Made by a program: the position numbers and the translations under genes. A stretch of 64,000 bases of DNA from Streptomyces exfoliatus (GTDB lineage Bacteria > Actinomycetota > Actinomycetes > Streptomycetales > Streptomycetaceae): contig NZ_JNZP01000001.1 in assembly GCF_000725545.1 (NCBI RefSeq), forward strand, positions 186,001-250,000. The letters are read 5' to 3'. Positions 1 through 64,000 of this stretch are shown in pieces. Numbering within the stretch: position 1 is the first letter of the stretch; each line of letters starts with the position of its first letter. Below the pieces are notes generated by a model. That model was not told where the DNA came from. It did no database searches and saw only the letters and a list, made by a program, of their open reading frames with translations.

Positions 1-80
1 ACCAGGTACGCGATGAGGATGCAGACGACCAGACTGGCCTCAAGGCCTTCGCGCAGGCCGATCAGATAGTTGCCGAACAC
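1..80 (-). CDS. efeU: EfeU-type ferrous iron permease, N-terminal fragment
   Basis: Only the first 26 codons are in the window; the gene runs off the left edge. The fragment reads VFGNYLIGLREGLEASLVVC, the characteristic start of FTR1/EfeU permeases, whose first membrane helix carries the REGLE iron-binding motif. The GTG start at 80 is preceded by a GGGAGGG ribosome site. It is the last gene of an efeO-efeB-efeU operon on this strand, 30 bases after efeB. The known role of the family is high-affinity iron import across the cytoplasmic membrane together with EfeO and EfeB. Later residues, including the second REXXE motif, cannot be checked here. Confidence 0.9.
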   Translation of the reverse strand, partial: MFGNYLIGLREGLEASLVVCILIAYL

Positions 81-110
81 GCCGGTTCCCTCCCTGGGGT
101 ACCTGAGGAG

Positions 111-1361
111 TCACGAGAACAGCGCACGGCCCCACCAGTCGTCCCTGTCCCGGACGCCCGGCGGGATCGCGAACAGCGCCGAACCCACGTGCTGGATGTA
201 CTCGTTGAGGACGTCGGAGGCCAGCGAGGTCTGCACCGGGACGAAGCCGGTACGGACGTCCCGCTGGTACGCCAGGAAGAACAGGCCCGCGTCGAGCCGC
301 CCGAGCCCGTCCGTGCCGTCGGTGAAGGAGTAGCCGCGCCGCAGGAGCGTCGCCCCGCCGTTGCTGTCCGGGTGCGCGAGCCGGACGTGCGCGTCCGGCT
401 TCATCGCCTTCAGGAACGGCTCGTCGTGCTCCCTCGCCTTGCCGACCGCAGCGCCCTCGCGCTTGTCGCGGCCGAAGATGTCCTCCTGTTCGGCGAGCGG
501 CGTACGGTCCCAGGTCTCGACGTTCATCCGGATGCGGCGGGCGACGAGGTACGAGCCGCCGTCCATCCAGGCGGCGCCGCCCTCGGCGTCCCTGCCGGAG
601 ACCCACACGTGCTTCGCGAGCCGCTCGGTGTCGGTGCCCGCGATGTTGCGGGTGCCGTCCTTGAAGCCGAACAGGTTGCGCGGCGTCTGGGCGTCGGGGG
701 TCGTCGACGACGTCTTGCCGAAGCCCAGCTGGGACCAGCGCACCGCGACCTTGCCGAAGCCGATCCGCGCCAGGTTCCGGATGGCGTGCACCGCGACCTG
801 CGGGTCGTCCGCGCACGCCTGGACGCACAGGTCACCGCCGCTGCGCGCCGGATCCAGGTTGTCGCCGGGGAACCTGGGCAGCTCCACCAGCGCCCCGGGC
901 CGCTTGTCCTTCAGCCCGAAGCGCCCGTCGAAGAGCGTGGGGCCGAAGCCGATGGTGAGGGTGAGACGGGACGGCTTGAGGCCCAGGGCCTCGCCGGTGT
1001 CGTCGGGCGGCGCCTCCGGCAGCCCGCCGTACGCGCCGCCGCCGACCTCGGCGCCGGCCGTCATGCGCTCGGCGGCCCGTGTCCAGTCCTTGAGGAGCTG
1101 GACGACCTCGGCGCGGTCCTCCGTCCGCACGTCGAAGGCCGCGAAGTGCAGCCGGTCCTGCACGGGAGTGGCGATGCCGGCCTGGTGCGTGCCGTGGAAC
1201 GGCACGGCGGAGCCGCCGTCGGCGACCGGGACGGGGGCGTCCCCGTCAGCGGCCAGCAGGGCCGCGCCGCCTGCCGCGGCGGCGAGCCCGGCACCGCCCA
1301 GGGCGATCACCGTACGGCGGGAGGGCGCCGTGGCTTCGGCTTCCCTGTCGTCCTCGGACAT
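111..1361 (-). CDS. efeB: EfeB, Tat-exported Dyp-type haem peroxidase / deferrochelatase
   Basis: This 416-residue protein has a twin-arginine signal (SRRTVIALGG, Arg15-Arg16) followed by an Ala/Gly-rich hydrophobic stretch, so it is probably exported folded with haem. The Dyp-peroxidase GxxDG motif is present as GFKDGTRN near residue 232. The segment AHVRLAHP should hold the proximal haem histidine and LLRRGYSF the distal arginine. Length matches EfeB. It lies between efeO and efeU, 26 bases downstream of efeO, with an AAGGA site before the ATG. In the Efe system it oxidises ferrous iron or releases iron from haem outside the membrane; which activity dominates here cannot be read from sequence. 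Confidence 0.93.
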   Translation of the reverse strand: MSEDDREAEATAPSRRTVIALGGAGLAAAAGGAALLAADGDAPVPVADGGSAVPFHGTHQAGIATPVQDRLHFAAFDVRTEDRAEVVQLLKDWTRAAERMTAGAEVGGGAYGGLPEAPPDDTGEALGLKPSRLTLTIGFGPTLFDGRFGLKDKRPGALVELPRFPGDNLDPARSGGDLCVQACADDPQVAVHAIRNLARIGFGKVAVRWSQLGFGKTSSTTPDAQTPRNLFGFKDGTRNIAGTDTERLAKHVWVSGRDAEGGAAWMDGGSYLVARRIRMNVETWDRTPLAEQEDIFGRDKREGAAVGKAREHDEPFLKAMKPDAHVRLAHPDSNGGATLLRRGYSFTDGTDGLGRLDAGLFFLAYQRDVRTGFVPVQTSLASDVLNEYIQHVGSALFAIPPGVRDRDDWWGRALFS

Positions 1362-1387
1362 GTCCCCGTCCTTCCGTGAAGGCTCGA

Positions 1388-2545
1388 CTACTTGACGACG
1401 GCGGCGGCGAGCTTGGAGAGCGGCTCGGCCAGCGCGTTGACGCCGTCCGACAGCTCCTTGCGCTCGGCCGGGCCGACCTTGTCGTACGAGGTGAAGACGT
1501 AGCTGTTCTTGTCCGTGCGGTACTTGTCGAGCAGCGTGTTCAGCGCGGCGAACTGCTTGTCCAGTTCGGCCACGAGCTTCGCGTCGTTCTTCGCGGCGAC
1601 CGGCTTGAGCAGCTCGAAGGACTTCTGCGCGCCCTCGACGTTGGCCTTGAAGTCGACGAGGTCGGTGTGGGAGTAGCGCTCCTCCTCGCCGGTGACCTTG
1701 CCGGTGGCGACCTCGTCCAGGAGCTCCTTGGCGCCGTTGGCCATGGAGGTCGGGGTGATCTCGGCCTTGCCGACCCGCTTCACCCAGTCCGCGAGGTCCT
1801 TGTCGAGGGTGTCGGCGAGGGTCTTCTCGGCGGCGCCGATCTTCTTGTCCTGCCAGAGCGCCTTCTCCAGGCGGTGCCAGCCGGTCCAGTCCTTCGCCGG
1901 GTCCTGACCCGCTTCGAGGCCGTCCTCGCGGACGTCGACCTTGGGGTCGATGTCGCCGAAGGACTCGGCGACGGGCTCGGTGCGCTCCCAGCCGATGCGG
2001 GACTCGGCGTAGGCCTTCTTCGCGGCCTCGATGTCACCGGCGCGGACGGCGTCGGTGAAGACCTTCACCTTGGGGAGGGTCGCGTCGGCCTGCGCCTGGA
2101 CGTACTGGCGGTAGGCGGCGACGGCCGCGTCCATGCCGGGCGAACGCGGGACGGACGAGGCGCCGGCGCCGGTGGCCCTGACCTGCTGGCGGATGCCCGC
2201 CCCCGTCATGCCGGGCTTGCAGACGATCGCGTAGTCGCCGGGCTTGATCTCGGCGGTGACGGTGGCCTTGGTGCTGGGGCCGATGTTCTCGCGCTCGGTG
2301 ACGATCCGGTCGTCCGGGTAGAGGACGTAGACCTCGGTGACCTTCGAGCCGCGGTTCTCGACGGCGAGCCTGACGTGGCCGGCCGGGAAGTCCTTCTTCG
2401 ACACCTCGCAGGAGTCGTCCTTGGCGACGACGGTGATCGTGCCGTCCTCCCCCTTGGCGTCGCTCTTCTCGGTGCAGCCCGTGACGGCGGTCAGAGCGGC
2501 CGCGGTCGCGGCGGCGGTGACGACGGAGAGGCGGACGGCTCGCAT
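1388..2545 (-). CDS. efeO: EfeO, iron-binding lipoprotein (cupredoxin plus imelysin M75 domains)
   Basis: This 385-residue protein begins with a lipoprotein signal ending in VTGC (Cys24), which predicts membrane anchoring on the outer face. Residues of about 30-125 look like the EfeO cupredoxin domain and the rest is an imelysin/M75 domain containing the HxxE metal motif as WHRLEKALW. Family knowledge: EfeO captures iron and passes it to EfeU. It is the first gene of the efeOBU operon. An iron box lies 91 bases upstream of the ATG (2636-2654), and GGAG precedes the start. The cupredoxin part is complete, unlike the short M75-only EfeM proteins. Confidence 0.93.
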   Translation of the reverse strand: MRAVRLSVVTAAATAAALTAVTGCTEKSDAKGEDGTITVVAKDDSCEVSKKDFPAGHVRLAVENRGSKVTEVYVLYPDDRIVTERENIGPSTKATVTAEIKPGDYAIVCKPGMTGAGIRQQVRATGAGASSVPRSPGMDAAVAAYRQYVQAQADATLPKVKVFTDAVRAGDIEAAKKAYAESRIGWERTEPVAESFGDIDPKVDVREDGLEAGQDPAKDWTGWHRLEKALWQDKKIGAAEKTLADTLDKDLADWVKRVGKAEITPTSMANGAKELLDEVATGKVTGEEERYSHTDLVDFKANVEGAQKSFELLKPVAAKNDAKLVAELDKQFAALNTLLDKYRTDKNSYVFTSYDKVGPAERKELSDGVNALAEPLSKLAAAVVK

Positions 2546-2635
2546 GAGGGCTCCAGGAAGGCGGGGTGCGGGGCAGAGGGCAGGGCTGAGGACGTGCTCG
2601 GTACGGGGGCGGTGCGGGGCCGAGGCGGACCCAAC

Positions 2636-2654
2636 TTAGCCGTGGCTTACCTAA
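2636..2654. promoter_or_regulatory. Iron box upstream of efeO
   Basis: The 19-mer TTAGCCGTGGCTTACCTAA resembles the DtxR/IdeR/DmdR operator consensus TTAGGTTAGGCTAACCTAA. The right half is strong and the left half is degenerate. It lies between the end of hmuV and the start of efeO, so it most likely represses the efeOBU operon in iron-replete cells. Confidence 0.8.
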
Positions 2655-2672
2655 GAAAGGGTCAACAGTCGG

Positions 2673-3530
2673 TCAAGCACCCGGAACCGTCCTTTTCGGT
2701 ACGACGAGGGGGACCCCGGTCCGCGGGTGCGGGAACACCTCCACCGGCTGCCGGTACACCCGGCCGAGCAGCTCCTCGTCGAGGACCTCCGACGGCGGCC
2801 CGTCCGCCGCGACCCGGCCGCCGTGCACGATCGCGACCCGGTCGGCATGGGCCGCGGCGAGCCCCAGGTCGTGCAGCACCACCACCACCGCGGCCCCGGC
2901 CGCCGCGCGTTCACGGCAGAGCCGGAGCACCAGTTCCTGATGGCGCAGGTCGAGCGCGGCCGTCGGCTCGTCGAGGAGCAGCAGCCCCGTCCGCTGGGCG
3001 AGCACCCGGGCCAGGGCGACCCGGGCCCGTTCGCCGCCCGACAGCGCCAGGAAGGGGCGGGCGGCGAACCCCGTCACCTCGGCCGCCGCCATGGCCTCCG
3101 CCACGGCCGCCTCGTCCTCGTCCTCCCGGTCCGTCCCCGCCCACGGGGCCCGGCCCATCCGCACCACGTCGGCGACCGGGAAGGGGAAGGACAGCGCGGC
3201 CGCCTGCGGCAGCACGGCGCGGCGCAGGGCGAGTTCGGGCGCGGTCCAGGCGCCGACCGGCCGGTCCCCGATCCGTACCTCCCCCGCGTCCGGGACGAGG
3301 TCCCCCGCGAGGACGCCGAGCAGCGTCGACTTGCCGGCCCCGTTCGGCCCGGCGAGCGCGAGCACCTCCCCGGCCCGCACCGTGAGCCCGGCCCCGTCGA
3401 GCACCGGCCGCCGCCCGAGCGCGATCCGCGCGCCGACGACCTCCGCGACGAGGCCGCCGGCCGGGACGGGGACGGGGAGGGTGCGCGTACGACCCCTGAG
3501 ACCGCCCCTTCCGAGAACGGCGCGGATCAT
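2673..3530 (-). CDS. hmuV: HmuV-like haem ABC transporter ATP-binding protein
   Basis: This 285-residue ABC ATPase has Walker A GPNGAGKS at 61-68, signature LSGGE at 163-167 and Walker B LLLLDEP at 183-189. The LALSGGERARVALARVLAQ pattern is typical of FecE/HmuV ATPases. The ATG at 3530 overlaps the hmuU stop by four bases (ATGA), so translation is coupled; a longer in-frame upstream extension overlaps hmuU entirely and is not credible. It should energise haem import by HmuU. Haem, rather than siderophore, is inferred from the neighbouring HtaA proteins and haem oxygenase. Confidence 0.92.
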   Translation of the reverse strand: MIRAVLGRGGLRGRTRTLPVPVPAGGLVAEVVGARIALGRRPVLDGAGLTVRAGEVLALAGPNGAGKSTLLGVLAGDLVPDAGEVRIGDRPVGAWTAPELALRRAVLPQAAALSFPFPVADVVRMGRAPWAGTDREDEDEAAVAEAMAAAEVTGFAARPFLALSGGERARVALARVLAQRTGLLLLDEPTAALDLRHQELVLRLCRERAAAGAAVVVVLHDLGLAAAHADRVAIVHGGRVAADGPPSEVLDEELLGRVYRQPVEVFPHPRTGVPLVVPKRTVPGA

Positions 3531-4711
3531 GCCCAACCACCTTGCTTGCGACGGGTCCTGCGCAGCAGCCAGAAGAAGAACGGGCTGCCGATGAGGGCGG
3601 TGAGCACGCCCAGCGGGAGTTCGGCCGGAGCGGCGATCGTCCGGGCCGCCAGATCGCCCGCGGTGAGCGCGACCGCTCCGCCGAGCGCGCTGCCCGGGAT
3701 CAGGAAGCGGTGACCGGGCCCGTTCGCCATCCGCAGCACGTGCGGGACGACGAGGCCGACGAAGGTGACGATCCCGGAGACCGCGACCGCCGCCGCGGTG
3801 AGCAGCGCCACGACCAGGATCAGGGCGATCCTGAGCCGTTCCACGTCCACGCCCAGGTGGCGCGCGGGCCGTTCGCCGAGCGCGAGCAGGTCGAGGCGGC
3901 GGGCGTGGAAGGGGGCGACCGCCAGGCCGACCAGCGCGCACGGCAGGACGGCGAGGACCTTGGGCCAGGTGGCCTGGGCGAGCGAACCCAGCTGCCAGAA
4001 GGTGATCTGGCTGATCTGCGCGTCGTCGGCGAAGAAGAGGAACAGGCCGATCAGGGCGCCCGCGAAGGCGGTCACCGCGATACCGGTGAGGATCAGCGTC
4101 ACCACCTCGGTCCGGCCGCCCGAGCGGGACATCGCGTAGACGAGGAGCACGGTGACGAGGCCGCCGGCGAAGGCGCAGACGGACACGGTCCAGTTGCCGA
4201 GGAAGGTGAGCCCGAGCACGACCGCGCCGACCGCGCCGACGGCGGCTCCCGAGGAGATGCCGATGACGCCCGGCTCGGCGAGCGGGTTGCCGAACACGCC
4301 CTGCATCAGGGCGCCCGCGCAGCCGAGGGAGGCGCCGACGAGGACGGCGAGGACGACCCGGGGGAGCCGGATGTTCCACAGGACGCTCTCGGCCGTGCGG
4401 TCGAGCGCGTGCCCGCCGAGCCCGATCCGGTGCTGTACGGAGGAGAGGACGTCCCCGAGCGGGATCCCGTACGCCCCGGTCCCGGCGGAGAGCAGGGCGA
4501 GCAGGAGCAGGGCGGCGAGCAGGCCCGCGGTGAGGGGGGTGGCGGTGGAGCGGCGCCGGGGGGCGGCTTCGGCGGTCCGGGGTGAGTCGGGTGAGTCGGG
4601 TGAGCCGTGGGTGCCGCGTGTGTCGGTGGCCTCCGGGTTCTCCGGGCTCTCTCGGCTTTCCCGGCTTGCCCGACTCTCCGCGGCGCCCGGAGTCTTCTGG
4701 AGCGTCGTCAC
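3527..4711 (-). CDS. hmuU: HmuU-like haem ABC transporter permease (FecCD family)
   Basis: This 394-residue FecCD-type permease has about ten hydrophobic segments, with family hallmarks such as GALMQGVFGNPLAEPGVIGIS near residue 140 and the C-terminal GLVVPHVLRM loop that contacts the ATPase. It has an unusual hydrophilic N-terminal tail of about 50 residues rich in Ser, Pro and Glu, partly encoded by three 9-bp tandem repeats. The GTG start overlaps the hmuT stop (GTGA) and its own stop overlaps the hmuV start, so the three genes form one tightly coupled operon. Confidence 0.92.
   Translation of the reverse strand: MTTLQKTPGAAESRASRESRESPENPEATDTRGTHGSPDSPDSPRTAEAAPRRRSTATPLTAGLLAALLLLALLSAGTGAYGIPLGDVLSSVQHRIGLGGHALDRTAESVLWNIRLPRVVLAVLVGASLGCAGALMQGVFGNPLAEPGVIGISSGAAVGAVGAVVLGLTFLGNWTVSVCAFAGGLVTVLLVYAMSRSGGRTEVVTLILTGIAVTAFAGALIGLFLFFADDAQISQITFWQLGSLAQATWPKVLAVLPCALVGLAVAPFHARRLDLLALGERPARHLGVDVERLRIALILVVALLTAAAVAVSGIVTFVGLVVPHVLRMANGPGHRFLIPGSALGGAVALTAGDLAARTIAAPAELPLGVLTALIGSPFFFWLLRRTRRKQGGWA
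4581..4607. repeat. 9-bp tandem repeat in the 5' part of hmuU
   Basis: Three consecutive copies of GGTGAGTCG (the last is GGTGAGCCG) lie inside hmuU. On the coding strand they encode a repeated Ser-Pro-Asp tract in the cytoplasmic N-terminal tail. The repeat keeps the frame. Confidence 0.8.
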
Positions 4712-5742
4712 TTCTTCTCCCCGTACAACTGACCGACCAGGGACTTCAGCACCTGGTCGGTGCGCGGGCCGTAGTTGAGGAGGACGCCGTCGTCGACGGT
4801 GACGACCCGGCGGTCGGCCCCCGCCGGGGTCTCCGCGACGCCCGGGACCTCGACCAGGCCGTCGATCCCGCCGACGGAGGCGAGGCCCTTGCTCATGACG
4901 AGGATCGCGTCGGGCGCGGCCTTGGCCAGGGCTTCGCTGGTGATCGGGGTGAAGTCCTTCGTCAGGCCCGACTCCTTGCCAGCGTCGACCGCTCCCGCCG
5001 CTTCGAGGAGGGAGCTCGCGCCGGACCCGGCCCCTCCGAGGAGGTAGACGGCGGCCGAGCCGCGTACGTACAGGAAGGCCACCCGCGGCTTCTCCTCGCG
5101 GGCCGGAATCCCCTTCCGTACGGCGTCGATCCGTTCCCGGGTGCGCTTCCCGAGCGCGCTGCCGGAGTCCGGTACCCCGAGGGCGGCGGCGACGGCGTCG
5201 ATCCGGGTGCCGACGTCGGCGAGTCCCTTCGCGGGCTTCACGACCACGACCGGGACGCCCGCGTCCCGGATCTGCGCGACGGCCTCGGCGGGCCCCGTGG
5301 TGCTCTCGGTGAGGACCAGGGTGGGCCGGAGCGAGAGCACGCTCTCGGCGGAGACGTCATGGGCCCGGGTCACCACCGGGAGGTCCGCGGCCTGTTCGAA
5401 GGTGGCGGTGATGTCGCGGGCGACGACCCGGCCGCCGAGGCCGAGGGTGAAGACGATCTCGCTGAGGCCGCCGCTGAGCGGCACGATCCGCTCGGTGGAG
5501 GTGACGGTGACCGTGCGTCCGTCGGCCGAGGGGACGGTGACGGGCAGTCGGGGCGAGGCGGGGGCGGCGAGCGGCTCGACCCGGTCGGGGGCGGCGGCGG
5601 TTCCGGTGGCGGCGCCGACGGGGGCCGAGCCGCCGCTGCCTCCTCGGCCGGGGGCGCCCCCGCTTCCGTTTCCGCAGCCGGTCGCCGCGAAGGCGAGGGC
5701 GAGCACTGCTGTCAGCGCTCCCGCGAGGCGAGTTCTGCGCAC
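4708..5742 (-). CDS. hmuT: HmuT-like haem-binding lipoprotein of ABC importer
   Basis: This 344-residue substrate-binding protein has a lipoprotein signal ending in ATGC (Cys23), followed by a Gly/Ser-rich spacer and a periplasmic-binding (PF01497-type) fold. Recognisable blocks are SGGLSEIVFTLGLGGRVVA near residue 95 and the DAILVMSKGL and TVDDGVLLNYGPRT segments. HmuT proteins bind haem at the outer face and deliver it to HmuU. It is the first gene of hmuTUV. An iron box is 37 bases upstream, shared with the divergent htaA gene. Confidence 0.92.
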   Translation of the reverse strand: MRRTRLAGALTAVLALAFAATGCGNGSGGAPGRGGSGGSAPVGAATGTAAAPDRVEPLAAPASPRLPVTVPSADGRTVTVTSTERIVPLSGGLSEIVFTLGLGGRVVARDITATFEQAADLPVVTRAHDVSAESVLSLRPTLVLTESTTGPAEAVAQIRDAGVPVVVVKPAKGLADVGTRIDAVAAALGVPDSGSALGKRTRERIDAVRKGIPAREEKPRVAFLYVRGSAAVYLLGGAGSGASSLLEAAGAVDAGKESGLTKDFTPITSEALAKAAPDAILVMSKGLASVGGIDGLVEVPGVAETPAGADRRVVTVDDGVLLNYGPRTDQVLKSLVGQLYGEKK

Positions 5743-5779
5743 CGGGCACCGTCCTGTCGTTCGTTTCCTTCGATGTGAC

Positions 5780-5798
5780 TTAGGTTAGCCTTACCTTA
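5780..5798. promoter_or_regulatory. Iron box between hmuT and htaA genes
   Basis: TTAGGTTAGCCTTACCTTA matches the DtxR/IdeR/DmdR consensus at 16 of 19 positions. It sits in the 80-bp gap between divergent hmuT (start 5742) and the first HtaA gene (start 5823), so one operator could repress both directions. Confidence 0.9.
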
Positions 5799-5822
5799 CT
5801 AGTCAGTCCTCGGAGGGGTTCC

Positions 5823-7229
5823 ATGCCGCTGCCCAGACCTGCCCGCGCGCTTGCCGTGACCCTGTTCGCGGCCCTGCTCGCCGCCCTCGTCCCGGCCGGT
5901 GCCGCCCACGCGGAGAGCCGCACGGTGCAGGGCGGACGGCTGGACTGGGGCATCAAGTCCTCCTTCCAGAGCTACGTCACCGGGCCCATCGCGCAAGGGA
6001 GTTACGGACTCACCGGCGGAGCCGCCACCGTCGGCGGCGGCCAGTTCCGCTTCCACTCCGCACAGGGCTCGTACGACCCGGAGAGCGGCGCCTTCGAGGC
6101 CGCCTTCTCCGGCGGCGTCCGCTTCACCGGCCACCGCAAGGCGGACGGCACCGACGAGCTGGACCTCACCATCAGTCGCCCCCGGGTCCGGATCCAGGGC
6201 GGACAGGGCACCCTCTACGCCGACATGGCGAGCAAGGCCAAGGGCAGCGGCAAGGTGACCGTCACCGCCCGGGTGCCGCTCGCCACCCTGAACCTCGGCG
6301 GCATCGACATGCGGGGCGGCGGCAGCCCCGTCGCGCTCGCCGGGGTACCCGCCACCCTCACCGCGCAGGGCGCCGCCGCCTTCGCCGGCTACTACCCGGC
6401 CGGCACCCCGCTCGACCCCGTCTCCCTCACGGTCGACGTCACGTCCCCTCAGCGGAAGCCGACCTCCGCACCGCCGGCCGTCGAGCCGACCGCCAAGCCC
6501 GCCGCGACCGCCTCGGCAACCGCGGGCGCGGCCCTCGGGAGCCTGCGCACCGCGGCCGTCGACTGGGGGGTGCGCCGCACCTTCCGCGAGTACGTCACCG
6601 GCGCCGTCTCCGAGGGGAAGTGGACCCTCGCCGGCGGCGCCCAGGACGGCGGCGCGCTCTTCCGCTTCCCGAGCGGCAAGGGCACGTACGACCCGGAGAA
6701 GGGAACCCTGGACGCCGCGTTCTCGGGCGGTGTCCGCTTCACCGGCGCCCATCTGGACCTCACGCTCGACCGGATCACCGTGAAGGTGAGCGGTGGCACC
6801 GGCACCCTCGGCGCCGACGTGACCAGCGCGGGGAAGACCGAGAAGGCCGTTCCCCTCGTCACCTTCGCCGCCCCGGACCTCGCCCCGAAGAACGGCCTCG
6901 CCGCCGTCGCCGAGGCCCCCGCCACCCTCACCGAGGGCGGCGCCAGGGCCTTCGGCGGGATGTACAGGGCCGGGACCGCGATGGACCCGGTGTCCCTGGC
7001 CGTCGCCGTCGACACACAGGCCCAGCTGCCCCCGCTCCCGGACCTCGGCAGCGAGACCACGCCGTCCGCCGCCCCCTCGAAGCGGGCCGCCCCCTCCGCC
7101 GCGACCGCCGCGACCTCCGACTCCTCCACCGGCGTGTACGCCGCGATCGGCGCCGTCGTGCTCCTCGGCGCCGTGCTCGCGGTCCTCACCGCCGTACGTC
7201 GTCGCCGTACCGGCACCCCCACGCACTGA
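5823..7229 (+). CDS. htaA: HtaA-domain haem-binding membrane protein (two HtaA domains)
   Basis: This 468-residue protein has a signal peptide (cleavage near AHAES, residue 29), two HtaA domains (about 36-200 and 238-400) each starting with the DWG...F..Y motif (LDWGIKSSFQSYVTG and VDWGVRRTFREYVTG), an Ala/Ser-rich stalk, and a C-terminal hydrophobic helix followed by RRRR. In corynebacteria HtaA proteins are surface-exposed and pass haem to HmuT. GGAGGGG precedes the ATG. It is divergent from hmuT with a shared iron box. No LPXTG or LAXTG motif is visible, so it is probably membrane-anchored by its tail. Confidence 0.93.
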   Translation: MPLPRPARALAVTLFAALLAALVPAGAAHAESRTVQGGRLDWGIKSSFQSYVTGPIAQGSYGLTGGAATVGGGQFRFHSAQGSYDPESGAFEAAFSGGVRFTGHRKADGTDELDLTISRPRVRIQGGQGTLYADMASKAKGSGKVTVTARVPLATLNLGGIDMRGGGSPVALAGVPATLTAQGAAAFAGYYPAGTPLDPVSLTVDVTSPQRKPTSAPPAVEPTAKPAATASATAGAALGSLRTAAVDWGVRRTFREYVTGAVSEGKWTLAGGAQDGGALFRFPSGKGTYDPEKGTLDAAFSGGVRFTGAHLDLTLDRITVKVSGGTGTLGADVTSAGKTEKAVPLVTFAAPDLAPKNGLAAVAEAPATLTEGGARAFGGMYRAGTAMDPVSLAVAVDTQAQLPPLPDLGSETTPSAAPSKRAAPSAATAATSDSSTGVYAAIGAVVLLGAVLAVLTAVRRRRTGTPTH

Positions 7230-7282
7230 CACTCCCCGCGCACCCCCCTCGCGCCCGCGTCCCACCTAGGAGAACCACCGTC

Positions 7283-8884
7283 ATGGCCACCTTCTCGCGC
7301 CGTTCCGTCACCCGGGCCGCCGCCGTCACCACGGCCGCCGCCCTCGGTACGGGCGCCCTCGCCCTCGCCCTGCCCGCCGCCGCCGACACCGCGCCGCCGC
7401 CCCCGATGACGCTGAGCGACGGCACCCTCGACTGGGGCATCAAGCAGTCCTTCCGCTCGTACCTGGCGCAGCCCTTCGCCCACGGCAAGACCACCGTCGA
7501 AGGGGGTGCCACGCAGGCCGCGAACCACGGGGTCTTCACCTTCGTCGACGGCACCGGCACCTACGACACGACCACCCACGGCACCGCCAACTCCTTCAAG
7601 GGCGGCGTCCACTTCGAAGCCCACTCGGGCGTCCTCGACATCCGGATCTCGGACGTCAGGCTGTCCACGAAGGGCTCGGCGGCGCCGACCGGCGAGATCA
7701 CCGCCGACATCGTCACCAAGGAGAAGGACGGCTCCTTCAGCACCCGCCAGGACATCGCCTTCGCCGCCCTCGACATGGCCGGCGTCCGACCGGCCCAGGG
7801 TGCGGGCGGCGCCATGGTGTTCAAGGACATACCGGCGAAGCTGACGAAGGACGGCGCGGCGGCGTTCGCGGGCTTCTACAAGGAGGGCGACGCGCTCGAC
7901 GCCGCCACGCTGACGGTGAAGGCGGGCGGCAGGCCGACCACCGCGCCCCCGACGACCGCCCCGCCGACGACCCCGCCCCCGACCACCGCGCCTCCCACGA
8001 CCGCCCCTCCGACGACGGCGACGCCGACCACCGCGCCCGCCACCACGGCGCCGCCGACCACCGCGCCGACGAGCCCCGCCCCCACCACCACCGCTCCCGC
8101 CGGTGTCGTCGACGGCAGGCTGACCTGGGGGGTGAAGCAGAGCTGGCAGAACTACATCCGCGACATCTGCGGCGGCACGGTCACCCCCTCCGGGGGCGTG
8201 ACGAGGAACGGCTCGTCCTACGACTTCGGCTACGCCAAGGCGGACCTCGACGCCGACGCCCGCAAGCTGGACGCGGCGTTCACCGGCGAGCTCGCCTTCG
8301 CCTGCGCCGCGCACGGCATCGACTGGACCATCGGCGACGTCAAGGTGAAGGCGACGGGCTCCTCCGGCACCCTGACCGCCGACGTCACCACCGCCACCGG
8401 CACCAGGAACGACGTGGCCTTCGCCGACCTCGACCTGTCGAAGGCCGACTGGACGGGCCGCGGAGGGGTCGTCACCCTCGCGAACGTCCCGGCGAAGCTG
8501 ACGGCGGCCGGCTCCGCCACCTTCACCGCCCCGGGCGGCCGGGGCGGTTACCCCGCCGGCACCGTCATGGACCCGCTGACCGTGACCCTCTCGGCCGACG
8601 AGGACGCCCCGCTGCCCACCGCCTCCGGCGGCCCGTCCACCCCGGGCGGCTCCGGCGCCACCGGCGGATCCGGTACGGCCGGCGGCTCGTCCACCACGGG
8701 CGGCGGCGGAACCGTCGGAGGCGCGGGCACGGTCGGCGGCTCCGGTACGGCCGGCGGTTCCGCCGCCCTCGCCGCCACCGGCTCCGGCACCCCGACCGGT
8801 CTCCTGCTCGGCGCCTCCGGGCTGCTCGCCGCCGCCGGCGCGGCCGTCGTCGTCGCCGTACGCCGCCGCGCGATGGAGTCCTGA
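7283..8884 (+). CDS. HtaA-domain haem-binding surface protein with LAATG sorting motif
   Basis: This 533-residue protein starts at the ATG with AGGAG upstream (7268). It has a signal with RR (FSRRSVTRAAAV), so Tat export is possible. A first HtaA domain begins at LDWGIKQSFRSYLAQ, followed by a Thr/Pro repeat linker at about 217-272, a second HtaA domain beginning LTWGVKQSWQNYIRD, a Gly/Ser/Thr-rich stalk, and a tail with LAATG (about 496-500), a hydrophobic helix and RRR. LAXTG is the known recognition motif of class E sortases in Streptomyces, so covalent wall attachment is predicted. It lies 53 bases after the first HtaA gene and is probably in the same operon. The second domain contains cysteines (RDICGG, FACAAH) not found in the first. 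Confidence 0.9.
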   Translation: MATFSRRSVTRAAAVTTAAALGTGALALALPAAADTAPPPPMTLSDGTLDWGIKQSFRSYLAQPFAHGKTTVEGGATQAANHGVFTFVDGTGTYDTTTHGTANSFKGGVHFEAHSGVLDIRISDVRLSTKGSAAPTGEITADIVTKEKDGSFSTRQDIAFAALDMAGVRPAQGAGGAMVFKDIPAKLTKDGAAAFAGFYKEGDALDAATLTVKAGGRPTTAPPTTAPPTTPPPTTAPPTTAPPTTATPTTAPATTAPPTTAPTSPAPTTTAPAGVVDGRLTWGVKQSWQNYIRDICGGTVTPSGGVTRNGSSYDFGYAKADLDADARKLDAAFTGELAFACAAHGIDWTIGDVKVKATGSSGTLTADVTTATGTRNDVAFADLDLSKADWTGRGGVVTLANVPAKLTAAGSATFTAPGGRGGYPAGTVMDPLTVTLSADEDAPLPTASGGPSTPGGSGATGGSGTAGGSSTTGGGGTVGGAGTVGGSGTAGGSAALAATGSGTPTGLLLGASGLLAAAGAAVVVAVRRRAMES

Positions 8885-8903
8885 GCCGTCACCGCCCGGC
8901 AGA

Positions 8904-8938
8904 CAGGGCCGCACCCCGGAAACGGCGGTGCGGCCCTG
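8904..8938 (+). terminator. Intrinsic terminator after the htaA genes
   Basis: A strong hairpin: a 12-bp perfect stem, CAGGGCCGCACC with GGTGCGGCCCTG, continued by CCG/CGG across one bulged base and closed by a GAAA tetraloop. It starts 20 bases after the second HtaA stop codon. There is no U tract, as is usual in Streptomyces. Confidence 0.85.
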
Positions 8939-8970
8939 CCGCCATGTCGCGGAATGGTTCAATTCCTGCC

Positions 8971-9639
8971 ATGAACACGACCGCCACTGACATCGACGTG
9001 CTCCGGGTCTTCTGCGCGGGCGACGGCCGGTACGGCAACGCGCTCGGAGTCGTACGGGACGCCCGTACCCACCCCGACGAGTCCTCCCGGCAGGCGCTCG
9101 CCAAGGAGCTCGGATTCAGCGAGACGGTGTTCGTGGACGACCCGGAGCGCGGGATCGTCGACATCTACACCCCCGGCCTGCGGCTGCCGTTCGCCGGACA
9201 CCCGCTCGTCGGCGCCGCCTGGCTGCTCGACCTGGAGGTCGTGTGCCCGCCCGCCGGCGAGGTGTGGGTGCGCGGCGACGGGGAGTTCACCTGGATCGAG
9301 GCGCGCGCGGAGTGGGCGCCGCCGCGGACCCTGCGCCAGTACGGCTCGGCGGCCGAGGTGGACGCCCTCGGCGTGCCCGAGCCCGGCGAGTGGATCTACG
9401 CCTGGGCCTGGGAGGAGGAGGCCGCGGGCCGCGTCAGGGCGCGGGCGTTCCCGGGGCGCGGCGACGGCATCGACGAGGACGAGGCGACCGGCGCGGCGGC
9501 CCTGCTGCTCACGGCGGAGCTCGGCCGGGCCCTGAACATCACACAGGGCCGGGGGTCGCAGCTGCTCACCGCCCCCGGCCCTGACGGCATCGTGGAGTTG
9601 GGCGGACGGGTCCGCCTGGAAGGAACGCTCACGCGCTGA
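8971..9639 (+). CDS. PhzF-family isomerase-like protein, short form
   Basis: The protein is about 222 residues. PhzF hallmarks are present: a conserved early acidic segment (GFSETVFVDD), PFAGHPLVGAAWLL, and the C-terminal DEATGAAALL loop. Typical members have 260-300 residues; here the segment between the two half-barrels is short, so the second lobe looks reduced. An in-frame ATG at 8944 would add nine residues but lies six bases after the terminator stem, so 8971 is preferred; no good ribosome site is seen for either, and a GGAAT/ATTCC hairpin (8951-8966) sits in the leader. It overlaps the convergent haem oxygenase gene by 11 bases. The substrate is unknown. Confidence 0.75.
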   Translation: MNTTATDIDVLRVFCAGDGRYGNALGVVRDARTHPDESSRQALAKELGFSETVFVDDPERGIVDIYTPGLRLPFAGHPLVGAAWLLDLEVVCPPAGEVWVRGDGEFTWIEARAEWAPPRTLRQYGSAAEVDALGVPEPGEWIYAWAWEEEAAGRVRARAFPGRGDGIDEDEATGAAALLLTAELGRALNITQGRGSQLLTAPGPDGIVELGGRVRLEGTLTR

Positions 9640-10279
9640 GCGGGAACTCGCCTCCCAGCTGGTGGAAGACGGCGCTGTTGAAGTCGAACGCGCGCTTGCA
9701 CTCGTCGACGATCCGCTGCTTCTCCAGGTCGTCGGCGTTCACCCCGTCGAGCAGCTCCCGGTACGCCCGCTTGAACGCGGCCGGGTTGGAGATCTCGTCG
9801 AAGACGTAGAAGCGGACGCCGTCGCCCTTGCGGTCGAAGCCCCAGGTGCGCTCCGCCTTGTCGCGGATGATCTGACCGCCCGACAGGTCGCCCAGGTAGC
9901 GCGTGTAGTGGTGGGCCACGTACCCGGCCGGCCAGTCGCGCGCGCACTCCGCGACCCGCTCCGCGTACGCGGCGGTGGCGGGCAGCGGGGAGAGCCCGGC
10001 GCGCCAGCCGGGGCCCCGCAGATGCGCGAGGTCCTGTTCGAGGGAGGCCGTGCGGAACAGCTCGGGCTGTATGAACGGCCCGGCGACCGGGTCCTCGCGC
10101 AGCGCCTCCGCACCCTCCTCCAGGGCGCGGTACACGAACCAGAGCTGCTCCGTGTAGCGCGCGTACGCGTCGACCGCCAGACGCCCACCCAGCAGGTCAC
10201 CCATGAAGGACGACGTCTCCGCCTCGGTGTGCTGCTCGTGCGAAGCCGTACGGATCAGGGTGGAGAAGGGGGTGTCCAA
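9629..10279 (-). CDS. hmuO: Biliverdin-producing haem oxygenase
   Basis: This 216-residue protein matches the HmuO/HO family along its length. The proximal haem ligand should be His17 in HEQHTEAE, aligned with the HEKAE histidine of corynebacterial HmuO. The distal helix has the conserved glycines in RYLGDLSGGQ. It opens haem to biliverdin, CO and ferrous iron in the cytoplasm. Its iron box lies 47 bases upstream, and the gene is close to the haem importer, so it should be induced under iron starvation. The symbol is assigned by similarity only. Confidence 0.94.
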   Translation of the reverse strand: MDTPFSTLIRTASHEQHTEAETSSFMGDLLGGRLAVDAYARYTEQLWFVYRALEEGAEALREDPVAGPFIQPELFRTASLEQDLAHLRGPGWRAGLSPLPATAAYAERVAECARDWPAGYVAHHYTRYLGDLSGGQIIRDKAERTWGFDRKGDGVRFYVFDEISNPAAFKRAYRELLDGVNADDLEKQRIVDECKRAFDFNSAVFHQLGGEFPLSA

Positions 10280-10303
10280 GGCGTGCCTCCGAGACCGATG
10301 GAA

Positions 10304-10359
10304 CGGGAACCAGTGACGATCCTGCCAAGTTAGGCTTACCTAAGTCAACTGGTTCCCGA
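10304..10359. promoter_or_regulatory. Inverted repeat enclosing the haem oxygenase iron box
   Basis: Perfect 11-bp arms, CGGGAACCAGT (10304-10314) and ACTGGTTCCCG (10349-10359), flank the iron box symmetrically with a 34-base interior. Both arms are upstream of the haem oxygenase ATG. They could be a second operator or a leader-RNA stem. Confidence 0.65.
10326..10344. promoter_or_regulatory. Iron box upstream of haem oxygenase
   Basis: CCAAGTTAGGCTTACCTAA carries the strong core TTAGGCTTACCTAA of the DtxR/IdeR/DmdR consensus. It lies 47 bases before the haem oxygenase ATG and indicates iron-dependent repression. Confidence 0.85.
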
Positions 10360-10406
10360 CGTCCTGTCGGTAAACGCTACCCATCCGGAGGGGCGGCGCA
10401 ACGTAC

Positions 10407-11264
10407 TCAGGGCAACGTGAGGATTTCTGTCCCGTTCTCGGTCACGACGAGCGTGTGCTCGAACTGCGCGGTCCGCTTCCGGTCCTTGGTGACCACGGTC
10501 CAGCCGTCGTCCCACATGTCGTAGTCGTGCGTGCCGAGCGTCAGCATCGGCTCGATGGTGAAGGTCATGCCGGTCTTGATCTCGGTGGTGTGGTGGGGCG
10601 AGTCGTAGTGCGGGACGATCAGGCCCGAGTGGAAGGACGAGTTGATGCCGTGCCCGGTGAAGTCACGGACGACGCCGTACCCGAAGCGCTTGGCGTAGGA
10701 CTCGATGACCCGCCCGATGATGTTGATCTGACGGCCGGGACGCACCGCCTTGATGGCCCGGTTCAGGGCCTCCCTCGTCCGCTCGACGAGCAGCCGCGAC
10801 TCCTCGTCGACGTCACCGCAGAGATAGGTGGCGTTGTTGTCGCCGTGGACGCCGTTGATGTAGGCCGTGACGTCCAGGTTCACGATGTCGCCGTCCCGCA
10901 GCACCGTGGAGTCCGGGATGCCGTGGCAGATGACCTCGTTGACCGAGGCGCACAGCGACTTCGGGAACCCGCGGTAGCCGAGGGTGGAAGGGTAGGCGCC
11001 GTGGTCGCACATGAACTCGTGCGCGACCCGGTCGAGCTCGTCGGTGGTGACACCGGGGGCGATGTGCTTGGCGGCCTCCTCCATCGCCTGCGCGGCGATG
11101 CGGCCGGCGATCCGCATCCGCTCGATGGTGTCGGAATCCTGCACCTCGGGCCCGGTGTACGGGGCCGGGGCGGGCTTCCCGACGTACTCGGGGCGACGGA
11201 TGGAGCCCGGAACGGAACGATGGGGGGAGAGCTCCCCCGGTACGAGAAGCGACTGGCCAGACAT
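10407..11264 (-). CDS. map: Methionine aminopeptidase, type I
   Basis: This 285-residue enzyme removes N-terminal Met from new proteins. All five metal ligands are visible in family context: Asp in VNLDVTAY, Asp in HGDNNATY, His in FTGHGI, Glu in FTIEPML and Glu in AQFEHTL. The histidine in VICHGIP is also conserved. An N-terminal extension of about 40 residues ([19 protein letters not shown]) resembles the linker of actinobacterial MetAP1c. The start at 11264 was chosen because homologues begin with [10 protein letters not shown]; the frame is open for 31 more codons upstream, but these run into the divergent gene's promoter. Confidence 0.95.
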
Positions 11265-11325
11265 GACAGCGAGTCTAACGACCGGGTCTGGGGCAGCATG
11301 GTCTCGGAGGAAGGAGCCGACGACG

Positions 11326-11556
11326 ATGGCCCTGTTCAAGAAGCGCACCGTGGGCAAACCGGGCGAGTGGTACTACTGCCTGGAACACAAGAAGGTCGAA
11401 GAGGGACCCGAGTGTCCTGCGAAGAACCGTTTCGGCCCGTACACCACCCGTGAGGAGGCATCGCACGCCATGGAGACCGCCCGCGAGCGGAACCTGGAGT
11501 GGGAGACCGACCCGCGCTGGCACGACAGCGGCCGGACGCAGGAGCCGCCCGACTAG
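11326..11556 (+). CDS. Small conserved actinobacterial protein (SPOR-like)
   Basis: This 76-residue, charged, soluble protein has the sequence pattern [13 protein letters not shown]...[20 protein letters not shown]. It starts at an ATG with a strong GGAGGAAGGAG site. The final FGPY...EAxxAM part resembles a SPOR-type fold, as it is often annotated, but the two cysteines ([12 protein letters not shown] region) could also bind metal. It is divergent from map with a 61-bp gap. Function unknown. Confidence 0.8.
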
Positions 11557-11570
11557 GAGAGCGACCGGCC

Positions 11571-11604
11571 AGGAGCCGCCCGGCCCCTACCGGGCGGCCT
11601 CCTG
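11571..11604. terminator. Bidirectional terminator between convergent genes
   Basis: The hairpin pairs GCCGCCCGG (11575-11583) with CCGGGCGGC (11590-11598), extended by AGGA/TCCT past one unpaired base. It lies between the small gene ending at 11556 and the MFS gene, whose stop codon falls in the loop. Confidence 0.75.
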
Positions 11605-12870
11605 CTGGGCCTTGCGGCGCAGGGAGTCCTCGTCCGTCTCCGAGTCGTACGTGAGCAGCTTCGGCAGCGCCAGACACAGCAGACCCACCGAGGCGACACA
11701 GGCCACACCACCCGTCCAGACCGCCGCCCGGGTGCCGGTCCAGCCGGCCATCGCGCCCGCCCTGACCTGGCCCAGCTGCGGGCCGACGCTGTACGAGAGC
11801 ACCTCGATGCCGGCGAGCCGGCCGCGCAGCTCCTCGGGGATCGTCTGGTTCCAGATCGTGGCGCGGCCGAGCCCGCTCAGCATGTCGCCGGCCCCCGCGA
11901 AGGCCAGACAGAGCAGGACCAGCCAGATGTTCCCGAACCAGCCCGCCGCCGCGATGGCGAGTCCCCAGCCCGCCGCGCCGCCGACGACGAGCAGCCCGTG
12001 CCGCCGCACCTTCGACGTCCAGCCGCTGGTCAGCCCGATCACCAGGGAGCCGACCGAGCCCGCCGCGTACATCAGGCCGAGCGACCAGTCCGCGTCCAGC
12101 TCGTCCGCGAGGAACGGGAAGATCGTGTTCGGGAAGGCGAAGAACATCGCCGCCAGGTCGATCGCGTACGTGCCGAGCAGCACCGGCCGCGACCAGGCGT
12201 ACCGCGCCCCCTCCGCGATGCCCCGCAGCGAGGGCTTCTCCGCGTCGTGCGCGGGAGGTGCGGGGGAGAGACGGCGGCACAGCAGCACCGAGGCGGCGAA
12301 ACCGGTGATCGTCACCCCGTACGCGGGCGCGTGACCCGCGTACGCCACGACCAGACCCGCCAGGGCCGGGCCCGCGATCGAGCCGATCTGCCAGCGCAGC
12401 GAGTTCAGCGCGGCCGCCGCCGTCTGCTGCTCGTGCGGCACGATCCGGGCCAGCAGCGAGTCCAGGGCGGGCCGCTGGAGCCCCGCGAGCGCCGAGACCC
12501 CGGCCGCGACCACGTACAGCGGCCAGAGCAGCGGCTCCGGGAGCAGCGCGTTGACCAGCAGGATCAGGCCGAGGACTCCGAGGCCCGCCTCGGTCGCGAG
12601 GATCACCTTCCGCCGGTCGACGGCGTCGGCGAGCGCCCCGCCGTACAGGCCGAACACCACGAGCGGCACCAGCTCGACCGCGCCCATCGCGCCGACGGCG
12701 AGCGGCGAACCCGTCATCTCCTTGATCTGCAGCGGCAGCGCGATCATCGCCATCGCGCTGCTGAAGTACGTGACGAGTCCCTGGACCCAGAGGAGCCGGA
12801 AGTCGGGGGAGGAGCGCCACGGCGCCAGATCGGGCAGCAGGGCGGAGATCTTCGCGAGGGGGGAGGTCAC
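11587..12870 (-). CDS. MFS transporter, EntS/MFS_3-like exporter
   Basis: This 427-residue, 12-helix major facilitator has the usual loop 2-3 motif in variant form (GALADAVDRRKVIL). The N-terminus (DFRLLWVQGLVTYFSSAMAMIALPLQI) and the RPALDSLLARIVPHEQ segment match the MFS_3/EntS branch, which includes siderophore and macrolide exporters. The GTG start is 85 bases after the hypothetical gene upstream on the same strand. No substrate can be inferred; proximity to the iron block is suggestive only, because no iron box precedes it. Confidence 0.88.
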   Translation of the reverse strand: MTSPLAKISALLPDLAPWRSSPDFRLLWVQGLVTYFSSAMAMIALPLQIKEMTGSPLAVGAMGAVELVPLVVFGLYGGALADAVDRRKVILATEAGLGVLGLILLVNALLPEPLLWPLYVVAAGVSALAGLQRPALDSLLARIVPHEQQTAAAALNSLRWQIGSIAGPALAGLVVAYAGHAPAYGVTITGFAASVLLCRRLSPAPPAHDAEKPSLRGIAEGARYAWSRPVLLGTYAIDLAAMFFAFPNTIFPFLADELDADWSLGLMYAAGSVGSLVIGLTSGWTSKVRRHGLLVVGGAAGWGLAIAAAGWFGNIWLVLLCLAFAGAGDMLSGLGRATIWNQTIPEELRGRLAGIEVLSYSVGPQLGQVRAGAMAGWTGTRAAVWTGGVACVASVGLLCLALPKLLTYDSETDEDSLRRKAQQEAAR

Positions 12871-12955
12871 GAGGGGCCATGCTGCGGTGGGAAGGTGCCG
12901 CGGGCAACCGAATTACCGGGCGGGCGGCCTCCGGGTGCCGTGCCCTGGGTCGCGC

Positions 12956-13558
12956 CTACCAGCGGGACGGCGGCGGGGCCGTCAGCCGGTCCGCGAGAGC
13001 CGAGAGGCGGTCCCGGAAGCGGCGGGCCCCGCGCGGCGACGGCGGGCTGTTCTCCCCGGCCGCCGCGCTCACCAGGTGCTGCACCGTGTCCAGGTCCACG
13101 CCCGCCCCCTCCGACACGGTGAGCGTCTCGTGCGCGAGCCCCCGTACCTCCTCGTCGCCCCCGTCGAGCGACAGGACCGTCGCCCCCGCCCGCCGGGCGT
13201 CGTGCACCCGCTGGAGCAGCCCCGCGTCCGGCCGTTCCGGCGCCACCATGAGCAGGGTCGCCCCGCGCCCCGCCGCCTCGATCCGGCCCAGGCCGACCGC
13301 CAGATGCGCCGGATCACCGGGCCGCACCCGGTGCCGCACAAGCGTCGGCGCCAGCTCGGGCAGCCCCGACCAGGCGGACTCGTCGACCAGGTGCGCCGCC
13401 AGGTGCCAGGGCTCGTACTCCTCCGTGCCGACCAGGAGCAGCCCGTCCCGGTGCGGGACGAGCGAGGACCGGAGCGTGCCCGCGAACCGGCGGGCCGCCC
13501 GCGGCCACTCCGTCCCGGCGAGCACTTCCCGCAGCAACGCGACCCGTACGGCATCCAT
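12956..13558 (-). CDS. Hypothetical protein, possible SIS-like Rossmann fold
   Basis: This 200-residue protein starts at MDAVRVALLREVLAG; an AGGA lies about 12 bases upstream. Nineteen in-frame codons further upstream are Pro/Gly-rich and probably not coding. Segments such as GATLLMVAPERPDAG and GATVLSLDGGDEEVRGLAHETLTV alternate strand and helix like phosphosugar-binding (SIS) domains, and the C-terminus is Arg-rich. Family assignment is uncertain. It precedes the MFS gene in the same direction and may be co-transcribed with it. Confidence 0.7.
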   Translation of the reverse strand: MDAVRVALLREVLAGTEWPRAARRFAGTLRSSLVPHRDGLLLVGTEEYEPWHLAAHLVDESAWSGLPELAPTLVRHRVRPGDPAHLAVGLGRIEAAGRGATLLMVAPERPDAGLLQRVHDARRAGATVLSLDGGDEEVRGLAHETLTVSEGAGVDLDTVQHLVSAAAGENSPPSPRGARRFRDRLSALADRLTAPPPSRW

Positions 13559-13632
13559 GGGCCCGCATCCTGCACCAGACGGCGGCCCGGCGGCGGCCGG
13601 TTGTGACGGTTCCACTCATACGGGAGCGCCCA

Positions 13633-13824
13633 GGGGGTGTCTTGTCGGCCAGGCCGGGCTCGCGGCGTCTGGTGCCGCGCCTCGCCGCGTTGTCGTCGGT
13701 TGCCGTGGCTCCGCCCCGGCGCCCTCCTCCGCCTCGCGAGGCGTCCCCTGGGCCCTGCGGGCGTGGGGAGACCCCATGCGCCAGACGCCGCTCCCGGATC
13801 CGGCCTGACCGACAAGACACCCCC
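13633..13824. mobile_element. MITE-like 192-bp inverted-repeat element
   Basis: Terminal inverted repeats of 25 bp (13633-13657 and 13800-13824) match at 24 of 25 positions; each arm begins GGGGGTGTCTTGTCGG when read inward. The shorter match GGCGTCTGG follows further inside both arms. The interior has smaller palindromes such as GCCTCGCGAGGC and no convincing gene. No clear target duplication is seen. It occupies nearly all of the gap between two divergent genes and ends 31 bases before the F420:NADP oxidoreductase start. Confidence 0.75.
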
Positions 13825-13855
13825 GACACCCCGACCGGTCGGTAATGTCGGGGCC

Positions 13856-14554
13856 ATGACTACGACTGACAGCAAGCCCGCCCCCAAGGACCCGTGGGAC
13901 CTCCCCGACGTCTCCGGCCTCGTCGTCGGCGTCCTCGGCGGCACCGGCGAGCAGGGCCGCGGCCTCGCCTACCGCCTCGCCAAGGCCGGCCAGCAGGTGA
14001 TCATCGGCTCCCGCGCCGCCGATCGCGCGCAGGAGGTGGCCGCCGGGATCGGCCACGGCGTCGAGGGCGCCGACAACGCCGAGTGCGCCCGCCGCAGCGA
14101 CATCGTGATCGTCGCCGTGCCGTGGGACGGTCACGCCAAGACCCTGGAGTCGCTGCGCGAAGAACTCGCGGGCAAGCTCGTCGTCGACTGCGTCAACCCG
14201 CTCGGCTTCGACAAGAAGGGCGCCTACGCGCTCAAGCCGGAAGAGGGCTCCGCCGCCGAGCAGGCCGCCGCGCTCCTCCCGGACTCCCGGGTCGCCGCCG
14301 CCTTCCACCACCTTTCGGCCGTCCTCCTCCAGGACACCTCCCTGGAGGAGATCGACACCGACGTGATGGTCCTCGGCGAGGAGCGCGCCGACGTCGAGCT
14401 GGTGCAGGCCCTCGCCGGCCGCATCCCCGGCATGCGCGGCGTCTTCGCCGGCCGCCTGCGCAACGCCCACCAGGTCGAGTCGCTCGTCGCCAACCTGATC
14501 TCGGTCAACCGCCGCTACAAGGCACACGCGGGGCTGCGGGTCACCGACATCTGA
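13856..14554 (+). CDS. npdG: F420H2:NADP+ oxidoreductase (NpdG/Fno family)
   Basis: This 232-residue protein has a dinucleotide-binding loop at 28-37 (GGTGEQGRGL) and the family segments GSRAADRAQEVA, VIVAVPWDGH, VDCVNPLGFD and AAAFHHLSAVLL. It transfers hydride between the deazaflavin F420 and NADP in the cytoplasm, here probably supplying reduced F420. The ATG at 13856 follows GTCGGGGCC; homologues begin in this region. Its promoter must lie inside or at the end of the MITE-like element, because only 31 bases separate them. Confidence 0.88.
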   Translation: MTTTDSKPAPKDPWDLPDVSGLVVGVLGGTGEQGRGLAYRLAKAGQQVIIGSRAADRAQEVAAGIGHGVEGADNAECARRSDIVIVAVPWDGHAKTLESLREELAGKLVVDCVNPLGFDKKGAYALKPEEGSAAEQAAALLPDSRVAAAFHHLSAVLLQDTSLEEIDTDVMVLGEERADVELVQALAGRIPGMRGVFAGRLRNAHQVESLVANLISVNRRYKAHAGLRVTDI

Positions 14555-14631
14555 GCCGGTCCCGGCGGAGCGGAGGGCATGGGGGACACTGGACGGGCAC
14601 CAGCAGCCGTACCGGACAGGAGCCGACCCCC

Positions 14632-14817
14632 ATGCCCCGCCTCGCCCTCTACTCCCTCGTGGTCTGCGCGCTGGCCGTCACCGCGGCCGTCGTCTCCTTC
14701 GTCGAGGGCAGCTTCCTCGGCGTCGTCTGGATCCTGCTCGCCGGCCTCTCCTCCAACATGGCCTGGTACTACATCCGCCGCGCCAAGATCGAGAAGACGG
14801 CCGCCGCCGAGGGCTAG
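14632..14817 (+). CDS. Small two-helix membrane protein
   Basis: This 61-residue protein has two hydrophobic segments (LALYSLVVCALAVTAAVVSF and FLGVVWILLAGLSSNMAWYY) and a basic tail (IRRAKIEK). CAGGAG precedes the ATG. It follows npdG by 77 bases and converges on the M50 gene. Similar small proteins are common in Streptomyces; function unknown. Confidence 0.8.
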   Translation: MPRLALYSLVVCALAVTAAVVSFVEGSFLGVVWILLAGLSSNMAWYYIRRAKIEKTAAAEG

Positions 14818-14832
14818 ACCCCGCCGTCAGGG

Positions 14833-15627
14833 TCAGACCTGGCAGAGCTCCGGCGTCTCCTGCCAGAACCGGAACAGCTGCGAACCGCAGTACCGGGTGG
14901 CCTCCGGCACCCCGAGCGACCGCATCAGCGCGTCGATCGCGTCGAAGAAGGCCGCGTTGACCGCCGGGACGAACAGCAGCGCGATCACGATGAAGAAACC
15001 GTACGGCGCGTACGGCTCGACCTGGCGCTTCACCTTGTACGAGAGCCACGGCTCCACCACCCCGTAGCCGTCGAGCCCCGGCACCGGCAGCAGGTTCAGG
15101 AGCGCCGCGGTCACCTGGAGGAACGCCAGGAAGGCCAGCGCGAACTGGAACGTGAGCGGCACCCCGTCCAGGGCGCCGAGCCAGAACGGGGCCGTGCAGA
15201 CCAGGGCGAACAGCACGTTCGCCAGCGGGCCCGCCGCCGAGATCAGGCTGTGCTTCCAGCGGCCCCTGATCCGGCCCTGCTCGATGAAGACCGCGCCGCC
15301 CGGCAGACCGATCCCGCCCATGATCACGAACAGCACCGGAAGCACGATGCTCAGGAGCGCATGGGTGTACGCGAGCGGGTTCAGGGTCAGATAGCCCTTC
15401 GCCCCGACCGTGATGTCCCCGCCGTGCAGGGCCGTACGGGCGTGGGCGTACTCGTGCAGACAGAGCGACACGACCCACGCCGAGGTCACGAAGAGGAACA
15501 CCGCCAGGCCGGGCGAGGCGGCGAAGTCCGTCCACGCCGCCCAGCCGGTGACGGCCATGACGGCGAGGATCGCCAGGAAGACGGGACTGATCCGCCGTTC
15601 GTGACGCCGGGTGGTGGCCGTGGTCAT
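14833..15627 (-). CDS. Site-2-protease-like M50 metallopeptidase
   Basis: This 264-residue membrane protein has the zinc motif HEYAH at 58-62 in the second helix and the third ligand in NLLPVPGLDGYGVV near residue 190, both diagnostic of M50 intramembrane proteases. Five to six helices are visible. The start at 15627 follows GGGAG; an upstream extension in frame lies in the divergent regulator's promoter and is poorly conserved in character. There is no PDZ or CBS domain. Target proteins are unknown; there is no anti-sigma factor nearby. Confidence 0.87.
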   Translation of the reverse strand: MTTATTRRHERRISPVFLAILAVMAVTGWAAWTDFAASPGLAVFLFVTSAWVVSLCLHEYAHARTALHGGDITVGAKGYLTLNPLAYTHALLSIVLPVLFVIMGGIGLPGGAVFIEQGRIRGRWKHSLISAAGPLANVLFALVCTAPFWLGALDGVPLTFQFALAFLAFLQVTAALLNLLPVPGLDGYGVVEPWLSYKVKRQVEPYAPYGFFIVIALLFVPAVNAAFFDAIDALMRSLGVPEATRYCGSQLFRFWQETPELCQV

Positions 15628-15742
15628 CTCGGAAGCTCCCAGGGGACGGAGGGGGCCCGACACACGGGCCCGATGTGCGGGAAACGTACCGGGAGACGGG
15701 GCGAGTTCCGGAGTCGGGGACCCACTCACGGAGAATGGGCCC

Positions 15743-18700
15743 GTGCACTACTCCGTCCTCGGCCCGACCCTCGCCCATGCCGCCGACGGCACCGACGTGG
15801 CCGTCGGCGGCCCGCGGGTCCGCGCGCTGCTCACCGTCCTCGCCCTGCGCGCGGGCCGGACCGTGCCCGTGACGGAGCTCGTCGACGAGGTGTGGCACGG
15901 CGACGAGCCGCCCGCCGACGCGGTCGCCGCGCTCCAGGCCCTCGTCGGACGCCTCCGCAAGGCGCTCGGCCGGGACCGCGTGATCTCCGCCGACGGCGGC
16001 TACCGACTCGACGCCCGGCCCGAGGACGTGGACGCCCACCGCTTCGAACGCCTCACCGTCGAGGGCGTGGCCGCGCTCGGCACCGACCCCGCGCGGGCCG
16101 CCGCCCTCCTCGACGAGGGCCTCGCCCTGTGGCGCGGGCCCGCCCTCGCCGACCTGCCGGACCGGGACGCGGAGGCCGCGCGCCGGGAGGCCCGGCGCCT
16201 CGACGCCCGCCGGGCCAGACTCGACGCGGCCCTCGCCCTCGGAGAGGCACGGGCGGCCCTGCCCGAGCTGACCGCCCTGTGCGCGGCCCACCCCCTCGAC
16301 GAGCCCCTCCAGGCCCTGCGGATCCGTGCCCTGCGGGACACCGGGCGCCCGGCCGAGGCCCTCGCCGCGTACGAGGCGGTGCGCCGCGCCTTCGCCACCC
16401 GCCTGGGCACGGACCCGTCGCCGGCCCTGCGCGCCCTCCACGCGGAGCTCCTCACCCCGGACCCGACGTCACCCCGCCCCGGACGGAGCCCGGGTCCCTC
16501 ACCGTTGCCCGCGCCCCCGGCCCCCGTCCCCGGGAACCTGCGGGCCCGGCTCACCAGCTTCGTCGGGCGCGACGAGGAGATCGTCGCGCTCCGGGAGGAC
16601 CTCCGTACGGCCCGGCTCGTCACCCTGCTCGGACCCGGCGGGGCCGGGAAGACCCGCCTCTCGCAGGAGGCCGCCGAGCGCGGGGCCGAGGCCTGGCCGG
16701 ACGGGGTCTGGGTCGCCGAACTCGCGCCCGTCACCGACCCGGAGGCCGTCGCAGAGGCCGTCCTCGCGGCCGTCGGTGCCCGCGAGACGGTGCTGCGCGG
16801 CGCGGGAGCCGAGGAACTCCGGGCCGGCGGCGACCCGCTGTCCCGGCTCGTCGAGCACTGCGCGGGGCGCCGCATGCTGCTGCTCCTCGACAACTGCGAG
16901 CACCTCGTGGCGAGCGCCGCCGCACTCGCCGAGACGCTGCTCGCCCGCTGCCCCGGACTGCGGGTCCTGGCGACGAGCCGGGAACCCCTCGGGGTGCCGG
17001 GGGAGAGGGTCCGGCCGGTGGGACCGCTGCGCACGGAGACGGCCCTGCGCCTGCTCGGCGAGCGCGGCGCGGCGGTCCGGCCCGGGTTCCGCGTCGAGGA
17101 GGACCCGGAGGCGGCGGCCGAGATCGTGCGCCGCCTGGACGGGCTGCCCCTGGCGATCGAGCTGGCGGCGGCCCGGCTGCGGATGCTGACCCTGCGCCAG
17201 ATCGCGGAACGGCTCGACGACCGCTTCCGGCTGCTCACCTCGGGAGCGCGGACGGTACTGCCCCGCCAGCAGACCCTGCGGGCGGTCGTCGACTGGTCCT
17301 GGGACCTTCTGGACGACGCCGAACGGGCCGTGCTGCGCCGCCTCTCGGTGTTCACCGGCGGCAGCGACCTGGAGGCGGCGGAGGCGGTGTGCGCCGAAGC
17401 CACCGAGGAAGCGACCACCGCCGGGCCGACCACCGCCGGAGCGGCCACGGCCGGAGCGACCACGGCCGGGGCGACCACCGCGGGAGCGGCCACGGCCGGG
17501 GCGACCACCGCCGGGCCGACCACCGCCGGAGCGGCCGGACCCGGCGGAGCGATCGGGCCCGCCGCCCTCCGGCCCTCCGACGTCCTCGACCTCCTCGGCT
17601 CCCTCGTCGACAAGTCCCTCGTCGTCTCCGCCCCCGGCGACGACGGCATGCGCTACCGGCTCCTGGAGACCGTCGCCGAGTACGCGGGGGAGCGGCTCGA
17701 CGAGGCCGGGGAGCGGGCCGCGACCGAGCGGCGGCACCTCACGTACTACCGGGAACTGGCCCGCCTCACCGACCCCGAGCTGCGCGGCTCCGGCCAGGTC
17801 GCGGCCATCGCCCGCTTCGGGACCGAGTACGGCAACATCCGCACCGCCCTGCGCCGGGCCCTCCGCGCCCGCGACGAGGACGAGGCGCTCGTCCTCGTCC
17901 ACTCCCTGCTCTGGTACTGGCAGATGCGCGACCTGCGCACCGACGCCCTGTACTGGTCGAAGGCCGCCGCCGCCCTCGGACCCGACCCGTTCGCACCGCC
18001 CGCCGCCCCCGTCGTCCCCCTGCACGAGCCGTGCACGGCCGCGCCGCCGCCGCTCTCCGAGGCGCAGCGCTGGGAGGCCCGGCGCGGGGTGCGGCTCGTC
18101 GAGCTGATCAACATGGACCACGAGACCGGCCCCTGGACCACCCCGGAGGGCGTGCGGCGGCTCCGGGAGATGACCGCCGTCTACGAGCCCGGCCTGCCGC
18201 AGACCTGCCGGCTGCCCGGCTCCTTCGCCGTCTTCGCGGTCCTCCTCACCGGCGAGGCGGGCCGGCTGATCGAGCTTCTCGACACGACCGTCGAGGCCTG
18301 CCGCCGCCACGGCTACGCGTGGGAACTGGCCAACGCCCTCCAGCTGCGGGCCAACATGTTCGCCAACCGGGCCGACCTGGCCGTCGAGGCGACGGCGGAC
18401 GCCGACGAGAGCCTGGAGATCTTCGTCCGACTCGGCGACGCCTGGGGCGCGGCGGAGGCACTCCAGTCCCGTGCGGAGGCCCGGGAGCGACGGCTCGAAT
18501 TCGAGGGCGCGGCCGAGGACTTCGCCGCCGCGATCGGCTACGCGGAGCAGATCGGCGCCCAGTCGCAGATGGCCCTGCTGCGCGCCCGCTACGCCGGAAT
18601 CCTCGTCGAGACAGGGCAGGTCGACGAGGGGGAGGCGATCCTGCGGGAGATCGTCGCCGGACGGTACGGCTCGGGCCATGAACCCCTGGTCGGCGGCAGG

Positions 18701-19228
18701 CTCTTCCTCGGCATGACGCTCGGCCGCACCGGCCGCACCGCCGAGGCCCGGGAGCAGTTCGACGCGCTGCGGAAGGAGTTCCACTCCGAGACCCTCTCGC
18801 TCTTCGAGGGCTTCACGCTCGGTAGCCTGGGCTGGCTGGACAACCTCGACGGACGGTACGACTCCGGGCTCGCCCTCGCCGCGGAGGCGTACGAGTGCTC
18901 CCTCGGCGCGCTGTCGATGATGGTCGCCCCGGCGATGCCGTCGAACCATCTCGTGGTGGCGGCCTGGGCGCTCGCGGGTCTCGGCGGGCCGGACGCGCGG
19001 ACCGGGGCCGTGCTCCTCGGAGCCAGGGAGGGGCTGCTGCCGCCGGGGCACCGGGTGGCGCCGATGGAGCGGGAGAACCTGGAGCGGGCGACGGAGCTGG
19101 CCCGGTCCGCTCTCGGCGAGGACGCGTTCGCGGCGGCGTACGCCGAAGGCGGCGGCCTCTCCCTGGAGGAGGCCGCCGCCCTGCTCGGTCGCGCCGCCGA
19201 CGCGATCAGTGAGCGCGCCGAGTCCTGA
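15743..19228 (+). CDS. AfsR/SARP-like regulator with BTAD, NB-ARC and TPR domains
   Basis: This 1161-residue protein starts at a GTG (VHYSVLGPTLAHAADG). An OmpR-type winged helix (about 5-90) with ELVDEVWHGDEP and a BTAD bundle (about 95-235) form the SARP part. A Pro-rich linker leads to an NB-ARC ATPase with Walker A GPGGAGKT (297-304), Walker B LLLLDN (about 378-383) and TSREPLGVPGE/GLPLAIELAAARL motifs. TPR-type helices fill the C-terminal half. Family members are transcription activators of secondary metabolism or signalling hubs. Eight 15-bp repeats insert a Thr/Ala/Gly spacer at 557-596. No biosynthetic cluster is adjacent, so its targets are elsewhere or the ABC exporter downstream. 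Confidence 0.9.
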   Translation: MHYSVLGPTLAHAADGTDVAVGGPRVRALLTVLALRAGRTVPVTELVDEVWHGDEPPADAVAALQALVGRLRKALGRDRVISADGGYRLDARPEDVDAHRFERLTVEGVAALGTDPARAAALLDEGLALWRGPALADLPDRDAEAARREARRLDARRARLDAALALGEARAALPELTALCAAHPLDEPLQALRIRALRDTGRPAEALAAYEAVRRAFATRLGTDPSPALRALHAELLTPDPTSPRPGRSPGPSPLPAPPAPVPGNLRARLTSFVGRDEEIVALREDLRTARLVTLLGPGGAGKTRLSQEAAERGAEAWPDGVWVAELAPVTDPEAVAEAVLAAVGARETVLRGAGAEELRAGGDPLSRLVEHCAGRRMLLLLDNCEHLVASAAALAETLLARCPGLRVLATSREPLGVPGERVRPVGPLRTETALRLLGERGAAVRPGFRVEEDPEAAAEIVRRLDGLPLAIELAAARLRMLTLRQIAERLDDRFRLLTSGARTVLPRQQTLRAVVDWSWDLLDDAERAVLRRLSVFTGGSDLEAAEAVCAEATEEATTAGPTTAGAATAGATTAGATTAGAATAGATTAGPTTAGAAGPGGAIGPAALRPSDVLDLLGSLVDKSLVVSAPGDDGMRYRLLETVAEYAGERLDEAGERAATERRHLTYYRELARLTDPELRGSGQVAAIARFGTEYGNIRTALRRALRARDEDEALVLVHSLLWYWQMRDLRTDALYWSKAAAALGPDPFAPPAAPVVPLHEPCTAAPPPLSEAQRWEARRGVRLVELINMDHETGPWTTPEGVRRLREMTAVYEPGLPQTCRLPGSFAVFAVLLTGEAGRLIELLDTTVEACRRHGYAWELANALQLRANMFANRADLAVEATADADESLEIFVRLGDAWGAAEALQSRAEARERRLEFEGAAEDFAAAIGYAEQIGAQSQMALLRARYAGILVETGQVDEGEAILREIVAGRYGSGHEPLVGGRLFLGMTLGRTGRTAEAREQFDALRKEFHSETLSLFEGFTLGSLGWLDNLDGRYDSGLALAAEAYECSLGALSMMVAPAMPSNHLVVAAWALAGLGGPDARTGAVLLGAREGLLPPGHRVAPMERENLERATELARSALGEDAFAAAYAEGGGLSLEEAAALLGRAADAISERAES
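17411..17530. repeat. Eight 15-bp tandem repeats inside the AfsR-like gene
   Basis: Units of the form GCGACCACCGCCGGG, with a few substitutions, repeat eight times in frame and encode ATTAG, PTTAG or AATAG pentapeptides. They lie between the NB-ARC module and the following winged-helix/TPR part, and look like a flexible, length-variable linker. Confidence 0.88.
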
Positions 19229-19255
19229 ACCCCCGTGGGGAATCCCGTACCGGAC

Positions 19256-20116
19256 TCAGGTCTTCTTGCGGAACTTGGTCACGGCGAGCGGCGCCGTGAC
19301 GGCCGTGATGACCAGGGCCCAGCCGAGGGTCATCCACACGGAGTGGGCGACCGGACCGCCGTTGATCAGGTTGCGGGCGGCGTCGGCGAGGTTCGACAGC
19401 GGGTTGTAGTCGGTGAAGGCCTTCAGCCAGTCGGGCATCGACGTCGGCGGGGCGAAGATCGACGAACCGAACTGCAGCGGCATCAGGACGATCATCGCCA
19501 TGCCCTGGACGGCCTGGGCGGTCTTCAGGGTCAGGCCGAGCAGGATGAAGATCCACATCAGCGAGGCGCCGAAGACCATCGAGAGACCGATCGCGGCGAA
19601 GAGGTGGAGGACCGAGGTGTGGATCTCCAGGCCGAGCAGGAAGCCCATGCCGAGGAGGATCGCGGTGGCGATCAGCATCCGGCCGACCTCGACGACGATC
19701 TTCGCGATGAGGACGGAGGACCGGGCGATCGGCATCGTCCGGAACCGGTCCATGACCCCCTTCTTGAAGTCGTCGTTGATGCCCACGCCGACGGCCATGG
19801 CGATGTTCATGCCCATCATCGCCATCAGGCCCGGCGTCACGTAGTTGACGTACACCTCGTTGTTGCCCTTGCCGGCGATGGCGCCGCCGAACACGTACAC
19901 GAACAGCAGGATGAAGATGATCGGCATCAGGACGGCGTCGAACATCGACTCCGGGTCCTGCTTGATCTGCAGGGCGTTGCGCCGGGCGAGGGCGCCGATG
20001 TGGCGCAGGTTGCCCCGCAGGCCGATCCGGCCCTCGGCGACGGGCGCGCGCCGCGCCGGGGCGCGGCCCGGGCCGCCGGTCTCGGCGGGGGACTTGGTGA
20101 CCGTGGTCGTGCTCAC
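19256..20116 (-). CDS. ABC-2 type exporter permease (DrrB-like)
   Basis: This 286-residue protein has six hydrophobic segments after a basic N-terminus and shows the DrrB-family pattern: RNALQIKQDPESMFDAVLMP, FKKGVMDRFRTMPI and FAPPTSMPDWLKAFTDYNPL. The GTG start overlaps the ATPase stop codon (GTGA), giving translational coupling. With the upstream ATPase it should form a multidrug or natural-product exporter. It converges with the AfsR-like gene, 27 bases apart. Confidence 0.9.
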   Translation of the reverse strand: MSTTTVTKSPAETGGPGRAPARRAPVAEGRIGLRGNLRHIGALARRNALQIKQDPESMFDAVLMPIIFILLFVYVFGGAIAGKGNNEVYVNYVTPGLMAMMGMNIAMAVGVGINDDFKKGVMDRFRTMPIARSSVLIAKIVVEVGRMLIATAILLGMGFLLGLEIHTSVLHLFAAIGLSMVFGASLMWIFILLGLTLKTAQAVQGMAMIVLMPLQFGSSIFAPPTSMPDWLKAFTDYNPLSNLADAARNLINGGPVAHSVWMTLGWALVITAVTAPLAVTKFRKKT

Positions 20117-21105
20117 GCGGCGACCTCCTCGGTGATCTCGTCGGAAACGGCGGTCTTCTGGCCGGTGATCGCCAGGAACACCTCGTCCAGGCTGGGCAGA
20201 TGGGTGCCGATGTGGGCGATGCCGAAACCGCGCGCGCCGAACAGGGCCACCACGGCCGTCAGCTGCTGGTCGGTGAGGATCGGGACGTACAGCGCGCCCT
20301 CGTCGGGCACCACGGTCGCCCCGGCGACGCCGTCGAGCCCGGTCTCGCGGAGCGCCGCGGCCATCGCCGACAACTGGTCCGGGTCCACCGGGCGGACCTT
20401 CAGGGTCCGGCCGCCGACCTTGGCCTTCAGCTCGTCGACGCCGCCCTTGGCGATGACCTTGCCCCGGTCGATGACGGTCAGCTCGCTCGCGAGCTGCTCC
20501 GCCTCCTCCATGTACTGGGTGGTGAGGAGGACCGTGACGCCCTCGGAGACCATCCGCTGGACCTCGTCCCACACCTCGTTGCGGGTGCGGGGGTCGAGGC
20601 CGGTGGTCGGCTCGTCCAGGTAGAGGACCGCCGGCTGCCCGATCATCGAGGCGGCGAGGTCGAGGCGCCGCCGCATGCCGCCGGAGTAGTTCATCGCGGG
20701 CCGCTTGGCGGCCTCGGTGAGGGAGAAGCGCTCCAGCATCTCGTCGGCCCGGCGGCGGGCGTCGGCGCGGGAGAGGTCGAGCAGCCGCCCGATCATGTAC
20801 AGGTTCTCCCAGCCGGACAGCTTCTCGTCGACCGAGGCGTACTGACCGGTGAGGCCTATGGTGCGGCGCAGCTGGCGGGGGTGCTTCACCACGTCGTACC
20901 CGGCGACGGTGGCGGTCCCGGCGTCCGGCACGAGGAGGGTGGAAAGACAGCGGACGAGGGTGGTCTTCCCCGCGCCGTTGGGCCCGAGCACCCCGAGGAC
21001 CGTGCCCTCCCTCACGTCGAGGTCGACCCCGTCGAGGGCCTTGGTGGCGCCGAAGTGCTTCACGAGGCCCCGGACCTCGACGGCGTTGGTGTGTGATCGC
21101 GTCAT
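20113..21105 (-). CDS. ABC exporter ATPase, DrrA family
   Basis: This 330-residue protein has Walker A GPNGAGKT, signature YSGGMRRRLDLA and Walker B VLYLDEPTTGLDP, then the DrrA-type C-terminal extension (DUF4162-like) ending at residue 330. The start MTRSHTNAVEV at 21105 was chosen over one ten codons upstream because a GTGGGGGG site precedes it and family length fits. It forms a two-gene operon with the permease. Confidence 0.92.
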   Translation of the reverse strand: MTRSHTNAVEVRGLVKHFGATKALDGVDLDVREGTVLGVLGPNGAGKTTLVRCLSTLLVPDAGTATVAGYDVVKHPRQLRRTIGLTGQYASVDEKLSGWENLYMIGRLLDLSRADARRRADEMLERFSLTEAAKRPAMNYSGGMRRRLDLAASMIGQPAVLYLDEPTTGLDPRTRNEVWDEVQRMVSEGVTVLLTTQYMEEAEQLASELTVIDRGKVIAKGGVDELKAKVGGRTLKVRPVDPDQLSAMAAALRETGLDGVAGATVVPDEGALYVPILTDQQLTAVVALFGARGFGIAHIGTHLPSLDEVFLAITGQKTAVSDEITEEVAA

Positions 21106-21154
21106 GCCCCCCACTACACCAGGCGCCACCGACAATCCCCCGACAGACGACCTA

Positions 21155-21185
21155 CAGCCCGCCGATGGGGGATGTCGGCGGGCTG
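21155..21185. terminator. Intrinsic terminator after panB
   Basis: An 11-bp perfect stem, CAGCCCGCCGA with TCGGCGGGCTG, has a 9-base loop. It lies 28 bases after the panB stop and upstream of the ABC ATPase, separating the two same-strand transcription units. Confidence 0.85.
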
Positions 21186-21212
21186 CAGGCCTCTTGGTGG
21201 AACCGCGGTGGA

Positions 21213-22076
21213 CTAGTGGAAGGTGTGCTCCTCGGCGGGGAACGACCCGCCGCTGACGTCCTCCGCGAAGGCGCGCGCGGCGTCGCCGAGCGTCGCGCGG
21301 AGGTCGGCGTACTGCTTGGTGAAGCGCGGCACCTTGCCGCCGGTGAGACCGGCCATGTCGGTCCAGACGAGGACCTGGGCGTCGGTGCCGGCGCCCGCGC
21401 CGATGCCGATGGTCGGGATGTGCAGCGAGCGGGTGACCTCGGCGGCCAGCTCGGCCGGTACGAGTTCCAGGACGACCGCGAACGCGCCCGCGTCCTGCGC
21501 CGCCTTCGCGTCACGGAGCAGCTTGTGCGCGGCCTCGTCGGAGCGGCCCTGCACCCGGTAGCCCATGGTGTTGACGGACTGCGGGGTGAGGCCCAGGTGG
21601 GACATGACGGGAATGCCGGCCTGCACGAGCAGCTCGGTCTGCGGCAGCGAGCGCTCGCCGCCCTCCAGCTTGATCGCGCCGACACCCGCGTCCTTCACCA
21701 GCCGGGTGGCGTTGCGCAGGGCCTGGACGGGCCCCTCCTGGTACGAGCCGAAGGGCAGGTCGCCGACGACGAGGGCGCGCTTGGTGCCCCGGACGACGGC
21801 GGCGGAGAGGATCGTCATCTCGTCCATCGTGACCGGCACGGTGGTCTCGTAGCCGAGGTGACAGTTGCCCATGGAGTCGCCGACGAGGATCACCGGGATG
21901 CCGGCCTCGTCGAAGACGGAGGCGGTCATCGCGTCGTAGGCGGTGAGCATGGGCCACTTCTCGCCGCGGGTCTTGGCGGCGGCGATGTCGTGGACGGTGA
22001 TGCGGCGCGTGCCCTTGCCGCCGTACAGCGCCTTGCTGCTGTCGGCGGGCGTCTTCTGGGCAGGCTGAAGCGTCAT
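21213..22076 (-). CDS. panB: 3-methyl-2-oxobutanoate hydroxymethyltransferase
   Basis: This 287-residue enzyme makes ketopantoate from 2-oxoisovalerate and methylene-tetrahydrofolate, the first step of pantothenate synthesis. Family blocks are complete: LTAYDAMTASVFDEAGIP, GDSMGNCHLGY (Mg-binding Asp), KLEGGE, MSHLGLTPQSV and the catalytic Glu in VLELVPAELA. The start MTLQPAQKTP at 22076 follows AAGGAG; an N-terminal tail of about 20 residues is normal for actinobacteria. Confidence 0.95.
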   Translation of the reverse strand: MTLQPAQKTPADSSKALYGGKGTRRITVHDIAAAKTRGEKWPMLTAYDAMTASVFDEAGIPVILVGDSMGNCHLGYETTVPVTMDEMTILSAAVVRGTKRALVVGDLPFGSYQEGPVQALRNATRLVKDAGVGAIKLEGGERSLPQTELLVQAGIPVMSHLGLTPQSVNTMGYRVQGRSDEAAHKLLRDAKAAQDAGAFAVVLELVPAELAAEVTRSLHIPTIGIGAGAGTDAQVLVWTDMAGLTGGKVPRFTKQYADLRATLGDAARAFAEDVSGGSFPAEEHTFH

Positions 22077-22467
22077 GGTGAAGCTCCTTGTGTCATCTCG
22101 AGGCGCCCTGACGGCGTCCCCGGACCACATCCATGGTGGCACTTCGCCGGGCGGGCGGGGAAGTGGGCCGGAGTGGCGCTGTTCACACCGGTGTGGCGCG
22201 CCCCTCCTGGAAGCCCCCCATCCCCCTGGAAGCCCCCCATCCCCCGGGCGCGACCCGCGCGACCGGCCGGGACCCGGTCAGGACCCGGCCCGGACCCGGT
22301 CCGGACCCGTACGAATGTGCGCGTTCTGTCACAGGTCCGCCGCCCGTGCCACCTGCAGGAACCCGCCACGCACCAGTGTCGTCCCTGGGGGAGTACGACG
22401 GACCCGGGATCGCCTAGTGTCGACATCGGGTCACGCGAGACGGCAAGGCAGCAGTGAGGACAGGGCG
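22077..22467. other. 391-bp intergenic region with direct repeats
   Basis: This gap between divergent panB and the endonuclease/phosphatase-family gene has no convincing gene. It holds two 19-bp tandem copies beginning CTGGAAGCC (22207-22244) and a run of GGACCCGG direct repeats at about 22266-22308. The promoters of both genes should lie here. The frames open through it are repeat artefacts. Confidence 0.7.
22207..22244. repeat. 19-bp tandem duplication upstream of panB
   Basis: Two identical adjacent copies of CTGGAAGCCCCCCATCCCC. They are followed by a GGACCCGG-type direct-repeat run (about 22266-22308). Confidence 0.85.
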
Positions 22468-23496
22468 ATGGCGCGGGTGGACATGACGGAGACCGGGCAC
22501 GGTGGTGCCGGAGACGAGCGCCACGGTTCCGGGTCCAGGTTCAGGAGCGCACTCGCGGGCCTCCGCCACGACCGGGGCATCTGGCGCCGGGGCGTCCTGG
22601 TCGCCGCGGCGGCCGTGGCGCTCACGCTCCTGATGGTCTTCCACGCCGAGATCCCCAACCGGATCGGCAACCTCGGCAGCCTGACCGAGACCTTCCTGCC
22701 CTGGCTCGGCCTCTTCGTGCCGCTCCTGCTGGTCCTCGCCCTGCTGCGGCGCTCCGCCACCGCCCTGATCGCCGTGCTGTTGCCCGCCGTGGTGTGGCTC
22801 AACCTCTTCGGCGGGCTCGTCGCCGACAAGTCGGCCGCCGGCGGTGACCTGACCGTCGCCACCCACAACGTGAACGCCGACAACCCCGACCCCGAGGGCA
22901 CGGCCCGCCAGCTCGCCGCGTCCGGGGCCGACGTGCTCGCCCTGGAGGAACTGAAGGGCGACGTCGTCCCGGCCTACGAACGAGGCCTGGCGGAGGCGTA
23001 CCCGCACCACTCCGTCCAGGGCACGGTCGGCCTGTGGAGCAAGCTGCCCCTGCGGGACGCCCGGCCGGTCGACATCCGGCTGGGCTGGACCCGCGCCATG
23101 CGGGCCACCGTCGTCGCCCCCCAGGGCGAGGTGGCCGTGTACGTCGCCCACCTGCCGTCCGTGCGGGTCAAGCTGAACGCCGGCTTCACCGCCAGCCAGC
23201 GCGACGTCAGCGCCGACGCCCTCGGCGAGGCCATCGCCCGCGACCGGCACGAGCGGCTCGTCCTCCTCGGCGACCTCAACGGCACCATGAACGACCGCGC
23301 GCTCAACGCCGTCACCTCGCAGCTCCGCTCCACCCAGGGCGCGGCAGGCGACGGCTTCGGGTTCAGCTGGCCGGCGTCCTTCCCGATGGCCCGGATCGAC
23401 CAGATCATGGTCAAGAACGTCGAGCCGATGTCGTCCTGGGCCCTCCCGGAGACGAAGAGCGACCACCTCCCCGTCGCCGCCCGCGTGAAGCTCTGA
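22468..23496 (+). CDS. Membrane-anchored endonuclease/exonuclease/phosphatase-family protein
   Basis: This 342-residue protein has three N-terminal hydrophobic helices (about 42-125) and then an EEP domain. Visible motifs are THNVNADN (first metal site), ALEELKGD (metal-binding Glu), LLGDLNGTMND (Asp/Asn pair) and the final SDHLPVAARV (catalytic Asp-His). The domain should face outward. Substrate could be nucleic acid, phosphoinositide-like lipid or another phosphodiester. GTGAGGA precedes the ATG. Similar proteins are widespread in Streptomyces without defined function. Confidence 0.88.
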   Translation: MARVDMTETGHGGAGDERHGSGSRFRSALAGLRHDRGIWRRGVLVAAAAVALTLLMVFHAEIPNRIGNLGSLTETFLPWLGLFVPLLLVLALLRRSATALIAVLLPAVVWLNLFGGLVADKSAAGGDLTVATHNVNADNPDPEGTARQLAASGADVLALEELKGDVVPAYERGLAEAYPHHSVQGTVGLWSKLPLRDARPVDIRLGWTRAMRATVVAPQGEVAVYVAHLPSVRVKLNAGFTASQRDVSADALGEAIARDRHERLVLLGDLNGTMNDRALNAVTSQLRSTQGAAGDGFGFSWPASFPMARIDQIMVKNVEPMSSWALPETKSDHLPVAARVKL

Positions 23497-23526
23497 CGAA
23501 GCCCTGAGACGTACGTCGCCGACGGC

Positions 23527-23568
23527 TCAGGCGAGCGTCGGACAGTCCGTGTAGCCCGCCTCGCCGCC
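23527..23568 (-). pseudogene. Possible 3' relic of an old-yellow-enzyme alkene reductase
   Basis: On the minus strand the reading GGEAGYTDCPTLA followed by a stop matches the conserved C-terminus of NemA-type alkene reductases (GxxGYTDYPxL), with Cys for the usual Tyr. The rest of such an enzyme is not recognisable upstream, where a terminator stem and nadE follow. It may be a decayed gene end or chance similarity. Confidence 0.35.
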
Positions 23569-23578
23569 CGAGGCCGCC

Positions 23579-23611
23579 GCCGGTACGGCCGGCTGACCCG
23601 GCCGTACCGGC
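23579..23611. terminator. Terminator between convergent genes
   Basis: A perfect 13-bp stem, GCCGGTACGGCCG with CGGCCGTACCGGC, has a 7-base loop. It lies 16 bases past the nadE stop and 83 bases past the end of the endonuclease-family gene, so it can act in both directions. Confidence 0.85.
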
Positions 23612-23627
23612 CGCCTCGACCGTCCCG

Positions 23628-25391
23628 TCAGCGTGCCGTCGGCGTCTCCCGCCAGCGGTTCGTGATCGGCAGGCGCCGGTCCTTGCCGAAGCCCTTCGCC
23701 GAGATCTTGGTGCCCGGCGGGTACTGCCGCCGCTTGTACTCCGCCGTGTCCACCATCCGCAGCGTCCGCGTCACCAGCTCCTCGTCGAACCCGGCGGCCA
23801 CGATCGCGTCCCTGCCCTGGTCCTGGTCCACGTAGAGCGCGAGGATCGCGTCCAGGACGTCGTAGTCCGGCAGCGAGTCCGTGTCGACCTGGCCGGGGCG
23901 CAGCTCCGCGCTGGGCGGCTTGGTGATCGAGCTCTCCGGGATCGGCGGGACCTGCCCGCGCTCCTCGGCGGCCCGGTTCCGCCAGCGCGCCAGCCGGAAC
24001 ACGGTCGACTTGTAGACGTCCTTGATGGGGCCGAACGCGCCGACGGAGTCGCCGTACAGCGTCGAATAGCCCACCGCGAGCTCGGACTTGTTGCCCGGCG
24101 CGAGGACGATGTGGCCCTCCTGGTTGGAGATCGCCATCAGCGTCGTGCCGCGCAGCCGCGACTGGAGGTTCTCCTCCGCGAGGCCGGTGAGACCGAGCGC
24201 GCCCATGTACGCGTCGAACATCGGCTCGATCGACACCGTGCGGTAGTTGAGCCCGGTGCGGCGGGCCAGTTCGGCCGCGTCGCCGCGCGAGTGGTCGGAG
24301 GAGTACTTCGAGGGCATCGACACCCCGTACACGTTCGCCGCCCCGAGCGCGTCGCAGGCGATGGCCGCGACGAGCGCCGAGTCGATGCCGCCGGAGAGCC
24401 CGACGAGAACCGAGCGGAACCCGTTCTTCGCGACGTACGCGCGCACCCCGATCACCAGGGCGGAGTACACCTCCTCGTCGTCGTCGAGCCGGTGCGCGTA
24501 GCCGCCCGTCAGCTCCGGCTCGTACGCCGGCAGCGGCTCCTCGGAGAGCACCACGCGGTCGATCCGCAGTCCGTCGTGCACCAGGCCCTCGGGCGCGTCG
24601 GCCGCGGCCGACGGCAGGTCCAGGTCGAGGACGACGCTGCCCTCGACGAACTGCGGCGCCCGCGCGATCACTTCGCCGTCCGCGTCGACCACGATCGAGT
24701 CGCCGTCGAAGACCAGCTCGTCCTGACCGCCCGTCATCGCCAGGTAGGCCGTGACGCATCCGGCCTCCTGCGCCCGCTTGCGGACCAGTTCCAGCCGGGT
24801 GTCGTCCTTGTCCCGCTCGTACGGCGAGGCGTTGACGGACAGGAGCAGCCCGGCCCCCGCGCTGCGCGCCGCAGGCACCCGGCCGCCCTCCTGCCACAGG
24901 TCCTCGCAGATCGCGAGCGCCACGTCGATCCCGTGGACGCGGACGACGGGCATGGTGTCGCCCTGGACGAAGTAGCGGTACTCGTCGAAGACGCCGTAGT
25001 TCGGCAGGTGGTGCTTGGCGAAGCGCAGCACCACCTCGCCGCGGTGCAGCACGGCGGCGGCGTTCTCGGGAGACCCCGCGGGCCTGCCGAGCCTCGGCTC
25101 GGCCCGCTCGGAGCGGTCCAGGTAGCCGACGACGACCGGCACCTCGCCGAAGCCCTCGTCGGCGAGCCGGCGGGCGAGACCGCGCAGGGCCGCGCGGGAC
25201 GCCTCTACGAAGGAGGAGCGCAGGGCGAGGTCCTCGACGGGGTATCCGGTCAGCGCCATCTCGGGGAACGCGACGAGATGCGCGCCCTGTCCGGCGGCGT
25301 GCCGGGTCCAGTGCACGATCGCCTCGGTGTTTCCGGCGATGTCTCCGACGGTCGAGTCGATCTGATTCAGGGCGAGGCGTAGTTGAGGCAC
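23628..25391 (-). CDS. nadE: Glutamine-dependent NAD+ synthetase
   Basis: This 587-residue enzyme has an N-terminal nitrilase-like glutaminase with the catalytic triad Glu44 (FPEM), Lys126 (AKHHLPN) and Cys162 (ICEDLW). The C-terminal synthetase has the PP-loop LSGGIDSAL and the KSELAVGYSTLYGD and PPIPESSITKPPSAEL segments. It converts deamido-NAD to NAD using glutamine nitrogen. It is a single-gene unit ending at a terminator. Length and domain order are canonical. Confidence 0.96.
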   Translation of the reverse strand: MPQLRLALNQIDSTVGDIAGNTEAIVHWTRHAAGQGAHLVAFPEMALTGYPVEDLALRSSFVEASRAALRGLARRLADEGFGEVPVVVGYLDRSERAEPRLGRPAGSPENAAAVLHRGEVVLRFAKHHLPNYGVFDEYRYFVQGDTMPVVRVHGIDVALAICEDLWQEGGRVPAARSAGAGLLLSVNASPYERDKDDTRLELVRKRAQEAGCVTAYLAMTGGQDELVFDGDSIVVDADGEVIARAPQFVEGSVVLDLDLPSAAADAPEGLVHDGLRIDRVVLSEEPLPAYEPELTGGYAHRLDDDEEVYSALVIGVRAYVAKNGFRSVLVGLSGGIDSALVAAIACDALGAANVYGVSMPSKYSSDHSRGDAAELARRTGLNYRTVSIEPMFDAYMGALGLTGLAEENLQSRLRGTTLMAISNQEGHIVLAPGNKSELAVGYSTLYGDSVGAFGPIKDVYKSTVFRLARWRNRAAEERGQVPPIPESSITKPPSAELRPGQVDTDSLPDYDVLDAILALYVDQDQGRDAIVAAGFDEELVTRTLRMVDTAEYKRRQYPPGTKISAKGFGKDRRLPITNRWRETPTAR

Positions 25392-25541
25392 CCGGCCAGT
25401 CTAATCGTCAGACCGACGTTATGTCCTGGGATACGGGCGCCGAGTCCCGGATCTCCGCCAGGGACCTCCGCCACGGAGGGCGGGCGCGGACTCCTGGATC
25501 TTCGACATGCGGGGCGGCCGTGCCCCGCTGATCATGTCCCC

Positions 25542-27020
25542 ATGACGACCACTGACGATCCGGCAGAGTCGGCACGCCCCACCGGGACCGACACGGCGGT
25601 CCTGCGGGACGACGGCACCAAGAGGCAGTTCATCTCCTGGCTGACGCTGGCCTTCATGACCACCGCGTCGGTCGCCAGCCTGCGGCCCTCGCCGTCCATG
25701 GCCATCTACGGCCTCGCCGCGATCTTCCTCTACCTGCTGCCCGCCCTCGTCTTCCTGCTCCCGACCGCCCTCGTCGGCGCCGAACTGGCCTCCGGCTGGA
25801 ACGGCGGCATCTACCGGTGGGTGAGCGAGGCCCTCGGCAAGCCGCTCGGCTTCCTCGCGGTCTGGTGCCAGTTCGCCATGACCATCGCGTACTACCCGAG
25901 CCTCCTCGCGTACGTCGCCTCGACCTTCGCGTACGTCATCGACCCCTCCCTCGCCGAGAACGGCGTCTACGTCGCGATCGTCATCGTCGTCGTCTACTGG
26001 TCCGGGGTCTGGATCTCCGCGCGCGGTACGAAGACGATCGCCGGCCTCTCCTCCTTCGGCCTGATCATCGGCACCCTCATCCCCGGCGTGCTCCTGGTCG
26101 CCCTCGGCATCGTCTTCCTCGCCCAGGGCAACCCCTCCGCGCAGCCCATGAGCGCCGACCACTGGCTCCCCCCGTGGACCGGCCTCGCGAGCCTCGTCCT
26201 CATCGTCAACAACTTCCTGTCCTACGCGGGCATGGAGATGAACGGCGTCCACGTCTCCTCGCTGCGCGACCCGAAGCGCGAGTACCCGAAGTCGATGTTC
26301 CTCGCGACCGGCCTCGTCCTGCTGATCTTCATCCTTCCGGCCCTGGCCATCGCCTGGGTGATGCCGTCCTCGCAGCTCAGCCTCACCGCCGGGCTGATGC
26401 AGGCCTTCCAGGCCTTCTTCGACCACTTCTCCATCGGCTGGATGACCAAGGTCGTCGGCATCATGCTGGTGTGCGCCGCCCTCGGCGGCATGCTCACCTG
26501 GCTGGCGGGACCCGCGAAGGGCCTCGTGCTGCTCTCGCGGCAGGAGGGCTATCTGCCGCCCTCGCTGCAGAAGTTCAACAAGGACGGCGCCCCGCAGAAC
26601 ATCATGATCGCTCAGGGTGTCGTCACCACCCTGATCGGCGTCCTCTACGCCTTCAGCGACGACGTCTCCAGCGCGTACTGGATGTTCTCCGTCATCACCG
26701 TGCAGATCTACCTGATCGCGTACCTGCTGATGTTCGTGGCCGTCGTCAAGCTCCGCAGGACCCAGCCGGACGTCGAACGAGGCTTCCGCGTCCCCGCCGT
26801 CGCATGGGTCGCGGGCGTCGGCTTCGTCGCCTCGGTCGCCGCGCTCGTCATCGGCTTCGTCCCGCCGGACCAGTTCGGCGACCAGCCGCTCTGGCGCTAT
26901 CTGCTGATCGTCGGCGGCGGACTGCTGCTCCTCGGCGTCGCCATTCCGGCCGCGCTCCTGAAGTACCGCAAACCCAGCTGGATCCATCCCGACCACCGGC
27001 AACCCTCCGAGACGCCGTAG
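25542..27020 (+). CDS. APC-family amino-acid antiporter (GadC-like)
   Basis: This 492-residue membrane protein has about twelve helices. The N-terminus (ISWLTLAFMTTASVASLRPS) and segments SGWNGGIYRWVSEALG, NNFLSYAGMEMNGVH and LTWLAGPAKGLVLLSRQEGYLP match the glutamate:GABA antiporter branch of the APC superfamily. It probably exchanges an amino acid for its amine. The ATG at 25542 has a weak ribosome site. No decarboxylase gene is nearby, so the substrate is open. Confidence 0.85.
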   Translation: MTTTDDPAESARPTGTDTAVLRDDGTKRQFISWLTLAFMTTASVASLRPSPSMAIYGLAAIFLYLLPALVFLLPTALVGAELASGWNGGIYRWVSEALGKPLGFLAVWCQFAMTIAYYPSLLAYVASTFAYVIDPSLAENGVYVAIVIVVVYWSGVWISARGTKTIAGLSSFGLIIGTLIPGVLLVALGIVFLAQGNPSAQPMSADHWLPPWTGLASLVLIVNNFLSYAGMEMNGVHVSSLRDPKREYPKSMFLATGLVLLIFILPALAIAWVMPSSQLSLTAGLMQAFQAFFDHFSIGWMTKVVGIMLVCAALGGMLTWLAGPAKGLVLLSRQEGYLPPSLQKFNKDGAPQNIMIAQGVVTTLIGVLYAFSDDVSSAYWMFSVITVQIYLIAYLLMFVAVVKLRRTQPDVERGFRVPAVAWVAGVGFVASVAALVIGFVPPDQFGDQPLWRYLLIVGGGLLLLGVAIPAALLKYRKPSWIHPDHRQPSETP

Positions 27021-27033
27021 CGTCTGATCCACC

Positions 27034-27819
27034 ATGACCGAGAAGGTGACGCGAGCCTCGGCCGCCCTGCTCGCCCTCGGCGCGCTCGCGTACACCGCGT
27101 GGGTGCTGGAAGTCGTCGTCAGGACCGGGCTCGACCCGGTCCGGACGTACGTCTCCGAGCTCGCCGCGGCCGACCAGCCCCTCGGCGGCCTGTTCCGGGC
27201 GACGGACCTGGTGGCGGGACTCCTCGTCCTGGCGGGGGCGGCGACGGGGCTCGCCGGTCGGTTCACGTCCGCCCGGTGGGTTGCGTCCGCCGGCCGGGGC
27301 GCGCTCGATGGCCGGCCCCGGGCGTCCGCCGGCCGGTTCACGTCCGCCGGGTGGATCGCGCTCGCCGTCTTCGGGGCCGCCACCGCCGTCGACTCGCGCC
27401 TGCCGCTCAGCTGCGCCCCGACCGCCGACCCCCTGTGCGCGGCCCGCGAGACCGCCGGACTGGTGCCCGCCACCCATGCGGCCCATGCGGTCAGTTCCGG
27501 CCTCGCCATGACCGGCGCGCTCGTCGCCATGGTCGCCCTGACCGTCGCCGCCCGCCGACACGGCCGGTGGCCGCCCCTCGCCCGTACCGGCCCGGTTCTC
27601 GTCGTCCTGGAGCTGGTGGCCACCGCCTGGACCCTGGCCGCCGTCGCCGCCTTCGAGGCCGGGAAGGGCACGTGGGCGCTCGGCGCGGGCCAGCGGTCCC
27701 AGGTGCTCCTGGTGGCACTGTGGCTCGCGGTCCTCGCGTACTCCCTCGCCACCGAGAAGGACCCCTTGCCCGACGGGAGCCCCACGACCGAGGTCCCCAC
27801 TCCCCAGGAGGAACGGTGA
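27034..27819 (+). CDS. DUF998 membrane protein with internal duplication
   Basis: This 261-residue protein has six to seven hydrophobic segments and DUF998 features (YVSELAAADQPLGGLFRATD near the start, DSRLPLSC and SSGLAMTGALVAM later). It is longer than the usual 200-220 residues, partly because a 26-bp sequence encoding AGRFTSAxW is repeated 75 bp apart (27254-27279 and 27329-27354), adding 25 residues. Its stop overlaps the next start (GTGA). Function unknown; coupling suggests it works with the hydrolase. Confidence 0.82.
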   Translation: MTEKVTRASAALLALGALAYTAWVLEVVVRTGLDPVRTYVSELAAADQPLGGLFRATDLVAGLLVLAGAATGLAGRFTSARWVASAGRGALDGRPRASAGRFTSAGWIALAVFGAATAVDSRLPLSCAPTADPLCAARETAGLVPATHAAHAVSSGLAMTGALVAMVALTVAARRHGRWPPLARTGPVLVVLELVATAWTLAAVAAFEAGKGTWALGAGQRSQVLLVALWLAVLAYSLATEKDPLPDGSPTTEVPTPQEER

Positions 27820-28622
27820 CCTTCGTACGCGTCGGGGGAGTCGCCCACCACGTCACCGTCGAAGGCTCGGGACCCGTCTGCGTCCTCAGCGCGGGGCTCG
27901 GCCTGAGCTGGTTCGACTGGGACCCCGTCGTCCCTCTCCTCGCCCCGCACCGCACGGTCGTCCGCTTCGACCGCCCGGGGCACGGCCTCTCCGCGCCCGC
28001 CGCCGCCCCGCCCACCGCCGAGGGCGAGGCCCACCGGATCGCCGGCCTCCTCGCCGCCCTCGGGCTTCCCGGGCCCGTCACCGTCGTCGGGCACTCGATC
28101 GCCGGGTTCCACGCGGAGGCCTTCGCCCGGATCCACCCGGACAGGACCGCCGCCCTCGTCCTCGTCGACTCCTCGGTGGAGGAACATCCCCGCCCCGGCC
28201 GCGCCACCGCCGTGGCCCGCCTCCTCGGCGCCGTCCTCTGCGCCGCCGGAGCCCCGGCCGCGCTCGGCCCGGCGGTCCGCCGCGCGGCCGTACGCCACGA
28301 CCCGGCCCCGGCCGACCTCGTCCGCCGCGTCTACCGCACCTCACGCGTCCTGCGCGGCACCCTCCTGGAGAACGCCCGCTACGGAGCCGTCGCCGCAGGG
28401 CTCCTCGCCCTCCGCGACCGGCACCCCCTCCCGCCGTGCCTCCCCGTCACCGTCCTGGCCGCTCCCGACGGCTCGGCCCGCTGGGAGCGGCGCCAACGCG
28501 CGCTGGCCCGACGGCTCGGCGCCCACTACGAGGCGGTCGTGCCGTCGGGCCATCTGGTCATGCTGGACCGCCCGGACGCGGTGGCCCTGGCGGTCCTGCA
28601 CCCGGGTCAGGAAGCGGCGTAG
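27816..28622 (+). CDS. Alpha/beta hydrolase
   Basis: This 268-residue hydrolase has the oxyanion region SAGLGLSWFDWDPV, the DRPGHGLS loop, a nucleophile elbow GHSIAG (Ser94) and a C-terminal His in PSGHLVML. The acid residue is probably in VTVLAAPDGSARWE. It is translationally coupled to the DUF998 gene. Its 3' end overlaps the convergent CBS gene by 16 bases. Substrate unknown. Confidence 0.88.
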   Translation: MTFVRVGGVAHHVTVEGSGPVCVLSAGLGLSWFDWDPVVPLLAPHRTVVRFDRPGHGLSAPAAAPPTAEGEAHRIAGLLAALGLPGPVTVVGHSIAGFHAEAFARIHPDRTAALVLVDSSVEEHPRPGRATAVARLLGAVLCAAGAPAALGPAVRRAAVRHDPAPADLVRRVYRTSRVLRGTLLENARYGAVAAGLLALRDRHPLPPCLPVTVLAAPDGSARWERRQRALARRLGAHYEAVVPSGHLVMLDRPDAVALAVLHPGQEAA

Positions 28623-29026
28623 ACGCTCGTACAGAACGCCTTGATCTGCTCGTCCGACAGGTGCTGCGCCAGATCGGCCTCGCTGATCATGCCGACGAGC
28701 CGCTTGTTCTCGATGACGGGCAGGCGCTTGATCTGGTGACTCTGCATCTCGTCCAGCACGGCGCCCACGTCCGCACCCGCCTCGACCCAGCGCGGGGTGC
28801 CCTTCGCCATCTCGCCGCAGGTGATCTTCGCCGGGTCGTGGCCCATGGCCACACAGCCGACCACGATGTCGCGGTCCGTGAGGATGCCGCAGAGGCGTTC
28901 GTTCTCGTCGGCGATGGGCAGTGCGCCCACGTTCAGGTCGCGCATCAGCTGCGCGGCGCGGTCGAGCGTCTCGTGTGCCGGGATCCACCGGGCCCCGGGG
29001 TGCATGATGTCCTTCGCCGTGGTCAT
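28607..29026 (-). CDS. Two-CBS-domain protein
   Basis: This 139-residue protein consists of a CBS pair. The first CBS ends in GILTDRDIVVGCVAMG and the second in LVGMISEADLAQHL. Such stand-alone pairs bind adenine nucleotides and sense energy state or dormancy-type stress. It is a single gene bounded upstream by a terminator. No partner enzyme is evident next to it. Confidence 0.9.
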   Translation of the reverse strand: MTTAKDIMHPGARWIPAHETLDRAAQLMRDLNVGALPIADENERLCGILTDRDIVVGCVAMGHDPAKITCGEMAKGTPRWVEAGADVGAVLDEMQSHQIKRLPVIENKRLVGMISEADLAQHLSDEQIKAFCTSVYAAS

Positions 29027-29095
29027 GAGGTGCGTACCTTTCGTCGAACGCGGTCACCGTTACGTCCCCGAGCAGACTCATTCTCGGCGCACGAC

Positions 29096-29130
29096 ACGGC
29101 CCCCGCGACCGCAAGGGTCACGGGGGCCGT
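29096..29130 (-). terminator. Terminator after the DUF305 gene
   Basis: A 15-bp stem, ACGGCCCCCGCGACC with GGTCACGGGGGCCGT, has one mismatch and a 5-base loop. It starts 21 bases after the DUF305 stop codon on the minus strand. Confidence 0.85.
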
Positions 29131-29150
29131 GGGCCGCATCGGCCGACCGG

Positions 29151-29825
29151 TCAGGCGGCGCCGCGCTTCTTCAGCATGTTCGCCATCAGCAGGATCTCGG
29201 ACTCCTGCGCGTCGACCATGCCCTGGGCGAGGTCGCGCTCGATGTCCACGGAGCACTTCTGGACACAGCCCTGGGCCATGTGGACCCCGCCCCTGTGGTG
29301 CTCGGTCATGAGCTTCAGGTACAGGATCTCGGCCTCGCGGCCACTGGCCTTCCGCAACTCGTCCAGCTGCGCGTTGGTCGCCATGCCCGGCATGAGCGCC
29401 CCGTCGAGCGGCCCGGTGTCACCGGAGCCGCCCATGCCCATCCAGGTCATCGGCTCGACGCCGGACTGGACCTTGGGCAGCTCCCACAGGTCGAGCCAGC
29501 CGAGCATCATGCCGCGCTGGTTCGCCTGCGTGTTGGCGATGTCGTACGCGAGGCGGCGCACCTCCTCGTCCTGGGTGCGGTCCCGGACGATGAACGACAT
29601 CTCGACGGCCTGCTGGTGATGGACGGACATGTCCCGGGCGAAACCGGCGTCCGCGGAGGTGGTCGACGGCGTGCCCGGCGCCTCCTCGCGCTCGGCGGAG
29701 GCGACGGTGACGGCGCCCCCGGCGAAGAGCAGGGCGAGCGCGACGGCGGTGACCGCCGCCCACTGGGTCCGGTTCGGCCGCCGGGCCGCAGCCGGGGAGG
29801 TCAGGCCGTCCTCGTCGCCGGTCAC
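29151..29825 (-). CDS. DUF305 membrane-anchored protein
   Basis: This 224-residue protein starts at a GTG overlapping the DUF3105 stop (GTGA). One N-terminal helix (about 20-43) is followed by a DUF305 four-helix domain with duplicated His/Met motifs: SVHHQQAVEMS near 70 and TEHHRGGVHMAQGC near 165. These ferritin-like His/Met patterns suggest binding of copper or another metal outside the membrane. Two Cys residues (GCVQKC) follow. It is the last gene of a three-gene operon with DUF3105 and a DUF6153-like protein. Confidence 0.9.
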   Translation of the reverse strand: MTGDEDGLTSPAAARRPNRTQWAAVTAVALALLFAGGAVTVASAEREEAPGTPSTTSADAGFARDMSVHHQQAVEMSFIVRDRTQDEEVRRLAYDIANTQANQRGMMLGWLDLWELPKVQSGVEPMTWMGMGGSGDTGPLDGALMPGMATNAQLDELRKASGREAEILYLKLMTEHHRGGVHMAQGCVQKCSVDIERDLAQGMVDAQESEILLMANMLKKRGAA

Positions 29826-30469
29826 TTGTCGAGTCCGCCGGTGCACGCGGCGCCGGGCTCGGGGGTCTGCTTGCCCTGGACGTACTTCGTGAAGAAGGCG
29901 TCGATCCGCGGGTCGGAGGCGTTGTCCACGGTCACCTGCTTGCCCCAGGCGGACAGCATGATCGAGCCGGCCTGGTCGTCCACCGGGCTCATCAGCGTGT
30001 ACTTGGTCTTGCCGACCTTCTCTTCCAGCTTCTTCACGTCACCGGCGTCGGCCTTCTTGTTGTACGTCACCCAGACGGCGCCGTGCTCGAGCGAGTGGAC
30101 GGCGTTCACCTCGGAGATGGCCTGCTTGTAGACCACGCCGTCGCAGTTCATCCAGACCGGGTGGTGGTCACCGCCGACCGGCGGCTTCATGTCGTACTTC
30201 ACGGCCGTCTCGACGTGGTTGCGGCCGAGCTTGGCGGCGTCCCAGGACTTCTCGGCGGCGATGGGGGCCTTCGCCGCGGCTTCCTTCTTGTCCTGCTCGT
30301 CGGACTTCTTCATCAGCACGAAGGTGCCGAAGCCGACGAGACCGAGGACGACGATCCCGGAGACGCCGATGGTGATCAGACGGTTGCGGCGCTCACGGGC
30401 CTGCTCGGCGCGGCGCATCTCCTCTATTCGGGCGCGGCGGTCGGCGTTGGCGGAGCGGTTGGCGGCCAT
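29822..30469 (-). CDS. DUF3105 membrane-anchored protein
   Basis: This 215-residue protein has a charged N-terminal coiled stretch (ANADRRARIEEMRRAEQARERRN), one membrane helix (about 30-52) and an extracytoplasmic DUF3105 domain. Conserved blocks are PPVGGDHHPVWMNCDGVVY, NAVHSLEHGAVWVTY and SAWGKQVTVD. The paired histidines and the Cys suggest metal binding. It is translationally coupled to DUF305. GAAGGA precedes the ATG; longer in-frame upstream sequence is not credible. Confidence 0.9.
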   Translation of the reverse strand: MAANRSANADRRARIEEMRRAEQARERRNRLITIGVSGIVVLGLVGFGTFVLMKKSDEQDKKEAAAKAPIAAEKSWDAAKLGRNHVETAVKYDMKPPVGGDHHPVWMNCDGVVYKQAISEVNAVHSLEHGAVWVTYNKKADAGDVKKLEEKVGKTKYTLMSPVDDQAGSIMLSAWGKQVTVDNASDPRIDAFFTKYVQGKQTPEPGAACTGGLDK

Positions 30470-30543
30470 GGTGATGTCGTCCTTCTTCAGGGATGGGGGT
30501 GGAGTTCGGGGGTGGACATGCGGGGGCGGTGAGCCCGCCGCCG

Positions 30544-30993
30544 CTAGGTCCGGAGAACTTGAAGGACGTGCAGGTCCGGCGCGCGCGGCTGGGCGCAGGA
30601 ACGGCGTGCCGGGCCGTCGTCGGACGGCGGGTCGAGACGCGGGAGCCCGCCCTCCGCGTGCAGCGGCGGATCGAGCGGGGGCGCGCTGAGCACCGCGGGG
30701 GAGAGGGAGGGGAAGAGGGAGCAGCCACCCCGGTCGTACGGGCAGACGTACTCGCGCGCGACGGCGGAGCCCCGCGAGGCGTCGGCCCGGACGGCGTGGG
30801 GCCGGGCGGCGTGGGGCCGGGCGGTGTCGGCCGGTACGGCGTCGGCCCGCGGATGGTGGGCATCGGCCACGGTTCCCGCACCCGGCCCCGACCCCAGACA
30901 GAAGAAGAGCGCGGCGAGGAGCGTCGCCACGGCACTCACCAGTGCCATGGGACGCGCGTGTCGGGACAGGCGTTCGAGCCGTGGGGCCCCCAT
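30544..30993 (-). CDS. DUF6153-like small membrane/secreted protein
   Basis: This 149-residue protein has one hydrophobic helix (PMALVSAVATLLAALFFCLG), a low-complexity Ala/His/Pro segment, a Cys pair (CPYDRGGC) and a C-terminus PDLHVLQVLRT. The end resembles the PxLxxLxVLR tail of DUF6153 proteins, which often adjoin DUF305 genes. It is 74 bases upstream of DUF3105 on the same strand. Codon use is normal for the region, but the low complexity lowers confidence. Confidence 0.6.
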   Translation of the reverse strand: MGAPRLERLSRHARPMALVSAVATLLAALFFCLGSGPGAGTVADAHHPRADAVPADTARPHAARPHAVRADASRGSAVAREYVCPYDRGGCSLFPSLSPAVLSAPPLDPPLHAEGGLPRLDPPSDDGPARRSCAQPRAPDLHVLQVLRT

Positions 30994-31238
30994 GGGCGGA
31001 GATCGTAGTGTGCGCGGGCCCTCTGTGGGCCGAACGGGGTACCACTCGGTACGAGGCCGGGTGTCCGCCGGACGGACGCAGCCGCGGACCCGGCCGTTCC
31101 CGCGTTACCTGAGTCACACCGGAGCGGGCAGTATGGGTGTGCAACGTGCGCGAAACCATGTGGTGGGATGCTCAGGTGCCCCCCGATGTGCCGAGGCGGT
31201 GGGAGCAGGCGGCCTGACCAGCGAGGATGGGTGTGGAA
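30994..31238. promoter_or_regulatory. Divergent promoter region, DUF operon / glnA2
   Basis: This 245-bp gap has no gene. A GTTAC at 31104 and a GCAAC-n6-GAAAC element at 31141-31156 recall GlnR half-sites, but the spacing between the two parts is wrong for a full GlnR box. No clear -10/-35 pair was assigned. Confidence 0.4.
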
Positions 31239-32600
31239 ATGGACAAGCAGCAGGAATTTGTGCTCCGTACGCTTGAGGAGCGCGACATCCGCTTCGTACG
31301 TCTGTGGTTCACCGACGTGCTGGGCTTCCTCAAGTCGGTGGCCGTGGCGCCCGCCGAACTGGAGCAGGCCTTCGACGAGGGCATCGGGTTCGACGGTTCG
31401 GCGATCGAGGGCTTCGCCCGCGTGTACGAATCGGACATGATCGCCAAGCCGGACCCGGGAACCTTCCAGATCCTGCCGTGGCGCGCCGAGGCCCCGGGCA
31501 CGGCGCGGATGTTCTGCGACATCCTGATGCCGGACGGCTCGCCGTCCTTCGCGGACCCGCGCTACGTGCTGAAGCGGGCGCTGGCGAAGACCTCGGACCT
31601 CGGCTTCACCTTCTACACCCACCCCGAGATCGAGTTCTTCCTGCTGAAGGACAAGCCGCTCGACGGCACGCGGCCGACCCCGGCCGACAACTCGGGCTAC
31701 TTCGACCACACCCCGCAGAACGTGGGCATGGACTTCCGCCGCCAGGCGATCACGATGCTCGAATCGATGGGCATCTCGGTGGAGTTCAGCCACCACGAGG
31801 GCGCGCCGGGCCAGCAGGAGATCGACCTGCGGTACGCCGACGCGCTCTCCACGGCGGACAACATCATGACCTTCCGCCTGGTCATGAAGCAGGTGGCCCT
31901 GGAGCAGGGCGTCCAGGCCACGTTCATGCCGAAGCCGTTCTCGGACTACCCCGGCTCGGGCATGCACACCCACCTGTCCCTCTTCGAGGGCGACCGGAAC
32001 GCGTTCTACGAGTCGGGCGCCGAGTACCAGCTGTCGAAGGTGGGCCGCTCCTTCATCGCGGGCCTCCTGAAGCACGCGGGCGAGATCTCCGCCGTCACCA
32101 ACCAGTGGGTCAACTCGTACAAGCGCATCTGGGGCGGCTCCTCCCGCACGGCCGGCTCGGGCGGCGAGGCCCCCTCGTACATCTGCTGGGGCCACAACAA
32201 CCGCTCGGCCCTGATCCGCGTCCCCATGTACAAGCCGGGCAAGACGGGCTCCTCCCGCGTCGAGGTCCGCTCCATCGACTCGGGCGCCAACCCGTACCTG
32301 ACCTACGCGGTCCTCCTCGCCGCCGGCCTCAAGGGCATCGAAGAGGGCTACGAACTCCCGGCCGGCGCCGACGACGACGTCTGGGCCCTCTCCGACGCGG
32401 AACGCCGCGCGATGGGCATCGAACCGCTCCCGCAGAACCTGGGCGAGGCGATCGCCCTGATGGAGAAGAGCGAACTGGTCGCGGAGACCCTCGGCGAGCA
32501 CGTCTTCGACTTCTTCCTCCGCAACAAGAAGCAGGAGTGGGAGGAGTACCGGAGCGAGGTCACCGCCTTCGAACTCCGCAAGAACCTGCCGGTGCTGTAG
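31239..32600 (+). CDS. glnA2: Glutamine-synthetase-like GlnA2 (gamma-glutamylpolyamine synthetase)
   Basis: This 453-residue GS-family enzyme starts at MDKQQEFVLRTLEERDIRF; an ATG four codons earlier (31227) is possible, but GAGG is then directly adjacent to it. GS motifs are complete: GFDGSAIEGFARVYESDM, EIEFFLL, GSGMHTHLSLF, NSYKR and NNRSALIRVP. It closely resembles S. coelicolor GlnA2 as I remember it, which has been reported to ligate glutamate to polyamines rather than ammonia. A Tyr occurs at GYELP, where GSI-beta enzymes carry the adenylylation site; glnE is 5 kb downstream. A terminator follows. Confidence 0.92.
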   Translation: MDKQQEFVLRTLEERDIRFVRLWFTDVLGFLKSVAVAPAELEQAFDEGIGFDGSAIEGFARVYESDMIAKPDPGTFQILPWRAEAPGTARMFCDILMPDGSPSFADPRYVLKRALAKTSDLGFTFYTHPEIEFFLLKDKPLDGTRPTPADNSGYFDHTPQNVGMDFRRQAITMLESMGISVEFSHHEGAPGQQEIDLRYADALSTADNIMTFRLVMKQVALEQGVQATFMPKPFSDYPGSGMHTHLSLFEGDRNAFYESGAEYQLSKVGRSFIAGLLKHAGEISAVTNQWVNSYKRIWGGSSRTAGSGGEAPSYICWGHNNRSALIRVPMYKPGKTGSSRVEVRSIDSGANPYLTYAVLLAAGLKGIEEGYELPAGADDDVWALSDAERRAMGIEPLPQNLGEAIALMEKSELVAETLGEHVFDFFLRNKKQEWEEYRSEVTAFELRKNLPVL

Positions 32601-32638
32601 GGGCGGGCCAGGGCCGCTAGGGCCCTCAACGGACGAGC

Positions 32639-32667
32639 AGGGCCGACGGTCGCGAACCGTCGGCCCT
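32639..32667 (+). terminator. Intrinsic terminator after glnA2
   Basis: A perfect 12-bp stem, AGGGCCGACGGT with ACCGTCGGCCCT, has a CGCGA loop. It starts 39 bases after the glnA2 stop. Confidence 0.88.
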
Positions 32668-32854
32668 CAGCCGTTCTGACGGCCGACGCCGTGGCTTCCG
32701 GGTGGGGGCCGTCGCGTCGACGAGCGCACTCTTGCTTGGCGATCATGCCTCAGGCATACTCCAGCCCTCCCCCCACGCACGGCTCCTTCCGCGGCCCCCT
32801 CCGGTGCCCGGGGAACGCGCCGCTCCGACGACCGTTCCCCTGGACAGGACCAGC

Positions 32855-33895
32855 GTGACCTTCGACCGTGTGCTTCTCCTGCTGCTCGTGGCAGGGCCCC
32901 TTTTCTGGTTCGGGCTGTTCCCGCTGCGCCCGCAGAGCAAGGTGCTCTCCGGGCCCCACCCCGCCCTGTGGCGGGCGATCCTCCTGGCGGGCCTCGGATT
33001 CTGGCGGCCGGGCGCGCGACTGATGGAGGAGGCCGGTCAGGACTGGGAGCGCCGTGCCCTCTACAGCCAGCGCCTCGCACGCGCCGGCGGATGGTGGTGG
33101 CCGCTGTGGGTGCGCGCCTGGGAGCGGGCGCGCCCGGGCGATCCGGACGTGGCGCTCGTCCGCGCGGCGGCGCAGGTCGGCCATGCGTGGCGGCTGCGCG
33201 GGGCCTACGCGGCGAGTATGACGCCGGACGTCCGGTTCAGATGGTTCCACGCCGCACTCTGCCGAGCGCGTGAGGACGTGGCGAAGGCGGCCCTGCTCAA
33301 CCCCGCTGACCCGACTCCCCATGTGCTCGAAATCCGGATCGCCCTCGGCCTCGGGTATCCCCGTGACGTGATGAGGGAGCTCTGGGGCGAGCTCGTCGCA
33401 CGCGCTCCGCATCACTTCGACGCCCACTACAGCGCGCTGCAGTACTGGAGCAGGAAGTGGCGGGGGACGGACAAGCTGGCGCGCGAGTTCGCGCGGACGG
33501 CCGCCGCCGACGCGCCGGCGGGCTCGCTGCTGGCCGCGTTGCCGCTGTTCGCCTGGTACGAGACGACGATGCACGACGACTACGCCTACCTGCACTGCAC
33601 CTCTCCGCAGGTGCGGTCCATGGTGGCCGCGGCGGTGGAGGACATGGAACAGGCCGGGGGTCATCCGGCCCTGCCCCGCGTCCAGCACCTGGTCGCTCAC
33701 TGCCTCCACGAGCAGGGGCGGCACCGGGAGGCGCTGCGGTATTTCCGTGCGGTGGACGGCTGGGTCGACGGGGTCCCCTGGCGCTACCGTCCGCTGGCGA
33801 GGTTCGCCTACCGAGGTGCGCGTACGGCGGCGGTTCGCGCCGTCGTCGCCGAGCGCCTGCGCCGCAGGCCCCCCGTCGGAACTCCTGCCCCCTGA
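32855..33895 (+). CDS. Hypothetical helical-repeat (TPR-like) protein
   Basis: This 346-residue protein starts at a GTG with GGACAGGA upstream; an open frame reaches further upstream but is Pro/Arg-rich. A hydrophobic N-terminus (FDRVLLLLLVAGPLFWFGLF) suggests a membrane anchor. The rest is helical with TPR-like pairs, for example NPADPTPHVLEIRIALGLG, YSALQYWSRKWRGTDKLA and VQHLVAHCLHEQGRHREALRYF. I do not recognise a function; related Streptomyces proteins are hypothetical. Base composition here is slightly less G/C-extreme than in neighbouring genes. Confidence 0.75.
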   Translation: MTFDRVLLLLLVAGPLFWFGLFPLRPQSKVLSGPHPALWRAILLAGLGFWRPGARLMEEAGQDWERRALYSQRLARAGGWWWPLWVRAWERARPGDPDVALVRAAAQVGHAWRLRGAYAASMTPDVRFRWFHAALCRAREDVAKAALLNPADPTPHVLEIRIALGLGYPRDVMRELWGELVARAPHHFDAHYSALQYWSRKWRGTDKLAREFARTAAADAPAGSLLAALPLFAWYETTMHDDYAYLHCTSPQVRSMVAAAVEDMEQAGGHPALPRVQHLVAHCLHEQGRHREALRYFRAVDGWVDGVPWRYRPLARFAYRGARTAAVRAVVAERLRRRPPVGTPAP

Positions 33896-33926
33896 TCTCC
33901 CGGCTCCTCGTACGCGACAGACGTGG

Positions 33927-33952
33927 GCCCTACCGCAGCCGAGCGGTAGGGC
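33927..33952 (+). terminator. Intrinsic terminator after the TPR-like gene
   Basis: A perfect 10-bp stem, GCCCTACCGC with GCGGTAGGGC, has a 6-base loop and lies 31 bases past the stop codon. Confidence 0.85.
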
Positions 33953-33992
33953 TCCTGACGGTGGGAAATCCGTTGCCGGCGGGCCGCGAGCC

Positions 33993-34496
33993 GTGAACAC
34001 TGCCCCGGTGAAGATCACTTCCGTCGCCACCGCGCGACTTCTGCTGCATCCCCTGACCGTCGTCGACGCCGAGCGTGTCGTGGCCCGGGAGTCCGGGCCG
34101 GGGGACCCGTGGGGGGAGGGGTATCCCGGGGACGGTGACGTCCGGTCGGCCACCGGGTTTCTGCGCGGGGTCGCCGAGCGGGGCGATCCGGGGGTGTTCC
34201 GGCCCTACCGGATACGGCTCGACGGCGTCGTCGTCGGCGGCATCGGGTTCCACGGGCCGCCTGACGCGCAAGGGGTCGTCACCGTCGGGTACGGGCTCGT
34301 GCCCGGGGCGCGCGGGAAGGGATACGCCTCCGAGGCCCTGCGGGCCCTCGTCGAGGTGGCGCGGCAGGCCGGCGCCGCCGGGGTGAAGGGGGACGCCGAC
34401 CTCGACAACCTGGCCTCCCACCGGGTGATGGAGGCCGCCGGGATGCCGTGCGTGGCCCAGGACGCCACGCTCCGCCACTTCTACCTGGCCCTCTAG
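33993..34496 (+). CDS. GNAT-family N-acetyltransferase
   Basis: The protein is 167 residues if the GTG at 33993 is used; a second GTG at 34008 is also in frame and neither has a strong ribosome site. GNAT features are TARLLLHPLTVVDAERV, the acetyl-CoA loop VPGARGKGYASEALRALVE (Q/RxxGxG/A) and DNLASHRVMEAAGM. It belongs to the RimJ-like branch, so it may acetylate a protein N-terminus or a small amine. It stands alone between two terminator-like hairpins. Confidence 0.82.
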   Translation: MNTAPVKITSVATARLLLHPLTVVDAERVVARESGPGDPWGEGYPGDGDVRSATGFLRGVAERGDPGVFRPYRIRLDGVVVGGIGFHGPPDAQGVVTVGYGLVPGARGKGYASEALRALVEVARQAGAAGVKGDADLDNLASHRVMEAAGMPCVAQDATLRHFYLAL

Positions 34497-34590
34497 CGCC
34501 CGAGGCCGAGCCCGGCGGAGGGCCGCCGGGAGGGCGGCCGTGGCGAGGAGGGGTCACCCCGGCGGGTGTCCCGCCGGTCGAGCCGGGCGC

Positions 34591-34632
34591 GCGGCGGGAC
34601 CGGCGAGACGTGCGGCGGGACCGGCGAGACGC
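34591..34632. repeat. 21-bp tandem duplication between convergent genes
   Basis: Two adjacent copies of a 21-mer beginning GCGGCGGGACCGGCGAGAC match at 20 of 21 positions. The first copy also pairs with GTCCCGCCG at 34568-34576, so the 34568-34600 segment can form a terminator-like hairpin between the GNAT and VOC genes. Confidence 0.75.
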
Positions 34633-34638
34633 CCGGCG

Positions 34639-35070
34639 TCAGCGGTCCGAAAGCTCCGACGGGGCCTCCTGGACCACCCAGCCGTTGCCGTCCGGGTCCT
34701 CGAAGGCCATGAACGAGTTCCAGGTCTGGCCCTTGCCGTCCTCCCAGCCCGACGCGCCCACGTGCCGGATCGGGGTGACGTCCACACCCCGGTCGACCAG
34801 CTCCGCCCGCGCGGCCTCGATGTCCGTGACGCAGAGCTGCAGGCCCTGCAGGCTGCCCGGCGCCATGTCCCTCGTGCCCGGCATCGACGGCATCCCGCTC
34901 AGCATCGCGATCGAACAGCGCGAGCCCGGCGGCGTCGCCTGGATGATGCGCATGCCCGGCGCCACCTCGTCGTCCAGGTCGATCTTGAAACCGCACTTGT
35001 CGCCGTAGAACTCCTTCGCCCGGTCCATGTCGGTGACAGGTACCGGGACGACTTCCAGGGTCCAGTTCAT
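34639..35070 (-). CDS. VOC (glyoxalase/bleomycin-resistance) family protein
   Basis: This 143-residue protein holds two beta-alpha-beta-beta-beta modules: VPVPVTDMDRAKEFYGDKCGF in the first half and LQLCVTDIEAARAELVDRGVDV in the second, ending MAFEDPDGNGWVVQE. A final Glu and early Asp/His positions could bind metal. GAGGAG precedes the ATG at 35070. The DEVAPGMRIIQATPPGSRCSI pattern is common in Streptomyces VOC proteins of unknown substrate. Confidence 0.88.
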   Translation of the reverse strand: MNWTLEVVPVPVTDMDRAKEFYGDKCGFKIDLDDEVAPGMRIIQATPPGSRCSIAMLSGMPSMPGTRDMAPGSLQGLQLCVTDIEAARAELVDRGVDVTPIRHVGASGWEDGKGQTWNSFMAFEDPDGNGWVVQEAPSELSDR

Positions 35071-35174
35071 GGGGGGTCTCCTCAGAAACGCCAGCAGAGT
35101 CGTACCACCGTCGCCCACGAACGCCCCCTCGCGCACCTCGAATCGCCAGTCCGGTCCCTACTTCTCGGAGTGCG

Positions 35175-35237
35175 CCCCCGCGAGGAACTCAGCCGCCCCC
35201 GCGAGGAACTCAGCGGTCCCCGCGAGGAACTCAGCGG
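35175..35237. repeat. Three 21-bp tandem repeats at the PIG-L gene stop
   Basis: Three 21-base copies contain CCCCGCGAGGAACTCAGC with minor changes. The last copy overlaps the stop codon of the PIG-L gene (35231-35233), so the repeat has extended past the gene end. In another frame they encode a repeating SSSRGPL. Confidence 0.85.
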
Positions 35238-37303
35238 TCCGCCGGCGTCCAGTGCAGCCGGCCGTCCAGGCCGATCGCCGCCACCCCGTCCGTCCCCGCG
35301 TCCGGCGCCCCCGAGAACAGGAACCCCTCCAGGCTCCACACCGGCCGCGCCCCCGTCCGGCCGTGCGGCGCCGTCGCCAGGAAGCCCGTCCGCGAGCGGA
35401 CCGCCAGCAGACCGTCGCCGCCGCTCACCGGGCCGAAGCCCGCGACCCCGGCGCCCGGCAGCTCCGTGACCGGCGAGACCGGGGCGACGCCCGAGAAGTC
35501 GGCGCTCCGCAGGTCGCCGGAGGCCGGCTTGCGGAACCAGAGCCGTACCCCGTCGCCGTCGGGCGCCGCGCTCGCGCTCAGCGCGAGCGTCGTCGCCGGA
35601 AGTCCCGTCCGCACCGGACCGGTGAGCGGCCCGCCGGGGCGCTCCTGCGCCCACGCCAGGACGGTCTTCGGGGTGCTGGCGAAGACGTATCCGCGCCCGG
35701 TCCCGTCCGTCGCCGCGACCGGATCGCCGTACACGTCCGTGCCGCCGAGCACCCGCCACGGCCCCCAGCCGCCGTCGGTGAGCTGCTCGCGGGCCGTCAG
35801 ACGGTGCCGGCTGTCGCGCAGCAGCACGGTCGCCCGGCCGTCTCCGGCCACGGTCACGGCGGGCGCGCTGATGTCCGAGGTCCCGTCCGCGTCGCCCCGT
35901 TCGGGCGTGCCGAGGGAGCGCCACGCGCCGAAGACGCCGCCCGGCGCCGCCTGCACGGTGGTGACGACCTCGCGCCGGTAGCCGGCCGGGCCGTCCGAGA
36001 GGACCGTCCGGGTGCCGAAGACCGCGAGACGGCCGTCGGGCAGGGTCACGGAGGTGACCCCGCTGTCCAGGCCGCCGCCGGGCAGCAGCGTCGGGCCGTG
36101 CCACGCGCCGCCGCCCGCCGGCTTCCGCCAGGCCGCGAGCCGGCCGTCGAGGACGGAGAAGGCGTGGAGCCCGCCGTCCCCGTCCCGCTGCACCCAGGAG
36201 GTGGAGGTGCCCCGGGCGTACCGGACCGTCTGGGTCCAGCCGCGTCCGCCGGGCCGCGCGGCCACCTTGAGGTCCCCGCAGCCGGCGGCGGTCCCGCAGT
36301 CGTTGACGCCGTCGAGCCAGGCGTACGTCTCCAGGGTCTTCAGCTTCGCGCCCGCCGTCTCGGGGTCGAGCGTGTGCGGCAGGAGACTGGTGGGGTAGCC
36401 GAGGTAGTTCTGCACGCCGACGTGCGGATGCCCGGGGACCTCGGCGTACCGGGCGAGCGCGGCCTGCGTGAACCTCGCCCCGTACAGGTGGTCCTGGTGG
36501 TCCCTGAGCTTCCCGGTCTCCGGGTACGTGCCCGGGCTCGGGTCCTGCATCCGGACGAAGGTCGGCCGGAACCGGTCGAGCAGCCCCGCGATCGTCGCCA
36601 CGACCTGGTCCTTCGTGTACGTGAAGTCGGCGCCGACCGGGGTGCCGGAGGAGCGCTGGGAGCCGAGCGCGGGGATCCGGCCGTGCCAGAGGCCGTTGAG
36701 GCTGTGCGGGCGGTCGCCGGTGGTCGAACCGGCCTCGCGTATCTGCAGCCACACCAGCCTGACCTGCGGATCGGCACGCAGCGTGTCCATCTCGGCCGTC
36801 GCGCCGCCGGCGGTGGGGATCGCGACCCGCTCCCAGGGACTGGTCCGGCTGCCGGTCGCCATCTCGGCGTACGCGGCGCGGATGCCGTTCTGCCGGGCCT
36901 CGGCGTAGTCCGCCTTGTCGGCCAGGGTCCGGGCGGCGTCGCGCGGGCGCGCGTTCACGCCGTCCGACTCGCCGGCAGTGAGGTAGACCGAGGTCAGGGG
37001 GTTGCCGGAGCGGAGGGACTGGGAGACGTCCGGGTTCATGAAGAACAGGTCGTCGTCCGGGTGCGCCACGATCTGCACGACCGACGTGGGCGCCTTCGCG
37101 GCCCGCCCGGGCTGGGAAGGCCCCGCCTGCGAAGGCACCGGCGCCTCCGCCTTCGGCTGCGCCGCGTGTGCCGTCGGCGTCCGGGGCGCTCCCGTCACCG
37201 AGAGCAGTCCGGCGAAGGTGCCGCCCACCAGGACGGCGGTCACGCCCACGGAGGCGGCCCTGCGGGGGGACGGGAGGAGACGGCGACGGGGGCGGACGGG
37301 CAT
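35231..37303 (-). CDS. Secreted PIG-L-family deacetylase fused to a beta-propeller-like domain
   Basis: The protein is 690 residues from the ATG at 37303; the ribosome site is poor, and an open frame 41 codons longer is Pro-rich. An Arg-rich start and hydrophobic helix (VGVTAVLVGGTFAGLLSV) form a signal or anchor. The PIG-L/LmbE domain has the zinc motif AHPDDD at 80-85, LTAGESDG, and a second-ligand region DHQDHLYGARF near 268. After about residue 360, repeated blades such as WVQRDGDGGLHAFSVLDGRL and TVAGDGRATVLLRDSRHRL look like a PLL-type propeller that could bind glycans. It would deacetylate GlcNAc-type sugars outside the cell. Confidence 0.87.
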   Translation of the reverse strand: MPVRPRRRLLPSPRRAASVGVTAVLVGGTFAGLLSVTGAPRTPTAHAAQPKAEAPVPSQAGPSQPGRAAKAPTSVVQIVAHPDDDLFFMNPDVSQSLRSGNPLTSVYLTAGESDGVNARPRDAARTLADKADYAEARQNGIRAAYAEMATGSRTSPWERVAIPTAGGATAEMDTLRADPQVRLVWLQIREAGSTTGDRPHSLNGLWHGRIPALGSQRSSGTPVGADFTYTKDQVVATIAGLLDRFRPTFVRMQDPSPGTYPETGKLRDHQDHLYGARFTQAALARYAEVPGHPHVGVQNYLGYPTSLLPHTLDPETAGAKLKTLETYAWLDGVNDCGTAAGCGDLKVAARPGGRGWTQTVRYARGTSTSWVQRDGDGGLHAFSVLDGRLAAWRKPAGGGAWHGPTLLPGGGLDSGVTSVTLPDGRLAVFGTRTVLSDGPAGYRREVVTTVQAAPGGVFGAWRSLGTPERGDADGTSDISAPAVTVAGDGRATVLLRDSRHRLTAREQLTDGGWGPWRVLGGTDVYGDPVAATDGTGRGYVFASTPKTVLAWAQERPGGPLTGPVRTGLPATTLALSASAAPDGDGVRLWFRKPASGDLRSADFSGVAPVSPVTELPGAGVAGFGPVSGGDGLLAVRSRTGFLATAPHGRTGARPVWSLEGFLFSGAPDAGTDGVAAIGLDGRLHWTPADR

Positions 37304-37585
37304 GTTCGGCGGCGCGCTTTCAGCAAGGTGCGGACAGAGGGAGGGCAGGAGAGGAGAAGGACGGACAGGCGGCGGAGGCCCGCCCACGAGCGGGGCAGAC
37401 CTCGGAACTACAAGACGGACTTTCAAGAAATACGGTTCATCGGCCCCGAAAAGCGATCAATGTGCGAGACGTCACGTGTGATCCGCTGCGAAGCGAAGGC
37501 CCGGCCGCCCCCGTCCCCCGCTCCGGATAGGCTCGATCCGCCCGGTCACCACCCGGGGTTGGACGTGCTCGGAGGGAGCGGCGGA
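37304..37585. promoter_or_regulatory. Divergent promoter region, PIG-L / glnE
   Basis: A 282-bp gap. It contains an island of lower GC at about 37408-37490, including GACGTCACGTGTGATC with a CACGTG palindrome, the likely site of promoter elements. No gene or strong hairpin was seen. Confidence 0.4.
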
Positions 37586-40573
37586 ATGACGGTGCCGGGG
37601 CGCAGGAGCAGCACCTTCTCACGTCTGCTGCGGCACGGGTTCACCGACCCCTCCGGGGCCGAGCGGCTCCTGGAGGTGCCCGAGCTGTCCGCCCTGCGCG
37701 GCGACTCCGTCCTCCTCGACGCCCTCGGCGCCACCGCCGACCCCGACCTCGCCCTGCGCGGCCTGGTCCGTCTGGCCGAGGCGCAGCCGGAGACCGAGCG
37801 GCAGACGTTCACGACCACGCTGCTCTCCGCCAAGCCCTTCAGGGACCGGCTCCTCGGGGTGCTCGGGGCCTCCGAGGCGCTCGCCGACCACCTGGCCCGG
37901 CATCCCCGCGACTGGGAGTCCCTCGTCACGTACGAGGCGGTCGACCTGCATCCGGGGGTCGCCGAGTTCGAGCGGGGGCTCGCCGAGGCCGTCGACGCGG
38001 TCACGCTGCGGGTCGCCTACCGCCGCTGCCTGCTCGCCATAGCGGCCCGCGACGTGTGCGGCACCATCGACGTCGCCGAGACCGCCGCCGAGCTCGCCGA
38101 CCTGGCGACGGCGACCCTGCGCGCCGCGCTCGCCATCGCCCGTTCCGCCGCGCCCGCCGACGCCGCCCAGTGCCGGCTCGCGGTGATCGCGATGGGCAAG
38201 TGCGGCGGCCACGAGCTGAACTACGTCTCGGACGTGGACGTGATCTTCGTGGCGGAGCCGATGGAGGGCGCCGACGAAGGCAAGGCGCTCCAGGCCGCCA
38301 CCCGGCTCGCCTCCCACCTGATGCGGATCTGCTCCGAGACGAACATCGAGGGCACCATCTGGCCGGTCGACGCCAACCTCCGCCCCGAGGGCCGCAACGG
38401 CCCCCTCGTCCGTACGCTCTCCTCCCACCTCGCCTACTACCAGCGCTGGGCGAAGACCTGGGAGTTCCAGGCCCTCCTGAAGGCGCGCGCCGTGGCCGGC
38501 GACCCGGAGCTCGGCGCCCAGTACATCGACGCCGTCTCCCCGCTCGTCTGGCAGGCCGCCGAGCGCGAGAACTTCGTCCCCGACGTGCAGAAGATGCGCC
38601 GCCGCGTCGTCGACAACATCCCCGCCGCCCAGATCGACCGTGAGCTGAAGCTCGGCCCCGGCGGTCTGCGGGACGTCGAGTTCGCCGTCCAGCTCCTCCA
38701 GCTCGTGCACGGCCGCAGCGACGCGGGACTGCACAGCAGCACGACCCTCGACGCGCTCGCCGCCCTGGCCGCCGGCGGCTACGTCGGCCGGGCCGACGCC
38801 GCCCAGCTCGACGAGGCGTACCGCTTCCTGCGGGCCATGGAGCACCGCATCCAGCTGTACCGGCTGCGCCGCACCCATCTGGTCCCCGAGGACGAGCCCG
38901 GCCTGCGCCGCCTCGGCCGCTCGCTCGGACTGCGCACCGACCCGGTCGCCGAGCTGAACAAGGAGTGGAAGCGGCACGCGGCCGTCGTCCGCCGCCTCCA
39001 CGAGAAGCTCTTCTACCGGCCGCTGCTCGACGCCGTCGCCCAGCTCGCCCCCGGCGAGATCCGGCTCAGCCCGAAGGCGGCGGGACAGCGGCTCGAGGCG
39101 CTGGGTTACGTGGACCCCGCCGCCGCCCTGCGGCACCTGGAGGCGCTGGCCTCCGGGGTGAGCCGGAAGGCCGCGATCCAGCGGACGCTGCTGCCGGTGC
39201 TGCTCGGCTGGTTCGCGGACTCGGCCGACCCGGACGCCGGCCTGCTGGGCTTCCGCAAGGTCTCGGACGCGCTCGGCAAGACCCCCTGGTACCTGCGGCT
39301 CCTCAGGGACGAGGGCGCCGCCGCCGAGAACCTCGCCCGGGTGCTCTCGGCCGGCCGGCTCACCCCCGACCTGCTGCTCCGCGCCCCGGAGGCGGTCGCC
39401 CTCCTCGGCGACCCGGAGGGGCTGAAGCCGCGCGGCCGGGACCATCTGGAACAGGAGGTCCTGGCGGCGGTGGGCCGGGCGGGCGACGCCGAGCAGGCGG
39501 TCGCGGCGGCCCGCGGGGTGCGCCGCAGGGAGCTGTTCCGTACCGCGGCGGCCGACCTCATCGGCTCGTACGGCACGGAGGACAACCCCCGCGAGCGCGA
39601 CCCCGGCGCCCTGGTCGACCGGGTGGGGGACGCCGTCACCGATCTCAACGCGGCGACGATCGCCGGCGCCCTGCGGGCCGCCGTGCGCGCCGAGTGGGGC
39701 GAGGAGCTGCCCACCCGGTTCGCGGTCATCGGCATGGGCCGCTTCGGCGGTCACGAGCTGGGGTACGGCTCCGACGCCGACGTCCTGTTCGTGCACGAGC
39801 CGCGCGAGGGGGGCGACGAGCAGGAGGCGGCCAGGGCCGCGAACCGGGTGGTCGCCGAGATGCGCAGGCTCCTCCAGCTGCCGACCGCCGACCCGCCGCT
39901 GCTGATCGACGCGGACCTCAGGCCGGAGGGCAAGAGCGGCCCCATGGTCCGCACCCTGAAGTCGTACGAGGCCTACTACCGCCGCTGGTCCCTGGTCTGG
40001 GAGAGCCAGGCGCTGCTGCGCGCCGCGCCCATGGCGGGCGACCGGGAGCTCGGGGAGCGGTTCATCGAGCTCGTCGACCCGCTGCGCTATCCCGCCGAGG
40101 GCCTCGGCGAGGACGCGGTCCGCGAGATCCGCCGCCTCAAGGCCCGGATGGAGTCCGAGCGGCTGCCGCGCGGCGCCGACCCGACGCTCCACGCCAAGCT
40201 GGGGCGCGGCGGCCTGAGCGACGTCGAGTGGACGGTCCAGCTGCTCCAGATGCGGCACGGCTGGGCGGAGCCGGGGCTGCGGACGACCCGCACCCGCGAG
40301 GCGCTCCGGGCGGCGCACGCCGCGGGCCTGATGGCGACGGAGGAGGCGCAGACCCTGGACGAGGCCTGGGTCCTCGCCAGTCGCGTCCGCAACGCGGTCA
40401 TGCTGGTCCGCGGCCGACCCGGCGACACCTTCCCCTCGGACCCGCGGGAACTGGCCGCGGTGGGCCGGTACCTGGGGTACGGCCCCGGGCGCGTCGGCGA
40501 GCTGGTCGACGACTACCGCCGGATCACCCGACGGGCGAGGGCCGTCGTCGAGGAGCTGTTCTACGGGGGGTAG
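37586..40573 (+). CDS. glnE: Bifunctional glutamine synthetase adenylyltransferase/deadenylase
   Basis: This 995-residue protein starts at MTVPGRRSSTFSRLLRHG after CTCGGAGGGAG; the frame is open far upstream, but that part shadows the PIG-L gene. The two nucleotidyltransferase domains are both intact: KCGGHELNYVSDVDVIFV near residue 205 (adenylyl-removing) and GRFGGHELGYGSDADVLFV near 720 (adenylylating). GGLRDVEF and GGLSDVEW motifs follow each. GlnE reversibly adenylylates glutamine synthetase I according to nitrogen status. It shares the neighbourhood with glnA2. A hairpin follows the stop. Confidence 0.96.
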   Translation: MTVPGRRSSTFSRLLRHGFTDPSGAERLLEVPELSALRGDSVLLDALGATADPDLALRGLVRLAEAQPETERQTFTTTLLSAKPFRDRLLGVLGASEALADHLARHPRDWESLVTYEAVDLHPGVAEFERGLAEAVDAVTLRVAYRRCLLAIAARDVCGTIDVAETAAELADLATATLRAALAIARSAAPADAAQCRLAVIAMGKCGGHELNYVSDVDVIFVAEPMEGADEGKALQAATRLASHLMRICSETNIEGTIWPVDANLRPEGRNGPLVRTLSSHLAYYQRWAKTWEFQALLKARAVAGDPELGAQYIDAVSPLVWQAAERENFVPDVQKMRRRVVDNIPAAQIDRELKLGPGGLRDVEFAVQLLQLVHGRSDAGLHSSTTLDALAALAAGGYVGRADAAQLDEAYRFLRAMEHRIQLYRLRRTHLVPEDEPGLRRLGRSLGLRTDPVAELNKEWKRHAAVVRRLHEKLFYRPLLDAVAQLAPGEIRLSPKAAGQRLEALGYVDPAAALRHLEALASGVSRKAAIQRTLLPVLLGWFADSADPDAGLLGFRKVSDALGKTPWYLRLLRDEGAAAENLARVLSAGRLTPDLLLRAPEAVALLGDPEGLKPRGRDHLEQEVLAAVGRAGDAEQAVAAARGVRRRELFRTAAADLIGSYGTEDNPRERDPGALVDRVGDAVTDLNAATIAGALRAAVRAEWGEELPTRFAVIGMGRFGGHELGYGSDADVLFVHEPREGGDEQEAARAANRVVAEMRRLLQLPTADPPLLIDADLRPEGKSGPMVRTLKSYEAYYRRWSLVWESQALLRAAPMAGDRELGERFIELVDPLRYPAEGLGEDAVREIRRLKARMESERLPRGADPTLHAKLGRGGLSDVEWTVQLLQMRHGWAEPGLRTTRTREALRAAHAAGLMATEEAQTLDEAWVLASRVRNAVMLVRGRPGDTFPSDPRELAAVGRYLGYGPGRVGELVDDYRRITRRARAVVEELFYGG

Positions 40574-40574
40574 G

Positions 40575-40605
40575 CCCGCCGACCGCGCCCGCCGTCGTCG
40601 GCGGG
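40575..40605. terminator. Hairpin between convergent glnE and PAP2 gene
   Basis: A 9-bp stem, CCCGCCGAC with GTCGGCGGG, has a 13-base GC-rich loop. It occupies the 44-bp gap between the two convergent stop codons and may serve both. Confidence 0.65.
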
Positions 40606-40617
40606 GACCGGGTCAGG

Positions 40618-41571
40618 TCACCTGCCGGAGCTGACCCGCGGCTGCTCCGTCGGCTCGCCCGTATCGCCCGTCTCGCCGGTGACCTCGTCGGCCACCGCGG
40701 TCTCGCGGTCCTCGCCCTCCACGCGCGGCGGACCGCCCGAGGCGATCGGCGCCGCCGGTTCCACCAGCTTGGGCAGGTGGTGCGGCCGCGAGCCGTACCA
40801 GAAGTACGAGACGAGGAAGCCGAAGGCGAGGCAGATCATGCCGCCGACCGCGTCCAGCCAGAAGTGGTTCGCGGTGGCGACGATCACCACGAGCGTCGCC
40901 ACCGGGTAGAGCGCGCCCAGGATCTTCGCCCAGGGCGCCTTGGCGAGCAGGAGGATGGTCAGCCCGCACCAGAGCGACCAGCCGATGTGCATCGACGGCA
41001 TCGCCGCGTACTGGTTCGACACGTGCTTGAGGTTGCCCGAGGCCATCGAGCCCCAGGTCTCGTGGACGAGGACCGTGTCGACGAAGTTCTGGTTGGTCAT
41101 GAGCCGGGGCGGTGCGAGCGGGTACAGGTAGTAACCGACCAGCGCCACACCGGTGGTGGCGAACAGCACGGTGCGGAACGCCCCGTAACGGCCCGGGTGC
41201 CACCGGTAGAGCCACACGAGTACACCGATGGTCACGATGAAGTGCAGCGTGGCGTAGTAGTAGTTCATCGAGACGATCAGCCAGGTCACCGAGTTCACGG
41301 CGTGGTTGACGGTGTGCTCGAAGGCCAGGCCGATGGACTGCTCGGCCTGCCAGATCCAGTCGGCGTTCTCGAACGCCTGGGCCTTCTGCTCCGGCACCGC
41401 GTTGCGGATGAGGGAGTACGTCCAGTAGCTCACCGCGATGAGCAGGATCTCGAACCAGATCGTGGGACGCCGGGGCCCGCGCGTCCGCAGCCGCGACAGC
41501 CTGCCGTCGGCCACAGTGGGTGACGACGGGGTCGTCCGGTCGTCCAAACTCTTCACGGTCGTTTCACCCAT
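40618..41571 (-). CDS. PAP2/AUR1-like integral membrane phosphatase or phosphotransferase
   Basis: This 317-residue protein has six helices. The PAP2-type catalytic motifs are reduced but recognisable: MPSMHIGWSLWC (SxH) and ATANHFWLDAVGG (second His with Asp). The first motif is degenerate, with YPLAPPRL before it, as in the inositolphosphotransferase/AUR1 group. It probably acts on a lipid phosphate or polyprenyl phosphate at the membrane. The C-terminal 50 residues are acidic, disordered and repeat-like (TGETGDTGEP). It lies 89 bases downstream of malR on the same strand. Confidence 0.85.
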   Translation of the reverse strand: MGETTVKSLDDRTTPSSPTVADGRLSRLRTRGPRRPTIWFEILLIAVSYWTYSLIRNAVPEQKAQAFENADWIWQAEQSIGLAFEHTVNHAVNSVTWLIVSMNYYYATLHFIVTIGVLVWLYRWHPGRYGAFRTVLFATTGVALVGYYLYPLAPPRLMTNQNFVDTVLVHETWGSMASGNLKHVSNQYAAMPSMHIGWSLWCGLTILLLAKAPWAKILGALYPVATLVVIVATANHFWLDAVGGMICLAFGFLVSYFWYGSRPHHLPKLVEPAAPIASGGPPRVEGEDRETAVADEVTGETGDTGEPTEQPRVSSGR

Positions 41572-41660
41572 AGGCAGAGAGTGTGCCAGATCCCCTCCCC
41601 CCGACCGATCATCCCTCGAACGGGTGACGGGCGCACCCGCTCCCCCTCGGGGACGAGGTC

Positions 41661-42683
41661 TCAGGGACGAGAGGGAGCCGAGGCCGTTGAACCGCGAACG
41701 ACCAGCTCAGGCATGAAGACGAACTCCGAGTGCGGGGCCGGGGTGCCCCCCACCTCTTCGAGCAGCGCGCGGACCGCGGCCTGCCCCATCGCCTGCACGG
41801 GCTGCCGGATGGTGGTCAGCGGCGGATCGGTGAAAGCTATGAGGGGCGAGTCGTCGAAACCGACGACGGAGACGTCCCGCGGCACGTCGAGCCCCTGCTG
41901 CCGGGCGGCCCTGATCGCGCCGAGCGCCATCATGTCGCTCGCGCAGACGACCGCCGTGCAGCCCCGGGAGATCAGCGCGCCGGCCGCCGCCTGACCGCCC
42001 TCCAGGGTGTACAGGGAGTGCTGGATCAGCTCCTCGGACTCCTCGGAGCCGAGGCCGAAGCGCTCCGCCATGCCCTGCTGGAAGCCCTCTATCTTGCGGA
42101 GCACCGGCACGAACCGCTTCGGCCCCACGGCGAGCCCGATCCGGGTGTGCCCGAGGGCGGCCAGGTGCGTCACGGCGAGCCGCATCGCGGCCCGGTCGTC
42201 GGGGGAGACGAAGGGTGCCTGGATCTTGGGGGAGAAACCGTTGAGGAGGACGTACGGGACGCCCTTGCCGCGCAGCTGGTCGTAGCGCGTCATGTCGGCG
42301 GTCGTGTCGGCGTGCAGTCCGGAGACGAAGATGATGCCGGCGACGCCGCGCTCCACCAGCATGTCAGTGAGCTCGTCCTCGGTGGACCCGCCGGGGGTCT
42401 GGGTGGCGAGGACCGGCGTGTAGCCCTGCCGGGTCAGGGCCTGCCCGATGACCTGCGCGAGCGCGGGGAAGATCGGGTTGTCCAGTTCGGGGGTGATGAG
42501 GCCGACGAGCCCCGCGCTGCGCTGGCGCAGTCGTACGGGACGCTCGTAGCCGAGCACGTCGAGCGCGGCGAGGACGGATTCACGGGTGGCCGTGGCCACG
42601 CCGGGCTTGCCGTTGAGCACGCGGCTGACTGTGGCCTCACTGACCCCCGCCTGGGCTGCGATGTCGGAAAGCCGCGCGGTCAT
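41661..42683 (-). CDS. malR: MalR, LacI-family repressor of the maltodextrin operon
   Basis: This 340-residue repressor has an N-terminal LacI HTH (LSDIAAQAGVSEATVSRVLNGK, residues 5-26), the hinge region and a periplasmic-binding-like effector domain (TPELDNPIFPALAQV, DVSVVGFDDSPLIAF). It is divergent from malE, the order known in S. coelicolor and S. lividans, where MalR represses malEFG and responds to maltose or maltodextrin state. CTTGCAG-type operators lie in the shared gap. A second LacI gene at 47935 has an identical recognition helix. Confidence 0.92.
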   Translation of the reverse strand: MTARLSDIAAQAGVSEATVSRVLNGKPGVATATRESVLAALDVLGYERPVRLRQRSAGLVGLITPELDNPIFPALAQVIGQALTRQGYTPVLATQTPGGSTEDELTDMLVERGVAGIIFVSGLHADTTADMTRYDQLRGKGVPYVLLNGFSPKIQAPFVSPDDRAAMRLAVTHLAALGHTRIGLAVGPKRFVPVLRKIEGFQQGMAERFGLGSEESEELIQHSLYTLEGGQAAAGALISRGCTAVVCASDMMALGAIRAARQQGLDVPRDVSVVGFDDSPLIAFTDPPLTTIRQPVQAMGQAAVRALLEEVGGTPAPHSEFVFMPELVVRGSTASAPSRP

Positions 42684-42732
42684 GGGGATGGACTGTACCG
42701 GTCACGCGGCGTATTGCCCACCGCACGGATGA

Positions 42733-42768
42733 TGCAAGCCACCTCGCAAGGTCTTGCAGTCCTTGCAG
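42733..42768. promoter_or_regulatory. MalR operator cluster 1 (malR side)
   Basis: Four related boxes lie in 36 bases: TGCAAG (42733-42738), CTCGCAAG (42743-42750), TCTTGCAG (42752-42759) and CTTGCAG (42762-42768), giving inverted and direct arrangements. TCTTGCAG-type boxes are, as I recall, the MalR recognition element described for Streptomyces. The cluster lies 50-85 bases upstream of the malR start and probably mediates autoregulation. Confidence 0.75.
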
Positions 42769-42891
42769 GGCGTGCGGGGTCGGTCACGGGGCGCACGCAG
42801 GCACCGGAGGGCGCGCGAGAGGCGTGTGTCACCTGGTGTCAAGCGATGCGATGGCAACCTTAGGGACACGTCGATGTAACGATCGCCGGTG

Positions 42892-42912
42892 CTTGCAGAA
42901 AGTTCTCGCAAG
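42892..42912. promoter_or_regulatory. MalR operator 2 (malE side)
   Basis: CTTGCAG-n6-CTCGCAAG forms an imperfect palindrome 120-140 bases before the malE start, followed by GTCTTTCGG. A very similar CGCAAGTCCTTTCG segment is found before the amylase gene. Confidence 0.78.
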
Positions 42913-43031
42913 GTCTTTCGGCTCGTTTTCATCTTTGTTACGTTCCTGGCAACCCGGAGCGCCGCGAGGGAGCGGTCGCATGAGGAAGGTTCCAGCCCCT
43001 CGTCCCCCCGGGATCAGTTGAAGGAGTTCAC

Positions 43032-44309
43032 ATGCGGCGTGGCATAGCGGCCACCGCTCTGGTCGCGGCCCTGGGCGTGACCCTGGCGGCGTGCGGTAGT
43101 GACAGCGGTTCGAACGGCGGCGGCGCCAAGAGCTCGGGCGAGCTCTCCGGCACCGTGACCTGGTGGGACACCTCCACGGTCGGCTCCGAGGACAAGGTCT
43201 TCAAGAAGATCGCCGAGGACTTCAAGAAGAAGCACCCCAAGGTCACCGTCAAGTACGTGAACGTGCCGTTCGGTGAGGCGCAGAACAAGTTCAAGAACGC
43301 CGCGCAGTCCGGCTCCGGCGCCCCCGACGTCATCCGCTCCGAGGTCGCCTGGACCCCCGAGTTCGCGGACCTCGGCTACCTCGCCCCGCTCGACGGCACC
43401 GCGGCCCTGAAGAACAACGAGGACTTCCTCAAGCAGGCCGCCGCCTCCACCCAGTACAAGGGCAAGACCTACGGCGTCCCGCAGGTCATCGACTCCATGG
43501 GCATCTTCTACAACAAGAAGATCTTCAAGGAGGCCGGCGTCGAGGTCCCCAAGACCATCGACGAGCTCAAGACCGTCTCCGCCAAGATCAAGCAGAAGAC
43601 CGGCAAGCCCGGCCTGTACCTGCGCGGCGACGACGCCTACTGGTTCCTCTCCTTCCTGTACGGCGAGGGCGGCGACCTCGTCGACGCCGAGAAGAAGACG
43701 GTCACCGTCGACAGCGCCGCCGGCGTGAAGGCCTTCAAGGTCGTCAAGGACCTGGTGGACTCGGGCGCGGCCAAGACCGACGCGACCGACGGCTGGAACA
43801 ACATGCAGACGGCCTTCAAGGACGGCAAGGTCGCCATGATGATCAACGGCCCGTGGGCCGTCTCCGACACCTACGCCGGCAAGGAGTTCACCGACAAGGC
43901 CAACCTGGGCATCGCCCCGGTCCCGGCCGGCTCGGCCGGCCAGGGTGCCCCGCAGGGCGGTCACAACCTCGCCGTCTACGCGGGCTCCAAGAACCTCGAC
44001 GCCTCCTACGCCTTCGCCGAGTACATGACCTCGGTCGAGACGCAGGCGACGGTCGCGAAGGAGCTCAGCCTCCTCCCGACCCGCGAGTCCGTCTACATCA
44101 AGCCGGACGTGGCGACCAACGAGATGATCGCCTTCTTCAAGCCGGTCGTCGACAAGGCCGTCGAGCGCCCCTGGATCCCGGAGACCGGCAGCCTCTTCGC
44201 GCCGCTCGTCACCGAGTACACCAAGGTCCTCACCGGCCAGACCACCCCGGACGCGGGAGCCAAGGCGACGGGCGACGCCTACCGCAAGCTCCTGAAGGAC
44301 TGGAAGTAA
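43032..44309 (+). CDS. malE: MalE, maltose/maltodextrin-binding lipoprotein
   Basis: This 425-residue extracellular-solute-binding protein has lipobox LAAC (Cys21), then a Gly/Ser spacer. Family segments are LSGTVTWWDTSTVGSEDKVF, DVIRSEVAWTPEFADLGYL, YGVPQVIDSMGIFYNKKIF and AMMINGPWAVSDTY. It captures maltodextrins for MalFG. AAGGAG precedes the ATG. It is the first gene of malEFG-aglA. No ATPase gene is present; in Streptomyces the shared ATPase MsiK, encoded elsewhere, energises such importers. Confidence 0.95.
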   Translation: MRRGIAATALVAALGVTLAACGSDSGSNGGGAKSSGELSGTVTWWDTSTVGSEDKVFKKIAEDFKKKHPKVTVKYVNVPFGEAQNKFKNAAQSGSGAPDVIRSEVAWTPEFADLGYLAPLDGTAALKNNEDFLKQAAASTQYKGKTYGVPQVIDSMGIFYNKKIFKEAGVEVPKTIDELKTVSAKIKQKTGKPGLYLRGDDAYWFLSFLYGEGGDLVDAEKKTVTVDSAAGVKAFKVVKDLVDSGAAKTDATDGWNNMQTAFKDGKVAMMINGPWAVSDTYAGKEFTDKANLGIAPVPAGSAGQGAPQGGHNLAVYAGSKNLDASYAFAEYMTSVETQATVAKELSLLPTRESVYIKPDVATNEMIAFFKPVVDKAVERPWIPETGSLFAPLVTEYTKVLTGQTTPDAGAKATGDAYRKLLKDWK

Positions 44310-44328
44310 CAGGAAGGCAGGCCGGCTG

Positions 44329-45345
44329 ATGGCTGTGGACACCCCCAGCCAGTCGGTGGTGAAGGCCGCGGGCGACGACGTCGCCCGCGGCCGGAGCCGC
44401 GGAACTGGTAAGCCCCGGCGCGCGGCGAAGAAGCGCTCCCTCTCCACCCACTGGTACGCCTGGGCGATGGTCGCCCCGGTGACCGTCGTGATCGCCGTGA
44501 TCATCGGCTATCCACTGGTCCGCGGCGTCTACCTGTCGTTGACGAACGCCAACGAGCGGAACGTCGCCCGCTCGATCGGGGTCAACGAGATCCCGGCCAC
44601 CTACGAGTTCGTCGGCCTGGACAACTACGCCGACGCGATCACCGGTGGCCAGTTCCTCGGCACGCTCGGCTGGACGGTCCTCTGGACCGTGTCCTGTGTG
44701 GCGATCACCTTCGCCCTCGGCCTGAGTCTCGCCAACGTCCTCAACCGCAGGATCGCCGGCCGCTCCGTCTACCGGATGCTGCTCATCCTGCCCTGGGCCG
44801 TACCCGGCTTCGTCTCGGTCTTCGCCTGGCGCTTCCTCTACAACCAGGACAACGGTCTCCTCAACAAGATCCTCACGGGCGGCGGCATCGACGGCGTCCC
44901 GTGGTTGAACGACCCCACCTGGGCCAAGTTCTCGGTCATCCTCGTGAACGTCTGGCTCGGCATCCCGTTCATGATGGTCGCCCTCCTCGGCGGGCTCCAG
45001 TCCATCCCTGGCGAGCTGTACGAGGCCGCCGAGATGGACGGCGCCAACGCCTGGCAGCGCTTCCGGCACATCACCATGCCCGGGCTCAGCTCGGTGTCCA
45101 CGACGGTGATCCTGCTCTCCACCATCTGGACCTTCAACATGTTCCCGGTGATCTTCCTGCTCACCCGGGGCGGACCCGGCGAGGCCACCCAGATCCTCGT
45201 CACCCAGGCGTACAAGTTCTCCTTCGAGATCAGCCCGCGCGACTTCGCCCAGTCGTCCACGTGGGGCGTCCTCATCCTGGTCCTCCTGATGATCTTCGCC
45301 GCGATCTACCAGCGCGTCCTCCGCAAGCAGGGAGAAGTCTGGTGA
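44329..45345 (+). CDS. malF: MalF, maltodextrin ABC permease
   Basis: This 338-residue permease has a basic N-terminal tail and about six helices. The EAA loop that docks the ATPase reads ELYEAAEMDGANAWQRFRHI near residue 228. Its stop overlaps the malG start (GTGA). Only 19 bases separate it from malE. Confidence 0.95.
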   Translation: MAVDTPSQSVVKAAGDDVARGRSRGTGKPRRAAKKRSLSTHWYAWAMVAPVTVVIAVIIGYPLVRGVYLSLTNANERNVARSIGVNEIPATYEFVGLDNYADAITGGQFLGTLGWTVLWTVSCVAITFALGLSLANVLNRRIAGRSVYRMLLILPWAVPGFVSVFAWRFLYNQDNGLLNKILTGGGIDGVPWLNDPTWAKFSVILVNVWLGIPFMMVALLGGLQSIPGELYEAAEMDGANAWQRFRHITMPGLSSVSTTVILLSTIWTFNMFPVIFLLTRGGPGEATQILVTQAYKFSFEISPRDFAQSSTWGVLILVLLMIFAAIYQRVLRKQGEVW

Positions 45346-46208
45346 CCACCACGACCCCCACCCCCACCGCGAACCTCCCCGTCCGCGGCCGCCGTTCGCC
45401 GCTCGCCTCGGTCGCGCTGCACGTCACGCTGATCACGGCGTCCGTGATCGCCGTCTTCCCCGTGCTGTGGGTCCTGCTGACCTCGCTCAAGCCGGCGCAG
45501 TACGCCACGACGACGGACTTCTTCAAGGAGACGACGCTCGCGAACTACACGAACCTCCTGAACGACACCCCGTTCCTGACCTGGTTCGCCAACTCGCTGC
45601 TCGTCGCCGGTCTCACCACCGTCATCGGCGTCTTCATCTCCGCCACCACGGGCTACGCCGTGAGCCGCTTCCGGTTCCCCGGCAAGCGCGGCCTGATGTG
45701 GACGCTGCTCATCACCCAGATGTTCCCGGTCGCCGTCCTCATCGTGCCGATCTACAACATCATGGCGTCGATGGGCCTGCTCAACCAGCCGGTCGGCCTG
45801 GTCATCACGTACCTGACGATCGCCGTCCCGTTCTGCGCGTGGATGATGAAGGGCTTCTTCGACACCATCCCGCGCGAGATCGACGAGTCCGGCTACGTCG
45901 ACGGACTCACCCCGTTCGGCACCTTCTGGCGGCTGATCCTGCCGCTGGCCAAGCCGGGCATCGCCGTCACCGCCTTCTACTCCTTCATCACCGCCTGGGG
46001 CGAGGTGGCCTACGCCTCCGCCTTCATGGTCGGCGACGAGAACCTCACCCTGGCCGGCGGACTGCAGAAGTTCGTCAACCAGTACGGCGCCCAGTGGGGC
46101 CCGATGGCCGCGGCCTCCGTGCTCATCGCCATCCCCGCCGCCCTGGTGTTCCTCTTCGCCCAGCGGCACCTGGTCACCGGCATGTCAGCCGGTGCCGTCA
46201 AGGGCTGA
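45342..46208 (+). CDS. malG: MalG, maltodextrin ABC permease
   Basis: This 288-residue permease starts at a GTG coupled to malF. Six helices are visible; the EAA loop is EIDESGYVDGLTPFGTFWRL near residue 180. It pairs with MalF to form the transmembrane channel. A 62-bp gap leads to aglA. Confidence 0.95.
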   Translation: MTTTTPTPTANLPVRGRRSPLASVALHVTLITASVIAVFPVLWVLLTSLKPAQYATTTDFFKETTLANYTNLLNDTPFLTWFANSLLVAGLTTVIGVFISATTGYAVSRFRFPGKRGLMWTLLITQMFPVAVLIVPIYNIMASMGLLNQPVGLVITYLTIAVPFCAWMMKGFFDTIPREIDESGYVDGLTPFGTFWRLILPLAKPGIAVTAFYSFITAWGEVAYASAFMVGDENLTLAGGLQKFVNQYGAQWGPMAAASVLIAIPAALVFLFAQRHLVTGMSAGAVKG

Positions 46209-46270
46209 CGGCCCTGAGCGCCCCTCCAGTACGCACCCCTGTACGCACCTCCTTACCTCCCAGGGAAGAC

Positions 46271-47938
46271 ATGACCCAGCATCTCGCCACCCCGGCCGAC
46301 GCCCCGACCACCGGCACGCACACGGGCTGGTGGAGAGACGCGGTGATCTACCAGGTCTACCCGCGCAGCTTCGCCGACGGCAACGGCGACGGCATGGGCG
46401 ACCTGGAGGGCATCCGCAGCCGGCTGCCGTACCTCAAGGAACTCGGCGTCGACGCCGTCTGGCTCTCCCCGTTCTACGCCTCGCCGCAGGCCGACGCCGG
46501 CTACGACGTCGCCGACTACCGGGCCATCGACCCCATGTTCGGCTCGCTCCTCGACGCCGACGCCGTGATCCGCGACGCCCACGAACTGGGCCTGCGCATC
46601 ATCGTCGACCTGGTCCCCAACCACTCCTCCGACCAGCACGAGTGGTTCCAGCGCGCGCTGCGCGAGGGCCCCGGGTCCGTCCTGCGCGAGCGCTACCACT
46701 TCCGCCCCGGCAAGGGGAAGAACGGCGAACTCCCGCCGAACGACTGGGAGTCCATCTTCGGCGGCCCGGCCTGGACCCGCACGGAGAACCCGGACGGCAC
46801 CCCCGGCGACTGGTACCTGCACCTGTTCGCCCCGGAGCAGCCCGACTTCAACTGGGAACACCCCGCCGTCCGCGACGAGTTCCGCTCGATCCTGCGCTTC
46901 TGGCTCGACATGGGCGTCGACGGCTTCCGCGTCGACGTCGCCCACGGCCTGGTCAAGGCCGAGGGCCTGCCCGACCTCGGCGCCCATGACCAGCTGAAGC
47001 TGCTCGGCAACGACGTCATGCCCTTCTTCGACCAGGACGGCGTCCACGAGATCTACCGCTCCTGGCGGAAGGTCCTCTCCGAGTACGACGGCGAGCGCAT
47101 CCTCGTCGCCGAGGCCTGGACCCCGACCGTCGACCGCACCGCGAACTACGTGCGCCCCGACGAGATGCACCAGGCGTTCAACTTCCAGTACCTGGGCACC
47201 CACTGGGACGCCGCCGAGCTGCGCCGCGTCATCGACGAGTCGCTCCAGGCGATGCTCCCCGTCGGCGCCCCCACCACCTGGGTGCTGTCCAACCACGACG
47301 TCACCCGGCACGCCACCCGCTTCGCCAACCCGGCGGGCCTCGGCACCCAGCTGCGCACCCCCGGCGACCGCGCACTCGGTCTGCGCCGGGCCCGCGCGGC
47401 GACCCTGCTGATGCTGGCGCTGCCCGGCTCGGCGTACGTCTACCAGGGCGAGGAGCTCGGCCTGCCGGACGTCACCGACCTGCCCGACGAGGTCCGTCAG
47501 GACCCGTCGTTCTGGCGGGCCAGCGGCCAGGACGGCTTCCGCGACGGCTGCCGGGTCCCGATCCCGTGGACCGTCGAGGGCTCCTCGTACGGCTTCGGCG
47601 ACGGCGGCTCCTGGCTGCCGCAGCCCGCGGCCTGGGGCGGCCTGAGCGTCGAGGCCCAGACCGGCGACCCCGGCTCCACCCTGGAGCTGTACCGCAGCGC
47701 GCTCGCCGTGCGCCGCGAGCGCCCCGAACTCGGTGCGGGCGAAGGCGTCCAGTGGCTGGAGGCACCCGAGGGTGTGCTCTCCTTCCGCCGCGACGGCTTC
47801 GTCTGCACCGCCAACACCACCGGCCGGGCCATCTCCGTCCCGCTGCCCGGCCGGTATCTCCTCTCCAACGAGGAAGTGCGGATCGTCGACGACGAGGCCT
47901 TGGTGCCCGCCGACACCACCGTCTGGTGGGCGGTGTGA
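46271..47938 (+). CDS. aglA: AglA, cytoplasmic alpha-glucosidase (GH13)
   Basis: This 555-residue GH13 enzyme has no signal peptide. The start motif WWRDAVIYQVYPRSFADGNGDG and catalytic residues are clear: nucleophile Asp in GFRVDVAHG, acid/base Glu in LVAEAW and Asp in VLSNHDVTRH. QPDFNWEHPAV is typical of oligo-1,4/1,6-glucosidases. It hydrolyses imported maltodextrins to glucose. CCAGGGA precedes the ATG. Its stop overlaps the start of the second LacI regulator (GTGA). Confidence 0.93.
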   Translation: MTQHLATPADAPTTGTHTGWWRDAVIYQVYPRSFADGNGDGMGDLEGIRSRLPYLKELGVDAVWLSPFYASPQADAGYDVADYRAIDPMFGSLLDADAVIRDAHELGLRIIVDLVPNHSSDQHEWFQRALREGPGSVLRERYHFRPGKGKNGELPPNDWESIFGGPAWTRTENPDGTPGDWYLHLFAPEQPDFNWEHPAVRDEFRSILRFWLDMGVDGFRVDVAHGLVKAEGLPDLGAHDQLKLLGNDVMPFFDQDGVHEIYRSWRKVLSEYDGERILVAEAWTPTVDRTANYVRPDEMHQAFNFQYLGTHWDAAELRRVIDESLQAMLPVGAPTTWVLSNHDVTRHATRFANPAGLGTQLRTPGDRALGLRRARAATLLMLALPGSAYVYQGEELGLPDVTDLPDEVRQDPSFWRASGQDGFRDGCRVPIPWTVEGSSYGFGDGGSWLPQPAAWGGLSVEAQTGDPGSTLELYRSALAVRRERPELGAGEGVQWLEAPEGVLSFRRDGFVCTANTTGRAISVPLPGRYLLSNEEVRIVDDEALVPADTTVWWAV

Positions 47939-49029
47939 CGATCCCCCTGCCGCGGGGCACCGGAAACGGTGCCCCGCGGCTCGCGGACATCGCGGCCCAG
48001 TCCGGGGTCAGCGAGGCCACCGTCAGCCGGGTCCTCAACGGCAAGGCGGGGGTGGCCGGCGCGACCCGGCACAAGGTGCTCGCGGCCCTCGACGTGCTCG
48101 GCTACGAGCGTCCCGTACGCCTCAAACGCCGCAGCGCGGGTCTCGTGGGGCTCGTCGTGCCCGAGCTGACCAACCCGATCTTCCCGGCGTTCGCGCAGGT
48201 CGTCGAGCAGGTCCTCGCCGGGCACGGCTACACCCCGGTGCTCTGCACCCAGATGCCCGGCGGCGCCACCGAGGACGAGCTCGTCGAGCAGCTCGTGGAG
48301 CGCGGGGTGGCCGGCATCGTCTTCCTCTCCGGCCTGCACGCGGACGCCTCCGCCGACCCGGCCCGCTACGCCCGGCTGACCGCCCGCGGCGTGCCGTACG
48401 TCCTCATCAACGGCTACAACGAGCACATCGACGCCAACTTCGTCTCCCCGGACGACCGGGCCGCCGCCCGCATGGCCGTACGGCACCTCGTCGAGCTGGG
48501 CCACGAGCGGATCGGGCTCGCCATCGGCCCCACCCGCTACGTCCCCTCCCGACGCAAGGCCGAGGGCTTCGCCGCCGAGCTGTACGAACTCCTCGGCGTC
48601 GAACGCGCGGACGCGGAACGGTTCATCAGACCCACGCTCTTCGGCGTCGAGGGCGGCCACGCCGCCGCCGACATCCTCCTCCGCGAGGGGTGCACGGGCA
48701 TCGTCTGCGCCTCCGACCTGATGGCGCTCGGTGTGATCCGCGCCGTCCGCGCCCGCGGTCTCGACGTGCCGGGGGACGTCTCCGTCGTCGGCTTCGACGA
48801 CTCGCCCCTGATCGCCTTCACCAGCCCGCCGCTGTCCACCGTGCGCCAGCCGGTCCAGGCCATGGCGACGGCCGCCGTCGGCGCGCTCCTGGAGGAGATC
48901 GAAGGCAATCCGGTGCAGCGCACGGAGTTCGTCTTCCAGCCGGAGCTGGTCGTCCGCGGCTCCACCGCGCAGCCGCCGGCCAAGGCCGCGGCGGCCTTTT
49001 CGCAGGTGGTCCCGCAAGTCCTTTCGTAA
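47935..49029 (+). CDS. Second LacI-family regulator, paralogue of MalR
   Basis: This 364-residue protein starts at a GTG overlapping the aglA stop, so it is translationally coupled to the maltodextrin operon. The HTH (LADIAAQSGVSEATVSRVLNGK) is almost identical to that of MalR, and the effector domain shares long blocks such as VLAALDVLGYERPVRLK and DVSVVGFDDSPLIAF. It differs in the effector pocket (GYNEHIDANF versus GFSPKIQAPF). It probably regulates the amylase and pullulanase genes downstream and perhaps its own operon. An operator-like palindrome overlaps its 3' end. Confidence 0.92.
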   Translation: MTIPLPRGTGNGAPRLADIAAQSGVSEATVSRVLNGKAGVAGATRHKVLAALDVLGYERPVRLKRRSAGLVGLVVPELTNPIFPAFAQVVEQVLAGHGYTPVLCTQMPGGATEDELVEQLVERGVAGIVFLSGLHADASADPARYARLTARGVPYVLINGYNEHIDANFVSPDDRAAARMAVRHLVELGHERIGLAIGPTRYVPSRRKAEGFAAELYELLGVERADAERFIRPTLFGVEGGHAAADILLREGCTGIVCASDLMALGVIRAVRARGLDVPGDVSVVGFDDSPLIAFTSPPLSTVRQPVQAMATAAVGALLEEIEGNPVQRTEFVFQPELVVRGSTAQPPAKAAAAFSQVVPQVLS

Positions 49030-49038
49030 CAACTTGCG
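49013..49038. promoter_or_regulatory. MalR/LacI-type operator upstream of alpha-amylase
   Basis: CGCAAG-n14-CTTGCG forms a palindrome that overlaps the last codons of the LacI gene. A further CTTGCG occurs at 49122-49127. Both resemble the boxes in the malR-malE gap and lie before the amylase start at 49165. Confidence 0.65.
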
Positions 49039-49164
49039 TTGGGCTGTCCGGAGGGTTGACCGGGCACCGGGGCACTCGTACGGTCACGGCTGAAAACAGT
49101 TGCTGAACTTTTCGGCAACTTCTTGCGACACCGACTGCGACACCGACGTCGTACAGGAGGAAGC

Positions 49165-50880
49165 ATGGCCAGAAAAACCGTGGCCGCTGCACTCGCCCTC
49201 GTGGCGGGAGCCGCCGCTGTGGCCGTCACGGGAAACACCCCGGCGCAGGCCACCCCACCCGGCGAGAAGGACGTCACCGCGGTGATGTTCGAGTGGAACT
49301 TCGCCTCGGTCGCCCGTGAGTGCACCGATCGCCTGGGCCCCGCCGGATACGGATACGTGCAGGTCTCCCCGCCGCAGGAACACCTCCAGGGCGGCCAGTG
49401 GTGGACCTCGTACCAGCCGGTCAGCTACAAGATCGCCGGACGTCTCGGCGACCGCACCGCCTTCAAGAAGATGATCGACACCTGCCACGCGGCGGGCGTC
49501 AAGGTCGTGGCCGACTCCGTCATCAACCACATGGCGAACGGCTCCGGCACGGGAACGGGCGGGACCCCGTTCTCCAAGTACGACTACCCGGGCCTCTGGT
49601 CCGGCTCCGACATGGACGACTGCCGCTCCTCGATCAGCAACTACGGCGACCGCGGCAACGTCCAGAACTGCGAACTCGTCCAGCTCCCCGACCTCGACAC
49701 GGGTGAGGAGTACGTCCGCGGCAAGATAGCGGGCTACCTGAACGACCTCCTCTCGCTCGGCGTCGACGGCTTCCGGATCGACGCCGCCAAGCACATGCCG
49801 GCCGCCGACCTCGCCAACATCAAGTCCCGGCTGACGAACCCGAACGCGTACTGGAAGCTGGAGGCCATCCACGGCGCCGGCGAGGCCGTCTCCCCGAGCG
49901 AGTACCTCGGCAGCGGAGACGTCCAGGAGTTCCGCTACGCCCGCGACCTCAAGCGCATCGTCCAGAGCGAGAAGCTCGCCTACCTCAAGAACTTCGGCGA
50001 GGCCTGGGGCTACATGCCCTCCGGCCAGTCCGGCGTCTTCGTCGACAACCACGACACCGAGCGCGGCGGAGACACCCTCTCCTACAAGGACGGCGCGAAC
50101 TACACCCTCGCCTCCGTCTTCGCGCTCGCCTGGCCCTACGGCTCCCCGGACGTCCACTCCGGCTACGAGTGGACCGACAAGGACGCGGGCCCGCCCAACG
50201 GCGGCCAGGTCAACGCCTGTTACACGGACGGCTGGAAGTGCCAGCACGCCTGGCGCGAGATCTCCTCCATGGTGGCCTTCCGCAACACCGCGCGCGGCCA
50301 GGCCGTCACGAACTGGTGGGACAACGCCGGCAACGCCATCGCGTTCGGCCGCGGCTCCAAGGCGTACGTGGCCATCAACCACGAGTCCTCGGCGCTCACC
50401 CGCACCTACCAGACCGCCCTGCCCGGCGGCACCTACTGCGACGTCCAGTCGAACACGCCCGTGACGGTGAACTCGTCCGGCCAGTTCACGGCCACCCTCG
50501 CCGCCCACACGGCCCTGGCCCTGCACGTCAACGCCACCGGCTGCGGCACCACCCCCACCACGCCGCCGACGACGAACCCGCCCGCCACCTCCGGCGCCTC
50601 GTTCAACGTCACCGCCACCACCGTGGTCGGCCAGAACATCTACGTCACCGGCAACCGCGCCGAGCTCGGCAACTGGTCCACCGCCGCCGCCGTGAAGCTC
50701 GACCCGGCCGCGTACCCCGTCTGGAAGCTCGCCGTCGGCCTCCCCGCCGGCACGGCCTTCGAGTACAAGTACGTCCGCAAGGACGCCGCGGGGAACGTCA
50801 CCTGGGAGTCCGGTGCCAACCGCACCGCGACCGTCCCCGCCTCGGGCCAGATCGTCCTGAACGACACCTTCCGCAACTGA
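49165..50880 (+). CDS. Secreted alpha-amylase (GH13) with CBM20
   Basis: This 571-residue enzyme has a signal peptide (cleavage near AQATPPG, about residue 29), then an actinobacterial GH13 catalytic domain. Motifs are [21 protein letters not shown] (nucleophile Asp), LEAIHGAGE (acid/base Glu) and [10 protein letters not shown] Thr/Pro linker (about 457-470) leads to a C-terminal CBM20 starch-binding domain ([20 protein letters not shown] to [12 protein letters not shown]). It degrades starch outside the cell. CAGGAGGAAGC precedes the ATG. Operator-like boxes upstream suggest LacI-type control. Confidence 0.95.
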
Positions 50881-50897
50881 GCCTCCCCCTCTCCGCA

Positions 50898-50920
50898 GGG
50901 CCGCCCCACCGGGGCGGCCC
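50898..50920 (+). terminator. Terminator between amylase and pullulanase genes
   Basis: A 10-bp perfect stem, GGGCCGCCCC with GGGGCGGCCC, has a 3-base loop in the 70-bp gap. It may attenuate rather than fully separate transcription, since no obvious promoter follows. Confidence 0.75.
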
Positions 50921-50950
50921 CCTCTTCCCGTACCTCCAGGGAGCACCCCC

Positions 50951-56236
<5,286 letters not shown>

Positions 56237-56242
<6 letters not shown>

Positions 56243-56278
56243 TCCTCACCGGGTGATCTCCACAGGGTGATCCTCACC
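56237..56278. repeat. Three 14-bp tandem repeats across the pullulanase stop
   Basis: Copies of GGGTGATCCTCACC, GGGTGATCTCCACA and GGGTGATCCTCACC run through the pullulanase stop codon (56240-56242) to the end of the convergent acetyltransferase gene. Each TGA gives a stop in a different frame. Confidence 0.85.
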
Positions 56279-56801
56279 GGGGGAGCGGCGCCTCGACCGG
56301 CCGCTCCCACAGGATGACTCCGTACCGGGTTCCGTCGGCGGCGAGCTTGCCCGGCTCCTCGCCGACCACCCGGTAGCCCGCGGCTTCGTAGTACGTACGG
56401 AGCCGCGGGTTGCTCGTCATCGAGTCCAGCCGGGCGACCGACCGCCCCCGGGCCGCGATCCGCTCCTCGGCGTGCGCGAGCAGCACCCGCCCGGTTCCGG
56501 CGGGCGCCGTCTCCCGGTCGGTCATCAGCCGGTGCACGTAACCGGCGACCGGCGGCTGCGGGCCCCAGGCCTGCTCGTCCTCCCACCACAGTTCGTACGC
56601 GCCCACCACCCGGCCCCCGAGGCACGCGAGCCACACCTCGCCCGCGGCGATCCGCGCCCGGAAGTGCCCGGCGCTCTTCGCGCCCGGTTTCCACTGCTCG
56701 ATCCCGTTCCGCACCATCCAGTGGGCCAGCCCGTCGAACAGCTCCACCAGCAGGTCCAGATCGCCTTCGTCCGCCTGTCGGAAGGTCACTTGTGTCGTCA
56801 T
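56274..56801 (-). CDS. GNAT-family N-acetyltransferase
   Basis: This 175-residue protein starts at MTTQVTFRQADEGDLDLL. GNAT features are VAGYVHRLMTDRETAPAGTGRVLLAHAEERIAARG (acetyl-CoA site region) and MTSNPRLRTYYEAAGYRVVGEE. WMVRNGIEQWKPG is typical of a common Streptomyces subfamily of unknown substrate. An upstream in-frame extension overlaps the divergent tautomerase leader and is not used. Confidence 0.88.
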   Translation of the reverse strand: MTTQVTFRQADEGDLDLLVELFDGLAHWMVRNGIEQWKPGAKSAGHFRARIAAGEVWLACLGGRVVGAYELWWEDEQAWGPQPPVAGYVHRLMTDRETAPAGTGRVLLAHAEERIAARGRSVARLDSMTSNPRLRTYYEAAGYRVVGEEPGKLAADGTRYGVILWERPVEAPLPR

Positions 56802-56865
56802 GGCGATCACCGTAAAGGTGTGGCCGGACATCCGTCCGTCGTACCCCTCTGGCCCGGAGGCACTC

Positions 56866-57198
56866 ATGCCGCAGATCACCGTCGACTACTCCGCGCCCCT
56901 CGACCGGCGCGGCTTCGCGCTCGCCCTGCACCCGCTCGTCGCCGAGACGGTCGACACGACGATCGACGCCTGCAAGACCCGGTTCCGGGAGATCGAGGAG
57001 CTGGTCGTCGGCGACGGGTCGACCGACGACGTCATCGTGCACGTCGAGATCGCCCTGCTGTTCGGCCGCACCGACGAGGTCAAGGCGCGGCTCTCGAAGG
57101 CCGTCCTCGCCCTGCTGCCGGAGTACCTCAAGGCGACGGAGGGCGTACGCCTCTCCGCGGAGGTCCGCGATCTCGAATCGTCCTACCGCAAGCGCTGA
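56866..57198 (+). CDS. 5-carboxymethyl-2-hydroxymuconate isomerase-like tautomerase
   Basis: This 110-residue protein starts MPQITVDYS, so Pro2 would become the N-terminal catalytic proline after Met removal, as in CHMI enzymes. The C-terminus LSAEVRDLESSYRKR also matches the family. CCGGAGGCAC precedes the ATG. No other homoprotocatechuate pathway genes are near, so the natural substrate is uncertain. It overlaps the convergent TetR gene by 16 bases. Confidence 0.85.
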   Translation: MPQITVDYSAPLDRRGFALALHPLVAETVDTTIDACKTRFREIEELVVGDGSTDDVIVHVEIALLFGRTDEVKARLSKAVLALLPEYLKATEGVRLSAEVRDLESSYRKR

Positions 57199-57905
57199 CC
57201 GGGGACGGCGGACAGCGTGGGCATCAGCGCGACGAGCCGGGCGACGAGCTCCCCGAAGGGACCGTCGGCCGGCTCGTCCGCGAGGACGCCGACGAGGATG
57301 TCCGCCGTCTCCTGGTCGTAGGCGGCACTCACCGCGGCGAGCGCCGCGAAGTCGTGCACGAGCTGCAACTCCAGCTCCGCGCGCGGCACCCGGCGCCCGT
57401 CCAGCCACAGGAGCGCCGTCGACTCGGCGAGCGACACCCACGAGCGGACGACCAACTCGAGCCGCGCGGACGGCTTCCTGACCCGCAGATGGGCCAGGAT
57501 CTGCTCGTACGCGGCCTGCCGCACCTCGTCGATCATCGCGTTCGTCGTGGAGGAACCCACCGCGGGCCCGCCCCGCATCAGCGCCGCGAACCCCGGGCCG
57601 TGCTCGTCCACGAAGTCGAAGAACCGGCCCATCACCCGCAGCAGCCGTGCCCCGAGGGGCCCCTGGGGCGGCTCCACGAACCTGGCCGCCAGCTCGTCGG
57701 CGGCCCGGCGCAGCGCCGCCTCGTAGAGGCTCTGCTTGCCGGGGAAGTAGTGGTAGACCAGCGGCCGCGAGATGCCCGCGGCGGCGGCGATCTCGTCGAT
57801 GGAGACCTCGTCGGGAGAGCGGTGGCTGAAGAGTTCGAGAGCCACCCCGATCAACTGCTGCTTGCGCTCCTCGACGCCCATCCTGCGGCGTACCCCGGTC
57901 GTCAT
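57183..57905 (-). CDS. TetR-family regulator
   Basis: This 240-residue protein has an N-terminal HTH: VSIDEIAAAAGISRPLVYHYF with the following GKQSLYEAAL. The ligand domain is long and helical. A perfect CTAACGG-n3-CCGTTAG palindrome lies ten bases upstream of its start, in the gap to the divergent membrane-protein gene. Autoregulation and control of the divergent gene are likely; control of the nearby diiron/reductase pair is possible. Confidence 0.92.
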   Translation of the reverse strand: MTTGVRRRMGVEERKQQLIGVALELFSHRSPDEVSIDEIAAAAGISRPLVYHYFPGKQSLYEAALRRAADELAARFVEPPQGPLGARLLRVMGRFFDFVDEHGPGFAALMRGGPAVGSSTTNAMIDEVRQAAYEQILAHLRVRKPSARLELVVRSWVSLAESTALLWLDGRRVPRAELELQLVHDFAALAAVSAAYDQETADILVGVLADEPADGPFGELVARLVALMPTLSAVPGQRLR

Positions 57906-57914
57906 ACGAACAGC

Positions 57915-57931
57915 CTAACGGGGTCCGTTAG
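57915..57931. promoter_or_regulatory. Palindromic TetR operator candidate
   Basis: CTAACGG-GGT-CCGTTAG has perfect 7-bp arms and a 3-base spacer. It is centred in the 37-bp gap between the TetR gene and the divergent gene, so repressor binding would block both. Confidence 0.82.
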
Positions 57932-57942
57932 TGTGCTGCTTC

Positions 57943-58362
57943 ATGAGCGCTTCCGACCAGGACACCACGGCCGCCGGGGCCCAGGAGGCCGCGGAGGCCT
58001 CCGAGGGCGACGAGAACGGCGAGACCAACGAAGAGATCTCCGGCGAGGAGACCTCCGACGAGGAGGGCCCCGGCGAGGAGGGCCCCGGCGAGGAGGGCCC
58101 CACTTCGGGTCTCACGCCCAAGCAGGCGCGGCGACTGCGCGTCGCCGCCGCCTCCGTGCTGCTCGTGGCGATGGCCGTGGTCCTCGTCGTCCGCCTCGCG
58201 AGCCGGACGTCCGTCCTGGTCGTCGGCGTGTACGGACTCGCCATGATCCTCTGCGGGATCGTGATCGAGCTGTCCCGCAACGGCCGTACGCGGCTTGCGA
58301 CCTGGCTCCTGGTGGCAGGCCTGGCCGCCGCCCTCGCCTTCGACTGGCTCATCCTGCCCTGA
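57943..58362 (+). CDS. Small acidic-tailed membrane protein
   Basis: This 139-residue protein has a very acidic N-terminal half (about 1-60, Glu/Asp/Gly-rich, with GEEGP repeats encoded by three 15-bp units at 58060-58104). Two or three helices follow (VAAASVLLVAMAVVLVVRLA, VLVVGVYGLAMILCGIVIEL, WLLVAGLAAALAFDWLIL). A GTG at 57931 is in frame but falls within the operator. It is divergent from TetR and ends three bases before the convergent reductase gene. Function unknown. Confidence 0.82.
   Translation: MSASDQDTTAAGAQEAAEASEGDENGETNEEISGEETSDEEGPGEEGPGEEGPTSGLTPKQARRLRVAAASVLLVAMAVVLVVRLASRTSVLVVGVYGLAMILCGIVIELSRNGRTRLATWLLVAGLAAALAFDWLILP
58060..58104. repeat. Three 15-bp tandem repeats in the acidic membrane protein gene
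   Basis: Units of GAGGAGGGCCCCGGC (last copy ends CACT) repeat in frame and encode EEGPG. They extend the acidic cytoplasmic tail. Confidence 0.85.
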
Positions 58363-58365
58363 CGC

Positions 58366-59421
58366 CTACAGGTCGAGGACGAGCCGCTCGCCCGCGCAGC
58401 GCGAGACGCAGATCAGCATCGAGTCGTCCCGCTCGGCATCGGTGAGCAGGTCGTCCCGGTGGTCGATCTCGCCCTCCAGGACGTGCTGTCTGCAGGTTCC
58501 GCAGAACCCCTGCCGACAGGAGTACATGAGACCGGGGACCTCTTCGCGGACTGCCGCGAGCACCGACTGGTCGGCCGCCACCGTCACCGTGCGTCCCGAG
58601 CGGCGCAGTTCGACCTCGAAGGCGGTGCCGCCGGTCGTCGCCGCGGCCGAGAAGCGTTCGAGGAGCGGCGTCCGGCCCTCCGGCATCGCCGCCGCCACCG
58701 CGTCCATGAGGCCCTCGGGGCCGCAGCAGTACACGAGGGTCTCGGCGGGGACGTGCCCGAGGAAGCCGAGGTCGGGGTAGCCCGACTCGTCCTCGGCGAC
58801 CACCGTCACGCGGTCGCCGCCAAGCGCCTCGATCTCCTTCAGATACGGCAGGGTGGCCCGACTCCGCCCGCAGTACACGAGCCGCCAGTCCGCCCCGGCC
58901 GCCTCGGCGGCGCGCAGCATCGGCAGGACCGGGGTGATGCCGATGCCGCCGACGACGAAGACGTACGCGGGGGCCCCGAGGAGCGGGAAGCGGTTGCGCG
59001 GGCCCCGGATCTCGATCTCCAGGCCCTCGTGGAGCCGCTCGTGGACCTCGCGCGAACCGCCCCCGCCGTCCTCGATGAGACGCGTGGACACGGTGTACGA
59101 GGAGAGGTCGGCCGGATCGCCGCAGAGCGAGTACTGCCGGACGAGCCCGGAGGGCAGGACGAGGTCGATGTGGGCGCCCGGCTGCCAGGCGGGCAGGTCC
59201 CGTCCCGCGAGGCGGAGTTCGACGACGCCGTCGGCGGGCGTGGCGCGGCCGGTCACCCGGACCTTGCGGGGGACGGTGCTGCCCCGGCCGTAGCCGGACA
59301 CGGGCTCGTCGAGCGCGGGCATCGGCCACAGCGGGGCCGTGGACATGCGGCTGCGGACGGCCCGGCGGACGAGCAGCGCGGCGGCCCCGGCGGCGAGGGC
59401 GACGGTGGTGAAGCGGGGCAT
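58366..59421 (-). CDS. FAD/[2Fe-2S] oxidoreductase, phthalate-dioxygenase-reductase type
   Basis: This 351-residue reductase has an N-terminal hydrophobic stretch and Arg cluster (about 1-24) that may anchor it. The FAD site is RQYSLCG, the NAD(P) site VVGGIGITPVLPM and the C-terminal plant-type ferredoxin has Cys302-x4-Cys307-x2-Cys310-x27-Cys338. Its ATG overlaps the stop of the upstream diiron gene (TGATG), so the two are translationally coupled. It should pass electrons from NAD(P)H to a partner oxygenase, most plausibly the coupled PF10118-type protein. Confidence 0.92.
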   Translation of the reverse strand: MPRFTTVALAAGAAALLVRRAVRSRMSTAPLWPMPALDEPVSGYGRGSTVPRKVRVTGRATPADGVVELRLAGRDLPAWQPGAHIDLVLPSGLVRQYSLCGDPADLSSYTVSTRLIEDGGGGSREVHERLHEGLEIEIRGPRNRFPLLGAPAYVFVVGGIGITPVLPMLRAAEAAGADWRLVYCGRSRATLPYLKEIEALGGDRVTVVAEDESGYPDLGFLGHVPAETLVYCCGPEGLMDAVAAAMPEGRTPLLERFSAAATTGGTAFEVELRRSGRTVTVAADQSVLAAVREEVPGLMYSCRQGFCGTCRQHVLEGEIDHRDDLLTDAERDDSMLICVSRCAGERLVLDL

Positions 59422-60305
59422 CAGCGGCCTCCGTTGGCGCCGGGGGAGGAGGCCAGGTAGGCCGTGGCCTGCGCGGTGTCGCCCTCCTGGGAGGGGTGGT
59501 AGGCGCGGCTGAGGTAGCGGGGTATCGAGCGCAGCATGGCGGGGGTGGAGGGCAGCACACCCTGCCGGCCCTTGCGGATGAACTGGCCGAAGGAGGCCTT
59601 GCCGTCGAGGAGCGTCGGGTCGTTCTCCATGAAGAAGCGGACGCCACGCTGCCAGAGGAAGAGGAGCGTGGAGAAGGCGAGCGCCCAGGTGCGGGCGCGG
59701 CGCCGGTAGCCGCCGTCGAGGTGCATGAAGAGCTCGAAGGCGACCGAGCGGTGCTCGACCTCCTCCGCGCCGTGCCAGCGCAGCAGGTCGAGCATGACGG
59801 GGTCGGCGCCGACCCGGTCGAGCTCGTCGGCGTTGAGGACCCAGTCGCCGAGGAAGGCGGTGTAGTGCTCGATGGCGGCGATCATCGCGACCCGCTCCAT
59901 CAGCCACCAGCGACGCGGCCGGCCCGGCGGCAGGGTCCGGTCCCCGAGGAGCTTCTCGAAGAACCAGTCGACCTGGGCGGTGTACGGGGTGGGGTCGAGG
60001 CCCTGCGCGCGGAGGTGCGGGAGGACGTCGTCGTGGGCCTGGGAGTGGACGGCCTCCTGGCCGATGAACCCGATGACGTCCGCGCGCAGCCGGTCGTCCG
60101 TGATGTACGGCAGCGCCTGCTTGTAGACGTGCACGAACCAGCGTTCGCCGGCCGGGAGCAGCAGGTGCAGCACGTTGATGGTGTGCGTGGTGAAGGGATC
60201 GCCGGGCACCCAGTGGAGGGGGGTCTCGTCCCAGTCGAAGGAGACCTTGCGGGCCTTGAGCTCGACGTGCTCCGACGCCACCGGTGCAGGCTGCGTATTA
60301 GACAT
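59421..60305 (-). CDS. PF10118-type protein with ferritin-like diiron ligands
   Basis: This 294-residue helical protein belongs to the family annotated as 'predicted metal-dependent hydrolase' (PF10118). Yet its carboxylate/His pattern is that of diiron oxygenases: Glu54 (GERW), Glu84-x2-His87 (EAVH), Glu146 (IEHY) and Glu182-x2-His185 (EEVEH). A hydrophobic segment (TWALAFSTLLFLWQRGVRFF) suggests membrane association. It is directly coupled to a flavin/[2Fe-2S] reductase, which argues for an oxygen-activating hydroxylase or desaturase rather than a hydrolase. The substrate is unknown, perhaps a lipid or hydrophobic compound. Confidence 0.88.
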   Translation of the reverse strand: MSNTQPAPVASEHVELKARKVSFDWDETPLHWVPGDPFTTHTINVLHLLLPAGERWFVHVYKQALPYITDDRLRADVIGFIGQEAVHSQAHDDVLPHLRAQGLDPTPYTAQVDWFFEKLLGDRTLPPGRPRRWWLMERVAMIAAIEHYTAFLGDWVLNADELDRVGADPVMLDLLRWHGAEEVEHRSVAFELFMHLDGGYRRRARTWALAFSTLLFLWQRGVRFFMENDPTLLDGKASFGQFIRKGRQGVLPSTPAMLRSIPRYLSRAYHPSQEGDTAQATAYLASSPGANGGR

Positions 60306-60360
60306 GGCGTCAATGTACTGAGAGGTACGGCGATGGCAACAGGCCTGTGCACCCGATTAT

Positions 60361-60460
60361 CGCCCCGCCCCTCGTCCTCTTCTCGCCCTCCCCTCCTCCC
60401 TGCCTCCTCCTCCGCTCACCCTCTTCTCACCCTTCTCACCCTCTCCGGCCGCCCTCCCCG
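60361..60460. repeat. Pyrimidine-rich tract with CTCACCCTTCT repeats
   Basis: About 100 bases of the plus strand are almost all C and T, with CTCACCCTCTTCTCACCCTT-like repeats. It ends where the large membrane-protein gene stops (60467) and lies upstream of the diiron gene on the same strand. Its transcript would be purine-rich. No hairpin terminator was seen. Confidence 0.6.
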
Positions 60461-60466
60461 GCCGTG

Positions 60467-62827
60467 TCAGCGCAGGGCGGCCACCCGCGTCCCGTCCCGC
60501 AGGGTGCCGTCCAGGTCCGCTCGCGCCCCCGCCTTCGCCTTCACCGCGAGGAACGGGCCGTCCGACCGCCCCTTCACCCCGCCCGAGGTCTCCAGCGCGG
60601 TGAAGTCCGGGCTGCCCGCCGCCAGGACGTACCAGCCGCCGCTCGGCGCCTGCCACAGCACACCCGCCAGGACCCGGGGGTCCCGCACCCCGCAGGCGGG
60701 CGAGCCCTCGGAGCGGGCCGCGAGCGCCGCCGGGACGGTGGGCGCCGGGACCAGGAACTGGGCGAGGACCCTGCCGCCCGTGCCCCGCCAGGTCTCCGCG
60801 CGCGTGCACAGCCAGGTGCCCAGACCCGCCCCCTCCGGGAGCGGCTGCCGGGCGAACCGCCAGGCGTTCACCGACCGCACCCCGTTCCCGCCCACCGCCG
60901 TCAGTTGGCACGCGGTCCGCGCCCACGCCTCCCGCGCCTGCGGCCCCGTCGCGTCCGCCGGCGCCGCGGGCGGACCCCACAGGAGCCGGGCGGGGGCCAG
61001 CTCACCGAGGTCGGCGAGGAGCCGCAGCCCCGAACCGTCCCGCACCTGAAGGGTGTTCCAGCGGGTGCAGCCCTTCGCCAGGGCGGGGCTCGGCACCGGA
61101 TCGGTCATCCCCTGCGCGTCCCGCACCAGGGGCCGGGGCGGCTTCGCGGGCGCGAGGAGATCCCGTACCGCCGTCTCCTTCACCCAGGGCGCGGTGAGAT
61201 AGCGGACGTTGCCCGCCGCACGGGACAGCACGAGCGCCGCCGAACCGACCGAGTCGGCCCCGTCGGTCCGCGCGAAGTCGAGCGCCGCGCCCGCCGTGCC
61301 CTCGACCGGCTCCGCGTACCGTACGGCCCGCAGCCCGTCGTGCAGGAGCACCACCCGGGCCCCGTCCACCACCCCCGCGAACAGCAGCTGGGGCGGCCCC
61401 ATCGGCGGACCGACCGGCGTCCCCGGCGTCGCCGAGGAGCGTACGGAGGCCCCGGGCCTGGCCCACACGGCGAGCGCGCGCCGCAGCAGCGCGCTGTCGC
61501 CGGTCAGGCCGCCGCGCGCGGGCCACACGGAGAAGTCCTGCCGGGTCGAACCCGGCCAGGCCGCCGGAGCGACCCGCCTGAGCGCCGCGGGGTCGAGAGC
61601 TGCCTCCGCGGCCGGGTTCCGGGCGTACGAGGGCGCCGCAGCACCGTTTCTTCCCCACCCGTCCCCGGGCAGCCCGAGCAGCGTCCCGCACACGACGAGC
61701 GCGGCGGCGGCGACGAGCGCGGCCCGGCCGTGCTGCCGCCGCCGCATGAGGTCGGTGGGCCGGGCCTGGAGCGCGCAGGGATCGAACTCGTCGGATTCGA
61801 GCAGCGCGGCGCCGCTGACGCGACCGGAACGGGCGAGGGGACCCGGGGCGGGACCGGAGCCGGGGGTGGGGCCGGGACCGGGGGCGGCGACGGGCCGGGG
61901 CGTCGAGGGCCCGCCGGGGTGGCCGGCCCGACCGTTCCCGCCGGCGCCCGCGGGCGGCGCGTCCAGGCCCGGCGTATCGGCGCCGACGCTGCCGGCCCGG
62001 CCGCCACCCCCGCCGGGACCACCCTGCCCGCCGACCCTGTCGGCGTGGCCGTCCCGGCCGCCGGCACGGGGCACGGCCCCGTCCGTGCCCCCGGTCCCCG
62101 CCGGGTTCCCGGGCCTCCCCGGTCCGCCGGGCGCGCGGGGCCCGCCCTGCTCGCCGACCCTCTCCGCACGCCCGTTCCGGCCGAAGCCCTCGGCGGCGCC
62201 CGGGCCACGGCCCTGACCGGTGACGAGGCCCGCGGACGGCGAGGCCGCGGCCCCGGTGTCCACCTCGTCCAGCGCGTCCGCCTCCGCCAGGGCCGCCGCG
62301 GGGTCCTCCACGCCGACCGACGCCAGGACGCGCAGCACCTCGGGGTCGCCCTGGCGTTCCAGACCGCGCAGGACGTAGGCCGCGCGACCGGGTCCCGAGA
62401 GCCGCGACAGCCGCTGGTCCAGGGCGAGTTCGTCGGCGCCGCCCACCCGGGGGAACAGTCGCAGCCCCCACACGTGCGGAAGCAGCGGCGGGAACTGCGC
62501 CCGGCGCGGCAGCGCGAGGCGCCGCAGCGGCAGCCCGGCGATCAGCGCCTGCCGCAGCACCTCGCCCCGTACGTACGCGTACCCCGGATCGACCGCGTCC
62601 TCCGTGAGCCGCGGCTCCGGCACGGCGGGCCCCGGGACCCGGCGGCGCGGCAGGGAGCGCTGGACGAGCGCGTGCGCGGTCAGCACCCGGCGGTTGCGGC
62701 CGAGCGAGGGCGGCAGGACGAGGTAGGCGATGCGGACGAGCCGCGGATAGCGCTCGACGAGCGCGGCCTCGGCCTGCTCGACGTCGATGGGGCCCACGGG
62801 CGAGGGAACGAGATCCTGGGTGCTCAC
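60467..62827 (-). CDS. Large membrane protein with sigma-factor-like N-terminus
   Basis: This 786-residue protein begins with a helical region (about 15-160) that recalls ECF sigma-factor regions (EAALVERYPRLVRIAYLVLP, LSRLSGPGRAAYVLRGLERQGDPEVLRVL). It is followed by about 150 residues of Gly/Pro-rich linker, a membrane helix (about 365-385) and a large C-terminal extracytoplasmic part with several Trp and Cys residues (for example GCTRWNTLQVRDGSGL and SPACGVRDPRVLAGVLW). The function is not known. The order sigma-like domain, linker, membrane helix, outside domain suggests signal transduction. Confidence 0.8.
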   Translation of the reverse strand: MSTQDLVPSPVGPIDVEQAEAALVERYPRLVRIAYLVLPPSLGRNRRVLTAHALVQRSLPRRRVPGPAVPEPRLTEDAVDPGYAYVRGEVLRQALIAGLPLRRLALPRRAQFPPLLPHVWGLRLFPRVGGADELALDQRLSRLSGPGRAAYVLRGLERQGDPEVLRVLASVGVEDPAAALAEADALDEVDTGAAASPSAGLVTGQGRGPGAAEGFGRNGRAERVGEQGGPRAPGGPGRPGNPAGTGGTDGAVPRAGGRDGHADRVGGQGGPGGGGGRAGSVGADTPGLDAPPAGAGGNGRAGHPGGPSTPRPVAAPGPGPTPGSGPAPGPLARSGRVSGAALLESDEFDPCALQARPTDLMRRRQHGRAALVAAAALVVCGTLLGLPGDGWGRNGAAAPSYARNPAAEAALDPAALRRVAPAAWPGSTRQDFSVWPARGGLTGDSALLRRALAVWARPGASVRSSATPGTPVGPPMGPPQLLFAGVVDGARVVLLHDGLRAVRYAEPVEGTAGAALDFARTDGADSVGSAALVLSRAAGNVRYLTAPWVKETAVRDLLAPAKPPRPLVRDAQGMTDPVPSPALAKGCTRWNTLQVRDGSGLRLLADLGELAPARLLWGPPAAPADATGPQAREAWARTACQLTAVGGNGVRSVNAWRFARQPLPEGAGLGTWLCTRAETWRGTGGRVLAQFLVPAPTVPAALAARSEGSPACGVRDPRVLAGVLWQAPSGGWYVLAAGSPDFTALETSGGVKGRSDGPFLAVKAKAGARADLDGTLRDGTRVAALR

Positions 62828-62922
62828 GTTCAGCAGAACGAGCGATTCTTCCGATGGTCACCCCGGCCGGGTCGGGCCTCGGCCGCGCTCCCGGACGGGG
62901 CGCCGGCCCGGCACCGCCCCGC

Positions 62923-63723
62923 TCAGCGGGCCTCCACCGTCAGCCGCTCGCGGATCCGTTCCGTCACCTCGTCGGGGACGCCGAGCCCCTCCCGTACGTA
63001 CTTCTCCATCGACCCGTGCCGGACCTCCACCTCGTCCAGGGCCGCCGCCAGGTACTCCGGCACCACGCCGATCATGTCGAGCGCGAGGTCGGGGTCGCCG
63101 CCCTGCGCGGTGAACCCCTCGATCATGGGCGCGAACGCCTGCCGTACCGCGGTGTTGACCGACAGGTACTCGCTCCGCACGGTCTCCTCGTCCGCGCCCA
63201 GCAGGGACAGCACGACCGTCGCCGCCCAGCCCGTCCTGTCCTTGCCCGCCGTGCAGTGGAAGAGCAGCGGCCCGGCCCCCGGAGCCCCCAGCTCGGTGAG
63301 GAGGGCGTGGTAGGAGGCCCGGCCGGAGTCGCTGGAGACGAAGGCCCTATAGGTCCGGGCGAAGGCCTCCCGGACCTGGCCCCCGCCGAGGTACTCCTCG
63401 GCGAGCGCCGGGTCCGTGAGCAGCTTTTTCAGACGCGCGGCGGGCGGCAGCCCGCTGACGGCGAGGTGGTCGGCGAGCACGTCCGCGACGAGCAGCCGCG
63501 CCCCGGCGGGCAGCCGGTCGGGCCGGTCCCCGCGCTCCACCTCCGTACGGAGGTCGACGACCGTACGGATGCCGAGACCCGCCACCGCCGGCTCGGACGG
63601 ATCGAGCCGGTCGAGCTGCGCGGAGCGCAGGACGAGGCCGCGGCGGACGGCCCGCCCGGCACCGAGCGGCAGCCCGCCGAGATCCCGGAGGTTGGCGACG
63701 GAGGTGGCGGGAAGGGCGGGCAT
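62923..63723 (-). CDS. Tyrosine-protein phosphatase (DSP/PTP-like)
   Basis: This 266-residue phosphatase has the catalytic loop HCTAGKDRTG at 156-165 (Cys157, Arg163), preceded by NLRDLGGL near residue 11, as in the MptpB/LipA group. TVVDLRTEVERGDRPDR is also typical. Such enzymes may remove phosphate from protein tyrosine or from phosphoinositides. It lies 95 bases upstream of the large membrane-protein gene on the same strand and might be co-transcribed with it. Confidence 0.92.
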   Translation of the reverse strand: MPALPATSVANLRDLGGLPLGAGRAVRRGLVLRSAQLDRLDPSEPAVAGLGIRTVVDLRTEVERGDRPDRLPAGARLLVADVLADHLAVSGLPPAARLKKLLTDPALAEEYLGGGQVREAFARTYRAFVSSDSGRASYHALLTELGAPGAGPLLFHCTAGKDRTGWAATVVLSLLGADEETVRSEYLSVNTAVRQAFAPMIEGFTAQGGDPDLALDMIGVVPEYLAAALDEVEVRHGSMEKYVREGLGVPDEVTERIRERLTVEAR

Positions 63724-63803
63724 GACGGCGACTCCTCCGGGTTCGTACGCGTTCGTGTCGACCGTAGACGATCACCCCGGTTCGGGCAGCTCCGAGCGGT
63801 TCC

Positions 63804-64000
63804 TCACCCGCCCGACGACGCCGTGAGCTTCGCCAGGACCTCCGCCTCCCGCTCGGGGGAGAGGCCGACCTGCGGCCGGTCCGGGCGCTGCGGCGCCGCG
63901 CCGCCGAGCGACTCCAGCCACGCCCAGGTGTCGGCGACGGTCTCCGCCACCGGGCGGCAGCGCAGTCCGGCCTTGAGCGCCTTGGTGACGTCGGCGGTGT
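63804..64000 (-). CDS. NAD-dependent epimerase/reductase-like protein, C-terminal fragment
   Basis: Only the last 65 codons are in the window; the gene continues past the right edge. The fragment reads TADVTKALKAGLRCRPVAETV, then WAWLESLGGAAPQRPDRPQ and VGLSPEREAEVLA before the stop. This is the C-terminal end seen in Streptomyces NAD-dependent epimerase/dehydratase proteins with an extended-SDR fold. No catalytic residues can be seen. It is upstream of the phosphatase, 80 bases away. Confidence 0.75.
   Translation of the reverse strand, partial: TADVTKALKAGLRCRPVAETVADTWAWLESLGGAAPQRPDRPQVGLSPEREAEVLAKLTASSGG

Follow-up and report, generated by a model that had tools for sequence, protein, structure and literature searches.

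The window, by which we mean the whole 64,000-nucleotide stretch of Streptomyces exfoliatus DNA that was analyzed, carries on its reverse strand a PF10118 ('Metal_hydrol') gene (59421..60305, 294 aa), the product of which we propose to be a ferritin-like diiron oxygenase, followed by a PDR/VanB-type reductase gene (58366..59421, 351 aa) whose start codon shares 1 nt with the stop codon of PF10118. The coordinates, frames and stop/start overlap that the original prediction had given for this pair were confirmed, the single nucleotide common to both genes lying within TGATG, where the stop TGA occupies 59423-59421 and the ATG 59421-59419. The first protein matched PF10118 in Pfam at E=4e-77 (259.7 bits, above the gathering cut-off of 33.2), and the reductase matched Fer2 (E=1.4e-12) and NAD_binding_1 (E=1.7e-6). 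A search of the window's genome found no second PF10118 gene and only one further reductase-like gene, at 40 bits. Beyond the reductase lies a gene for a TetR-family regulator (TetR_N + TetR_C_46; 57183..57905, reverse strand), a candidate regulator of the pair, and between the two, on the forward strand, a gene for a small protein (57931..58362) with a Glu/Gly/Pro-rich N-terminus and a hydrophobic C-terminal part. The small-protein gene was found in some of the closest relatives only and is probably outside the function of the pair; a run of repeated Glu-Glu-Gly-Pro units stands ahead of the hydrophobic part of its product.

The putative metal site was examined in an alignment of 248 sequences, made up of the window's own and 247 further PF10118 proteins, which came from 243 of the 245 loci surveyed. 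Only two ExxH motifs occur in the window protein, E84xxH87 and E182xxH185, and their Glu and His residues, together with E54, E146, H178 and E181, are invariant in all 248 sequences; H91 is conserved in 247, and position 83 is Gln in 243 and Glu in the other five. The invariant Glu and His residues of a smaller alignment (30 sequences) agreed with this set, and the conservation of the ligands is more than chance would produce. All six residues that had been predicted as ligands (Glu54, Glu84xxHis87, Glu146 and Glu182xxHis185) stand at their predicted positions and are identical in 248/248 sequences, although as a list they were incomplete, omitting H178, which precedes the Glu of the second ExxH by four residues. 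We propose E54, E84, H87, E146, H178, E182 and H185 as the ligands, with Q83 and E181 as second-shell residues; it is the inclusion of H178 that would complete the 3-His/4-carboxylate set of AurF, CmlI and DnfA.

Because no significant sequence relative was found among solved structures (one match, E 0.97), fold and profile comparisons were used. The predicted model of the PF10118 protein (pLDDT 92) places one ligand group on each of four long helices, and this modeled four-helix bundle, with E, ExxH, E and ExxH contributed one group per helix, is the ferritin-like diiron pattern. The best 50 of 404 Foldseek matches were all proteins that, by their titles and families, we take to be diiron or ferritin-like, with AurF at rank 32; AurF was absent among the 50 VIA matches listed. 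A membrane-associated oxygenase, as had been suggested, is not supported by the sequence, as the PF10118 protein has no long hydrophobic stretch (highest 19-residue hydropathy, 1.23) and only the N-terminus of the reductase is mildly hydrophobic.

The AurF-type enzymes (AurF, CmlI, AzoC and DnfA; PF11583) resemble PF10118 in their ferritin-like four-helix bundle and in the order E...ExxH...E...HxxxExxH, which supplies three His and four carboxylates, although sequence similarity between the two families is at the detection limit. The DnfA ligands are given as Glu88, Glu123, His126, Glu182, His209, Glu213 and His216, a set said to be the same for AurF and CmlI, in one report (PMC9478400), and these seven ligands are also printed for AzoC in another (PMC6783550). 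When PF10118 was aligned by hhalign with an AurF profile built from 19 of 26 PF11583 matches, the partial ones being excluded, the score was 32.7, with an E value of 0.0008 for a single comparison and a probability of only 24%, against a maximum of 21.0 for 59 column-shuffled profiles and 23.1 for a reversed profile; a 30-sequence PF10118 profile gave probabilities of 3% and 7%. Residues E84/H87 and H178/E181/E182/H185 fell on AurF-family columns in three of three alignments and E54 in two of three, while E146 was one residue off its column in two and lay outside the third. A Pfam scan at E <= 1 reported no PF11583 match for the window protein, which may work like AurF yet is not filed as a member of that family. 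The families also differ immediately before the first ExxH, where Asp or Glu stands in all 19 sequences of the AurF family whereas 243 of 248 PF10118 sequences have Gln (Glu in five), and PF10118 is further set apart by the near-invariant H91 and by the linkage of some of its clades to EphD and M24 genes.

The reductase is laid out as a flavin domain (RQYS), an NAD-binding domain (GGIGIT, CGP) and a C-terminal plant-type [2Fe-2S] domain (C302, C307, C310 and C338). Its closest solved relatives are P450-fused reductase domains (6KBH, 6LAA) and phthalate dioxygenase reductase (2PIA), which aligned over 279-309 residues at E values of 1.5e-44 to 4.4e-60 and have the same flavin-NAD-[2Fe-2S] order with RxYS, GGIGIT, CGP and CX4CX2C...C. 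Enzymes of this type serve a Rieske oxygenase or a P450, whereas the window reductase adjoins a PF10118 gene, and it differs from them further in a short, mildly hydrophobic N-terminus. The flavin of phthalate dioxygenase reductase is FMN. Since this FMN enzyme is among the closest solved relatives, the FAD of the original prediction is doubtful and the flavin is probably FMN; the NAD and [2Fe-2S] domains that completed the predicted reductase are both in place. Among 90 reductases beside PF10118 genes, RxYS was found in 90, GGIG in 87, CGP in 90 and the [2Fe-2S] cysteines (CX4CX2C...C) in 86.

Neighbor frequencies were drawn from 157 PF10118 copies (27 + 50 actinobacterial and 80 from Pseudomonadota) sampled regardless of their neighbors, with the window copy excluded, the short fragments L203 and L254 dropped and one below-cut-off place left out; a named-locus set, the best 80 of 595, did not enter the frequencies. 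A reductase was called at >=60 phmmer bits to the window reductase, no more than 1.5 kb away and on the same strand, a rule by which a very different donor would be missed. By this rule a reductase stands beside 45 of 77 actinobacterial copies and none of the 80 Pseudomonadota copies and, when copies are ranked by identity to the window PF10118 protein, beside 33/33 at >=70%, 12/42 at 40-60% and 0/82 below 40%. Because coupling is complete in the first of these groups and absent from the last, it is a trait of an actinobacterial clade. The survey of PF10118 neighborhoods that had been put forward with the original prediction therefore upholds the association for the close copies of this clade, and finds the family at large rarely reductase-linked; coupling as a general PF10118 rule was rejected, given its absence from the Pseudomonadota copies and from a second Streptomyces clade. 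That the reductase is specific to the PF10118 gene at this locus is supported by the presence of just one other such gene in the genome, at 40 bits, and by its adjacency in every one of the 33 close homologs. Fixed stoichiometric coupling, which had been read from the overlap of the genes, does not follow from it, as overlapping frames do not set stoichiometry. An in-frame start overlapping the stop was present in 32 of 88 surveyed pairs, the start lying within 30 nt in 21 and farther away in 35. Among 245 loci, no PF10118 protein was fused to a reductase or to EphD. Clustering of neighboring open frames in 36 chosen loci, a noisy procedure with a 110-aa floor in which most clusters are unannotated and antisense frames cluster too, confirmed PF10118, the reductase, EphD and M24, returned a flavin monooxygenase in 4/36 and identified no further partner gene.

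Of the 157 copies, 29 have a full EphD-type epoxide hydrolase-SDR fusion no more than 3.5 kb away on their own strand (22/77 actinobacterial, 7/80 Pseudomonadota). The 40-60% identity group, 42 copies in all, accounts for 28 of these 29, and the 33 closest copies for none. Partial matches comprised five with the hydrolase part only, four with the SDR part only and one that was unclear; a match confined to the alpha/beta-hydrolase half of the probe, seen in those 5/157 surveyed copies, was also seen in 12/83 copies in named loci, and a gene of this kind is possibly an unfused version of the EphD partner. Both fusions that were tested scored above the curated cut-off of NCBIfam NF004514, and 71 of 73 fusions have an HDW-type Asp nucleophile motif. 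A reductase and a full fusion occur together at 18/247 copies (3/157 in the surveyed sample), at loci that include named Dietzia, Saccharopolyspora, Kutzneria, Saccharothrix, Nocardia, Nocardiopsis and Streptomyces. Whereas EphD (NF004514) is linked to PF10118 in these other clades, the window gene row is without it, and the one EphD homolog of this genome, at 47% identity to the Dietzia probe, is on another contig. Among 61 Streptomyces genomes, EphD accompanies PF10118 in each of the 43 that have PF10118, and PF10118 is missing from all four that lack EphD; among the 18 without PF10118, EphD is still present in 14. Mycobacterial EphD, which has the same two-domain layout, is reported to hydrolyze 9,10-epoxystearate and, when overproduced, to lower epoxymycolates (PMC7998700). 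In the second Streptomyces clade, in Burkholderia, in Ralstonia and in some Pseudomonas, M24-family and EphD-type genes lie directly upstream of PF10118, and a Rhodococcus fascians plasmid carries PF10118, a reductase and a limonene-epoxide-hydrolase-domain gene in a row.

We consider it highly likely that the PF10118 protein is a diiron, O2-activating, reductase-driven enzyme and not a hydrolase. The iron content, oxygen chemistry, electron path, product type, substrate and repression that we infer for the pair can be joined in one putative cycle, in which electrons from NAD(P)H would pass through the flavin (probably FMN) and the [2Fe-2S] center to the Fe(III)Fe(III) form of an AurF-type 3-His/4-carboxylate site, the diferrous site would then bind O2, and a peroxo or high-valent species would oxidize a hydrophobic substrate, perhaps an acyl-chain or other lipid-like one. 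The outcome would most likely be mono-oxygenation to an epoxide or alcohol, which in some relatives may be handed on to the EphD-type fusion encoded alongside, and in the window's genome to the unlinked EphD homolog, while the local TetR protein would probably repress the pair through a conserved promoter element. Epoxidation or hydroxylation is favored because of the EphD link, and a lipid epoxidase or hydroxylase is our favored guess; the assignment of the product as an epoxide or alcohol is made tentatively and stops somewhat short of probable. A broader reading, that PF10118 is a large unrecognized branch of O2-dependent diiron enzymes that acts on lipid C-H/C=C bonds and has a Gln second shell like that of CylC, driven by a dedicated reductase in an actinobacterial clade and feeding EphD-type fusions in several clades, is in our judgment quite doubtful.

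The same type of diiron site could instead perform N-oxygenation in the manner of AurF, CmlI and DnfA, or radical C-H functionalization, including halogenation, in the manner of CylC and NocO; here the core would be as we propose and the product would differ. This is possible, if unlikely. N-oxygenation would be consistent with the seven-ligand set, equal to that described for DnfA/AurF/CmlI (PMC9478400) and AzoC (PMC6783550), and with the DnfA cluster, which according to the first of these sources also encodes an FNR/[2Fe-2S] reductase, DnfB (PMC9478400). The case for halogenation is drawn from Q83. According to one report, CylC and NocO have nine conserved active-site residues, including QExxH, HxxDExxH and two further Glu, with Gln in place of the AurF Asp, and NocO, supplied by NADPH, ferredoxin and a ferredoxin reductase, introduces chlorine at the terminal carbon of a C12 chain carried on ACP (PMC12101540). 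Judged by motif against this printed description rather than against a CylC sequence, QE84xxH87, H178xxE181E182xxH185, E54 and E146 of PF10118 are identical at 8/9 of these positions, and the exception is residue 181, which is Glu in PF10118 and Asp in the halogenases. The substrate of NocO is moreover an ACP-bound fatty acyl chain, whereas neither a carrier protein nor an amine-pathway partner was identified near PF10118 in the 36-locus clustering, in which clusters were mostly unannotated and the 110-aa floor misses small carriers. The EphD linkage would also better suit an epoxide or a similar product.

It is improbable that the protein is a desaturase with a diiron site, or a ferritin/R2-like protein without catalytic activity, whether a radical generator or one that handles iron or peroxide. 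The original prediction had offered a hydroxylase or a desaturase; the proposed metal site resembles those of AurF and CylC. An R2 profile (14 matches) did score 22.9 against PF10118, over a shuffled maximum of 16.7, which is weaker than the AurF comparison, and three strong R2 sequences alone gave 17.5, below a control of 20.1; an acyl-ACP desaturase (PF03405) profile of seven sequences only scored 15.8, under its shuffled maximum of 21.5. The His that precedes the second ExxH by four residues, a proposed ligand in PF10118, was present in 10/10 PF11583 matches above 120 bits, in 0/9 weaker ones and in none of the three R2 proteins and six desaturases inspected. A dedicated reductase, for its part, would fit turnover rather than storage.

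That PF10118 is a true metal-dependent hydrolase, with the reductase an accidental or regulatory neighbor, is very improbable and was rejected, as nothing beyond the name speaks for it, namely the family label on most named entries among the 120 database matches listed and a network analysis, the one paper found to name PF10118, that places the family among protease groups (PMC8960859), while the ferritin-like predicted fold, the invariant Glu and His residues in a diiron arrangement and the retention of the reductase in 33/33 close relatives, despite the scarcity of genes of this kind in the genome, speak against it. The data thus support diiron redox chemistry as fitting far better than hydrolysis, and the original prediction was right to suspect that the hydrolase name misleads, since predicted fold, invariant ligands and AurF alignment all favor diiron chemistry: the 'metal-dependent hydrolase' label points the wrong way. 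At least 4,568 related database proteins, among 7,999 candidates scored, match at E <= 0.001. No diiron or oxygenase claim for PF10118 was found in the literature searched, a search with some narrow queries and with most subscription papers outside its scope. If a reductase-driven diiron oxygenase is the correct reading, the PF10118 name should change, the two genes offer a simple system in which such oxygenases can be tested, and EphD-type enzymes gain a concrete upstream candidate; on the broader reading, PF10118 would supply the EphD group with a missing partner that forms epoxides or else functionalizes C-H bonds by radical chemistry, possibly by halogenation. For most epoxide hydrolases of mycobacteria the native substrate has yet to be established, according to PMC7998700.

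The putative repression of the pair would act through a promoter/operator-like element at 60310..60330 on the reverse strand (window, CCGTACCTCTCAGTACATTGA; consensus, nTACCCGTCAGTACATTGAC), which ends 3 nt before the ATG of the PF10118 gene and forms an imperfect TAC...GTA inverted repeat. At its place, GTACATTGAC is present in 56/56 relatives of >=65% identity, and 53 of these 56 have a homolog of the window's TetR gene no more than 2 kb downstream of PF10118. The matrix for the element was trained on the same 56 sites, so that its 56/56 is a description and not a test; a weaker match occurs in 8 of 241 other loci scanned. In the window's genome the element has a single exact match, and allowing <=2 mismatches adds one, at about 20507 of the window; this was taken as chance, and a wider regulon was rejected. 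The element is a candidate TetR site, likely to form a local repressor-operator pair with the neighboring regulator. Across the 56 close relatives, the DNA that takes in 60310-60330 and the first codons of the PF10118 gene (GTACATTGACnnnATGTC) hardly varies, less than the protein would seem to require, and may act as both operator and translation-initiation signal.

Several further arrangements were seen around PF10118. Next to EphD and PF10118, a gene resembling M24-family metallopeptidases recurs as a third partner (loci L080, L081, L084, L088, L041 and L047-L060). PF00743-type flavin-binding monooxygenase genes lie beside PF10118 at loci L046, L087, L181, L186, L190, L255, L258, L275 and L277, which belong to a Marinobacter plasmid and to actinobacterial and Pseudomonadota genomes and in several cases have SDR genes too. 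On an Acinetobacter haemolyticus plasmid (L045, 1874-9474), PF10118 adjoins a ferredoxin-P450-FAD oxidoreductase set along with TetR, BtrH-like and two PaaI-thioesterase genes in a row, and PF10118 copies were seen on 54 Acinetobacter plasmid records. Some Pseudomonadota genomes (G356, a member of the Moraxellaceae with locus L083, G357, G435, G550 and G389) hold 6 to 14 PF10118 paralogs, which suggests diversified substrates. Elsewhere in the window, a 1763-aa open frame at 50951-56242 reads as a putative secreted double glycoside-hydrolase of amylase/pullulanase-like type.
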